NCBI GenBank assembly: GCA_019306185.1
Contig: JAFDMD010000006.1
Location: forward strand, 1 to 38,366
Length of the DNA stretch: 38,366 nucleotides
Direction of reading: 5' to 3'
Origin: Deltaproteobacteria bacterium
Lineage (GTDB): Bacteria > Desulfobacterota > Desulfobacteria > Desulfobacterales > JAFDMD01
The translations under genes were made by a program, and so were the position numbers. The stretch's first letter is position 1, and each line of letters begins with the position of its first letter. The notes under the pieces are model-generated. The model was not told where the DNA came from and ran no database searches. It worked only from the letters and a program-made list of their open reading frames with translations. Of the stretch, positions 1 through 38,366 are shown piece by piece.

Positions 1-589
1 GAAACAAACTACTTTGTTAAGCGCCGGAATTTAGCCGTTTTGATTTTTTGATTAGCCTTTATAGCTTTACAGTTTGTTTAATTTTAGCGTTGGGTAAAAA
101 TTTTAATTCTCGAAATAGTAGAGTATTCCTGCGGTTAAAAAAAAAATTCGCCTTGCAAGCGCTCAACCTGCTTTGTTATCTGTCCGGGTTTAAGGGTTTT
201 TTGCCGGTTAGGTTTACTATCTATTCAATACCGATTAAGCGTAAACGGTTATCTATTATTTGCCGCTTTGTTATTAAGGGCTTTTCGCCGCGCTCGAAAT
301 GACAGGCAAAAATAAAATTTATCAAAATAACAGAAAGCAATTTTTTTTTGTCATTTCGAACGAGCAAAGCGAGGAGAAATCCCTTAATTATTGCCTTCTA
401 ATCTTATCCTTTGTTCATTTGTACAAATTTTTTGGCGATTACAAATCTTTTTTTAGTAATGAGTATTTCCTCTTAATATTTGCAAGAAAATGTTAAGAGT
501 AGTATTGAACACTTGCAAATATTTTACCTTGTTTTTTATAAAATTTGCAATAACTTCAATATATAATATGCTTTTTAAGTATCGACTAT
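1..589. repeat. Gene-free repeat cluster (modules A, B, D, E)
   Basis: I see no convincing gene here; the short open frames run through repeats. A module A copy (about 95-195) carries CTCGAAATA, GTATTCCTGCGGTTAAAA, GCCTTGCAAGCG and CTGCTTTGTTATC, all seen again at 4140-4238. Two opposed module B cores (about 288-310 and 350-395) are followed by module E in reverse (395-445), then hairpin module D (464-528). The stretch closes with a module C-type end, TATCGACTA, near 580-589. All these words recur elsewhere in the window, which is why I call repeats rather than genes. Confidence 0.75.
464..528. repeat. Hairpin module D, copy with a degenerate right arm
   Basis: TTTCCTCTTAATATTTGCAA (from 466), then GAAAATGTTAAGAGTAGTAT and TGAACACTTGCAAATATTTT. 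About 50 of the first 57 positions match the copy at 19650-19715. The right arm pairs for only about 12 bp here (CTTGCAAATATT), because the AAGAGGAAAC end is missing. Confidence 0.65.
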
Positions 590-830
590 GTTCAAGCCTG
601 CTTTATAACAAAGCGGTTTGTTCGCTTGCAAGGCAAAAAAAATTTTAACCGGAGGAATACATGGGGTATTTCGAGGATTAAATTTTTTTTTCAACGCCGC
701 AAACGGGCAAACCGCGAAGTTATAGGGATTTTTCGCCGCGTTTGAAATGATAGGCAAAAATAACGCTCGTTCGGAATTACAACGGGGCACTAATTAAGGG
801 GCGCTTAAAATGCATGTTTTTCTGCATAAG
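590..830. repeat. Inverted copy of module A plus degenerate module B
   Basis: Read on the minus strand, 590-690 matches the module A core of 95-180 and 4140-4235 (TCGAAATA, then TATTCCTCCGGTTAAAA, then GCCTTGCAAGCG, then GCTTTGTTAT). It is followed by TTTCAACGCCGCAAACGGGC (about 689-708), which recurs at 18470-18495, and a decayed module B (720-770). The 71-codon open frame here lies within repeat sequence and has no family resemblance, so I do not call it a gene. Confidence 0.65.
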
Positions 831-869
831 ACTATATTTATTTGCGTATATAATCTGCGCTTTCGGTTT

Positions 870-897
870 TTAGCTTGATATTTTAATATTAAGCTAA
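870..897. promoter_or_regulatory. Near-perfect palindrome upstream of tatA (operator or hairpin candidate)
   Basis: TTAGCTTGATATT (870-882) is the inverted complement of AATATTAAGCTAA (885-897) with one mismatch and a 2-nt centre. A TATAAT hexamer sits just upstream at 849-854, without a good -35 element. The position, 68 bp before the tatA start, suits an operator or 5' hairpin. It has no run of T, so it is not a typical terminator. Function is inferred. Confidence 0.4.
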
Positions 898-965
898 TAT
901 AAATCTTTTATATGCAAAATATTTATCAAGCTTCGCTTTTATTATAATCTAAAAGGAGAAATAAT

Positions 966-1160
966 ATGTTTGGAATTGGAATGCCGGAACTTCTTATTAT
1001 TCTGGTAATTATAATGATAATTTTCGGCGCCGGCAAACTCCCGGAAATAGGCGCTGGACTTGGCAAGGGTATAAAAAACTTTAAAAAAGCCACATCCGAA
1101 CCTAAACAGGATAAGGAAAAGGATAAAGAGAAACTTTCGGAAGATGCCGAAACGCCGTAA
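966..1160 (+). CDS. tatA: Twin-arginine translocase subunit TatA/TatE
   Basis: This 64-residue protein has the TatA layout: a short periplasmic N-terminus ([10 protein letters not shown]), one hydrophobic helix (about residues 8-22, [19 protein letters not shown]), the FGAGKLPE hinge, and a Gly/Lys amphipathic helix ([11 protein letters not shown]). A charged Lys/Asp/Glu tail follows. TatA oligomers form the pathway for folded, twin-arginine-signal proteins across the inner membrane. An AAGGAG Shine-Dalgarno lies 7-8 nt before the ATG. No tatB or tatC is adjacent, so the gene stands alone. The N-terminal sequence is TatA/E-like rather than TatB-like. Confidence 0.93.
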
Positions 1161-1163
1161 AAA

Positions 1164-1592
1164 TTAAAAAGGTATGTCGTCGTCCTTATCCGATTTGGCG
1201 TTTATATAATTGTCATAAGCGGCTGTATCGCCGGAAGATGAGCTTTTAGACGAAGATTCGCTTTTTGAATCTAAAAACTGCATTTTATCGGCTATAATTT
1301 CGGTGGTATATTTTGTAACGCCGTCTTTTTCCCAAGAGCGCGTTTGAAGTCTGCCTTCTATATATACCTGTTTTCCTTTTGTTAAATATTCTCCGCAAAT
1401 TTCGGCAAGTCTTCTAAAAGCGACTATTCTATGCCATTCGGTTTTCTCTTTTTTTTCGCCGGTATTTTTATCTTTCCAATCTTCGGACGTAGCTATGCTA
1501 AAATTAGCTATTGCAACGCCGTCCGGCGTGTAACGCATGTCGGGGTCTTTGCCAAGTCTTCCTATGATCATTGCTTTATTTAATCCGCCCAT
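1164..1592 (-). CDS. ssb: Single-stranded DNA-binding protein
   Basis: The 142-residue protein starts [20 protein letters not shown], a typical SSB N-terminus. An OB-fold occupies about residues 1-105, with TEWHRIVAF and [12 protein letters not shown] as the usual strand motifs. A low-complexity Ser/Asp linker leads to the acidic tip DDDIPF, which in known SSBs recruits repair and replication partners. AAAGGA precedes the ATG at suitable spacing. The gene is convergent with tatA, with only 3 bp between the stops. It acts in replication, recombination and repair by coating single-stranded DNA. Confidence 0.96.
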
Positions 1593-1723
1593 AATTTTCC
1601 TTTTTTTAAGTATGTTGTTTAAATTTTTTTTTATTTATTCGGCAAAAAGTTCAGATAACATATCGGAATTAAAACTTCAAGGCAAAGCGGATAGCATACG
1701 CTTAACAGTATGGAATTGATTAT

Positions 1724-1745
1724 GTCGTCGCAATTAAGCGACGGC
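1724..1745. other. Small stem-loop between ssb and the PanE-like gene
   Basis: GTCGTCGC (1724-1731) and GCGACGGC (1738-1745) form an 8-bp stem with one G-T wobble and an AATTAA loop. It lies just downstream of the PanE-like gene stop on the minus strand and upstream of ssb. It could attenuate read-through, but no T-run follows, so I do not call a terminator. Confidence 0.35.
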
Positions 1746-1783
1746 GCGAGGAAGGATTTCCCCGCGCTATCTGATTCGGTATT

Positions 1784-2740
1784 TTAGTTTAATAATATTG
1801 CGGCTTCTCTGCCTTTTATAAGAGAGGTTATAGTTAGATTGTACGGGGTTTTTATTTCTGCTTTTTCGCCGTATTCTACGACTTTTTGATTCATAAATTC
1901 TATTTCGGTTTTTCTTTTTGCCTCTATGTCCATCAGCATTGAGGTTTTATGATCTCCGGCATTTTCCATGTAATTGACGGCGTAATCATAAAAATCGTCT
2001 CCTATGTCTATATTAAACGTTTTTGCAATTTTGATGCATTCCATAAGAAGAGCGTCCACAATTGTTCTTGCATGCGGATTTCCCATAGCCTTTGATACGG
2101 TAAGCCCTGTTAATGCGGATACGGGATTCATAGATATATTTAAAGCGCTTTTTCTCCATATTTTTACGGCGAGATTTTGCGTATGTTCGGTATGAAGCCC
2201 CGCTTTTGTAAAGGCTTCCGCTATTATTTTGGCTTGGCTTTGAGATTGCGGATCAAGTTCTTGGATAAAATGGGGAGGATGATGGAAGCCGACATTAACT
2301 TTTGCGTTTCCTATGGGAACGCATCCGTAGTTTACCACCGCTCTGATAATAGCTTTTTTATCGATATGTTTTGCTATTTCAAGTTCCGTATCAATTCCGT
2401 TTTGCCAGCTTATAACGTATGAGTTTTGTTTGCGGATTTTGTTTACGCTTTCGGATATTTTTGCGGAAGCGTTTGCTTTTGCGGCTATTATTATTACGTC
2501 CGGATTATATTGTTCAAGCTCTGATATATCGGAACAGGCCGCAAAAATTTTTTGCGTTATGTTTTCTTTGCCGGTAAGTGTTATCCCGTTATTTAAAGCG
2601 GCTTTGAGTATTTGCGGGACGATGTCGCATAGTATTGTTTTATATCCGCCTTTTGCAAGAAATGCGGCGACAATGCAGCCTACGGGACCTGCGCCTATTA
2701 TTGCAAAGGTTTTCGGTTTAAAGTGGGACTTGTCAGCCAT
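1784..2740 (-). CDS. 2-dehydropantoate 2-reductase family protein (PanE/ApbA)
   Basis: This 318-residue protein has an N-terminal Rossmann fold with GAGPVG at residues 16-21, the QNG motif at 113-115, and the catalytic-lysine segment WRKSALN with Lys197. A helical C-terminal domain (about 190-318) carries SMLMDIEAKRKTEIEFMN, close to the family SSMLQDI...TEID motif. The family reduces ketopantoate to pantoate with NADPH on the way to coenzyme A, but many paralogues act on other 2-oxo acids. AAGGAG lies about 8 nt upstream of the ATG. It follows paaK on the same strand after 37 bp, so the two may be co-transcribed. That context (aryl-2-oxo acid chemistry) leaves room for a different 2-oxo acid substrate, so I give no gene symbol. 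Confidence 0.8.
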   Translation of the reverse strand: MADKSHFKPKTFAIIGAGPVGCIVAAFLAKGGYKTILCDIVPQILKAALNNGITLTGKENITQKIFAACSDISELEQYNPDVIIIAAKANASAKISESVNKIRKQNSYVISWQNGIDTELEIAKHIDKKAIIRAVVNYGCVPIGNAKVNVGFHHPPHFIQELDPQSQSQAKIIAEAFTKAGLHTEHTQNLAVKIWRKSALNISMNPVSALTGLTVSKAMGNPHARTIVDALLMECIKIAKTFNIDIGDDFYDYAVNYMENAGDHKTSMLMDIEAKRKTEIEFMNQKVVEYGEKAEIKTPYNLTITSLIKGREAAILLN

Positions 2741-2777
2741 TTTAATATCTCCTTTTTTATATTGCAGGTATTTTTTA

Positions 2778-4076
2778 TTATTTTACGCTCTCGTCTATAA
2801 TTCTTTGCGCTTTGCCCTCGCTTCTTTCTATTGATTTGGGTTCCATTAGCTCTGTTTTAACTTTTATGCCTATGCTCTGTTCTATATGATACATTATTTT
2901 GTTTTCTATTTGATGGAGCGTTGGTTTTCCTTTTTTAAATATTTCTTTTTTGGTTTCAACTTGAACCGTAAGATAGTTCAGATATCCGCTTTTTTTAACT
3001 ATAAGTCTGTATTGAGGCTCCACCTCCGGTATGTCGAGAAGCAAAGATTCTATTTGAGACGGAAATACGTTTACCCCTTTTATTATAAGCATGTCGTCGC
3101 TTCTGCCGGATATGCGTTCCATTTTTACCAATGTTCTTCCGCAGGAGCATTTTTCGCGCGATAAGGAGGTTATATCTTTTGTGCGGTAGCGTAAAAGAGG
3201 CATTGCTTTACGCTGTATGGCGGTAAATACAAGTTCTCCTTTTTCTCCCAAAGGAAGAGGCTCTAATGTGTTCGGATCTATTACTTCGGCTATAAAATGA
3301 TCTTCGTTTATGTGGAGTCCGTTTTTTTCGGAGCAGTTGTAAGCGACGCCGGGGCCGCAAAGTTCGGTTAACCCGTATATATCCATCGCCTCTATTCCCA
3401 TGCGCTCTTCTATTTCTTTTCGCATTTCCATTGTCCAAGGCTCGGCTCCGAATATGCCTATTTTAATGGGGAGTTTTCTTATATCTACATTCATTTCTTC
3501 GGCTCGCTCGGCTATGGTAAGGGCGTAAGAAGGGGTGGAGCTTAAAACGGTTACCTCCAAATCTTGCATTATGCTTATTTGACGTTTTGTAACTCCGGAG
3601 CTTATCGGTATAACGGTGCAGCCTACCATAGAAGCTCCCTGATGAACTCCGAGGCCGCCGGTAAAAAGTCCGTAACCGTAAGCGTTTTGAAAGACGTCTC
3701 CGGGTCTTACGCCGTAAGCCCATAGGTTTCTTGCAACGCATTCTCGCCATTGCTCTATATCGTCCGTTGTATATGGTCCTGTTATGGATTTGCCGGTAGT
3801 GCCGGAAGATGCTTGAACTCTTACCACTTCCTTTAGCGGAACCGCGCATAATCCGAACGGGTAGTTGTCTCTGAGATCGTTTTTTACGGTGAAGGGAAGT
3901 TTTGAGATGTCTTCTACGCTTTTGATGCTGTCTGCGCTTATTTTTGCCTCTTCAAGCTTTTTTTTATAAAAAGGAACTTTTGCCGCAACCCAGCCGACGG
4001 TTTCCTTTAGTTTTTCAAGCTGAAATTTTTGAATTTGCTCTAACGACATGCATTCAAATTCTTTGTTCCATACCAT
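2778..4076 (-). CDS. paaK: Phenylacetate-CoA ligase (AMP-forming)
   Basis: The protein is 432 residues from the chosen start, the usual PaaK length. It has the adenylate-forming P-loop SSGTTGK at 90-96, then YGLTE, LRYRTKD and a C-terminal domain with DDMLIIKGVNVFPSQIE. The enzyme activates phenylacetate or related aryl-acetates to CoA thioesters, or runs in reverse to conserve energy. I place the start at 4076 (MVWNKEFE) because AGGAGG at 4085-4090 is well spaced. The 23 extra codons up to 4145 are encoded by one arm of a repeat (4095-4111). It lies downstream of iorB and iorA, a common arrangement in anaerobes that ferment aromatic amino acids. Confidence 0.93.
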   Translation of the reverse strand: MVWNKEFECMSLEQIQKFQLEKLKETVGWVAAKVPFYKKKLEEAKISADSIKSVEDISKLPFTVKNDLRDNYPFGLCAVPLKEVVRVQASSGTTGKSITGPYTTDDIEQWRECVARNLWAYGVRPGDVFQNAYGYGLFTGGLGVHQGASMVGCTVIPISSGVTKRQISIMQDLEVTVLSSTPSYALTIAERAEEMNVDIRKLPIKIGIFGAEPWTMEMRKEIEERMGIEAMDIYGLTELCGPGVAYNCSEKNGLHINEDHFIAEVIDPNTLEPLPLGEKGELVFTAIQRKAMPLLRYRTKDITSLSREKCSCGRTLVKMERISGRSDDMLIIKGVNVFPSQIESLLLDIPEVEPQYRLIVKKSGYLNYLTVQVETKKEIFKKGKPTLHQIENKIMYHIEQSIGIKVKTELMEPKSIERSEGKAQRIIDESVK

Positions 4077-4094
4077 AATAAACCCCTCCTTTTT

Positions 4095-4238
4095 AAATTT
4101 CGGAGGATAACTTCGCAGTTTCTCCGTTTGCGGCGTTATACTCAAATTTTAATACTCGAAATACTGTAAGTATTCCTGCGTTTAAAATTTTCGTAAGCCT
4201 TGCAACCGAAGGAACTGCTTTGTTATCCTCCGAAATTT
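4095..4238. repeat. Module A element with 17-bp perfect terminal inverted repeats
   Basis: AAATTTCGGAGGATAAC (4095-4111) is the exact inverted complement of GTTATCCTCCGAAATTT (4222-4238). The match continues imperfectly inward (CGCAGTTTCTCCG against GGAACTGC), giving arms of about 40 nt. The interior holds the module A core (ACTCGAAATACTG, GTATTCCTGCG, AAGCCTTGCAA). This is the most complete copy of the family. It lies directly upstream of paaK, and its left arm begins 18 nt before the paaK ATG. After it, 4270-4300 carries a broken module B. Confidence 0.8.
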
Positions 4239-4390
4239 AGTCATGTTTTTAATTATATGAGTTTACCCTATTTTTTAAGGGATTTCTCCTCGAAATGATA
4301 AGTCAAAGTAAGAAGCCTGTCTTGTAAAGCAAAGCGAGAAACTCCTTGATTATTTAGATGATTATTTTTTTTTACGGTTTTAAATTGTTT

Positions 4391-4975
4391 TTATATTGCG
4401 TTAAATCCGAGTTCAAAAGCCTTTAGATTTATATCTATAAAGTTTTCTTTTACTCTTGATTTTATAGCGGTTTTATAATTTTCTTTTGGTATAGGCAAAA
4501 CGTCCGCTTTGCTTAAAGCTCCGAGTAATGCCGTGTTTAACGCCATTGGATTGCCCGCCTGTTTTGCGGCGTCAAGCGCGTTAAAAGCTATTAGCTTTCG
4601 GACTTTTTCTTTTATTAGGGTTTGTATTAGATTTATATCCGGATATTTCCCTTTGCCTATAGCTACGGTAAACGGAGGCAAGGGCGCAAGATTTGTTATA
4701 ACGTAAGTGTTGGAATTGCATTTGTTTATAGCTCTTAAAGTTTCGGAAGGCTCAAATCCAAGCAGGATATCCGCGCTGCCGTCTGAAATTATGGGGCTTT
4801 GAGCGTCGCCTAATACTATGGCGGATTCTACTACTCCGCCTCGTTGAGCCATTCCGTGTATTTCGCTCATACGAACCGGTATGTCGGATAACAAGGCGGC
4901 TTCTCCGAGTATTTTAGACGCCAGCAGGTTTCCTTGTCCCCCTACGGCTACCATTATTAGTCTTTTTGTTTCCAT
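4391..4975 (-). CDS. iorB: Indolepyruvate:ferredoxin oxidoreductase, beta subunit
   Basis: This 194-residue protein is a pyruvate-ferredoxin-oxidoreductase gamma-type domain. The N-terminal VAVGGQGNLLASKILGEAA, SEIHGMAQRGGVVESAI and DILLGFEPSETLRA are the standard IorB motifs. With IorA it oxidatively decarboxylates indolepyruvate and other aryl-pyruvates to aryl-acetyl-CoA, reducing ferredoxin in the cytoplasm. AAAGGA precedes the ATG. It is separated from iorA by a 256-bp repeat-bearing gap, unlike the tight iorA-iorB spacing usual in other genomes. The gap therefore looks like a later insertion. Confidence 0.95.
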   Translation of the reverse strand: METKRLIMVAVGGQGNLLASKILGEAALLSDIPVRMSEIHGMAQRGGVVESAIVLGDAQSPIISDGSADILLGFEPSETLRAINKCNSNTYVITNLAPLPPFTVAIGKGKYPDINLIQTLIKEKVRKLIAFNALDAAKQAGNPMALNTALLGALSKADVLPIPKENYKTAIKSRVKENFIDINLKAFELGFNAI

Positions 4976-5231
4976 GTTTTTATCCTTTATAATTTAGTCC
5001 GGAGATGTCCGTGTTGATTTGCTTTGTTTTTAAACGGTCAAACGGCTATCAAAGCGTCGTTACGCAAAAAACTTCGGACGTCTCTTTTCGTAATGATTGT
5101 TTTTTTATGTTTATCATTTAATTAAGGGATTTCTCTTCGCTTTGCTTGTCGAAATGAGAAGCAAAAAATAAGGGAAGTATTTCTTATTTATTTTGATAAT
5201 CGCCCTTTTTTATTTTTTAATCGTATAGATT
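4976..5231. repeat. iorA-iorB spacer with an imperfect inverted repeat and a module B fragment
   Basis: GAGATGTCCG (near 5000-5010) pairs with CGGACGTCTC (near 5083-5093), one mismatch, enclosing about 75 bp. A module B copy follows at about 5121-5170 (AATTAAGGGATTTCTCTTCG, then GTCGAAATGAGAAGC). No gene or promoter stands out. Confidence 0.5.
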
Positions 5232-7097
5232 TTAAGATTTAGGAACCGGCAGTATGGCGTTTTCCGGGCATATTTGAGCGCAAAGAGCGCATCCTATACA
5301 TGTATCGGCATTTATTTTTACTTTGTTTGTTTGGTCTATATAAAATGACGGACAAGCTATTTCGTTTATGCAGTCTCTATGATCTTTGCATTTGTCCGAA
5401 ATGTAAAAGGGGCGTCCCGCCGGCATTTTTAAGGCTTTGGCATATAATACGCAAAGTTCTTGCGCAATTATAACGGATACTCCTTTGTAAGAAAGAGCCT
5501 CTTTTATCGCTTCTATGCTTTTTTTAACTTTTTTAGGTTTTATAACCGTTACATGTTTTACTCCGGCGGCTTTTACTATGTTTTCTATGGAAACTTGTTG
5601 ATATTGTTCAAGCCCGAGTTTTTTCATGTTTACTCCGGGATTGGGCTGATGTCCGGTCATTGCGGTTATGCCGTTATCGAGTATTACAAGGGTAAAGTTG
5701 TGGTTGTTGAATACCGCGTTTATGAGCCCTGTTATTCCGGAATGAAAAAATGTGGAATCTCCTATGTAGCCTACCACTTTTTTACCCGGTATGGCTTTTG
5801 AAAAACCGCAGGATGAGCTTACGGAGGATCCCATGCAAATTACAAAATCTCCCATATTTAAGGGGGGCATAAAACCAAGCGTGTAGCATCCTATATCGGT
5901 CGGATATATAACGTCTATATCAAGACTTTGAGCCGCCTTTTTTATTTCGTAAAAGGTTGCGCGATGGGAGCATCCGGAACATAGGTTTGGCGGACGCATT
6001 GGCAGTTCGGGTATGTTTGAGACGTCCGGTTTTGATTTGGGAGCGTAATCAAAGCCGAAGTATGAGCTTATTACTTTTTTAACGGTTTCCGGGTCTAATT
6101 CAAAATGGAGGTTAAATAGGTTTTTCCCTTTGCCGTTTATAGGAATTGTTATTCCGGCTTGTTGAGCGCAGGCTTTAACGTATGTTTCCAGAACAGGCTC
6201 GCCCTCTTCTATAATTAGCGCTTTTTTGCAGTCTTTTAAAAAGGCTTGAATTTTTTTCTGCGGAAGCGGATTTGAAAAGCCTATTTTTAATGTTTTAACT
6301 TTATCGGATACGTTTAATTCTTTAATCGCGTCGGACGCGTATAAAAAGCTTACTCCGCTTGTTATTATGCCGAGTTCTCCTTTCCCTTTTTGAAAGTTGT
6401 ATTCGCAGTTTTCGGAGATTGTTTCGGCTTTTTTTATTTTTTCTATAAGTTTTAAGTGGAGGTTTCTGGAAACTGCCGGAACGGTTACGTAGCTTAAGGG
6501 GTCTTTTTTAAAGTCTCCTTTTGTTTTTCTTTCTTTTATTTCTCCGAGGGTTATAAAAGCGCTGGAATGGTTTATTCTTGTGGTTGTTCTGAAGATTACC
6601 GGCTCTTTTAGTTTTTCGGATAGTTCAAAGGCGTATATAAGCATGTCTTTTGCTTCTTGAACCGAAGAAGGCTCTATAACCGGCAAGCCGGATAGTTTGC
6701 CGTAAAAGCGGTTGTCCTGTTCGTTTTGGCTTGAAAACATAAAAGGATCGTCTGCGGTAAGGATTACGAGGCTTCCGGAAACTCCGACGTAGGCAAGAGT
6801 CATTAATGGATCCGCAGCTACGTTTAATCCTACGTGTTTCATTATGCAAAGTGTTTTTAAGCCGGAGTTTGCGGCTCCAGCTGCAACTTCCAACGCGACT
6901 TTTTCGTTTACGCTGTACTCGAAATAGAGGTCTGTTTGATGCGAGATTTTAAATAGGTTTTCCGATATTTCGGAAGAGGGGGTGCCCGGGTATGTGGTCG
7001 CAAAGGAAACGCCTGCTTCTATGGCGCCTCGGGCTATTGCTTCGTTGCCTAATACGAGTATTTTTTTATCGGGATTTTTTTGTAAAAGCGGGTGCAT
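5232..7097 (-). CDS. iorA: Indolepyruvate:ferredoxin oxidoreductase, alpha subunit
   Basis: The 621-residue protein has the IorA order: a pyrimidine-binding domain (AIEAGVSFATTYPGTPSSEI), a central transketolase-C-like domain, a TPP-binding domain with CSGCSHR (about 376) and GDSTFFHSG (about 447), then a ferredoxin tail. The last cluster is CIGCALCAQICP (C600, C603, C606, C610). In the preceding cluster motif, CKDHRDC, His stands where a second Cys of a CxxC would be. The enzyme oxidises aryl-pyruvates to aryl-acetyl-CoA plus CO2 using TPP and ferredoxin. AAAGGA precedes the ATG. iorA, iorB and paaK run in the same direction. Confidence 0.96.
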   Translation of the reverse strand: MHPLLQKNPDKKILVLGNEAIARGAIEAGVSFATTYPGTPSSEISENLFKISHQTDLYFEYSVNEKVALEVAAGAANSGLKTLCIMKHVGLNVAADPLMTLAYVGVSGSLVILTADDPFMFSSQNEQDNRFYGKLSGLPVIEPSSVQEAKDMLIYAFELSEKLKEPVIFRTTTRINHSSAFITLGEIKERKTKGDFKKDPLSYVTVPAVSRNLHLKLIEKIKKAETISENCEYNFQKGKGELGIITSGVSFLYASDAIKELNVSDKVKTLKIGFSNPLPQKKIQAFLKDCKKALIIEEGEPVLETYVKACAQQAGITIPINGKGKNLFNLHFELDPETVKKVISSYFGFDYAPKSKPDVSNIPELPMRPPNLCSGCSHRATFYEIKKAAQSLDIDVIYPTDIGCYTLGFMPPLNMGDFVICMGSSVSSSCGFSKAIPGKKVVGYIGDSTFFHSGITGLINAVFNNHNFTLVILDNGITAMTGHQPNPGVNMKKLGLEQYQQVSIENIVKAAGVKHVTVIKPKKVKKSIEAIKEALSYKGVSVIIAQELCVLYAKALKMPAGRPFYISDKCKDHRDCINEIACPSFYIDQTNKVKINADTCIGCALCAQICPENAILPVPKS

Positions 7098-7189
7098 TTT
7101 TTTATTCCTTTTATCATTATTTTTTCTATTAACTATTTTTAATGATGTAATTTTTTTATTTTCAATAGAAACAAAAAGTTTTTTTATAT

Positions 7190-9223
7190 TTAAGCTCCGG
7201 TAAATTCGGGGCGTTTTTTGCCGGCGGAGCTAAGTCCTTCCAAAGCGTCTTTTGTGGCAAATATTTTTTCAAGTTGAGCGAGTTCTGTTTTTATTCCTTG
7301 TTCAACGCTTTGTTCGGTTTGGGCGTTTATTATGTCGTTCGCCTCTTTTAACGCGAGCGGAGCTTTATAACCGAGTATTTTAAGTATTTTTTCCGCAATT
7401 TTTTTGTCTATGTTTTGAGGCGGTTTTTTGTCTGACATTAGTTTTATATTTTGATCGGAAAATGCGGCGGCAAATTGTTTGTATTTTTTTGGTATGTTTC
7501 TTTTTCTGTATTTTTCTTGTTTGTGTTGTTTATCGGCTATTTTTTTAACAGAGTTTTCTATGTTTTGCGGAGAGGTTATTTCGGTTATTATTCCGAGATC
7601 AAACGCGTCTTTTGCGCTTATAGGCGCTCCGGCAAAGATGTAATATTTTGCAAGATCCGGTCCTATTTGTTTTGCAAGTCTTAACATTCCGCCAAGACCC
7701 GGGTATATTCCTATTCCGGTTTCGGGAAACGCCATGGAACCGGCGTCGGTCGCTATTATAAATTGTGTTGCAAGCGCAAACTCGCTTCCTCCGCCCATAG
7801 ATAAGCCGTCTAATATTGTTATGGTAGGTTTTTTACAGTTTTCTATTTGTAATAGGAGGTTGTGTCCTTTTTGGGTAAATTCGTATATGTCGCGAATTTT
7901 GTTTGCTTTTATTTTTTTTATAAAAAAGCGTATATCCGCTCCGGCTATAAAGGCTTTTCCGGCTCCGTCAAAGGCTATTGCCTTTACGTTTTGGTTTTGT
8001 TCGGCTTTATTAAAGTTTTCCAGAAGCTGTTTGAATACGTCTTCGTTTAAAGCGTTCATAGCTTCGGGTCTGTTTATTGTAATATATGCTATGTTTTCTT
8101 TGATTTTTAGATCAACCGTTTTAAAATTAAACGGTTTGGCAAGCTGTTTTTGTTTTTCCAATATTGTAGGCATGTTGAAATCGGGATATTTTTCGCATAT
8201 TGCTTTAACCGCTTTGTATGTTTTATCTATTCCTATTTTATTCATTATTTCAAAGGGTCCTAATATCCATCTTAAACCTATTTTTGCGCCTCTGTCCGTA
8301 TCTTCCAAGCTTGCAACCTGTTCGTCGGCTAATGCGGCGGCGACGCCGAGACATACTCCGTAAAATCTGTCTTGAACCTTTTCTATTTTGGTTTCGTCAA
8401 AAGCGCCTTCTATGTTCCAATCTTGTTTGCTTTCCATTTGGTCTTTTAATATTTTTGCGGGAGCGTAAAAGTCTCCGATTTCTTTTCCGAGGGTGGATGC
8501 GGCATGATACGCTATTGGTATTCCGGTTACGTTCATAAGCAGAAATGGTCCCATTCCGATTTTAAAGGCGCGTTTTGCGGCTTCTTCTATTGTAGGTATG
8601 TCCGCAATTTTTTCTTGGAGCATGCGCGCCGCTTCATTTAAGAAGGGAACAAAAAAGCGGTTGACCGCAAAGCCGGGAGCATCTTTTACTATTATTGCGG
8701 TTTTGCCATGAAGTTTTGAGGCGAGCATTACTTTGTTTATTGTGTCTTTGCTTGTTTTTTCGGTAGGTATTATTTCTAAGAGGCTATTTTTTGCGGGATG
8801 AAAAAAGTAGTGCATTCCTATAAATTTATCTGGTCTTGAGGTTTTTTCGGAAAAATCTTTCACATAAAAGCTTGAGGTGTTTGTGGCAAGTATTGTTTTT
8901 TTGTCGCATAGAGCGTCTAATTTTATAAATAGGTCTTCTTTGACTTTTTTATCTTCGAATATTGCCTCTATGACTATATCGGCGTCTTTAATAAGGTTGA
9001 AATCGGTTGATCCGACAAGTGAGGAGAGGATTTTATCAACTTTTTTATCGGTAAATATTTTTCTTTTAACTCCTTGCTCCAAAAGGGTTTTAATTCTGTT
9101 TAATCCGTTTTGAACGAATTTTTGATCGGTATCTATCATTACCACGTTAAAGCCTTCTTGAGCAAGTTTTTGAGCGATGCCGCTTCCCATGTTGCCCGCT
9201 CCTATTACGCCTATTTTGTTCAT
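7190..9223 (-). CDS. 3-hydroxyacyl-CoA dehydrogenase / enoyl-CoA hydratase fusion
   Basis: The 677-residue bifunctional enzyme is ordered dehydrogenase first, hydratase second, the reverse of FadB/FadJ. Residues 1-385 form the NAD-dependent 3-hydroxyacyl-CoA dehydrogenase, with GAGNMGSGIAQ at 8-18, ATNTSSFYV, the catalytic-His segment GMHYFFHPAK and a C-terminal helical domain. Residues from about 395 form a crotonase domain with GGGSE (Glu481) and FPE (Glu501), the two catalytic glutamates at the standard 20-residue spacing. It should hydrate enoyl-CoA and oxidise the 3-hydroxyacyl-CoA, as in archaeal crotonyl-CoA hydratase/3-hydroxybutyryl-CoA dehydrogenases. GAGGGAGA precedes the ATG. The substrate chain length cannot be read from sequence. 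Confidence 0.92.
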   Translation of the reverse strand: MNKIGVIGAGNMGSGIAQKLAQEGFNVVMIDTDQKFVQNGLNRIKTLLEQGVKRKIFTDKKVDKILSSLVGSTDFNLIKDADIVIEAIFEDKKVKEDLFIKLDALCDKKTILATNTSSFYVKDFSEKTSRPDKFIGMHYFFHPAKNSLLEIIPTEKTSKDTINKVMLASKLHGKTAIIVKDAPGFAVNRFFVPFLNEAARMLQEKIADIPTIEEAAKRAFKIGMGPFLLMNVTGIPIAYHAASTLGKEIGDFYAPAKILKDQMESKQDWNIEGAFDETKIEKVQDRFYGVCLGVAAALADEQVASLEDTDRGAKIGLRWILGPFEIMNKIGIDKTYKAVKAICEKYPDFNMPTILEKQKQLAKPFNFKTVDLKIKENIAYITINRPEAMNALNEDVFKQLLENFNKAEQNQNVKAIAFDGAGKAFIAGADIRFFIKKIKANKIRDIYEFTQKGHNLLLQIENCKKPTITILDGLSMGGGSEFALATQFIIATDAGSMAFPETGIGIYPGLGGMLRLAKQIGPDLAKYYIFAGAPISAKDAFDLGIITEITSPQNIENSVKKIADKQHKQEKYRKRNIPKKYKQFAAAFSDQNIKLMSDKKPPQNIDKKIAEKILKILGYKAPLALKEANDIINAQTEQSVEQGIKTELAQLEKIFATKDALEGLSSAGKKRPEFTGA

Positions 9224-9422
9224 ATTTTTTTCTCCCTCTTAGCTTGTTATATTTATTAAATTCTTTATCGTTTAAAGAATCTTTAATTTTATAAATATTC
9301 TGAATCTGCTTAACTATTTTTAGGCTAATTGTCAATATTGGTTTGTTTTTTATATGGCGCGAAAGGGAGGATAAAGATAATATGTAGGCGTTTTAAAAAG
9401 GGCTAAAGTTATCTTTATTGAA

Positions 9423-9512
9423 TTGATGTTGAAAAAGCTGTATTCTAAGCGTAAACGGTTTTGCCAACAGGTTGAGCGCTTACGCCTTATTAGTTTTTTT
9501 AGCATCAACTAA
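9423..9512. repeat. Short module C element with inverted ends
   Basis: TTGATGTTGAAAAAG at the left and TTTTTTTAGCATCAA at the right are near inverted complements. The inside reads AAGCGTAAACGGTTTTGCC on one side and GAGCGCTTACGCC on the other, so the 90-bp element is roughly palindromic throughout. The same end sequence bounds repeats at 18440, 20022, 20855, 25168 and 31177. Confidence 0.65.
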
Positions 9513-9535
9513 TTAATACTATAACTATAAAAAGG

Positions 9536-9650
9536 TTTTTAATCGCAAAAAGATTTGTGCAAAGGGGCAAAGGATAAGAGCAAAAGGCGCTAATAAAGGG
9601 ATTTCTCCTCGCTTCGCTCGTTCGAAATGACAGGTAAAAATAAATGTTGT
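9536..9650 (+). repeat. Modules E and B
   Basis: TTTTAATCGCAAAAAGATTT, then GTGCAAAGGGGCAAAGGATA, then AAGGGATTTCTCCTCGCTTC, then GTTCGAAATGACAGG. The same run, in the same order, is at 18063-18165 and, more diverged, at 19768-19840 and 31005-31085; at 345-445 it is reversed. CGAAATGACA-like tails continue to about 9665. Confidence 0.7.
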
Positions 9651-9682
9651 TGAAATGACAAACAACAACAACGCTTCAAAAT

Positions 9683-9721
9683 AAAAAAGGGCGGGGATTT
9701 GATTATTCCCCGCCCTTTTTT
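9683..9721 (-). terminator. Strong intrinsic terminator downstream of the DUF3786 gene
   Basis: A 15-bp perfect stem, AAAAAAGGGCGGGGA (9683-9697) against TCCCCGCCCTTTTTT (9707-9721), has a 9-nt loop. It is A-rich on one side and T-rich on the other, so it can terminate transcription from either direction. The gene it serves is the DUF3786 CDS ending at 9751 on the minus strand. This is the clearest terminator in the window. Confidence 0.85.
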
Positions 9722-9750
9722 TTGTCCTGCTAATCAAGGGAGAAATCCAT

Positions 9751-10377
9751 TTATATAGTATCGCCAATTTGTTTCAGACGATTAAAAAGAAGGGTTCCTA
9801 AAATTGCCAAGCATTCTTCGTCAAGGTATGTTCGGGCGCTTTTTTCAAATAGCATAACGGATTGCGCCGGAAATCCTTCCTCTTTTTCCTCGTCGTTATA
9901 AAGCAGGTATATCGGAATTCTCGGCAACGGATTGAATTTTAATTTAAAATCGTAAGCCGCGTCTATGGTATGGCATTCGACTCCTTTAAGTAGTTTTCCG
10001 GCTGTTTTAAGACCCGCAAGATTATTTGTAAAATATTTTGCTATTGCCTCTTCCGCGTTATCCTTAAAATATTTTGTAAGAGGTCCCGCGTCTTTAAATT
10101 CCGGATAAGATACAAGCTTATTATCTATAACCGGTTTTTGGGGAGATAGAAGGATGTATTTGGATAGGATTGCAGCCTCGCTAAAATCGGCGGTATCGCC
10201 AAGATTGTTCAATATTCCTTTTGAAGATATTTTATAAGGCTTTTTAAAAAAGGGTATTTCAATTTCATTGTTTCGGACAACTCCGCCTATTGTTTCGGAA
10301 ATATCCTTTAAATTAATGTTTTCGATTTGGCTAATATAATCTTTGTATGTTTTTTGAAATATTGTAGGTTTGCACAT
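9751..10377 (-). CDS. DUF3786 family protein
   Basis: The 208-residue protein ends with the segment I associate with DUF3786: PRIPIYLLYNDEEKEEGFPA, then SVMLFEKSARTYLDEECLAI and LGTLL. No signal peptide, membrane segment or cofactor motif is visible. Only three cysteines are present (residue 2, CHTID, and ECLAI), scattered. The family is common in anaerobes, especially deltaproteobacteria, and has no established function. It follows the 107-residue conserved protein upstream on the same strand after about 100 bp and is closed by a strong terminator. The pair may form a unit. Start chosen at 10377; the upstream Shine-Dalgarno is weak in this AT-rich leader. Confidence 0.7.
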   Translation of the reverse strand: MCKPTIFQKTYKDYISQIENINLKDISETIGGVVRNNEIEIPFFKKPYKISSKGILNNLGDTADFSEAAILSKYILLSPQKPVIDNKLVSYPEFKDAGPLTKYFKDNAEEAIAKYFTNNLAGLKTAGKLLKGVECHTIDAAYDFKLKFNPLPRIPIYLLYNDEEKEEGFPAQSVMLFEKSARTYLDEECLAILGTLLFNRLKQIGDTI

Positions 10378-10479
10378 TTTTTATAATACCCTTGCCTCGC
10401 TTTTTATTTTGCCCGTTTTTTATGATTAAATTTTAATCCTTAAAAACAGATAAAACGGTTTATTATAAAATATTATAGG

Positions 10480-10806
10480 TTAATCCGAATCCGAATTTAA
10501 AAATAACAGTTTTCCGGTTTTCTCTTTTTTTTGTTTTTCTTCCTGTTCCGGCGGATTTTCCCCTTTTTTTTTATACGGGCTTTCCACTTTTTCGATTCTT
10601 ATTTTTTTATCGGACATGCTAAATTCCGCCCCGTTTATATATTCGTTTTTTAATATCCAAGTTACTATATGGAGCGGATTTTGTAAAAATAAAAGGGAAA
10701 TATGATACCAGTTTTTTTTGATATCCGGTTGAATATCCTCTATTCGAGCGAAGGTTATAGGTTCGTTTTCAAAATATATTAAAACAAGGTCGTTAATATC
10801 CGCCAT
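10480..10806 (-). CDS. Conserved hypothetical protein, 108 residues
   Basis: The start is set at 10806 (MADINDLVLIYFENEPITFA) because AAAGGG sits just upstream and the longer frame runs into repeat-derived sequence. The first 75 residues are well structured (FARIEDIQPDIKKNWYHISL, then LFLQNPLHIVTWIL, then EYINGAEFSM). The rest is a charged Lys/Glu/Pro tail, likely disordered. I recall similar MADI-DLVLIY...VTWILRD-YINGEEF proteins in anaerobic deltaproteobacteria, with no assigned function. No signal peptide or metal motif is seen. Its neighbour downstream is the DUF3786 gene. Confidence 0.7.
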   Translation of the reverse strand: MADINDLVLIYFENEPITFARIEDIQPDIKKNWYHISLLFLQNPLHIVTWILKNEYINGAEFSMSDKKIRIEKVESPYKKKGENPPEQEEKQKKEKTGKLLFLNSDSD

Positions 10807-10849
10807 TTTAAACCCTTTTTTTGATTTTGGTAAAAATTTTTTATACGAA

Positions 10850-10965
10850 AATATTATTAAGGGATTTCTCCTTGCCGCGCTTGTCGAAAGGACAAGCAGA
10901 AATAACAGAAAGTAATTTTGGACTGTCATTTTGACCCAAGGGGGAAATCCCTTGCTTAATATTTT
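10850..10965. repeat. Opposed module B cores between elbB and the hypothetical gene
   Basis: TTAAGGGATTTCTCCTTG (from about 10857) and the reverse form GACCCAAGGGGGAAATCCCT (about 10933-10952) face each other across about 65 bp with AAATAACAGAAAGTAATTTT between. The pair can fold into a long hairpin. It lies in the gap between elbB (ending 10994) and the 108-residue gene start. Confidence 0.6.
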
Positions 10966-10993
10966 TAATATTTTTTAAGGCTATGTTTTGCCT

Positions 10994-11647
10994 TTATCCG
11001 TTTATCAGGTTTAAAACCTCTTTTACAAGATTATCCGCTCCTTCGGCTATTTCCGAAATTTTTGTTGCAAGCATGTAACAAGGGGTTGTAACCAATCTGT
11101 TTTTTTTGTCTGTTATAATGTCCGTAGCGCCGGCTTTTTTATGAGCCGCTCCCATTTTTCCGATAAGGCTTGCGGTGTTTACGCAATCTCCTATTGTTAA
11201 TTCCGCATTTTTTATCAGTTTTGCAAGTATAACCGGAGCTATGCAAAGAGCGCCTATCGGCTTATTTGCTTTAAAGGTTTGCTCTATCGCCTCGGATACT
11301 TGATTATTCACTGTACAATCCGCGCCTTGAGTTGCAAATGTAGATAGATTGGAGGCGGCTCCGAAACCGCCGGGGAGTATAAGGGCGTCAAACTTTTTTG
11401 CGTCAAATTCGTTTAAGGGCTTTATCTCTCCTCTTGCTATTCGCGCGGCTTCTATTAAGACGTTTCTTTTTTCGCCGGTTTTTTGATTTGTTATATGATT
11501 AACAACCTCTATGTTATTAATATCCGGCGCAAAGCATTGATATTGAGCATTATTTTTGTCTATTGCAAGCAGGGTTAAAACGGACTCATGTATTTCGGAG
11601 CCGTCTTTAAAACCGCAGCCTGATAATATTACCGCTATTTTTTTCAT
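10994..11647 (-). CDS. elbB: ElbB-type DJ-1/PfpI family protein (glyoxalase-like)
   Basis: This 217-residue protein is a class I glutamine amidotransferase-like (DJ-1/PfpI) domain. It begins MKKIAVILSGCGFKDGSEIH, the typical ElbB N-terminus, and has PGGFGAASNLS and the nucleophile-elbow region GALCIAPV. ElbB homologues have weak glyoxalase activity in vitro and were once linked to isoprenoid synthesis; the in vivo role is unsettled. Start is 11647: GGAGG lies 7 nt before the ATG. The pdxJ stop overlaps it as ATGA, so translation is probably coupled, and the elbB Shine-Dalgarno lies inside the last codons of pdxJ. Confidence 0.88.
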   Translation of the reverse strand: MKKIAVILSGCGFKDGSEIHESVLTLLAIDKNNAQYQCFAPDINNIEVVNHITNQKTGEKRNVLIEAARIARGEIKPLNEFDAKKFDALILPGGFGAASNLSTFATQGADCTVNNQVSEAIEQTFKANKPIGALCIAPVILAKLIKNAELTIGDCVNTASLIGKMGAAHKKAGATDIITDKKNRLVTTPCYMLATKISEIAEGADNLVKEVLNLING

Positions 11648-12384
11648 TTTATATCCTCCCTTTGTCCGCATGCTTTTCTAAAATTTTTAACCGCTTTTTC
11701 AAGCCCTACATATAGCGCATAGCTTATAATGGCGTGCCCTATGGACGCTTCCTTTATTCCTTTTAGTTCCAAAAGCATAGGTATGTTGTCAATGTCCAGG
11801 TCGTGTCCGGCGTTAAGTTCCAACCCCGCTTTTAAAGCCGCGTCGTGAGATTCTTTTATGAGGGAAAATTCTTTTTTTATTTCATTTTCGGTTTTTGCGC
11901 ATGCGTAAGGTCCGGTATATAACTCTATTCTATCCGCTCCTATTTCCGCGGCTTTTACCATGTTTTGCGGAATTGCATCCATAAAAAGGCTTATTCTTAT
12001 TCCTTTTTCTTTGCAAAGTTTTATAACGGGCGTTAATTTTTCTCTGTTTTTATCTATATCCCAACCGTGATGCGAGGTTATTTCTCCCTCCTCCACAGGA
12101 ACAAGGGTGAATTGGTCAGGAACTATTTTTAATACAAGATTAAGCAGCTCCGGGCGGGGGTCTCCTTCTATGTTGTATTCTACTTTTTGAGCGGTTGTTA
12201 ATTTTGAAAGCTCAAAGACGTCTTCTTGTTTGATGTGGCGTTGATCTTCTCGGGGGTGAACCGTAATGCCCTGAGAACCGGCTTTAATGCAGGTTAATGC
12301 GGCTTTGGAAACGTTAGGAACGCCGCCGCCTCTTGCGTTTCTTAATGTTGCAACTTTATTAACGTTTACGCTTAAATTTATCAT
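11644..12384 (-). CDS. pdxJ: Pyridoxine 5'-phosphate synthase
   Basis: The 246-residue TIM barrel begins MINLSVNVNKVATLRNARGG, followed by ITVHPREDQRHIK, the phosphate-binding and active-site segment of PdxJ. YNIEGDP, LVPVEEGEITSHHGWD, ELYTGPYA and LNAGHDL follow as expected, and IGHAIISYALYVGLE near the end matches the family. It condenses 1-deoxyxylulose 5-phosphate with 3-amino-2-oxopropyl phosphate to make pyridoxine 5'-phosphate. Start 12384 is preceded by AAGGAA; the longer frame to 12429 reads into a repeat. It overlaps elbB by 4 nt. Together with the yggS-type PLP-binding protein at 24451 it points to a PLP-synthesising cell. Confidence 0.95.
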   Translation of the reverse strand: MINLSVNVNKVATLRNARGGGVPNVSKAALTCIKAGSQGITVHPREDQRHIKQEDVFELSKLTTAQKVEYNIEGDPRPELLNLVLKIVPDQFTLVPVEEGEITSHHGWDIDKNREKLTPVIKLCKEKGIRISLFMDAIPQNMVKAAEIGADRIELYTGPYACAKTENEIKKEFSLIKESHDAALKAGLELNAGHDLDIDNIPMLLELKGIKEASIGHAIISYALYVGLEKAVKNFRKACGQREDIK

Positions 12385-12413
12385 CTGGTTCCTTGTCGCG
12401 CTGTTTTTCCTCG

Positions 12414-12473
12414 TTTGTTGAAATGACAAGCGAGAAAATGTTCCTATATAGGAAGCTTGTCATTTCGAACAAA
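12414..12473. repeat. Nested palindromic repeat between etfA and pdxJ
   Basis: TTTGTTGAAATGACAAGC (12414-12431) pairs with GCTTGTCATTTCGAACAAA (12455-12473) with one bulged base. Inside it lies a perfect 14-nt palindrome, TTCCTATATAGGAA (12441-12454). This is a compact module B hairpin. It sits in the only gap between etfA and pdxJ, about 30 nt upstream of the pdxJ start, so it may limit read-through from the etf genes or affect mRNA stability. Confidence 0.7.
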
Positions 12474-12495
12474 GCGAGAAACTTTTAGGCTATTA

Positions 12496-13464
12496 TTATA
12501 GCTCTTCGATTTTTTCGGTTAACGTCGGAACAAAATCAAGAAGATCGTCCGTTACGCCTACGTCTGCAACTTGGAATATGGGAGCGTTCGGATTTTTATT
12601 AACGGCAACCATAAAAGGAGAGCCTTTTACGCCGCCGAGATGTTGGAATGATCCGCTTATTCCCAAAGCAATATATACTTTCGGTTTTACGGTTTGACCG
12701 GATGTCCCTACCTGACGAGATTTTTCAAGCCATTTTGCATCTACTATGGGACGCGAGCAGGATACGTCCGCTCCTATGGCGTCTGCAAGTTCTTGAGCGA
12801 TTTCTATATTCTCTTCGTCCTCTATGCCTCGTCCTACGGATACCAGTATTTCCGATTTTGTTATGTCAACGTCGCCCACTTCGGCTTCGATTGTTTCTAC
12901 ATATTCTCTTTTTGCGGTAATGCCCGCCGCTTCGGAAGATTTATCCTCTATTTCTCCGGTTGTCGAGGCTTCCGCCGGTTTAAACGCGCCGGGGCGAATG
13001 TTGATTGCCGCTCCGTCCGATATGTCGCAAGATACATGGGTGGAAACCTGTCCGGAATATTCTTGGCGAATTATTTTTAAAGCGTCTCCTTCTACTCTTT
13101 CTATATCTACTACGTCTGATACAAAAGATGCGTTTAATTTTATGGAGAGTCCAGGTCCCAAATCCATTCCGAAGGTATCATGCGCAAGCAAAGTTACGCT
13201 TTTTTCCGGAAGTATTTTTATTAATAAGGCTCTTACTAATTCCGCGTTAGGATATGCAAAAGCGTCGTCCTCTATTTTCCAAACTTTTGTAAAAACGGAG
13301 CTTGCCTGCTCGCATGCTTTTGTTAAATCGTCTCCTTTTCCGGTTACTATTGCGGTAACCGAAGCGTCTGCGTCTATTTTTTTTGCGGCTGCCGCAAGTT
13401 CAAATGCAGAATCGTTGGCAACGCCGTTTTTATGCGTAATATATGCAAAGAGTTGTCGGCTCAT
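12496..13464 (-). CDS. etfA: Electron transfer flavoprotein, alpha subunit
   Basis: The 322-residue protein begins with the EtfA N-terminal domain (FAYITHKNGVANDSAFELAA). It ends with the FAD-binding C-terminal domain, marked by SVGRGIEDEENIE, SRPIVDAKWLEKSRQVGTSG, PKVYIALGISGSFQHLGGVK and NPNAPIFQVADVG. With EtfB it passes electrons from acyl-CoA dehydrogenases to a membrane oxidoreductase. GGAGG precedes the start, and the etfB stop overlaps the start by one base (TAATG), so translation is coupled. No acyl-CoA dehydrogenase gene is present in the window, so the partner must be elsewhere. Confidence 0.96.
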   Translation of the reverse strand: MSRQLFAYITHKNGVANDSAFELAAAAKKIDADASVTAIVTGKGDDLTKACEQASSVFTKVWKIEDDAFAYPNAELVRALLIKILPEKSVTLLAHDTFGMDLGPGLSIKLNASFVSDVVDIERVEGDALKIIRQEYSGQVSTHVSCDISDGAAINIRPGAFKPAEASTTGEIEDKSSEAAGITAKREYVETIEAEVGDVDITKSEILVSVGRGIEDEENIEIAQELADAIGADVSCSRPIVDAKWLEKSRQVGTSGQTVKPKVYIALGISGSFQHLGGVKGSPFMVAVNKNPNAPIFQVADVGVTDDLLDFVPTLTEKIEEL

Positions 13465-14252
13465 TATTTAATTCCTCCTTTTGCCTTTAAAAGTTCTATA
13501 AGTTTATCGGCTATTTCTTCTTGACTGCCCGTAAGTATTTCCGCGCCTTCTTCGGCTTCGGGGATGAAGTAATCAAGTTTTTTTACTTTTGCTCCGGCCT
13601 CTCCCGCCGCGCTTGCGTCCAATCCTAGATTCGCCGCGGTTCTAACCGGAATTTCTATTGACGCGACTTTTCTAATGCCTCTTATTCCAACGTAACGAGG
13701 TTCGTTGATGCCTGTTTGAATTGATAGAACGCAAGGAAGCTTTATTTTGTTTATCTCTTGAGAGCCGCCCTCTATTTCGCGCCCTATTGTAAGTTTGCCC
13801 TCTTCTACCTCTATTTTATTTACCAAAGAAGCGTAAGGAAGGTCTAACATTGCCGCAAGCATTCCGCCTATTTGTCCGGCTCCGTCGTCCGCCTGAGCGC
13901 CTGTAAGAATAAGATCGTATTTTCCTTTTGCTATTTCGGCTTTTAATATAGAAGCTATTCCTTTTCCGTCCGAATTTTTAAAAGCTTCGTCCGAAATTAG
14001 TATTCCGTTATCGGCTCCCATAGCCATTTCGCGCCTTAGTACCTCTTCGTCATCTTCGTCGCCTACGGTAACTACGGTAACGCTTCCGCCTACTTTATCT
14101 TTTATTTGAATCGCCTCTTCGACGGCGTAATTGTCCCACTCGTTTACGGAATAAACAAGATCTTCTTCTTCAATGTTTGTTCCGTCTTTATTAACCGTAA
14201 TTTCGTTTTCAAGGGTATCCGGCGCTCTTTTTACACACACTAATATTTCCAT
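13464..14252 (-). CDS. etfB: Electron transfer flavoprotein, beta subunit
   Basis: The 262-residue protein begins MEILVCVKRAPDTLENEITV and has VNEWDNYAVEEAIQIKDKVG, VVTVGDEDDEEVLRREMAMG, LILTGAQADDGAGQIG and LPCVLSIQTGINEPRYVG, all EtfB landmarks. It binds the second nucleotide (AMP, or FAD in bifurcating forms) and makes the docking surface for dehydrogenases. AGGAGG-like sequence (GGAGGA) precedes the ATG. It lies 55 bp downstream of the membrane oxidoreductase gene and overlaps etfA by one base; the three probably form one operon that starts at 16392. Confidence 0.96.
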   Translation of the reverse strand: MEILVCVKRAPDTLENEITVNKDGTNIEEEDLVYSVNEWDNYAVEEAIQIKDKVGGSVTVVTVGDEDDEEVLRREMAMGADNGILISDEAFKNSDGKGIASILKAEIAKGKYDLILTGAQADDGAGQIGGMLAAMLDLPYASLVNKIEVEEGKLTIGREIEGGSQEINKIKLPCVLSIQTGINEPRYVGIRGIRKVASIEIPVRTAANLGLDASAAGEAGAKVKKLDYFIPEAEEGAEILTGSQEEIADKLIELLKAKGGIK

Positions 14253-14307
14253 ACTGTTTTTTCCTCCGACATTAATGATTTATATTTAAAAATTAGGGAT
14301 TTCCTTT

Positions 14308-16392
14308 TTATTTTATATGATTTGCAATCAGCTCCGCAATGTCTATAACCTCCATTTCTCCTTCAAGCCCGCTTGTTTTTATGGCGTCTTCAATATTTAC
14401 CATACAGAAGGGGCAAGCCGTAACTATTACGTCGGCTTCGGATTCTTTTGCCATTTGAACTCTTATTGTTCCCATTCTCGTCTCCTCTTCGGGTTCGTAA
14501 AAGAGCATTAATCCGCCGCCTCCGCAACAAAATGATCTGTCTTTACAATTATCTATTATTTCAACTCGTTTTATGTTCGGAATGGCGTCTATAACTTCGC
14601 GAGGAGCATCGTATATGTCGTTATGTCTTCCGAGATAACAGGGATCATGGTAAGCGTATGTTTTGCCTGTTGTTTCCGGAGATAATGTTATCTTATTCTC
14701 TTTTAATTGCCTTAATATAAGCTGGCTTATATGTTCTGTTTTAGGTATTTCGTCGTATTCGTTTTTCAAGGTATTCAAAGCATGAGGGTCCGAAACCACT
14801 ATGCTTTTTACGCCGGCTTCGGATATTGCCTCTATGTTTTGATTTTTTAATTCGCAAAATAGCATCTCTTCTCCGAAACGTCTTACTTCGTTTCCGCTAT
14901 CTTTTTCGGCTTTGCCGAGTATTCCGAAGTCTATTTCAGATGCGTTAAGTATTTTAGAGGTCGCTTGAGCTATTAATATCATTCTATCGTCGTAAGAGGT
15001 AATGCTATCCACAAAATATAGCGTATCTGCGCTTTGTTTTGCGGATAAAACTTTTACTTCGCATTCCGCCGCAAAATCCTTTTCCTTGACCCAAGCGCTT
15101 CTCTTTTTTTCTAATTTTCCGTAAGGATTTCCTCTTTTATTTAAAGCGCTAAGCGGTTTTTGTAAGGACTGCGGCACCATTCCTTCATCCACCATAGCCC
15201 TTCTTAAATCTACTATTTTATCTATATATTCTATTAATATGGGACATTCCGCTTCGCATGCGCCGCAGGTTGTGCAAGACCATATTTCATCTTCTTCGAA
15301 TATATCCCCTATAAGCATGTTATCGTTCTCTTTATCCGAACGATTTTTACTCTCGCCGCATATCGGGTATTCGTTAAATATATAATCTCGCGCTTTAATG
15401 GATATGAATCTCGGAGAAAGAGGCCTTTTTACCCTATTTGCCGGACATCTGTCGGAGCATCGTCCGCAGTCTGCGCAGGAGTAAAAATCCAATATATGTT
15501 TCCATGTAAAATCGGTAATCTTTTTTACTCCGAAAGATTCCAAATCGTCTAATCCTTCTTCGGATATTCCCCATTTTACAGGTTTTATGCTTCCTTTGTT
15601 AAGCTTTGATAAAAATATGTTTAAAAGCCCCGTTATAACATGAAAATGCTTGCCGAGAGGCAAAAAGCATAAGAAGAAGAAAAAGACAAGGTCATGAATA
15701 AAGTAGGATAGAAGATATAAGCTTTGCAGGGCGCCTTGAGAAGCGTTTTTTAATATTGCTACAAAAAACCAAGTGATTGTTCCGGGTATTATCAGCTCCT
15801 CCGCAGCGCCGGTTTTTAAATGCTCCGCTATGGGAGCGGCTTCAAATAAGGAGTCGGTTATCATCAGAACAGATATTATTATAAGCACAAAAACCGCTTC
15901 CGCAGTATGATCATGCCCGTATTTTTCAGGGACTTTATAGCGTTCCGGAGTAAATAAACCTCTTCTTATCATTGCTACGATACAGGCGATTAAAACAAGA
16001 GTCGCTGCAATATTTTTTAAAGCAATATAAACGCCGCCTATGGCTCCTGATAAGCCGGGAAGAGTAAAGCCGGGTATAAAGCCTACTATTACAAGGTTTA
16101 TAGAATTAAGGGCAAGAATTAAAAAGCCCGCAAATATTACTATATGAATTATGCCGGCAGTAAAAAAGCGAGGATGCCGCGCTTGTCCTACGCCCACCTT
16201 TAAAAACGCCATAATCCTTTTGCCTAATTTGTCCGTTCTAAAATCCGGCTGCGCCTGAGTAAGAGGAAAAATACGTTTTGACATTATATAAATAAATAAT
16301 GAAATTCCTATTATAGGAATTAATATTCCGAAAAATTTTAAAGATATTCCGAAAAATTCGGCGCTTGCCGGCGAGATAAGAACGCTTTCCAT
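14308..16392 (-). CDS. Membrane Fe-S oxidoreductase linked to Etf (EMO-type EtfAB:menaquinone oxidoreductase)
   Basis: The 694-residue protein has an N-terminal NarI-like membrane region (residues 1-262, about six helices with several His). Two 4Fe-4S motifs follow: CADCGRCSDRCP (C306, C309, C312, C316) and CTTCGACEAECP (C373, C376, C379, C383). The C-terminal cysteine-rich HdrD-like domains contain HDPCYLGRHNDIYD and CCGGGG. This architecture is that of the Etf-menaquinone oxidoreductases described from Geobacter- and Syntrophus-type bacteria. It should take electrons from EtfAB through Fe-S centres and heme to the quinone pool at the inner membrane. It leads the etfB-etfA operon. AAAGGA lies upstream of the ATG with slightly long spacing. 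Confidence 0.92.
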   Translation of the reverse strand: MESVLISPASAEFFGISLKFFGILIPIIGISLFIYIMSKRIFPLTQAQPDFRTDKLGKRIMAFLKVGVGQARHPRFFTAGIIHIVIFAGFLILALNSINLVIVGFIPGFTLPGLSGAIGGVYIALKNIAATLVLIACIVAMIRRGLFTPERYKVPEKYGHDHTAEAVFVLIIISVLMITDSLFEAAPIAEHLKTGAAEELIIPGTITWFFVAILKNASQGALQSLYLLSYFIHDLVFFFFLCFLPLGKHFHVITGLLNIFLSKLNKGSIKPVKWGISEEGLDDLESFGVKKITDFTWKHILDFYSCADCGRCSDRCPANRVKRPLSPRFISIKARDYIFNEYPICGESKNRSDKENDNMLIGDIFEEDEIWSCTTCGACEAECPILIEYIDKIVDLRRAMVDEGMVPQSLQKPLSALNKRGNPYGKLEKKRSAWVKEKDFAAECEVKVLSAKQSADTLYFVDSITSYDDRMILIAQATSKILNASEIDFGILGKAEKDSGNEVRRFGEEMLFCELKNQNIEAISEAGVKSIVVSDPHALNTLKNEYDEIPKTEHISQLILRQLKENKITLSPETTGKTYAYHDPCYLGRHNDIYDAPREVIDAIPNIKRVEIIDNCKDRSFCCGGGGLMLFYEPEEETRMGTIRVQMAKESEADVIVTACPFCMVNIEDAIKTSGLEGEMEVIDIAELIANHIK

Positions 16393-16511
16393 TTTTTCAG
16401 TTTCCTTTTTTTCAATATAGTGTATAAGTTGGATTTATTAACTTTTGTATGAATTATCCTTTAAATTAAAAACATTTTTATTAATAAACTATTTAAAATT
16501 AGGCAAGTATT

Positions 16512-17168
16512 ATGTTAAAAAAAATATTTTTTTTATTGCTATTTCTTTTTTACGCTTTTTGCGGACCAATATATGCGCTGGAGCCGGATCAAATGCTCGA
16601 CAAAGTTATATCAAAGTACGGCGAAAGAGCTTTCTCCGCATCCTTTATTCAAACAACCACTTTAAAATCTATGGACATGACCGATACCGCCTCCGGTTAT
16701 ATTATTTTTAAGCCTCCTTATAAAATGCGATGGAAATATTATACGCCGGAAGTCCAAGAGGTTATATCGGACGGCAAAACTCTTTGGATACATAATGAAA
16801 AGGATAATCAGGTTACTACCGGAAACGCCGAAGACTTTTTTAAAAACGGAAGAGGAGGCAGCTTTTTAACCGATATAAAAAATTTGCGGAAAAATTTTGA
16901 AATCTCTTCGGAAGGGAAAGTAAAAAACAACGTATATCGTTTTAAACTATTGCCTTCAAAAGAAAATGCAGATATTAGCTCCGTTTATCTTTTAATATCC
17001 TCCGCAAGCTTAGATATTGTGGGAATTTCCACTTACAACGCTTATGACGACGAAAATGTTCTGGAGTTTAAAAACCTAAAGCTATTAAACGATATACCAA
17101 ATTCCGAATTTGATTTTAAAATACCCAAAGGAGCCGAAGTTATTCGCTATCAAGAGGGCGCGGAGTAG
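16512..17168 (+). CDS. lolA: Outer membrane lipoprotein carrier protein LolA
   Basis: The 218-residue protein has a signal peptide (MLKKIFFLLLFLFYAF, probable cleavage after YA near residue 22). LolA-like segments follow: SASFIQTTTLKSMDMTDTAS, then GYIIFKPPYKMRWKYYTPEV and SDGKTLWIHNEKDNQVT. LolA ferries lipoproteins across the periplasm from the LolCDE complex to the outer membrane. No lolB or lolCDE is nearby. The Shine-Dalgarno is weak (AGG about 10 nt upstream). It is divergent from the Etf-linked oxidoreductase gene across 119 bp and is followed 5 bp later by the ATP-grasp gene, so those two are likely co-transcribed. Confidence 0.9.
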   Translation: MLKKIFFLLLFLFYAFCGPIYALEPDQMLDKVISKYGERAFSASFIQTTTLKSMDMTDTASGYIIFKPPYKMRWKYYTPEVQEVISDGKTLWIHNEKDNQVTTGNAEDFFKNGRGGSFLTDIKNLRKNFEISSEGKVKNNVYRFKLLPSKENADISSVYLLISSASLDIVGISTYNAYDDENVLEFKNLKLLNDIPNSEFDFKIPKGAEVIRYQEGAE

Positions 17169-17173
17169 CCTGT

Positions 17174-17953
17174 TTGAAGAATGAAAAAGTCATAGCCATA
17201 GGAAAACGCTTACAAGATTGTAGAAACGTAATAACTTTGGGATTAAAAATAAATTTTTCCGATTATTCAAAAGAAGAGCAAAAAAAAATTATAAGCGGGC
17301 AAACAATTTATTATCCTACTTTTTTTTATGCGGACATTTTAAATAGCGCAGGCATTCCTACGTTTCCGAGCTATAATAATTACAAATATGCGCAAGATAA
17401 AATAAAACAGACCGCCTTATTTCAAATATTAAAAATTCCTCATCCGAAAACAAAAATTTTTTACGCCTTTAAAAAAAGCAGGATTTTAGAGATATTTCAA
17501 TACCCTTTTATAGCAAAAATACCCCGAGGCTCCGCCATGGGCAGAGGGGTTTATCTTATAAAAAATCGGGACGACCTTGAACAATATCTTAATTTAACAA
17601 AAATAGCTTACATACAAGACTATTTGCCGATAAAACGGGATATAAGAGTAGTTATAATAGGAAAAAAAGCTGCTATTGCATATTTTAGAACCGCTAATGA
17701 TTGTAACTTTAAAACAAATTTATCCGCAGGCGGAGAAGTATCCTTTAAAGATATTCCGAACGATGCAATACGGTTTGCCGAAAATGCCGCTAAAAAATGC
17801 GGTTTTAATGACGCAGGCATCGACGTAATCGAATACAAGAAAAAATATTACATATTGGAGGCGAATATTAAATACGGAAAGCAAGGCTTTAAAGCCGCCG
17901 GAATAGATTATGTAAGATTGATGGAGGGTAAGATAGATAGCGGCGAAATATAA
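17174..17953 (+). CDS. RimK-like ATP-grasp family protein
   Basis: The 259-residue protein has an ATP-grasp core: YKYAQDKIKQTALFQILKIP, then FIAKIPRGSAMGRGVYLI (lysine plus glycine-rich lid), DYLPIKRDIRVVIIGKKAAI, FKTNLSAGGEVS, and a C-terminal acidic metal-binding segment, DAGIDVIE...YYILEANIKYGKQGF. These match the RimK group, which ligates amino acids or peptides to carboxylates using ATP. The substrate cannot be read from sequence. The start is taken as TTG at 17174, since no in-frame ATG lies near and GGAG sits about 9 nt upstream, 5 bp after the lolA stop. An ATG at 17181 is out of frame. Confidence 0.8.
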   Translation: MKNEKVIAIGKRLQDCRNVITLGLKINFSDYSKEEQKKIISGQTIYYPTFFYADILNSAGIPTFPSYNNYKYAQDKIKQTALFQILKIPHPKTKIFYAFKKSRILEIFQYPFIAKIPRGSAMGRGVYLIKNRDDLEQYLNLTKIAYIQDYLPIKRDIRVVIIGKKAAIAYFRTANDCNFKTNLSAGGEVSFKDIPNDAIRFAENAAKKCGFNDAGIDVIEYKKKYYILEANIKYGKQGFKAAGIDYVRLMEGKIDSGEI

Positions 17954-17992
17954 AATTCGGGCGGATAACTGCTTTGTTATCCGTCCGAATTT
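17953..17992. repeat. Solo module A hairpin after the ATP-grasp gene
   Basis: AAATTCGGGCGGATAAC (17953-17969) and GTTATCCGTCCGAATTT (17976-17992) pair over 17 bp with one mismatch and a 6-nt TGCTTT loop. This looks like module A reduced to its two ends. It begins inside the stop-codon region of the ATP-grasp gene. The following AAGATTTTT is only weakly T-rich, so it could serve as a terminator, but that is not certain. Confidence 0.75.
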
Positions 17993-18062
17993 AAGATTTT
18001 TCATTTGCCGGGTAGTTTTAATAATATTTTATTGTTTTGTTTGTTTTCGGGGTTGCGCAAAA

Positions 18063-18440
18063 GTTTTAATCGTAAAAAGACTTGTACAAAGGGGCAAGGA
18101 TAAGATCAGAGGAACTAATTAAGGGATTTCTCCTCGTTTCACTCGTTCGAAATGACAAACAAAAACAACGCTTGGCGAAGAAACAACGGGGAAATAATTA
18201 AGGAGTTTTTTGCTTCGCTCTCAATGACAAACTTTTTATTCCAGAGAATATTTTTTCACCCTGTTCTTTGGACAAACGTTATCTTTGCCTGTCATTTCGA
18301 CAAGCGCAGCGAGGAGAAATCCCTTAATAGAAAGTGATAAAGTAATAACAGGTTGATTTTTTATATCTTTTATTAAATTTTAACTTCAGGTGTTGGCAAA
18401 ACCGTTTACGCTTAAAATGCAGGTTTTTTAGCGCCGACTA
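18063..18440 (+). repeat. Composite repeat E-B-B'-C (about 380 bp)
   Basis: The order is module E (GTTTTAATCGTAAAAAGACT, then TTGTACAAAGGGGCAAGGAT), module B (AAGGGATTTCTCCTCGTTTC), then module B in reverse (TGTCATTTCGACAAGC, then GCGAGGAGAAATCCCTTAAT), and module C (AAGTAATAACAGGTTGATTT, GGCAAAACCGTTTACGCTTA, TTTTTTAGCGCCGACTA). The same order recurs at 19768-20022 and, contracted, at 31005-31177. It fills the gap between the ATP-grasp gene and the radical SAM gene. Confidence 0.8.
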
Positions 18441-18536
18441 ATTCGTGTATATTTATAGGATTAAGAAATTTTTCAACGCCGTAAACGAACAAACTATAAA
18501 GTCATACGGCAAACTTTTAATAAGGGGAAGTTAATT

Positions 18537-19406
18537 ATGCATTACGAAGGAAATATAATAAGACCTCCAAGCGAAGCTAACAGCATACTTTTGCAGGTTA
18601 CTCTTGGTTGTTCTCATAATAAATGCACATTTTGCGGAACTTATAATGATAAAAGATTTAGCATTAAATCGGATTCAATTATAGACGAGGATATAGATTT
18701 TGCCTCTAAATATTGTAAGAAGCAAAGACGAGTTTTTATATGCGACGGAGACGCCCTTATACTTCCTATGAAACGTCTTGTTATGATATTGGAAAAAATA
18801 AAAAGGAAGCTTCCGCAGGTTACGCGCGTCGGTTTATACGGCAATACAAAGGGATTGAGAATGAAAACAGCGGAAGAGTTGGAACGGCTTAAGGAACTCG
18901 GTTTAAAAATAATATATATGGGGCTTGAAAGCGGCGATGAGGGCGCTTTAAAGGCTATTAATAAGGGAGGGACGCCAAATACAATGATAGAAGCGGGCAG
19001 AAAAGCAAGGGAAGCGGGTATAAAACTTTCGGTTACGGTTTTGCTTGGAATTGCCGGAAAAACAAGATCTCAAATACATGCCAAGGAAACGGGCAGGGTT
19101 CTTTCCGCAATTGATCCGAATTATATAGGAGCGTTATCTTTGATGCTTTTGCCTAATACGCCTCTTTATGAAGATTGGGAAAAGGGAAAGTTTCAGCTTA
19201 TAGAACCGAATGAAATGCTTGCCGAATTAAGAACAATGATAGCTTGGACGGATATTTCCGCCGGACTTTTTCATGCAAATCATGCTTCTAATTATCTTCC
19301 TATAAAGGCAAGGTTGCCGAAAGATAAGGAGCGGACTTTAAAGATAATAGACGAGGCGCTTGCGGGAAAAATAGAGCTTAAGCCGGAATGGCTGCGCGCG
19401 TTATAA
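18537..19406 (+). CDS. Radical SAM protein (B12-independent-looking, Elp3/MiaB-like core)
   Basis: The 289-residue protein carries the cluster motif GCSHNKCTFCGTY (residues 24-36). The spacing is CxxxxCxxC, not the usual CxxxCxxC, but it occurs in one COG1032-like group of radical SAM proteins. GLYGNTKGLRMKTAEEL, IIYMGLESGDEGALKAINKG and VTVLLGIAGKTRSQI complete the partial TIM barrel. It should bind a 4Fe-4S cluster and S-adenosylmethionine and generate a deoxyadenosyl radical; the substrate is unknown. There is no N-terminal cobalamin domain. GGGGAAG about 6 nt before the ATG is a good Shine-Dalgarno, and repeat modules reach to within about 40 bp of the start. Confidence 0.88.
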   Translation: MHYEGNIIRPPSEANSILLQVTLGCSHNKCTFCGTYNDKRFSIKSDSIIDEDIDFASKYCKKQRRVFICDGDALILPMKRLVMILEKIKRKLPQVTRVGLYGNTKGLRMKTAEELERLKELGLKIIYMGLESGDEGALKAINKGGTPNTMIEAGRKAREAGIKLSVTVLLGIAGKTRSQIHAKETGRVLSAIDPNYIGALSLMLLPNTPLYEDWEKGKFQLIEPNEMLAELRTMIAWTDISAGLFHANHASNYLPIKARLPKDKERTLKIIDEALAGKIELKPEWLRAL

Positions 19407-19434
19407 GAAAATTATCATCTTTATTTGACTATAA

Positions 19435-20022
19435 TAGTCGATACTGAAAAAATTAATAAAAAGCGTAAAAAATGAGCCGTTCGGTTAATTATCCGATAAT
19501 TCAATTTGTCAGTATCGGAGTTTGTTTGCCCCGCTTTTTGCTTGTCGTCTCGGATTTTCGGCTTGCTTTGTCTTAACCCAAAACCAGCCGAAAATTGTTT
19601 CCTTGACGGCAAGAGCCGCTACGCAAATAAAACTACCGCCTTTGATAGTAATGAATGTTTCCTCTTAATATTTGCAAGAAAATGTTAAGGGTAGTATTGA
19701 CCGCTTGCAAATTTTAAGAGGAAACGTCCGGTATTAAAAAAAATCTAATCATAAAAAATAATGATTAAATTCTTACAAAAGGTTAAAGGATAAAGGCAGA
19801 AGTCAATAATAAAGGGATTTCTCCCTTCGGTTCGAAATGACAGGGGAAATTGAACATAAGTTATTTTTGCTTGTCATTTCGACGAGCAAAGCGAGGAGAA
19901 ATCCCTTAATAAAAAGCGAAAAAGTAATAACAAGTTGATTTTTTATATTTTTTATTAAATTTTAACTTAAGGCATCGGCAAAACCGTTTAAGCTTAAAAT
20001 GCAGCTTTTTTAGCATCGACTA
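19435..20022. repeat. Large composite repeat bounded by inverted module C ends
   Basis: TAGTCGATACTGAAAAAA (19435-19452) and TTTTTTAGCATCGACTA (20006-20022) are near inverted complements and enclose about 590 bp. Inside are module F (TTTGTTTGCCCCGC...GGATTTTCGGCTTG, also at 33727-33775), hairpin D (19657-19725), module E (from about 19768), opposed module B cores (19802-19840 and 19878-19912), and module C. No gene can be read in it. It occupies the whole gap between the two radical SAM genes. Confidence 0.75.
19657..19725. repeat. Hairpin module D with 22-bp arms
   Basis: GTTTCCTCTTAATATTTGCAAG (as GTTTCCTCTTAATATTTGCA plus AG, 19657-19678) pairs with the inverted arm at 19704-19725 (CTTGCAAATTTTAAGAGG plus AAAC) with one mismatch. 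The loop is 25 nt (AAAATGTTAAGGGTAGTATT plus GACCG). The loop and left arm are repeated at 464-511 with few changes, and the right arm there (512-526) is shorter. The conserved loop sequence in two distant copies suggests the loop itself matters or that the copying was recent. Confidence 0.75.
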
Positions 20023-20073
20023 GATAGCGGAAGCCGATAAACTGTAAGGCGTTTTTTTTGAATGCGGCAAAAT

Positions 20074-20763
20074 TTATCTTATAATACATTTTTTAACCGT
20101 TTTTTCGGCTATGGCTTTAAAATTAAGCAGATCTTTTTTACCGTAATTTTTTTTAATATTTTTAAAAAAATCGGGATTAAGCGTCTCTTTATCATTGAAA
20201 AGCTGCAAGGAGTAAAGCCTTGCGCCTGCAATTAGTCGCGCAATTTTTTCCATTATATCGGCGGTTATGATTTTTTTTGAACATGTGGTTCTAAATTCGT
20301 AAGGTATTCTGGAGGTTTTTATTAATTTTATACTTTCGATTATTTTTTCCGGCTCCGCTTTTTCCTGAAATGTAGGCGAATAAAGATTAGGCGCGGTTTT
20401 TATATCCATAGCTATATAATCTATCAGTTTTTTTTGAAGCAGATTTTCTATTTTGTCCGGATTGGTTCCGTTTGTATCAAGTTTTATAGGGTAACCGAGA
20501 TCTTTTATTTGCAGGCATAGCTCTTCAAGTTTTTTATAAAGGGTAGGTTCGCCGCCGGATATAACGACTCCTTCGATAAAATTTATTCGTTCTTGTAAAA
20601 AATTTATGATTGTATTTTTTTTATAAGGAATAAAACCGCCTTTTATAAGTATGGAATTATGACAATACGGGCATTTCAGATTGCAGCCCGCAATAAAGAT
20701 AACGGAGCTTATTTTGCCAGGGTAATCTATTAAGGATGTTTTTTGTAAGCCGCCTATAGGCAT
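20074..20763 (-). CDS. nrdG: Anaerobic ribonucleoside-triphosphate reductase activating protein (NrdG/PflA-like)
   Basis: The 229-residue radical SAM activase begins MPIGGLQKTSLIDYPGKISS, the hallmark of the NrdG2 group. It has FIAGCNLKCPYCHN with CxxxCxxC at C26, C30 and C33, then GVVISGGEPTLYK, LDTNGT and IAMDIKT. It should install a glycyl radical on anaerobic nucleotide reductase or a related enzyme. No nrdD is in the window, so the partner is unconfirmed. The start is fixed by GGAGG with 7-nt spacing. That Shine-Dalgarno lies within AAATTCGGAGGATAAC, the arm of module A, so the repeat appears to supply the ribosome binding site. Confidence 0.88.
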   Translation of the reverse strand: MPIGGLQKTSLIDYPGKISSVIFIAGCNLKCPYCHNSILIKGGFIPYKKNTIINFLQERINFIEGVVISGGEPTLYKKLEELCLQIKDLGYPIKLDTNGTNPDKIENLLQKKLIDYIAMDIKTAPNLYSPTFQEKAEPEKIIESIKLIKTSRIPYEFRTTCSKKIITADIMEKIARLIAGARLYSLQLFNDKETLNPDFFKNIKKNYGKKDLLNFKAIAEKTVKKCIIR

Positions 20764-20765
20764 CT

Positions 20766-20782
20766 GTTATCCTCCGAATTTT
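20766..20782 (-). promoter_or_regulatory. Ribosome binding site inside a module A arm
   Basis: On the minus strand AAATTCGGAGGATAAC lies directly before CAG and the nrdG ATG. It matches the arms at 4095-4111 and 17953-17969. GGAGG is 7 nt from the start codon. The rest of a module A element is not clear further upstream, although ACTGCTTTGTTATA (about 20829-20842) resembles the opposite arm. Confidence 0.6.
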
Positions 20783-20854
20783 TATATTTATTTATTTTCT
20801 TATTTTGTCTTATTTCGGCGTTGAATAAACTGCTTTGTTATAGGTTAATTTAAT

Positions 20855-21040
20855 TAGTCGATGCCGAAACTTGCATTTTAAGCGTCAACGGTTTTGCAAT
20901 ATCTATTATTTATCGCTTTTTATTAAGGGATTTCTCCTTGCTTTGCTCGTCGAAATGACAAGTGAAAATAACTTATGTCGAAATTATAAGCAAAAATAAC
21001 ATTTGTCGAAATGACGGTTAAAAAAGGCGTTTTGTATTAT
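20855..21040. repeat. Reverse module C joined to B with repeated CGAAATGAC tails
   Basis: TAGTCGATGCCGAAACTTGC, then AAGCGTCAACGGTTTTGC, then a deletion relative to 25168-25320, then CGCTTTTTATTAAGGGATTT and CTCGTCGAAATGACAAG. GTCGAAAT and AAAAATAAC repeat three times to about 21020, a tandem amplification of the module B tail. Confidence 0.65.
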
Positions 21041-21078
21041 TTCGAGTAAAGCAAAATTAAATTTTATAAGTTGAACTA

Positions 21079-23970
21079 TTAATATTTAAATATAGATTCT
21101 CTTAACTTTTTTTTCGATTTTTGCGCTGTTTTTATTATCTGTTTTAAAACCGCTATTTGCTCGAAACGGGCGTTGAGTTTTTCGGCTATTTTGTTTTGAA
21201 TGGAAATGGGGTGATAATCTATCTCTATTTCCGCAAACTGCTTTGCGCTTATGTTTGCCTGACCGCCGGACTGTTTTGCCGCGGACGAAATGTATTTTCT
21301 ATATTTTTTCTGAGCAAACAGATATTTAAGGTAATAAGGGTTTAGATGTTCATTAAACTTGAATCTTATAAGATAGGACGCCCAAGTTCCGGAAAAATCA
21401 AAATCTATTACTCCGGATTTTCCTACAAGCTCGGCACTGTTTGTTCGGTTAAAGATAAAATCTCCTTTTTGAAACAGTCTGTGAGGCGGAAGTTCTATAT
21501 CCGTATATTTTAAATCGTCAAGGTTCCAATTTCCCAAGGCGTCGAGGTTGTTCATACGCAAAACAGGATATTTGCCCTTTTGCTTACATTTGGAGGATAT
21601 GCCGTAAAGACTGTTTGTAATAAATTCTTTAAGTATTCTTTTTCCTTTTGTTTCCGGTATTTCTATGTTTGAAAGCTCTTTGATTAATTGAGAAGCGTTT
21701 TTAACAATATTTTTTCTGTTTTTTATTTTATTTAGAAATTCGCTTTGAAATTTTAAAGAGGGTAGGGGAATTATCCATTTTTTCAGGTCATCTATCGATA
21801 AATCCATTCGTACGGAGCCGCGGACTTTTTCTTGTATAAAGTTTAAAAAGTTTTTTGTTTTAAACAGGCAGTCTAAAAATTCCGGCAGTATTTTTTTTTG
21901 ATTTGCGCTAAAAACCTTATAATATCCGGTTATAATCTGATTATCATAATCAAAAGGGGATAACCCTATGGCTCCTATGTTTATTCGACTTGGGTTGTAG
22001 CAAAAATCATTTTTTTTGATCTTAAAATGGGAGCGTTTTATTTTTTCTCCGAGTTCCTCTCTGTTTATAAAAACCCCTTGTTTATTATTTACCCCCAGTA
22101 TTTTAAAAATATTATTTGGAAAGTCTAAAAGGTTTATTTTGTTTGTTTTCGGTTGTATAATTTCTTGAAGGCGGACGGTTGTAAAACCGCTTTTTATTGT
22201 TTCGGCTTTAAAGTAGGTTTTAGGATCAAGCCTTTCTTTAATGTTGTTTTCGTTTACCGTAAATATTTTTTCGTTTTCTTCAAACTTTTTATTATTTATA
22301 TGTTTATGAAACGCTTCGGCTATTTTTCCAAGATCGCTTTGATCCGGTCTGCCGGCGGAATCAAAACCTATTTTTTTAGGAAGAGCCATGAATATTTTAT
22401 TGGCGTATTGTTTGTTTGGAAGAAGCTTTTCTAAAAAGAGCATAGAGGTTTTTACATTTGCTCCGGACCTTATAAAAGCCTGTCGAGGCAGGGATATTAT
22501 GGCGAGTATTTTGCAGTTGTTTTTTATATATTGTCTGGTTGCGGTATTATTTGCCCCGTTTAGTATAATATCCGGCAGCACTATCGCCATTTTGCCGGAC
22601 GGCTTTAAAAGCCTGATGCATCGTTCTAAAAAAAGGACTTCGCTTCTTTGCATTTTTCTATTTTTCCCTGCAAGGGAAAATCGCTCCAACACTTTTTTTT
22701 TTTCCACTTTGGAGCCAAAAGGCGGATTTGTAAATACCTTATGAAAAACTTCTTCTTTTATCATGTCCGTATCAAAAAGTCCGTCCTGATGATAAAGTGA
22801 GGCTGTCCCCGCTCCATGAATATACATGTTGGTTTTACATGCTATGGTAAGTTTTTTATTTATATCTGTTCCAAAGATAGAACCTTGACATAATTTTTCA
22901 ATTTCTTCTATTTTTTTTTCTTGTATTATATCTTCGCTTATTATGTTTTCTCTTAGCACTTTAAATGCTTCAACCAAAAAGCCGCCGGAACCGAATGCCG
23001 GATCTATTATTTTTTCTCCATGTTTTACTCCGAGCATGTCTATTGCAAAGTCAACAAGACTTCGGGGCGTAAAATATTGTCCGAGGCGCTCGCCTCTAAA
23101 TACGGTGGTTAAAAAGTTTTCAAAAGCAAGCCCTATTATTTCATGTTCGGTTTCAAGAAAACCCTGATTATCAAGGAGTTTGATTATTGCAAAAATGCTT
23201 TCGCCGCATATCCTTATTTTTGTTTTTTTATCAAATATTTTTTCTTTAAATTGATAATCTTCTATAGCGTCTTCAAAGATTCTATTAGCGGTTTTTTTTA
23301 CTTTTTCAAAATCTGTTTTTCCATTTGTTTCGCATTCCATCAAAAAGTATTTTTCCGTAAATTTGTTTTCCGTATAGGTTTCTACGGCTTGTCTTTCGGA
23401 TTGTCTTTTGATGTAGATTATTTTATTCATCTCGTCAAAAGCGTCTAATGGAGTAAAACCGTCGTTGCTGCGCATTATATTATGACATTTTTCCAGCGCG
23501 CCTATTATTTCTTTTGTATTTTTATAACCTTCGACTACAAATTTTTGGCTTTCTTCTATATGTCGCGCCGAGAGTTCGCCTTTGATGGAAAAAACTTCTT
23601 TAAGGGTTGGAACGCCTTGTTTCAATCTTTTTTTTGTAACTGTGTTGTAAACTTTCCACTCATTTCCGTTTGTAATTACGGCTATTTTAACGGGCGGATT
23701 ATGCAGCCTTGCATAAGATATGGCATTCTGCTTTTCCAAGTCTCTTATTCTTTGAGTAGGCTCTTTTATACCAACGCTTATTACGGGCATCATTTTATTT
23801 TCAACCGCAATTTTTATAATAATATCGGATTTTATCTTTATGGTTTTGCCGCCAAAAGTTACCGGAAACTCGGTTTTTTCAAATTCCATGTTTGCCTTTG
23901 AGTATCCGAGTTTTTCAAAATAAGGGATAATTATATCCTGTTTAATATCGGGGTTGTAAATTGTTCCCAT
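21079..23970 (-). CDS. Type IIG-like fused restriction-modification protein (R-M-S) with altered nuclease motif
   Basis: The 963-residue single chain has three parts. Residues 1-130 resemble the HsdR_N-type PD-(D/E)xK domain, with Asp49 in SDIIIK. In MPVISVGIKEP, where the catalytic ExK normally lies, Gly67 replaces Glu; Lys69 is kept. Residues 150-590 are an N6-adenine methylase, with QYFTPRSLVDF, DPAFGSG (323-329) and NPPF (415-418). The remainder holds two target-recognition units, one with VRGSVRMDLSIDDLKKWIIP and one with GGQANISAKQFAEIEI. It should methylate adenine in a bipartite site. Cleavage is doubtful because of the missing Glu, and no separate hsdR lies nearby. AAGGAA precedes the ATG. 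Confidence 0.9.
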   Translation of the reverse strand: MGTIYNPDIKQDIIIPYFEKLGYSKANMEFEKTEFPVTFGGKTIKIKSDIIIKIAVENKMMPVISVGIKEPTQRIRDLEKQNAISYARLHNPPVKIAVITNGNEWKVYNTVTKKRLKQGVPTLKEVFSIKGELSARHIEESQKFVVEGYKNTKEIIGALEKCHNIMRSNDGFTPLDAFDEMNKIIYIKRQSERQAVETYTENKFTEKYFLMECETNGKTDFEKVKKTANRIFEDAIEDYQFKEKIFDKKTKIRICGESIFAIIKLLDNQGFLETEHEIIGLAFENFLTTVFRGERLGQYFTPRSLVDFAIDMLGVKHGEKIIDPAFGSGGFLVEAFKVLRENIISEDIIQEKKIEEIEKLCQGSIFGTDINKKLTIACKTNMYIHGAGTASLYHQDGLFDTDMIKEEVFHKVFTNPPFGSKVEKKKVLERFSLAGKNRKMQRSEVLFLERCIRLLKPSGKMAIVLPDIILNGANNTATRQYIKNNCKILAIISLPRQAFIRSGANVKTSMLFLEKLLPNKQYANKIFMALPKKIGFDSAGRPDQSDLGKIAEAFHKHINNKKFEENEKIFTVNENNIKERLDPKTYFKAETIKSGFTTVRLQEIIQPKTNKINLLDFPNNIFKILGVNNKQGVFINREELGEKIKRSHFKIKKNDFCYNPSRINIGAIGLSPFDYDNQIITGYYKVFSANQKKILPEFLDCLFKTKNFLNFIQEKVRGSVRMDLSIDDLKKWIIPLPSLKFQSEFLNKIKNRKNIVKNASQLIKELSNIEIPETKGKRILKEFITNSLYGISSKCKQKGKYPVLRMNNLDALGNWNLDDLKYTDIELPPHRLFQKGDFIFNRTNSAELVGKSGVIDFDFSGTWASYLIRFKFNEHLNPYYLKYLFAQKKYRKYISSAAKQSGGQANISAKQFAEIEIDYHPISIQNKIAEKLNARFEQIAVLKQIIKTAQKSKKKLRESIFKY

Positions 23971-24450
23971 TCTTCCTTGTATGACTTTTTAATATTTTAA
24001 TATTGAGTTTTTATTTAAAAAGATAATCTTCTATCATAAGATTTAATGTTTTGGAAATATTTTTTAATAAGCGGGCAATAAACAGGCTTTTTATTAGAAG
24101 GAAATATATGAGGTTAAAATAAAGAATTTGACAATTTTATAGGTTGTCGTTAAAAAATAGTTCGTTAAACCCGCTGTCGATAATAGCCTTACAGCCGAAT
24201 TATTATCATTTGATTAAAAAAAATGTTACCGGTATTTGGCTATACAATCAAATGAATTTACGGCGTTTAATAAAACGCGGTAAATGAAAGGGAGCAAAAA
24301 TAATTCGGGGATTTCTCCTTTCGGTCAAAATGACAGGAATGAGCCCTTATGTCATTTCAAATTATAGCAACTTGGCTATATAATGCGTTCGGAAGCGAAT
24401 TTATCGAATATGTATCAGTTTTTTTTAAATAATAAAATAATAAGGGATAG
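23971..24450. other. 480-bp gap with a hairpin and a decayed module B
   Basis: TCATTTGATT (24206-24215) and AATCAAATGA (24246-24255) form a perfect 10-bp stem around a 30-nt loop. A weak module B pair lies at about 24301-24360 (GGGGATTTCTCCTTTCGG, then TGTCATTTCAAATT). No gene, tRNA or strong promoter is visible. The leader may hold the promoter of yggS. Confidence 0.4.
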
Positions 24451-25149
24451 GTGAAAATAAGGATGGAAGAAGGTATAAATAATATAAAAGAAAGAATTAA
24501 AAAGGCTGCGATGGAATGCGGCAGGAAACCGGAAGATGTAACTCTTGTAGCGGTATCTAAGACGATTTCCGCAGGTAAGATAAAAGAGGCTTTTGATTGC
24601 GGCTGTAATATATTCGGAGAAAATTATATACAGGAAGCGGGAAAAAAGATTAAGGAGCTTGTCGGTATTCCCATAAGCTGGCATTTTATAGGGCATCTTC
24701 AGTCTAACAAGGCAAAATATGCGGTTAAATTTTTTGACCTTATTCATTCTGTAGATTCTATAAAATTGGCAAAGGCTTTAAACAAAGAGGCGGCAAAGGT
24801 TAACAAGGTTCAGAATGTATTGATTCAGATAAATATATCCGGCGAAGTTGCAAAATCCGGAGCGGAAGCAGGCGAAGCCGAATCGATTATTAAGGAGATA
24901 AGCGGGCTTGAGAATCTATCTATCCGAGGGCTTATGACTATGCCTCCTTTTTTCGATAATCCTGAAAAAGCCGCTCCTTGTTTTAACGGTTTATACAGGC
25001 TTTCAAGGGGTATTGAAAAGCTTGATATTAAGAATATAAGTATGAAGCATTTGTCTATGGGTATGACGGGGGATTTTGAAACGGCTATTAAATGCGGCGC
25101 TACGTTGGTCCGTATCGGGACGGCTATTTTCGGAGCAAGAAACGTTTAA
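24451..25149 (+). CDS. yggS: YggS family pyridoxal-phosphate-binding protein
   Basis: The 232-residue alanine-racemase-like barrel has the PLP lysine in TLVAVSKTISAGKIKEA (Lys37). FGENYIQEAGKKI, WHFIGHLQSNKAKYAV, VDSIKLAKALN, QINISGEVAKSGAE, GLMTMPP and LSMGMTGDFETAIKCGATLV...GTAIFG follow the family pattern. It helps keep free PLP in balance and lacks catalytic activity as far as is known. GTG at 24451 is chosen as the start, with AAGG (24442-24445) at good spacing. An ATG at 24463 is the alternative. The AATAAGGGAT before the start is also the first bases of module B. Confidence 0.94.
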   Translation: MKIRMEEGINNIKERIKKAAMECGRKPEDVTLVAVSKTISAGKIKEAFDCGCNIFGENYIQEAGKKIKELVGIPISWHFIGHLQSNKAKYAVKFFDLIHSVDSIKLAKALNKEAAKVNKVQNVLIQINISGEVAKSGAEAGEAESIIKEISGLENLSIRGLMTMPPFFDNPEKAAPCFNGLYRLSRGIEKLDIKNISMKHLSMGMTGDFETAIKCGATLVRIGTAIFGARNV

Positions 25150-25167
25150 TTGAATTGTTTGTTTGTT

Positions 25168-25440
25168 TAGTCGCTACTGAAAAACCTGCATTTTAAACTT
25201 AAACTGTTTTGCCGTCGCCTGAAGTTAAAGTTTAATAAAAGATGTAAAAAATCAACCTGTTATTACTTTTTTGCTTTTTATTAAGGGATTTCTCCTCGCT
25301 ACGCTCGTCGAAATGACAGGCAAAGATAATGTTTGTCGAAATGACAAGCGTAGCGAGGAGGTTTGTTGAAATGACACGGCAAAAATAAAAAGCTTGTCAT
25401 TCCGAAGCGAAGCGAGGAATCCCTTAATCATTTCCGACGC
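25168..25440 (-). repeat. Full module C-B element in reverse orientation plus amplified B cores
   Basis: Reading the plus strand: TAGTCGCTACTGAAAAACCT, CATTTTAAACTTAAACTG, TTTTGCCGTCGCCTGAAGTT, AATCAACCTGTTATTACTTT, TTAAGGGATTTCTCCTCGC. On the other strand this matches 18296-18440 and 19878-20022 along nearly 150 bp. After it, B tails face each other three more times to about 25440. An additional weak B pair is at 25490-25600. Confidence 0.8.
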
Positions 25441-25621
25441 CTTACAACAAATATCTCATTTTCATTGTATTGACTTTTGGGCGCGCTATATGTCGCTTTG
25501 CTTTACTCGTCGAAATGACAACCAAAAATAACTTATGTTAAAATAACAGACAAAAAAAATTCCGTCATTTTGAACGAAGCGAGAAATCCCTTTATTATTG
25601 CCTTGTTATGCAGTCGAATTG

Positions 25622-26383
25622 TTATTTTTTAATTTTTTCCGCTCTCATCTGCAAATATCCGTCTTTCATTAATTCATAAGGAGCTATTGCGGACTTCATT
25701 AATTTTTCATATTTTTCGGGGTCCAAAGAGGTATGATTTAGCTTCTCGTAGCCTCTAATTCCCATTTTGACTTCGGCGTCTTCAAGATATGAAAAGGGAT
25801 GGAGAAGGTAATCTGCGGCGTTGCCGACGATATCTCTTGCGGTAGTAGGTCCTAAAAAAGGAAGCACAAGATAAAAGCCGTTGTTTACGCCATAGGTTGC
25901 AAGGGTTTGTCCGAAATCTTCTTCGGAAGTCTTTTGAATTTTTACCGGATTAAAAAAACCTAAAAAACCTAATGAGCTGTTTATAACAAAACCTTTTAAC
26001 TCTTCAGCTCCTTTTTGAAACTTTCCTTGTAGTAGGCAATTCGCAAACCGGACGGGAGCGGATAGGTTGTTAAAAAAGTTGTCTATGCCTTTTTGCAAAG
26101 CATCCGGCAGGATGTAATTGTATCCTTTTGCCGCGGGTTGCAAGACGTAATAATAGAATTTATCGTTAAAATGGAAAAAAGCCTTATTTATTAATATAAA
26201 AGGATCCGACACTTTTGTAGCGCCCGCGTAATCTTTATTAATTTCCATTAATATTTCTTCTTCGTAAGGTATAGCGGCTTTTTCTTTTTGAGGCTCGGAG
26301 CAAACTGCATATGAGGGAATAAAAAAAGAGGTTAAAATAAATATAAAAAGAGAGGCGTTTATAAGTTTATATTTTATTTTCAT
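25622..26383 (-). CDS. mlaA: Phospholipid-transport protein MlaA (VacJ)
   Basis: The 253-residue protein has an N-terminal export signal (MKIKYKLINASLFIFILTSF, then FIPSYAVCSEP). The Cys after YAV is a poor lipobox, so lipidation is uncertain. MlaA landmarks are DPFILINKAFFHFNDKFYYY, SAPVRFANCLLQGKFQKG, VINSSLGFLGFFN, SEEDFGQTLATYGVNNGFYL and VLPFLGPTTARD. MlaA sits in the outer membrane with a porin and passes mislocalised phospholipids to MlaC. The best Shine-Dalgarno (AAGGAG) lies about 16 nt before the ATG, longer than usual, with no nearer start in frame. It is last in the mla operon, 24 bp after mlaC. Confidence 0.92.
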   Translation of the reverse strand: MKIKYKLINASLFIFILTSFFIPSYAVCSEPQKEKAAIPYEEEILMEINKDYAGATKVSDPFILINKAFFHFNDKFYYYVLQPAAKGYNYILPDALQKGIDNFFNNLSAPVRFANCLLQGKFQKGAEELKGFVINSSLGFLGFFNPVKIQKTSEEDFGQTLATYGVNNGFYLVLPFLGPTTARDIVGNAADYLLHPFSYLEDAEVKMGIRGYEKLNHTSLDPEKYEKLMKSAIAPYELMKDGYLQMRAEKIKK

Positions 26384-26407
26384 AGCGCTTTATGTATTTC
26401 TCCTTAA

Positions 26408-27028
26408 CTATTTAATATTTTTCTTTTTAATGCGTTCAATTAATTTTGCGGGCGATTCGTTTAACAGGAGGTTGGCAAACTGATTTCTATAGTTTTGAAC
26501 AAGGCTTACCCCTTCTACTTTAACGTCGTAAACCTTCCAATTTCCGTTTATATTGATCATGCTATAATCTACCCGAATTTGCGTATTTTGTCTTAACACA
26601 AGGGTCGAAACGGTCGCCTTTTTTTTATTTATAATATTCTGTTTTAAATATTGTATTTTATCGTTATCATAGGCTTCTTCTATTTTATCCAAATATGTAT
26701 TTCCGAGAAATTTGGTAAAGCTCTCTATAAAGTTTTCTTTTTCTTTTGTATTAAATTTTTTCCAGCCCGGCCCCACGGCAAGCATGGATATTCTGTTAAA
26801 ATCGAATATCTCGTTTATAATATTCCATAAATGTTGTCTTGCAGTTCCGTTATTATCCGCAGAAGCGTTAGAATCGTCGGTTATTATTTCTATCCCTTTA
26901 GCAAAAGTCCCGCTTAATTTTTCCATAGGTTCGACGGAAGTTTTTTCTATAGACTGCGTTGCAAAAACAGGCAGACTAAAACATACAATTAGCGGTACAA
27001 TAATATATAATATTTTTTTTAAATTCAT
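26408..27028 (-). CDS. mlaC: Periplasmic phospholipid carrier MlaC
   Basis: The chosen start at 27028 gives a 206-residue protein with a signal peptide (MNLKKILYIIVPLIVCFSLP, cleavage after VFA). The body matches the MlaC/Ttg2D family: LWNIINEIFDFNRISMLAVG, KKFNTKEKENFIESFTKFL, NTYLDKIEEAYDNDKIQYL, TQIRVDYSMININGNWKVYD and VKVEGVSLVQNYRNQFANLL. It carries phospholipid between MlaA and the MlaFED complex. GGAG lies 12 nt upstream in the end of mlaD, whose stop is 4 bp before this start. A start at 27052 would overlap mlaD. Confidence 0.92.
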   Translation of the reverse strand: MNLKKILYIIVPLIVCFSLPVFATQSIEKTSVEPMEKLSGTFAKGIEIITDDSNASADNNGTARQHLWNIINEIFDFNRISMLAVGPGWKKFNTKEKENFIESFTKFLGNTYLDKIEEAYDNDKIQYLKQNIINKKKATVSTLVLRQNTQIRVDYSMININGNWKVYDVKVEGVSLVQNYRNQFANLLLNESPAKLIERIKKKNIK

Positions 27029-27032
27029 TATG

Positions 27033-27479
27033 TTATAATTCTCCGAAAGCATATTTGCTAATAAGTTCTTCGATATCCAAAGCCGATTCGGTTTCGGTTA
27101 TCATTTCTTCGTTTTTAAGTTGAATATCCGATCCCCCTTGAGAGATTTTAATATATTTATCGCCTATAATGCCGGCGGTTTTAACGGAAGCTATAACATC
27201 TTCGGTTAGCTCCACTTTATTGTCTATTTTCATTCCCACCAAAGCGGCGTAAGTATCGTCGTCTAATTCTATTGTGTCCACTTTTCCTATTCTTACTCCC
27301 GCCATTTCGATAAGCGCTCCTGCTTTAAGGCCGGAGACCGAGCCGAATTTTCCGTAAATTTTATAATAGTCGCCGCCCCAAAGCTCCATTTTGCCGAGAC
27401 GAACAGTTAAATATCCTATACAGATAAAACCTGCAATAATAAATAACCCTACAATAAATTCAATTCGTTTTTTTTTCAT
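27033..27479 (-). CDS. mlaD: MCE-domain protein MlaD
   Basis: The 148-residue protein has one N-terminal membrane anchor (about residues 7-25, EFIVGLFIIAGFICIGYLTV). A single MCE domain follows with YGKFGSVSGLKAGALIEMAG, VRIGKVDTIELDDD, VIASVKTAGIIGDKYIKIS and a C-terminal helix (ALDIEELISKYAF). MlaD forms the periplasmic hexamer ring through which lipid passes. GGAG precedes the ATG at 6 nt. It lies 11 bp after mlaF and 4 bp before mlaC. Confidence 0.95.
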   Translation of the reverse strand: MKKKRIEFIVGLFIIAGFICIGYLTVRLGKMELWGGDYYKIYGKFGSVSGLKAGALIEMAGVRIGKVDTIELDDDTYAALVGMKIDNKVELTEDVIASVKTAGIIGDKYIKISQGGSDIQLKNEEMITETESALDIEELISKYAFGEL

Positions 27480-27490
27480 ACATTCTCCGA

Positions 27491-28234
27491 TTATTTAGAT
27501 AGAAACTCAATTATAACAGAATTATCGCTTTTTACAATTTCTTCCGGAGTTCCTTCAAAAATAATTTTTTTATTATCTATCATAGCAACGCGCTGAGATA
27601 TTTCAAAAATATCAGGGATTTCGTGGCTTACCACAACGCCGGTAAACCCGAATTTATCCTTATAATCGAAAATCATGCGATGCGCCTCTTTTTTTCTGAT
27701 AGGATCAAGCCCCGTAGTAGGCTCGTCAAAAAGAAGAATTTCGGGTTCGGTAATAAGGGCTCTTGCCAAAGCGACTCTTTTTTGCATTCCGCCGGAAAGT
27801 TGGGAAGGGTATCTGCTTCCTATACCTTCCAAGTCAAGCTTTTCCATAATATTTTCGACTCTTTTTTTTATTTCAAAAATAGGAGATTTTGTAGTCTCCG
27901 TTAAAGGTAGAGCTATATTATCAAAAACAGTCATAGAGTCAAATAAAGCGTTGCCCTGAAACATGTAACTGCATTTTTGTTTAAACCGGCTTCTTTTTTT
28001 GTCGCTGATGCCGGCGAGGGCATCTCCTTCGAATAGTATTTCGCCGGAATCCGGACTTAAAAGCCCGATAATATGTTTTAAAATAACGCTTTTTCCTATT
28101 CCGCTTTTTCCTATTATAGCGGTAATTTCGCCTTTAAATATGCTGAAGCTGACTTTATCAAGCACAAGATTTGCGCCGAAAGATTTCACTACATTTTTGA
28201 ATGTTATGATTTCTTTACTCATTTCGTTAACCAT
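27491..28234 (-). CDS. mlaF: ABC transporter ATPase MlaF
   Basis: This ABC ATPase has Walker A GKSGIGKS, signature LSGGMQKR and Walker B ILLFDEPTTGLD, with a final SHEIPDI switch. It powers MlaE to move phospholipid. Three start codons lie close together (28252, 28234 and 28222), and none has a good Shine-Dalgarno. I choose 28234 because it follows the stop of the 58-codon ORF at 28236-28238 after one base, giving coupling of the form TGAAATG. Start 28222 (MSKEIITF) best fits family length. The gene is 247 residues from 28234. Confidence 0.9.
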   Translation of the reverse strand: MVNEMSKEIITFKNVVKSFGANLVLDKVSFSIFKGEITAIIGKSGIGKSVILKHIIGLLSPDSGEILFEGDALAGISDKKRSRFKQKCSYMFQGNALFDSMTVFDNIALPLTETTKSPIFEIKKRVENIMEKLDLEGIGSRYPSQLSGGMQKRVALARALITEPEILLFDEPTTGLDPIRKKEAHRMIFDYKDKFGFTGVVVSHEIPDIFEISQRVAMIDNKKIIFEGTPEEIVKSDNSVIIEFLSK

Positions 28235-28235
28235 T

Positions 28236-28412
28236 TCAACATACCATTTCATTATGCGTTTTTTGATTTAGAACTTTAGGGTTAATAGTAATGTCAAGAT
28301 GTCTTGCAACGCTTTGCAAGTATGTTACATATGATTTTATCGAATTTGAACCTACTTTCCTTTTACTTTTAACGTATTTAATATATTGCTCTTGGCATTC
28401 AATTTCGTTCAT
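28236..28412 (-). CDS. 58-residue ORF inserted between mlaE and mlaF
   Basis: The frame MNEIECQEQYIKYVKSKRKV, then GSNSIKSYVTYLQSVARHLD, then ITINPKVLNQKTHNEMVC has AAGGAA about 8 nt before its ATG. I recognise a helical N-terminal region like the SAM-like DNA-binding segment of phage integrases or some restriction proteins (SNSIKSYVTYLQ). It has no catalytic domain, so it may be a remnant. Its stop is at 28236, next to the mlaF start. AAAGGATATATAAAAGGA upstream holds a tandem repeat of the Shine-Dalgarno. Whether it is a real product is uncertain. Confidence 0.5.
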   Translation of the reverse strand: MNEIECQEQYIKYVKSKRKVGSNSIKSYVTYLQSVARHLDITINPKVLNQKTHNEMVC

Positions 28413-28458
28413 TTGTTATTTCCTTTTATATATCCTTTTATATATCTGGCATATAAGT

Positions 28459-29265
28459 TTATAAAAGAAAGGAGGTTAAAACATAATCTCCCGCCATTAT
28501 GAAAACGGACGACGTTACTACGGCGGACGTGGTAGATTGGCTTACTCCTTTGGCTCCGAAACCGCCCCCTGTTTTATGGGTATAATATCCGTAATAACAG
28601 CATATGCCGGTAACAAGAAAGGCAAAAACCATCGACTTTACAAATCCTCCCGAAATATCGCTTATCGCAAGATTTGATTGAATGGAGGAGAAATAGGTTC
28701 CGGTATTTATATCTAATAGCAGGTAACCAGTCATAAAACCGCCCGCAATTCCTATTACGTCAAAGACTGCGGTTAATAGAGGAAAACTTATAATAGAGGC
28801 TATTATTTTAGGACTTATCAGAAAGCGGATAGGATTTATATCCATAGTTTTTAAAGCGTCAATCTGTTCCGAATTTCTCATAATCCCAATTTCCGCGGCT
28901 ATAGCGGAACCTGCTCTGCCGGTTATCATCAGCGCGGTTAAAACGGGTCCTAACTCTCTTATTATCGAAAGGGCTACGGCTGTCCCGAGCATTCCTTCGG
29001 CTCCGAATTTAACGAGAGTATAATATCCTTGAAGTCCCAGCACCATTCCTGTAAAGGAGCCGATAAGGCAGATGAGAAGGAGAGATTTTGCCCCGATAAA
29101 ATATATTTGGTATATAATTTTTGAAAACTGAAAAGGGGGGGTAAAGCAGAAAAAAAGCCCTTTTGTAAAAAGGATTGCAACTCTGCCTAATTTTTTTATG
29201 ATTTCAAGGGTTTTTTCGCCAAGAAATATAAAAGGGGACGTCGCTATATTATTTTTTTTTCGCAT
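28459..29265 (-). CDS. mlaE: Phospholipid ABC transporter permease MlaE
   Basis: The 268-residue integral membrane protein belongs to the MlaE/YrbE family. Landmarks are SFTGMVLGLQGYYTLVKFGA, SIIRELGPVLTALMITGRAG, SAIAAEIGIMRNSEQIDALK, PIRFLISPKIIASIISFPLL and the C-terminal ASP-rich helices. About five membrane helices are visible. It forms the permease core with MlaD and MlaF. The start overlaps the end of the DUF166 gene by 22 nt, and its Shine-Dalgarno is weak (AGAAG). The mlaE-before-mlaF order is the reverse of the E. coli mlaFEDCB order, and no mlaB is seen. Confidence 0.93.
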   Translation of the reverse strand: MRKKNNIATSPFIFLGEKTLEIIKKLGRVAILFTKGLFFCFTPPFQFSKIIYQIYFIGAKSLLLICLIGSFTGMVLGLQGYYTLVKFGAEGMLGTAVALSIIRELGPVLTALMITGRAGSAIAAEIGIMRNSEQIDALKTMDINPIRFLISPKIIASIISFPLLTAVFDVIGIAGGFMTGYLLLDINTGTYFSSIQSNLAISDISGGFVKSMVFAFLVTGICCYYGYYTHKTGGGFGAKGVSQSTTSAVVTSSVFIMAGDYVLTSFLL

Positions 29266-29903
29266 TTAACTTCTATCCGCGGAGATTTTTTTTTTATCGC
29301 TTTCATTAAAGCCGCTGAATGGATATCCGCCGCAAAATGAACCGGACTTTTGCCAAACAAAGGATCCCAGCCCGCCGGATCGGCAGTGCAGAAAAATTGG
29401 GTTTTTAAGCCTATATCTCTGCAAGCTTCAATATAATTCAAGCCTTTTACCTTTTTTGCGGCTTCCCATGTAGCTCCGCAAGGCGCGCCTCGCAATATTT
29501 TAATATCTTGAATAATATTATTATTCATAACAACTTTAAATTCCGGCGCCCCGAAAAAAAATCCGTAATCTCCGAGTATTTTATTTTTGGCAAGTCCGCA
29601 GCATGTAGGCGGAATAAAAATATTTTCGCCTTTGATTTTTTTGCTTGAAGCAATAAGCGGAATTTTTTCTTTTATACATAATAAGGCAAGATCGAACGAA
29701 AGATCAGGATGTTTTAAATAATCGAGAACAATATCCGCCTCTATTTTATTCGGCAAGAATTCCGACGAATTTTCTATCAAAATGGGGAGATTTTCGTTAA
29801 TGTTTATCCTCTTTAAAGAAAAAAGGTCTTCGCCATACTTTTCAATACCCGCTATTTTGCTTTCTCCGCTATTGTTTTGTTGAAAGACGATCACTTTTTG
29901 CAT
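29244..29903 (-). CDS. DUF166-like cysteine-rich protein
   Basis: The 219-residue protein has conserved-looking Cys motifs PPTCCGLAKN, GAPCGATWEAAKKVKG and FCTADPAGWDP, plus FFGAPEFKVVM. These suggest DUF166, a family of unknown function mainly known from archaea and anaerobic bacteria; I am moderately sure. No signal peptide is seen, so it is probably cytoplasmic, and the Cys clusters could bind a metal or Fe-S centre. It follows parA by 21 bp and overlaps mlaE by 22 nt, so it is co-transcribed with the mla genes. A functional link with lipid transport is not evident. Confidence 0.6.
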   Translation of the reverse strand: MQKVIVFQQNNSGESKIAGIEKYGEDLFSLKRININENLPILIENSSEFLPNKIEADIVLDYLKHPDLSFDLALLCIKEKIPLIASSKKIKGENIFIPPTCCGLAKNKILGDYGFFFGAPEFKVVMNNNIIQDIKILRGAPCGATWEAAKKVKGLNYIEACRDIGLKTQFFCTADPAGWDPLFGKSPVHFAADIHSAALMKAIKKKSPRIEVKCEKKII

Positions 29904-29924
29904 TGCCGCGTTTCCAGGGTTTGA

Positions 29925-30713
29925 TTACTTCATAGACATTTTTTTTTTATTTTTATCTATAATTTTTTCGACTTCGTCGGCAAGCTTTAAATGAGCTTCC
30001 GCGCTTTTTGCCATAATATCGTAAAGAGCTACGGGCTTGTTGCAGCCTAACGCTTCGTGAAGCTTTAAATCGTAAGTAATAACTGTTTTTAAGATGAGTT
30101 TATTGAAATCGGCAAACATGTCGTTGGAAAATTCTTCCGATATATAATCTCTTTTATCATACAGAGTCAGAAGCAGACCCGCTACATTTAAAGATGGGTT
30201 AAAACGATTTTTAATATTTTTAATATTAGCGAGCGTCGCCTCTAATATGTCGATGGCGTAAAGATAGTAGGTTATTGGAATAAGAGCCCATTCGGAAGCG
30301 CAAAGAGCCGATCCGGTTAAAAAATTAACGGCGCAGGGAGTGTCTATAATTATATAATCGTAAATGCTATGGAGCCCTTTTATTTTATCGTTTAATATTG
30401 TTTCCGGATTTTTTTTCCGGATAAATTTTTCAATATTATAAAGATTAAATTTTGCGGGGATGCATTTCAGATAATGCAAACAAGTATCATGTATTGCGTC
30501 GTAAATATTAACTTGGTCGGTCAAAACGCCGGCAATATCTTTTGAAACTATGTTTTTGTTAACCCCTAATCCCGCGCTTACGTTTCCTTGAGGGTCGCAG
30601 TCTATAATAAGCGTTTTTTTTTCAAGAATAGCAAAAGAAGCCGCAAGATTTATTGCGGTGGTAGTTTTTCCAACTCCGCCTTTAAGGTTTGTTATGGATA
30701 TTACGTTTGCCAT
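29925..30713 (-). CDS. parA: ParA/Soj family ATPase
   Basis: This ParA-type protein begins MANVISITNLKGGVGKTTTA, with deviant Walker A KGGVGKT and LIIDCDPQGNVSAGLGVN, then DYIIIDTPCAVNFLTGSALC and PITYYLYAIDILEATLANI. ParA ATPases dimerise on ATP and DNA to position chromosomes, plasmids or protein clusters. No parB or parS is visible. It leads the operon that continues with DUF166 and mlaE-mlaA. The ATG at 30713 is chosen; GTG at 30722 is an alternative, three codons upstream. The usual role may be segregation, but other orphan ParAs position non-DNA cargo. Confidence 0.88.
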   Translation of the reverse strand: MANVISITNLKGGVGKTTTAINLAASFAILEKKTLIIDCDPQGNVSAGLGVNKNIVSKDIAGVLTDQVNIYDAIHDTCLHYLKCIPAKFNLYNIEKFIRKKNPETILNDKIKGLHSIYDYIIIDTPCAVNFLTGSALCASEWALIPITYYLYAIDILEATLANIKNIKNRFNPSLNVAGLLLTLYDKRDYISEEFSNDMFADFNKLILKTVITYDLKLHEALGCNKPVALYDIMAKSAEAHLKLADEVEKIIDKNKKKMSMK

Positions 30714-31004
30714 TATGCTCACTTATATTTAATGATTGAACCGTTTAAATTTTAATTATATGCCGCATCTATGCCGCAATATAATTATCCTTTTTTACAT
30801 TTGAAATTAGTATAAAATTTTTTGTTGATTTGTTAAGATGGGATTATTTAATAAAACGAAAAATGTCAAGAAAACTCCTTATATATTTTTATTATTATGG
30901 AACGCGGGTAGGCAAATATAGACTTTTCCGAAATCATAGATGAAAAAATCGGGATATAAATTTGTTTTCAAAGCTTCTATGGCTTACTATGGGATATAAC
31001 ATTA

Positions 31005-31177
31005 AGGTTTGTACAAAGAAACAAGGGATAAGAACAGAGGCGCTAATTAAGGGATTTCTCCCTTCGGTTCGAAATGACAGGGAAAATTTTTATCTGTTAG
31101 TCTTTTAATAAAGGGATAAATAACAAATAGCGGCAAAAGAGTTTAAGCTTAAAATGTAGGTTTTTCAGCGCCGACTA
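31005..31177 (+). repeat. Contracted composite repeat E-B-C
   Basis: AGGTTTGTACAAAGAAACAA, then GGATAAGAACAGAGGCGCTA, then AAGGGATTTCTCCCTTCGGT, then CGAAATGACAGGG. A weak B' follows (TTTTAATAAAGGGATAAAT), then GCGGCAAAAGAGTTTAAGCT and TTTTTCAGCGCCGACTA. Same order as 18063-18440 with about 200 bp missing. It lies between the parA and oppF genes, in a 632-bp gap that otherwise shows no gene. Confidence 0.75.
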
Positions 31178-31297
31178 TTTAAATTTTTCGGTTTATATCG
31201 CAATAGGCTGTTTTTTCCTTCTTTACTTCTTTTTAATTTAAGGATATTTTAACTTATCCGATTAATTTTATTTAACAAACCGAAATAAAGGATAAAA

Positions 31298-31351
31298 TTG
31301 AAACCGATAAATTCTATAATTAAGACTTTTGCGCTACTTATATATAAATAA
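31298..31351 (+). CDS. Possible 17-codon leader ORF before oppF
   Basis: TTG at 31298-31300 opens a frame, KPINSIIKTFALLIYK after the initiator, that ends with TAA at 31349-31351, three bases before the oppF ATG. AAAGGA (31287-31292) is about 6 nt upstream of the TTG. oppF itself has no Shine-Dalgarno, so translation could be handed on from this short ORF. It is in the same frame as oppF, separated only by TAA ATT. No family match is expected at this length, and it could be a chance frame. Confidence 0.35.
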   Translation: MKPINSIIKTFALLIYK

Positions 31352-31354
31352 ATT

Positions 31355-32320
31355 ATGCCCTTATTAGAAGTTAAAAACCTAAAAACTTATTTTCCGGTAA
31401 AAAGCGGAGTATTCGGACGCATAAAAGAATATGTTTATGCGGTTGACGATATATCCTTTTCTATAAAACAAGGGGAAACATTAGGGCTTGTAGGAGAATC
31501 CGGCTGCGGAAAAACAACCGTAGGCAGAAGCATAGCAAAGCTTTACGAAGAGGCGTCCGGACAAATAATATTTGACGGCAAAAATATATTAAAACTACGC
31601 GGAAAAGAGCTTGGAAAAATACGCCGAAACATAGGCTTTATATTTCAAGACCCGTTTGAATCTTTAGACCCTCGCCAAACAGTTTACGACATACTTGAAG
31701 AGCCTTTTATAATACATAAAATAAAAAGAAAAAATCAGCGTAAAAAGGAGATATTAAAACTTATTGATAAGGTGGGAATGCCGGAAGAATTTTTAAGCAG
31801 ATTTCCTCATCAATTTTCCGGCGGGCAAAGACAAAGAATAGCAATAGCAAGAGCAATAGCCTTAAAGCCCAAATTTATAATCTGCGACGAGCCGGTATCC
31901 GCGTTAGACGTATCAATACAATCTCAAATATTAAATCTGCTGCTTAATCTCGGCAAAGAGATGAGCTTAACCTTGCTATTTATATCTCACGCCCTGCCTG
32001 TAGTAAGGCACATATCCGATTATACCGCGGTAATGTATTTGGGAAAAATAGTTGAAATAACAGATTCGGACCAAATTGCAACGTCGTCGGTTCATCCATA
32101 TACAAAAGCTTTAATATCAGCCGCGCCTCTTTTATCTTTTACGCAAAAAAAAGAAAGAATAATTTTAAAGGGGGAGGTTCCTTCTCCTATAAATCCGCCT
32201 ACGGGATGCAGGTTTCATACAAGATGCCCGAATGTTATGGAGATATGCAAAAGAATCGAGCCGAAATTAAAGCCGGTATCTCAAACTGTAAAACATCTTG
32301 CGGCTTGCCATTTAATATAA
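31355..32320 (+). CDS. oppF: Oligopeptide/dipeptide ABC transporter ATPase (OppF/DppF type)
   Basis: The 321-residue protein is an OppF-type ATPase: LEVKNLKTYFPVKSGVFGRI, Walker A GESGCGKTT, signature FSGGQRQRIAIARAIA, Walker B FIICDEPVSALD, ISHALPVV, and a C-terminal oligopeptide domain with GCRFHTRCPN...MEICKR. It couples ATP hydrolysis to peptide uptake with OppB, C and D. No permease, binding protein or oppD is adjacent, so it is an orphan here. No Shine-Dalgarno precedes the ATG. A TATATAAATA run lies at 31341-31350; this may mean a leaderless message or coupling to the short upstream ORF. Confidence 0.9.
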   Translation: MPLLEVKNLKTYFPVKSGVFGRIKEYVYAVDDISFSIKQGETLGLVGESGCGKTTVGRSIAKLYEEASGQIIFDGKNILKLRGKELGKIRRNIGFIFQDPFESLDPRQTVYDILEEPFIIHKIKRKNQRKKEILKLIDKVGMPEEFLSRFPHQFSGGQRQRIAIARAIALKPKFIICDEPVSALDVSIQSQILNLLLNLGKEMSLTLLFISHALPVVRHISDYTAVMYLGKIVEITDSDQIATSSVHPYTKALISAAPLLSFTQKKERIILKGEVPSPINPPTGCRFHTRCPNVMEICKRIEPKLKPVSQTVKHLAACHLI

Positions 32321-32552
32321 ATTTTTTCAAAAATTTTTATTTTGTCCGTTTTTTTCATTAAGCGCTCGAATTATAATTCTCGAAACTACTCCGGTTAAAA
32401 TATTCGATGCCTTAAAAATGAACAAAATTCTTTGTTATGAAAAGGTTTTAACATTGCATAATAAAAAATTATGTTTATATTTAAAAAATTATGTTCAAAC
32501 TTTAAAATCAATTTGAAAATAATATAAACAAAGCAATAAGGAGGAGTTATTG
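32321..32552. other. 232-bp gap with a decayed module A and a short direct repeat
   Basis: From about 32365 ATTCTCGAAACTACTCC, CGGTTAAAATATTCG and CTTTGTTATG give a degraded module A. AAAAATTATGTTTATATT (from about 32464) and AAAAATTATGTTCAAAC (from about 32482) form an 18-bp tandem repeat. No gene is seen. GGAGG at 32540-32545 serves the next gene. Confidence 0.4.
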
Positions 32553-33077
32553 ATGACTTCATATCTGATGGGGCATTTACTTTGTGTTGATAGAGTTATT
32601 TATGACCATGTAGGCATTTCGAACGGGCAAGGCAAGGTTTATGAAAATGCCAAAGGTAAAAAACCGCAACTTGTTTCTACCGAAGAATTTGCAAAAGATA
32701 AAAAAATAATAGATTTAGGAATACTGCCGGATAGTTTCCTCCCTGAAGAAATAATTGAACGAGCCCAAAAAATAATAGAAAAAGGCAAACGAAGCTATAA
32801 ACTTTTAACTTATAATTGCGAACATTTTGTAAGAGAAGTATGCGGCGTGGATATAAAAAGCCCGCAGGTTCAAAGACATATTTTCTCTTTTTTGGCGGGA
32901 AGCATCGCTTTATATGCTAAATCTCCTCATATAAAAGGAGTTGCAGGCGGAGCGGCAATAGCCTCTTTATTTTCTAAAAATAGCGAGGATGCTATTCAAA
33001 ACAGCCTTATAGGAGGCGTTATAGGAGGCATATTAAGTTTGATTTTTTCAGATACCAAATCCGGCAACAATATATAA
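32553..33077 (+). CDS. LRAT-like (NlpC/P60 fold) domain protein with hydrophobic tail
   Basis: The start at 32553 has GGAGG 7-8 nt upstream and gives 174 residues. YDHVGISNG (His19) and TYNCEHFVREVCG (Cys89) carry the His and Cys of the LRAT/H-Rev107-like papain-type fold; NCEHF is the family signature. These domains act as acyltransferases or hydrolases on lipids. The last 50 residues (GVAGGAAIASLFS, then NSLIGGVIGGILSLIFSD) are Gly-rich and hydrophobic and probably insert in membrane. There is no signal peptide. It stands next to a toxin-antitoxin pair and a Roco GTPase. Its substrate is unknown; a membrane-lipid target is inferred from the fold and tail. Confidence 0.75.
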   Translation: MTSYLMGHLLCVDRVIYDHVGISNGQGKVYENAKGKKPQLVSTEEFAKDKKIIDLGILPDSFLPEEIIERAQKIIEKGKRSYKLLTYNCEHFVREVCGVDIKSPQVQRHIFSFLAGSIALYAKSPHIKGVAGGAAIASLFSKNSEDAIQNSLIGGVIGGILSLIFSDTKSGNNI

Positions 33078-33110
33078 GATACAATTTTATATATATTATT
33101 ATTTTAGTTG

Positions 33111-33419
33111 TTATAACCATCTAATATCTGTTTTATCCGGGCGGGAGTAATATTCGTCTGTTTTGTTTTCAACATAATAGATAATACGATAACCGGAGCT
33201 TTTCCCTTTATTAATATCACTGTTTTTTACTCGAACTTTAAAAATATCGTAATCGCCTGTTTTTGGTATCAAGCTTCCGATAAAATCTCCGCTCTTAATC
33301 TGCTTGATAATAGGCTCAATATCCGAATGAATATTGCGATATTTCTTTGCAAGCAAACTTAAATTGCGCTTGAACTCCGGGGTATATTCTACAACGGGAC
33401 ATTGGTCTTTATCCGTCAT
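33111..33419 (-). CDS. RelE/ParE-superfamily toxin
   Basis: The 102-residue protein has the RelE-type pattern: VEYTPEFKRNLSLLAKKYRN, IIKQIKSGDFIGSLIP, YDIFKVRVKNSDINKGKSSG and YRIIYYVENKTDEYYS, then PDKTDIRWL. Such toxins cleave mRNA at the ribosome. After YYVENKTDE the usual last strand (I/V-YLLTIYSKSD) appears shortened by about six residues, so activity could be reduced. ATG at 33419 is chosen; TTG at 33431 is in frame too. It overlaps the upstream antitoxin gene by 11 nt. Confidence 0.75.
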   Translation of the reverse strand: MTDKDQCPVVEYTPEFKRNLSLLAKKYRNIHSDIEPIIKQIKSGDFIGSLIPKTGDYDIFKVRVKNSDINKGKSSGYRIIYYVENKTDEYYSRPDKTDIRWL

Positions 33420-33642
33420 TTTTAATGCCAACCCATAATTTATCGATCGGCATTGTTTTGCCGGACATAGCCTCTTCCCATCCCTTTTTAAAACTGATTT
33501 CTTCAGGCGTTAAAGCTATGCGTTTGCGAAAATCTTCCGTTATTTTGGATATATACTCAATTGTTTTGTTCGGCGTTTCATTTATATTTTTAATAAGCCG
33601 TTTTTCATGTTCACGGTTTGAAGTTGCAGAATAAACTTCCAT
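33409..33642 (-). CDS. Type II antitoxin of the RelE-like pair
   Basis: The 77-residue protein is small and charged (IEYISKITEDFRKRIALTPE, then EISFKKGWEEAMSGKTMPID, then KLWVG). Gene order (antitoxin first), overlap with the toxin, and size are those of a type II module. The C-terminal FKKGWEEAMSGKTMPIDKLW is the likely toxin-binding segment. I cannot assign a DNA-binding fold with confidence. AAGGAA precedes the ATG. The gene is usually autoregulated as a complex, but no operator is clear here. Confidence 0.7.
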   Translation of the reverse strand: MEVYSATSNREHEKRLIKNINETPNKTIEYISKITEDFRKRIALTPEEISFKKGWEEAMSGKTMPIDKLWVGIKNDG

Positions 33643-33824
33643 AACTATTTTTCCTTACATTATTTTAATTAGTCGGCGCATAAAAACCTAATAGGGCGTA
33701 AGCGCTTAACTTGTCGGCAATAGCGGGGTTTGTTTGCTTCGCTTTTTACTTGCCGTTTTGGATTTTCGGCTTGGTTATTACTTTTTTGCTTTTTATTAAG
33801 GGATTTATCTGCGCGGCTCTGTTA
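33643..33824. repeat. Modules C, F and B between the antitoxin and Roco genes
   Basis: TAGTCGGCGCATAAAAACCT (33670 on), GGGCGTAAGCGCTTAACTTG, then module F (GTTTGTTTGCTTCGCTTTTT, then GATTTTCGGCTTG), which is otherwise seen at 19520-19575, then TATTACTTTTTTGCTTTTTA and a partial module B at 33797-33810. The same block order F then tail suggests both copies descend from one long element. Confidence 0.6.
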
Positions 33825-36530
33825 TTATCCTCCAAGATACTTTACAATTAAATTTATGCCCGCGCCCGTAGCTATTTTACTTCCTGTATTTAAAATCCAG
33901 TCGTATGCTCTATATAAAATTTTGCGGGCTTTTTGTTCGTTTCCTTTTTCCGCCTCTTTTTGAGCCTCTTCTATTATTTTTATATTTTCATTATCTTCGG
34001 GGTCGGTAGTATTTTTTTTAAGTTCTTTTATTAATGCGGGCAAAATTTCTAAAACCTCTTTCAAACCCGGATTAATGTTTATATTATTACCGGTATTATT
34101 TTGTCTGTTTCCCATATTGCCGTAAACATTGCCGCCCACATTGTAAGTAATATTATTATTACTATTCATCCCTTTATTCTTCTCCTCTTTTTTATAACTT
34201 ATTCCGTCAAGCAGATCACGGGCGCTTATAGAATTAAAAGATTTTAAACATTGTATTTTACCGGCTCTATCTTTGCTAATACATCTGTTTAAATCGTCTA
34301 ATTTGAAAAAATGAGGCTCCCCTTCTTTACATTCGGGGCATGCGCAGGCAAGTTTTTCTTTATATGTAATGCCTCGAAACGATTTTTTATGAATTTTCTC
34401 AATTTCGCCGCGTATTATATAAAGGCATTCTCTTTTATTCGGCGTATATCCGGAAATTCTAATATCGATAAATCTTATCCCCGCGTCCTTATCTATGTTA
34501 TCGAGAATGTAAGCGTCTGTTTCTTTATAATTTAAAACAACCCCTTTTTTCCAAACAAGCGGAGTTTTATTTTCTTTTTTTATATATTCGTTTAGCCTTA
34601 CTATTAAGCGGCTCATAATGCCTGCAGGCATAAACGGATATTCCGCTTTAAAGCGTAAATTCTCTTGATTATTCCAATCCTTAAAAGCGTCCGGCGCGTT
34701 ATCCGGCAAAAATTGAGGGGCAATATATTTTTTATTATCTATTTTATAACATATTTCAAAATTCTCTTTAAGCATTAAACTAAGCAGAATATTTTTTTCG
34801 CTTTCCTTATATTCCTTATCTTTTTTATATTTTTCATCCAAAAAACCAAAAAGGGTATCTTTTGTAAATCTGCCGTTATTATCGCTAATATCGCTATCTT
34901 TTAATATAAAATAAATAGGTTCGGTTATCCATTTGGGGTTTAAAAATATTTTGTCAGCCAAAGAAGCATGTTCGTAATAATTGAGTATGCCTATATTATT
35001 AAATGTTTTTAACACGATTTTTTGTTTCGCTTTGTCCGTAAGATTATATTTCTTGCAAATTGCATAAAACCTATCGATGTTAATGTAATCGGCTTTTTCC
35101 TTTTCCTTAATTGTATCTAATTTTTTTTTTATATTTATCCAGTTAGAAGGAACCGTAATTTTATTTTCAAATACCAGCTTTTTTATTTTTTTTTTAAGCA
35201 TGTTAAATCTTCCGTCTGTATCCGCTTGATTAGATAAATTTACGCTGATAGGATCGGGCATTTTTAACTCATTATTATAACGTTCTTTATATGTTTTATA
35301 ATCGAATACGCTGTTTTTATTTTTAATATCGATTTCGTTTTCCGCAACTAAAACGGTCGCTTTTTTTTCGCTATCTCCTTTGCCGAGCAAAGATATTATA
35401 TTAAACCAATAATCAAAATGCCCTGTTTCTTCACGCTTATCCGAAACCAGAATATATAAGGACTCCGGAGTTAAGAAAAAATGATGTATCATATATTGAA
35501 TTTGCTGCCCTCCGAAATCCCATAAATTAACCTTTAAGTCCGTATTATTATATTTAAAAACCCATTCTTGTATATCTATTCCTACGGTTGATTCTTCAGG
35601 TTCATCTTTACATGGAACTGTATATTCCGGCTCCGTAAGACGCTTCATTAAAGAGGTTTTTCCGGCTTTTGGTTCTCCTGCCAATAGAATTTTTAAATGA
35701 TATAAACTTTCTTCCCCTTTTTCTTTAATTTCTTTAAAAAAAACTCTTATCGCGTCTATTCCCTGCTTTATAACCGCCATAGGAGGATATGTTATCCGAT
35801 TTCCCCTTAGAGCAAGTTCAGTCAGGTTTTCCAGTTTGGTTATTGTATTCGGCAGCTTGGTTAATTGATTTTCGCTTAGATCAAGATAAGTCAGGTTTTC
35901 CAGTTTGGTTATTGTATTCGGCAGTTCGGTTAATTGATTTCCGCTTAGAGCAAGTAGAGTCAGGTTTTTCAGTTTGGTTATTATATTCGGCAGCTCGGTT
36001 AATTTGTTTTCGCTTAGATCAAGATAAGTCAGGTTTTCCAGTTTGGTTATTGTATTCGGCAGTTCGGTTAATTGATTTCCGCTTAGAGCAAGTTCAGTCA
36101 GGTTTTTCAGTTTGGTTATTATATTCGGCAGCTCGGTTAATTTGTTTTCGCTTAGAGCAAGATAAGTCAGGTTTTCCAGTTTGGTTATTGTATTCGGCAG
36201 TTCGGTTAATTGATTTCCGCTTAGAGCAAGTTCAGTCAGGTTTTTCAGTTTAGTTATTGTATTCGGCAGCTCGGTTAATTGATTTCTGCTTAGATTAAGA
36301 TAAGTCAGGTTTTTCAGTTCGGTTATTGTATTCGGCAGCTCGGTTAATTGATTTTCGCTTAGAGCAAGTTCAGTCAGGTTTGGCAGATTGCTTACGGCTT
36401 TAAAGATTTCATTTATATCTTTATTGCTTTTATCCGATAATTTGCCTCTAAGATCCAATATCTTTTTACCGGTTTTTTCGGTTTTTGAAATTATATTTAA
36501 TATTTCTGCGGTTGAGCGGTTATAAGACAT
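33825..36530 (-). CDS. LRR-Roc-COR (Roco family) GTPase with a C-terminal effector-like domain
   Basis: The 901-residue protein has a short N-terminal helix, nine 23-residue leucine-rich repeats (49-255, LxNLTxLxLSxNxLTELPN), and a Roc GTPase with GEPKAGKTS (285-293) and DFGGQ (338-342). NEID (398-401) stands in place of the usual NKxD. A COR dimerisation region follows, with VWKKGVVL and a metal-like CACPEC...C element. A Gly/Asn-rich linker (787-822, ITYNVGGNVYGNMGNRQNN) leads to a helical tail (823-901, ILPALIKELKK, ILNTGSKIATGAGINLIVKY). Roco proteins switch between nucleotide states. The tail resembles effector-associated modules of bacterial conflict proteins. AAAGGA precedes the ATG. 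Confidence 0.88.
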   Translation of the reverse strand: MSYNRSTAEILNIISKTEKTGKKILDLRGKLSDKSNKDINEIFKAVSNLPNLTELALSENQLTELPNTITELKNLTYLNLSRNQLTELPNTITKLKNLTELALSGNQLTELPNTITKLENLTYLALSENKLTELPNIITKLKNLTELALSGNQLTELPNTITKLENLTYLDLSENKLTELPNIITKLKNLTLLALSGNQLTELPNTITKLENLTYLDLSENQLTKLPNTITKLENLTELALRGNRITYPPMAVIKQGIDAIRVFFKEIKEKGEESLYHLKILLAGEPKAGKTSLMKRLTEPEYTVPCKDEPEESTVGIDIQEWVFKYNNTDLKVNLWDFGGQQIQYMIHHFFLTPESLYILVSDKREETGHFDYWFNIISLLGKGDSEKKATVLVAENEIDIKNKNSVFDYKTYKERYNNELKMPDPISVNLSNQADTDGRFNMLKKKIKKLVFENKITVPSNWINIKKKLDTIKEKEKADYINIDRFYAICKKYNLTDKAKQKIVLKTFNNIGILNYYEHASLADKIFLNPKWITEPIYFILKDSDISDNNGRFTKDTLFGFLDEKYKKDKEYKESEKNILLSLMLKENFEICYKIDNKKYIAPQFLPDNAPDAFKDWNNQENLRFKAEYPFMPAGIMSRLIVRLNEYIKKENKTPLVWKKGVVLNYKETDAYILDNIDKDAGIRFIDIRISGYTPNKRECLYIIRGEIEKIHKKSFRGITYKEKLACACPECKEGEPHFFKLDDLNRCISKDRAGKIQCLKSFNSISARDLLDGISYKKEEKNKGMNSNNNITYNVGGNVYGNMGNRQNNTGNNININPGLKEVLEILPALIKELKKNTTDPEDNENIKIIEEAQKEAEKGNEQKARKILYRAYDWILNTGSKIATGAGINLIVKYLGG
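35766..36386 (-). repeat. Tandem 69-bp leucine-rich repeat array (9 units)
   Basis: Nine 69-bp units inside the Roco gene are nearly identical at the DNA level. Units 3-4 and 5-6 repeat as a 138-bp pair (LKNLTELALSGNQL..., then LENLTYLxLSENKL...), and 7-8 is a slightly changed pair. This higher-order dimer pattern means recent tandem duplication. Units 1, 2 and 9 are more diverged, as expected for the ends of an expanding array. Confidence 0.9.
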
Positions 36531-37213
36531 TATTTTATCCTTTTTTAAATTAAGAAGAATTCCTCTTTGCCTCTTTCTGTGTTTTTTTGCCTTGCCGCAT
36601 ATTTAATAATTAACTTAAACCTTATTGTCAAATATCTATCCGGTAAAAGAGGCAAGACGCGGGTTTTTTACATTAAATCCGCGTTTAAAGCTGATTTAAA
36701 GAAGCGTAAAAATAATTCGCCCGTTTAAGTAGATTTTTAAAATTTATTCCCGCGGCGCTTAAGATAGCATTTATTTTATCGCCCCATATTCCTTTTAATC
36801 TGTTTTTGTATAGACAATGCTTTTGTTTTAAATATCCTATACATTGTTCCATAATCGGAGCGTATTTTTATCCGTTTCCATAGATTTTTGGCTCCATAGG
36901 CTTTCGGGAGCAGTATACCTTCGCAAAATTTATTTCGTAAAACAATTAAAGTTTAAAATTCTTACAACTAATTTATCAAAATAAAAAGCGATGCTAATTA
37001 TCTTACAAGTTAATCTTTAAAATAGACGCTTAGATTATAATATGATATGGCAACAAGAGCTTTTTACGTTGCTTTATTATTTCGACAAGCGCGGATAGGA
37101 AAAATATAGTAATTAAACGACTAAAATTCGGATGCGTAACAAAATGTTTTGTTCAAGTTCAAGGCGGATAAAATGGAAAGTTATGCAGCCCAATTTAAAC
37201 AAAGGAGAAAAAA
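36531..37213. other. 683-bp gap: IS5-type transposase remnant and weak repeat fragments
   Basis: Besides the transposase remnant at 36685-36924 the gap holds only short pieces: ACTAAAATTCGGATGCGTAA (37122-37141, a degraded module A arm) and TTATTTCGACAAGCGCGG (37077-37094, module B-like). TATAAT is at 37036-37041 without a good -35. No intact gene is present. Confidence 0.5.
36685..36924 (-). pseudogene. 3' remnant of an IS5-family-type transposase
   Basis: A frame of 55 codons (36685-36852) reads MEQCIGYLKQKHCLYKNRLK, GIWGDKINAILSAAGINFKN, LLKRANYFYASLNQL. This matches the C-terminal region of IS5-type DDE transposases (IEPVIGHLK.DHR..RN.LKG..GD.IN..L.AAG.NF..LL). A second fragment in a different frame (36868-36924, KVYCSRKPMEPKIYGNG) precedes it, so at least one frameshift has occurred. 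No N-terminal part and no clear inverted ends are found. Confidence 0.75.
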
Positions 37214-37993
37214 ATGACATATAAGGAAATACTATTTTCCACAAAAGATTCAATCGGAATATTAACCTTAAACAGCCCTAAAACCATAAACGCTTTATCT
37301 GAAAAAATGATAAGCGAAATAATAGACGCTTTAACAAAAGCCGCGGAGGACGAAAACCTTAAAGTTATAATCATAAAAGCATCAGGCAAACATTTTTGCG
37401 CCGGACACAATCTATCCGAAATGATAGACAACGGCGCAAAAGAATATAAGTTTATATTCGATCAATGCGTTAAATTAATGCGGTTAATCCACGAAATTCC
37501 CCAACCGGTTATAGCTCAGGTTCAAGGAATTGCAACCGCTGCCGGATGTCAGCTTGCGGCTCAATGCGATTTGGTTGTTGCAAGTCAAGACGCAAGATTT
37601 TCTACTCCCGGAGTTAAAATAGGATTATTCTGTTCTACTCCTATGGTTGCAATATCGCGCGCAATAGGCAGAAAAGCGGCTATGGAAATGCTTCTTACGG
37701 GCAGAGATTTTTACGCTAACGAGGCTAAAGAACTCGGTTTGGTAAATAAGGTTGTTTCTTTGGAAAAACTTGAGCAGGAAACCGAAGAGCTTGCGCAAAA
37801 CATTACCAAAGCAAGCCGTTTTGCCTTAAGCATAGGAAAACAAGGCTTTTACGCTCAAATCGATCAAACCGATAACAAAGCTTTTGATTATGCAAAACAT
37901 ACCATAGTTATGAATAATCTATCCGAAGACGCTCAGGACGGCATTAAAGGTTTCTTGCAAAAAAAACCGGTAACTCAATGGAAAGACCGATAG
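37214..37993 (+). CDS. Enoyl-CoA hydratase/isomerase family protein (ECHDC3-like)
   Basis: The 259-residue crotonase fold has VIIIKASGKHFCAGHNLSEM, then PVIAQVQGIATAAGCQLAAQ, then FSTPGVKIGLFCSTPMVAIS and a C-terminal helical tail. At the positions of the two catalytic glutamates it has Gln113 (AAGCQ) and Gly133 (STPG). This matches the ECHDC3 branch rather than a true hydratase, so the reaction is unknown and a standard hydration of enoyl-CoA is unlikely. AAAGGAG precedes the ATG with good spacing. It is not adjacent to the other beta-oxidation genes. Confidence 0.88.
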   Translation: MTYKEILFSTKDSIGILTLNSPKTINALSEKMISEIIDALTKAAEDENLKVIIIKASGKHFCAGHNLSEMIDNGAKEYKFIFDQCVKLMRLIHEIPQPVIAQVQGIATAAGCQLAAQCDLVVASQDARFSTPGVKIGLFCSTPMVAISRAIGRKAAMEMLLTGRDFYANEAKELGLVNKVVSLEKLEQETEELAQNITKASRFALSIGKQGFYAQIDQTDNKAFDYAKHTIVMNNLSEDAQDGIKGFLQKKPVTQWKDR

Positions 37994-38194
37994 TAAAATC
38001 GAAAACTTGAAAAACCTTTGCCTAATCAAAAAAATTAAAATTGCAGCGTAACGCAAAAAAACAAGCAAAATAAAAAATTGCGTAGAAATATTCTTTATAT
38101 TGACAACACCAAACAATACAATTATAAAGAAACGCTTTTATTGGCATTGGCGATATTTTTTTTTAAACAATTCAATTATAGGAGAAAAATCATT
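37994..38194. other. Leader between the ECHDC3-like gene and the final exported protein
   Basis: Apart from the promoter at 38100-38128 I see no gene, repeat or clear hairpin here. GCAGCGTAACGCAAAAAAAC (near 38044) is A-rich and has no fold I can support. The 66-nt leader after the promoter could hold a small regulatory element, but nothing definite is visible. Confidence 0.4.
38100..38128 (+). promoter_or_regulatory. Near-consensus sigma-70 promoter
   Basis: TTGACA (38100-38105) and TATAAA (38123-38128) are separated by exactly 17 bp. The start of the exported protein lies 66 bp after the -10 box. This is the best promoter-like match I found in the window; others are weak. Confidence 0.7.
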
Positions 38195-38366
38195 ATGAAA
38201 AAAATCGCTTTTATTGTTATGTTAGTATCTTTATTTGCCTGCGCATTCATAGCTACTTCAGGCAGCCTGTTTGCATCCGACGAAGCCGCCAAAATCCGAG
38301 TTCCGGAAAAAGATGTTGAAGCTTTTTGGGAAGGCAAGGAAACATGGGCGGATCTTAACGCTCCGG
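38195..38366 (+). CDS. Exported protein, N-terminus only (cut by window end)
   Basis: The frame from ATG 38195 runs off the end after 57 codons. It begins MKKIAFIVMLVSLFACAFIA, followed by TSGSLFASDEAAKIRVPEKD, a signal peptide with probable cleavage after LFA. Then VEAFWEGKETWADLNAP begins the mature part. I do not recognise the family from this piece. GGAG lies 10 nt before the ATG, and a strong promoter is upstream, so expression may be high. The protein should act in the periplasm or outer membrane. Confidence 0.75.
   Translation, partial: MKKIAFIVMLVSLFACAFIATSGSLFASDEAAKIRVPEKDVEAFWEGKETWADLNAP

Follow-up and report, generated by a model that had tools for sequence, protein, structure and literature searches.

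The question raised by this locus is what a 58-codon open reading frame (ORF) is doing between two intact genes of an mla operon. Within the window, by which we mean the whole stretch of DNA analysed (38,366 nucleotides), the ORF occupies positions 28236 to 28412 of the minus strand, running from an ATG at 28412 to a TGA at 28238–28236. On the same strand it lies between the permease gene mlaE (28459–29265; Pfam MlaE) and the ABC ATPase gene mlaF (27491–28234; Pfam ABC_tran), and Pfam also confirmed MlaD, MlaC and MlaA around it, all of these genes being intact. The mlaE–mlaF spacer measures 236 bp in this genome. The 46 nt from the mlaE stop to the ORF ATG (28413–28458, minus strand) form a leader that holds a Shine-Dalgarno (SD) sequence, AAAAGGAAA, while at the other end a single base, A, separates the ORF stop from an mlaF ATG at 28234 to give the arrangement TGA-A-ATG. 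The first-pass annotation was thus correct as to the frame, its own (modest) SD and its ending one base before a possible mlaF start. Three such starts are available on the minus strand: an in-frame ATG at 28252, located inside the ORF; the ATG at 28234, which reads MVNEMSKE...; and that at 28222 (MSKE), the start that agrees with two relatives of the same genus (congeners).

No Rfam family reached its gathering threshold within the window. A scan of 28150–28650 for promoters and terminators gave a single promoter-like site (plus strand) and a single terminator-like site, which is on the minus strand and falls within the end of mlaE (28509–28490); both are within shuffle expectation. The species is represented by one genome (170 contigs, contamination estimate 5.87%), and an assembly error at the mlaE–mlaF junction is conceivable. 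Elsewhere in the window, two large genes were identified by eye: a 901-codon protein at 33825–36530 with leucine-rich repeats followed by an apparent Roc/COR-type GTPase part, and a 963-codon protein at 21079–23970 that appears to be a fused type I restriction-modification M and S protein.

The identity of the ORF product came from plasmid sequences. A tblastn search of 72,556 plasmids (7.3 Gb) with the ORF returned a single match at E ≤ 10, with an E value of 8e-4, to WP_286241125.1, a hypothetical protein of 279 aa encoded on the Neptuniibacter halophilus plasmid pLMG25378 (NZ_AP027293.1). The likeness is confined to the N-terminal ~55 residues, in which 21 of 44 aligned columns are identical and the two start codons align to within one or two residues. 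In contrast to the ORF, WP_286241125.1 contains a full N-terminal module, with a sub-cut-off match to Phage_int_SAM_1 (E 0.0041), and a PDDEXK_5-like domain, also sub-cut-off (E 0.0018). When this protein was in turn used as query, 37 plasmid records matched. Counting the protein itself, only two did so across 80% or more of its length, and most of the others cover the C-terminal part only. A second relative reached in this way, WP_279771404.1 (291 aa, Shewanella xiamenensis plasmid), shares 18 of 50 aligned columns with the ORF and gives sub-cut-off matches to PDDEXK_5 (E 0.003), PhyH (E 0.0023) and Phage_int_SAM_1 (E 0.14). It is annotated as a member of the phytanoyl-CoA dioxygenase family. 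That label may be mistaken: its PhyH match is below threshold, and the protein (L054, 601–1476) resembles a SAM-like + PD-(D/E)XK protein, also at sub-threshold level. A third, more distant protein, from Methylobacterium bullatum, has a weak SAM-like N terminus (E 0.037) and does not match the ORF by BLASTP. The PD-(D/E)XK nuclease assignment of these relatives is a weak one, drawn from matches below cut-off, to which NCBIfam, PADLOC and PDB searches add nothing.

The relationship was also examined with a profile built from the N termini of the two plasmid relatives, against which the ORF scores 32.4 bits compared with 15.2 bits for the best of 20,000 shuffles, a score that is flattering in that the profile contains the sequence that the ORF itself had found. 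The reverse search provides a cleaner test: among 395 genomes of the phylum, the source genome included, the Neptuniibacter N terminus finds this ORF alone at E ≤ 0.001. When the query was the entire Neptuniibacter protein, matches at E ≤ 0.01 came from 2 of 146 genomes. In the source genome the match is this ORF and nothing else, and in the second genome, from a member of the order, it is the C-terminal part only, in a 165-codon gene. No donor above 48% identity was found, and short-pattern scans of GTDB and of viral contigs, which detect close relatives only, returned nothing with either the ORF or its relative as query.

These data bear on whether the ORF is coding in ancestry at all. In favour of a chance open frame in spacer DNA, the ORF has a codon score within the range of off-frame windows (41% of 298 such windows score higher), and the spacers of the congeners look non-coding. 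However, homology that beats 20,000 shuffles and is recovered in the reverse direction speaks against chance, as does the low frequency with which first-order Markov sequences of the spacer's own composition yield a 58-codon ORF (0.3–0.4% of 5000). We therefore regard a frame arising by chance as very improbable.

Comparison with the plasmid proteins further shows that the ORF is truncated. Only the first ~55 residues of the SAM-like module are represented; the frame ends at the equivalent of residue ~55–59, inside an N-terminal module of ~90 residues, so that the complete module is absent, and the ORF also lacks the C-terminal PD-(D/E)XK-like domain. Nothing matching the rest of a Neptuniibacter-type protein was found elsewhere in the source genome at E ≤ 0.01. 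Because the ORF lacks the C-terminal domain and the genome gave no match to it at E ≤ 0.01, the ORF is a fragment rather than a working member of the SAM-like + PD-(D/E)XK group. The likely account is that a gene for a SAM-like + probable PD-(D/E)XK nuclease was acquired horizontally and that its truncated 5′ end, with ~52 homologous codons, now sits as the ORF at the mlaE–mlaF junction; capture of a leader and SD may have accompanied this.

The first-pass annotation had proposed an integrase-type remnant with a DNA-binding N-terminal domain. The word remnant fits the truncated homology and the DNA-binding domain draws support from a sub-threshold Pfam match and from homology, but the integrase-type part, though close, calls for correction, the nearest full-length relatives having a weak PD-(D/E)XK match and no integrase domain. 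Residues 8–54 match Phage_int_SAM_1 (PF02899) with 18.8 bits against a cut-off of 22.3 (E 0.002), and the best NCBIfam match, itself unconvincing, is to XerD (E 0.017); unrelated, chance-like Pfam matches to the ORF begin at E ~0.02, the next after Phage_int_SAM_1 being at 0.021. These similarities could be taken to mean that the ORF derives from a tyrosine recombinase and not from a nuclease. Yet no integrase catalytic domain lies downstream of the ORF or in its best full-length relatives, and phage records contain no match at E ≤ 10 to the ORF and none to its relative; PHROGs likewise gave nothing convincing (best E 0.11). Moreover, the only candidate for the ORF in its own genome is the ORF itself, although Xer-type recombinases are present there. 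An origin from a tyrosine recombinase thus appears improbable, and a nuclease-gene fragment is the better account.

Might the fragment nonetheless encode a functional small protein of the Mla system, whether an adaptor or a DNA-binding regulator? The ORF is open and has an SD, and single-sequence AlphaFold2 predicts three helices (mean pLDDT 69, pTM 0.42). Against a working protein, however, stand its distribution, its partial domain and its composition. The ORF has no match at E ≤ 1 in the two congener genomes and is absent from their mla loci. A search of 96 genomes, the source genome among them, gave matches at E ≤ 1 in 20, with 0.16 as the best non-self E value, so the 93 further relatives contain no convincing match. 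Only part of a domain is matched; Foldseek searches of the PDB with the predicted model gave no match under E 1.9, a PDB sequence search returned one match at E 4.6, and PADLOC recognised neither the ORF nor its Neptuniibacter relative. In addition, the codon use of the ORF is unlike that of its host. Every one of the 149 58-codon windows from genes has a higher codon score (these genes also trained the codon table, so that their scores are flattered), and the ORF's GC content is 29% compared with 38% for the genes of the window. The low GC and codon score fit foreign or decaying DNA and remain compatible with translation, though a young gene that works can have an unusual codon score too. With all 58 codons still open, decay is not advanced. 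A dedicated Mla protein is hard to credit on this evidence, and the small adaptor that had been suggested for the ORF finds no footing in it; the ORF probably represents debris, not a functional protein.

To place the fragment in context, the mlaE–mlaF junction was compared among relatives. MlaF used as query matched in 40 of 40 genomes, and loci were made for 30. The two congeners encode MlaF proteins 93% and 85% identical to that of the source species, and their mlaE–mlaF gaps are 271 bp (G002) and 263 bp, compared with 236 bp here. The congener spacers have no recognisable similarity to the 236 bp of the window, and no filling is shared among the three. Among the other 27 mlaF loci, mlaE was not detectable in one (L006). 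In 21 of the remaining 26, all outside the genus, the genes are separated by at most 15 bp or overlap (at L023 and L028 the overlap was estimated from the alignment), and in five (L009, L026, L027, L030 and L031) the gap is ~99–526 bp. MlaF is less than 48% identical in four of these five long-gap loci and in several of the 21, and such copies may be paralogues. Thus all three species of the genus that were compared have a long mlaE–mlaF junction, each with a different filling. In G002 the spacer contains a 147-bp near-palindromic repeat that ends 4 bp before the mlaF ATG, the remainder being mostly non-repetitive, whereas a large part of the G001 spacer, mainly positions 85–230 and 1–65, matches other dispersed repeats. 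One of these is also present as short copies in the window, at 25395–25433, 25564–25599 and 19805–19844. The ORF itself occurs once in its own genome. At the DNA level, the best 40 scored matches from each of the three congeneric genomes include no second copy, the other matches being short and of E 7.5e-4 or weaker.

The near-palindromic repeat of ~147 bp is dispersed in its own right. It is found in the window at 60–179, 604–724, 4092–4238 and 18450–18520, and at 2234–2380 of the G002 locus (L003). With 40 candidates scored per genome, at least 63 (G000), at least 55 (G001) and at least 72 (G002) matches were obtained at E ≤ 1, counts that include short, split and opposite-strand matches. 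Comparison of 11 aligned copies by eye shows an almost invariant core, ATAAC...GTTAT, and outer arms whose two ends vary in concert. Three of five copies folded into one long hairpin and the two partial ones did not. In 8 of 16 copies an ORF of at least 60 codons starts within 35 bp of the 3′ side of the repeat; the opposite side has one in 2 of 16 copies, and random places in 16% of cases. These are copies of at least 100 nt, the shorter copy in the window and one duplicate locus being left out. The arms are reminiscent of integron attC sites. For the integron integrase model TIGR02249, every match was sub-cut-off, in the three genomes as well as in each of 14 control genomes, which is the outcome expected for Xer-type recombinases.

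Two short repeats at the edges of the fragment are compatible with junction scars, though they do not prove the route by which it arrived. The first is an 8-bp direct repeat, AACGAAAT, whose two copies flank the nuclease-like codons: the left copy is at 28402–28409 (minus strand), and the right copy (28221–28228, minus strand) overlaps the MSKE start of mlaF. It is short and absent from the automated repeat listing, and its probability of about 0.007 comes from a test devised after the repeat had been sighted. The second, a possible junction scar, is a 13-bp imperfect tandem duplication (85%) at 28230–28255 on the minus strand, where the homology has its 3′ edge. A transposon-type insertion was also considered and set aside, as inspection by eye revealed no evident terminal inverted repeat between the 8-bp copies, and no transposase mechanism is claimed.

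How, then, is mlaF translated behind this fragment? For the sequence upstream of the ORF, TATAAAAGGAAATAACAA-ATG, the energy of pairing to the anti-SD is −5.8 kcal/mol, comparable to ssb, iorA, hdr and the leucine-rich repeat gene within the window. This SD is modest, since 10% of random 22-mers from the window attain the same value. The three candidate mlaF starts have weak or no SDs (−2.7, −2.9 and +1.0 kcal/mol; null median −1.85), in agreement with the first-pass annotation, and mlaF is equally devoid of a good SD in both congeners. Weak SDs (−3.3 or weaker) were also observed at 6 of 23 other listed start sites, taken mechanically (lolA, mlaC, mlaE, DUF166, parA and oppF). On the mlaF strand of the congener spacers, no closed ORF exceeds 7 and 11 codons, respectively; at L003 the mlaF frame itself extends without a stop as far as a TTG lying 126 nt upstream. 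Because mlaF lacks an SD in congeners that have no upstream ORF to couple to, it can presumably start uncoupled, and the earlier suggestion that mlaF translation may depend on the ORF does not extend to a general need: obligatory coupling is not required, since congeners without the ORF start mlaF in the same way. In this species, reinitiation is possible.

These observations frame an alternative in which the fragment has been co-opted as an upstream ORF: ribosomes translating it would be retained on the message and pass to mlaF through termination-reinitiation at TGA-A-ATG, thereby setting the dose of MlaF. The contrast between a modest SD before the ORF and none before mlaF speaks for such a role, and the geometry of TGA-A-ATG, with stop and start one base apart and an overlapping in-frame ATG at 28252, is compatible with translational coupling. 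However, in the two congeners mlaF is started with neither an SD nor a closed spacer ORF of more than 11 codons on that strand (albeit with the mlaF frame open in L003), weak SDs are found at 6 of the 23 other start sites, and the ORF lacks conservation. Co-option as an upstream ORF is accordingly a possibility that we rate as unlikely.

The fate of the mlaF SD may be visible in the leader. In the window the sequence TATATAAAAGGAAA stands before the ORF, and in G002 TATTAAAAGG stands directly before the repeat. Judged from these two sequences, they may represent the old mlaF SD, with a different stretch of DNA in each species now standing between it and the start codon; no clear counterpart is seen in G001. 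We infer the following course of events for a nuclease-gene fragment. It would have become lodged at the mlaE–mlaF junction after the species split and may have captured the leader and SD that formerly served mlaF. Translation of the ORF is conceivable, because it has an SD and a position within the operon. The product, which is probably inert, would be an incomplete helical peptide with the first ~55 residues of a DNA-binding-type module of ~90. mlaF would be started on its own, or in part by ribosomes that end at TGA-A-ATG and restart.

A broader reading, which is tentative and which we rather doubt, is that the mlaE–mlaF junction of the genus is a recurrent landing site, having received a nuclease-gene fragment, a 147-bp palindromic repeat and a repeat mosaic before the mlaF start, in at least two species behind an apparent old mlaF SD. 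MlaF would thereby have become uncoupled from MlaE translation, the link being replaced here by a captured foreign ORF that relays ribosomes to mlaF. Most likely, the ORF is an ordinary gene fragment at a junction that tolerates insertions. As seen here, an operon can absorb foreign DNA and keep all its genes, even where the junction concerned is tight in most relatives outside the genus (21 of 26). The mlaF junction also offers a modest natural example for studying translation of a gene that lacks an SD.
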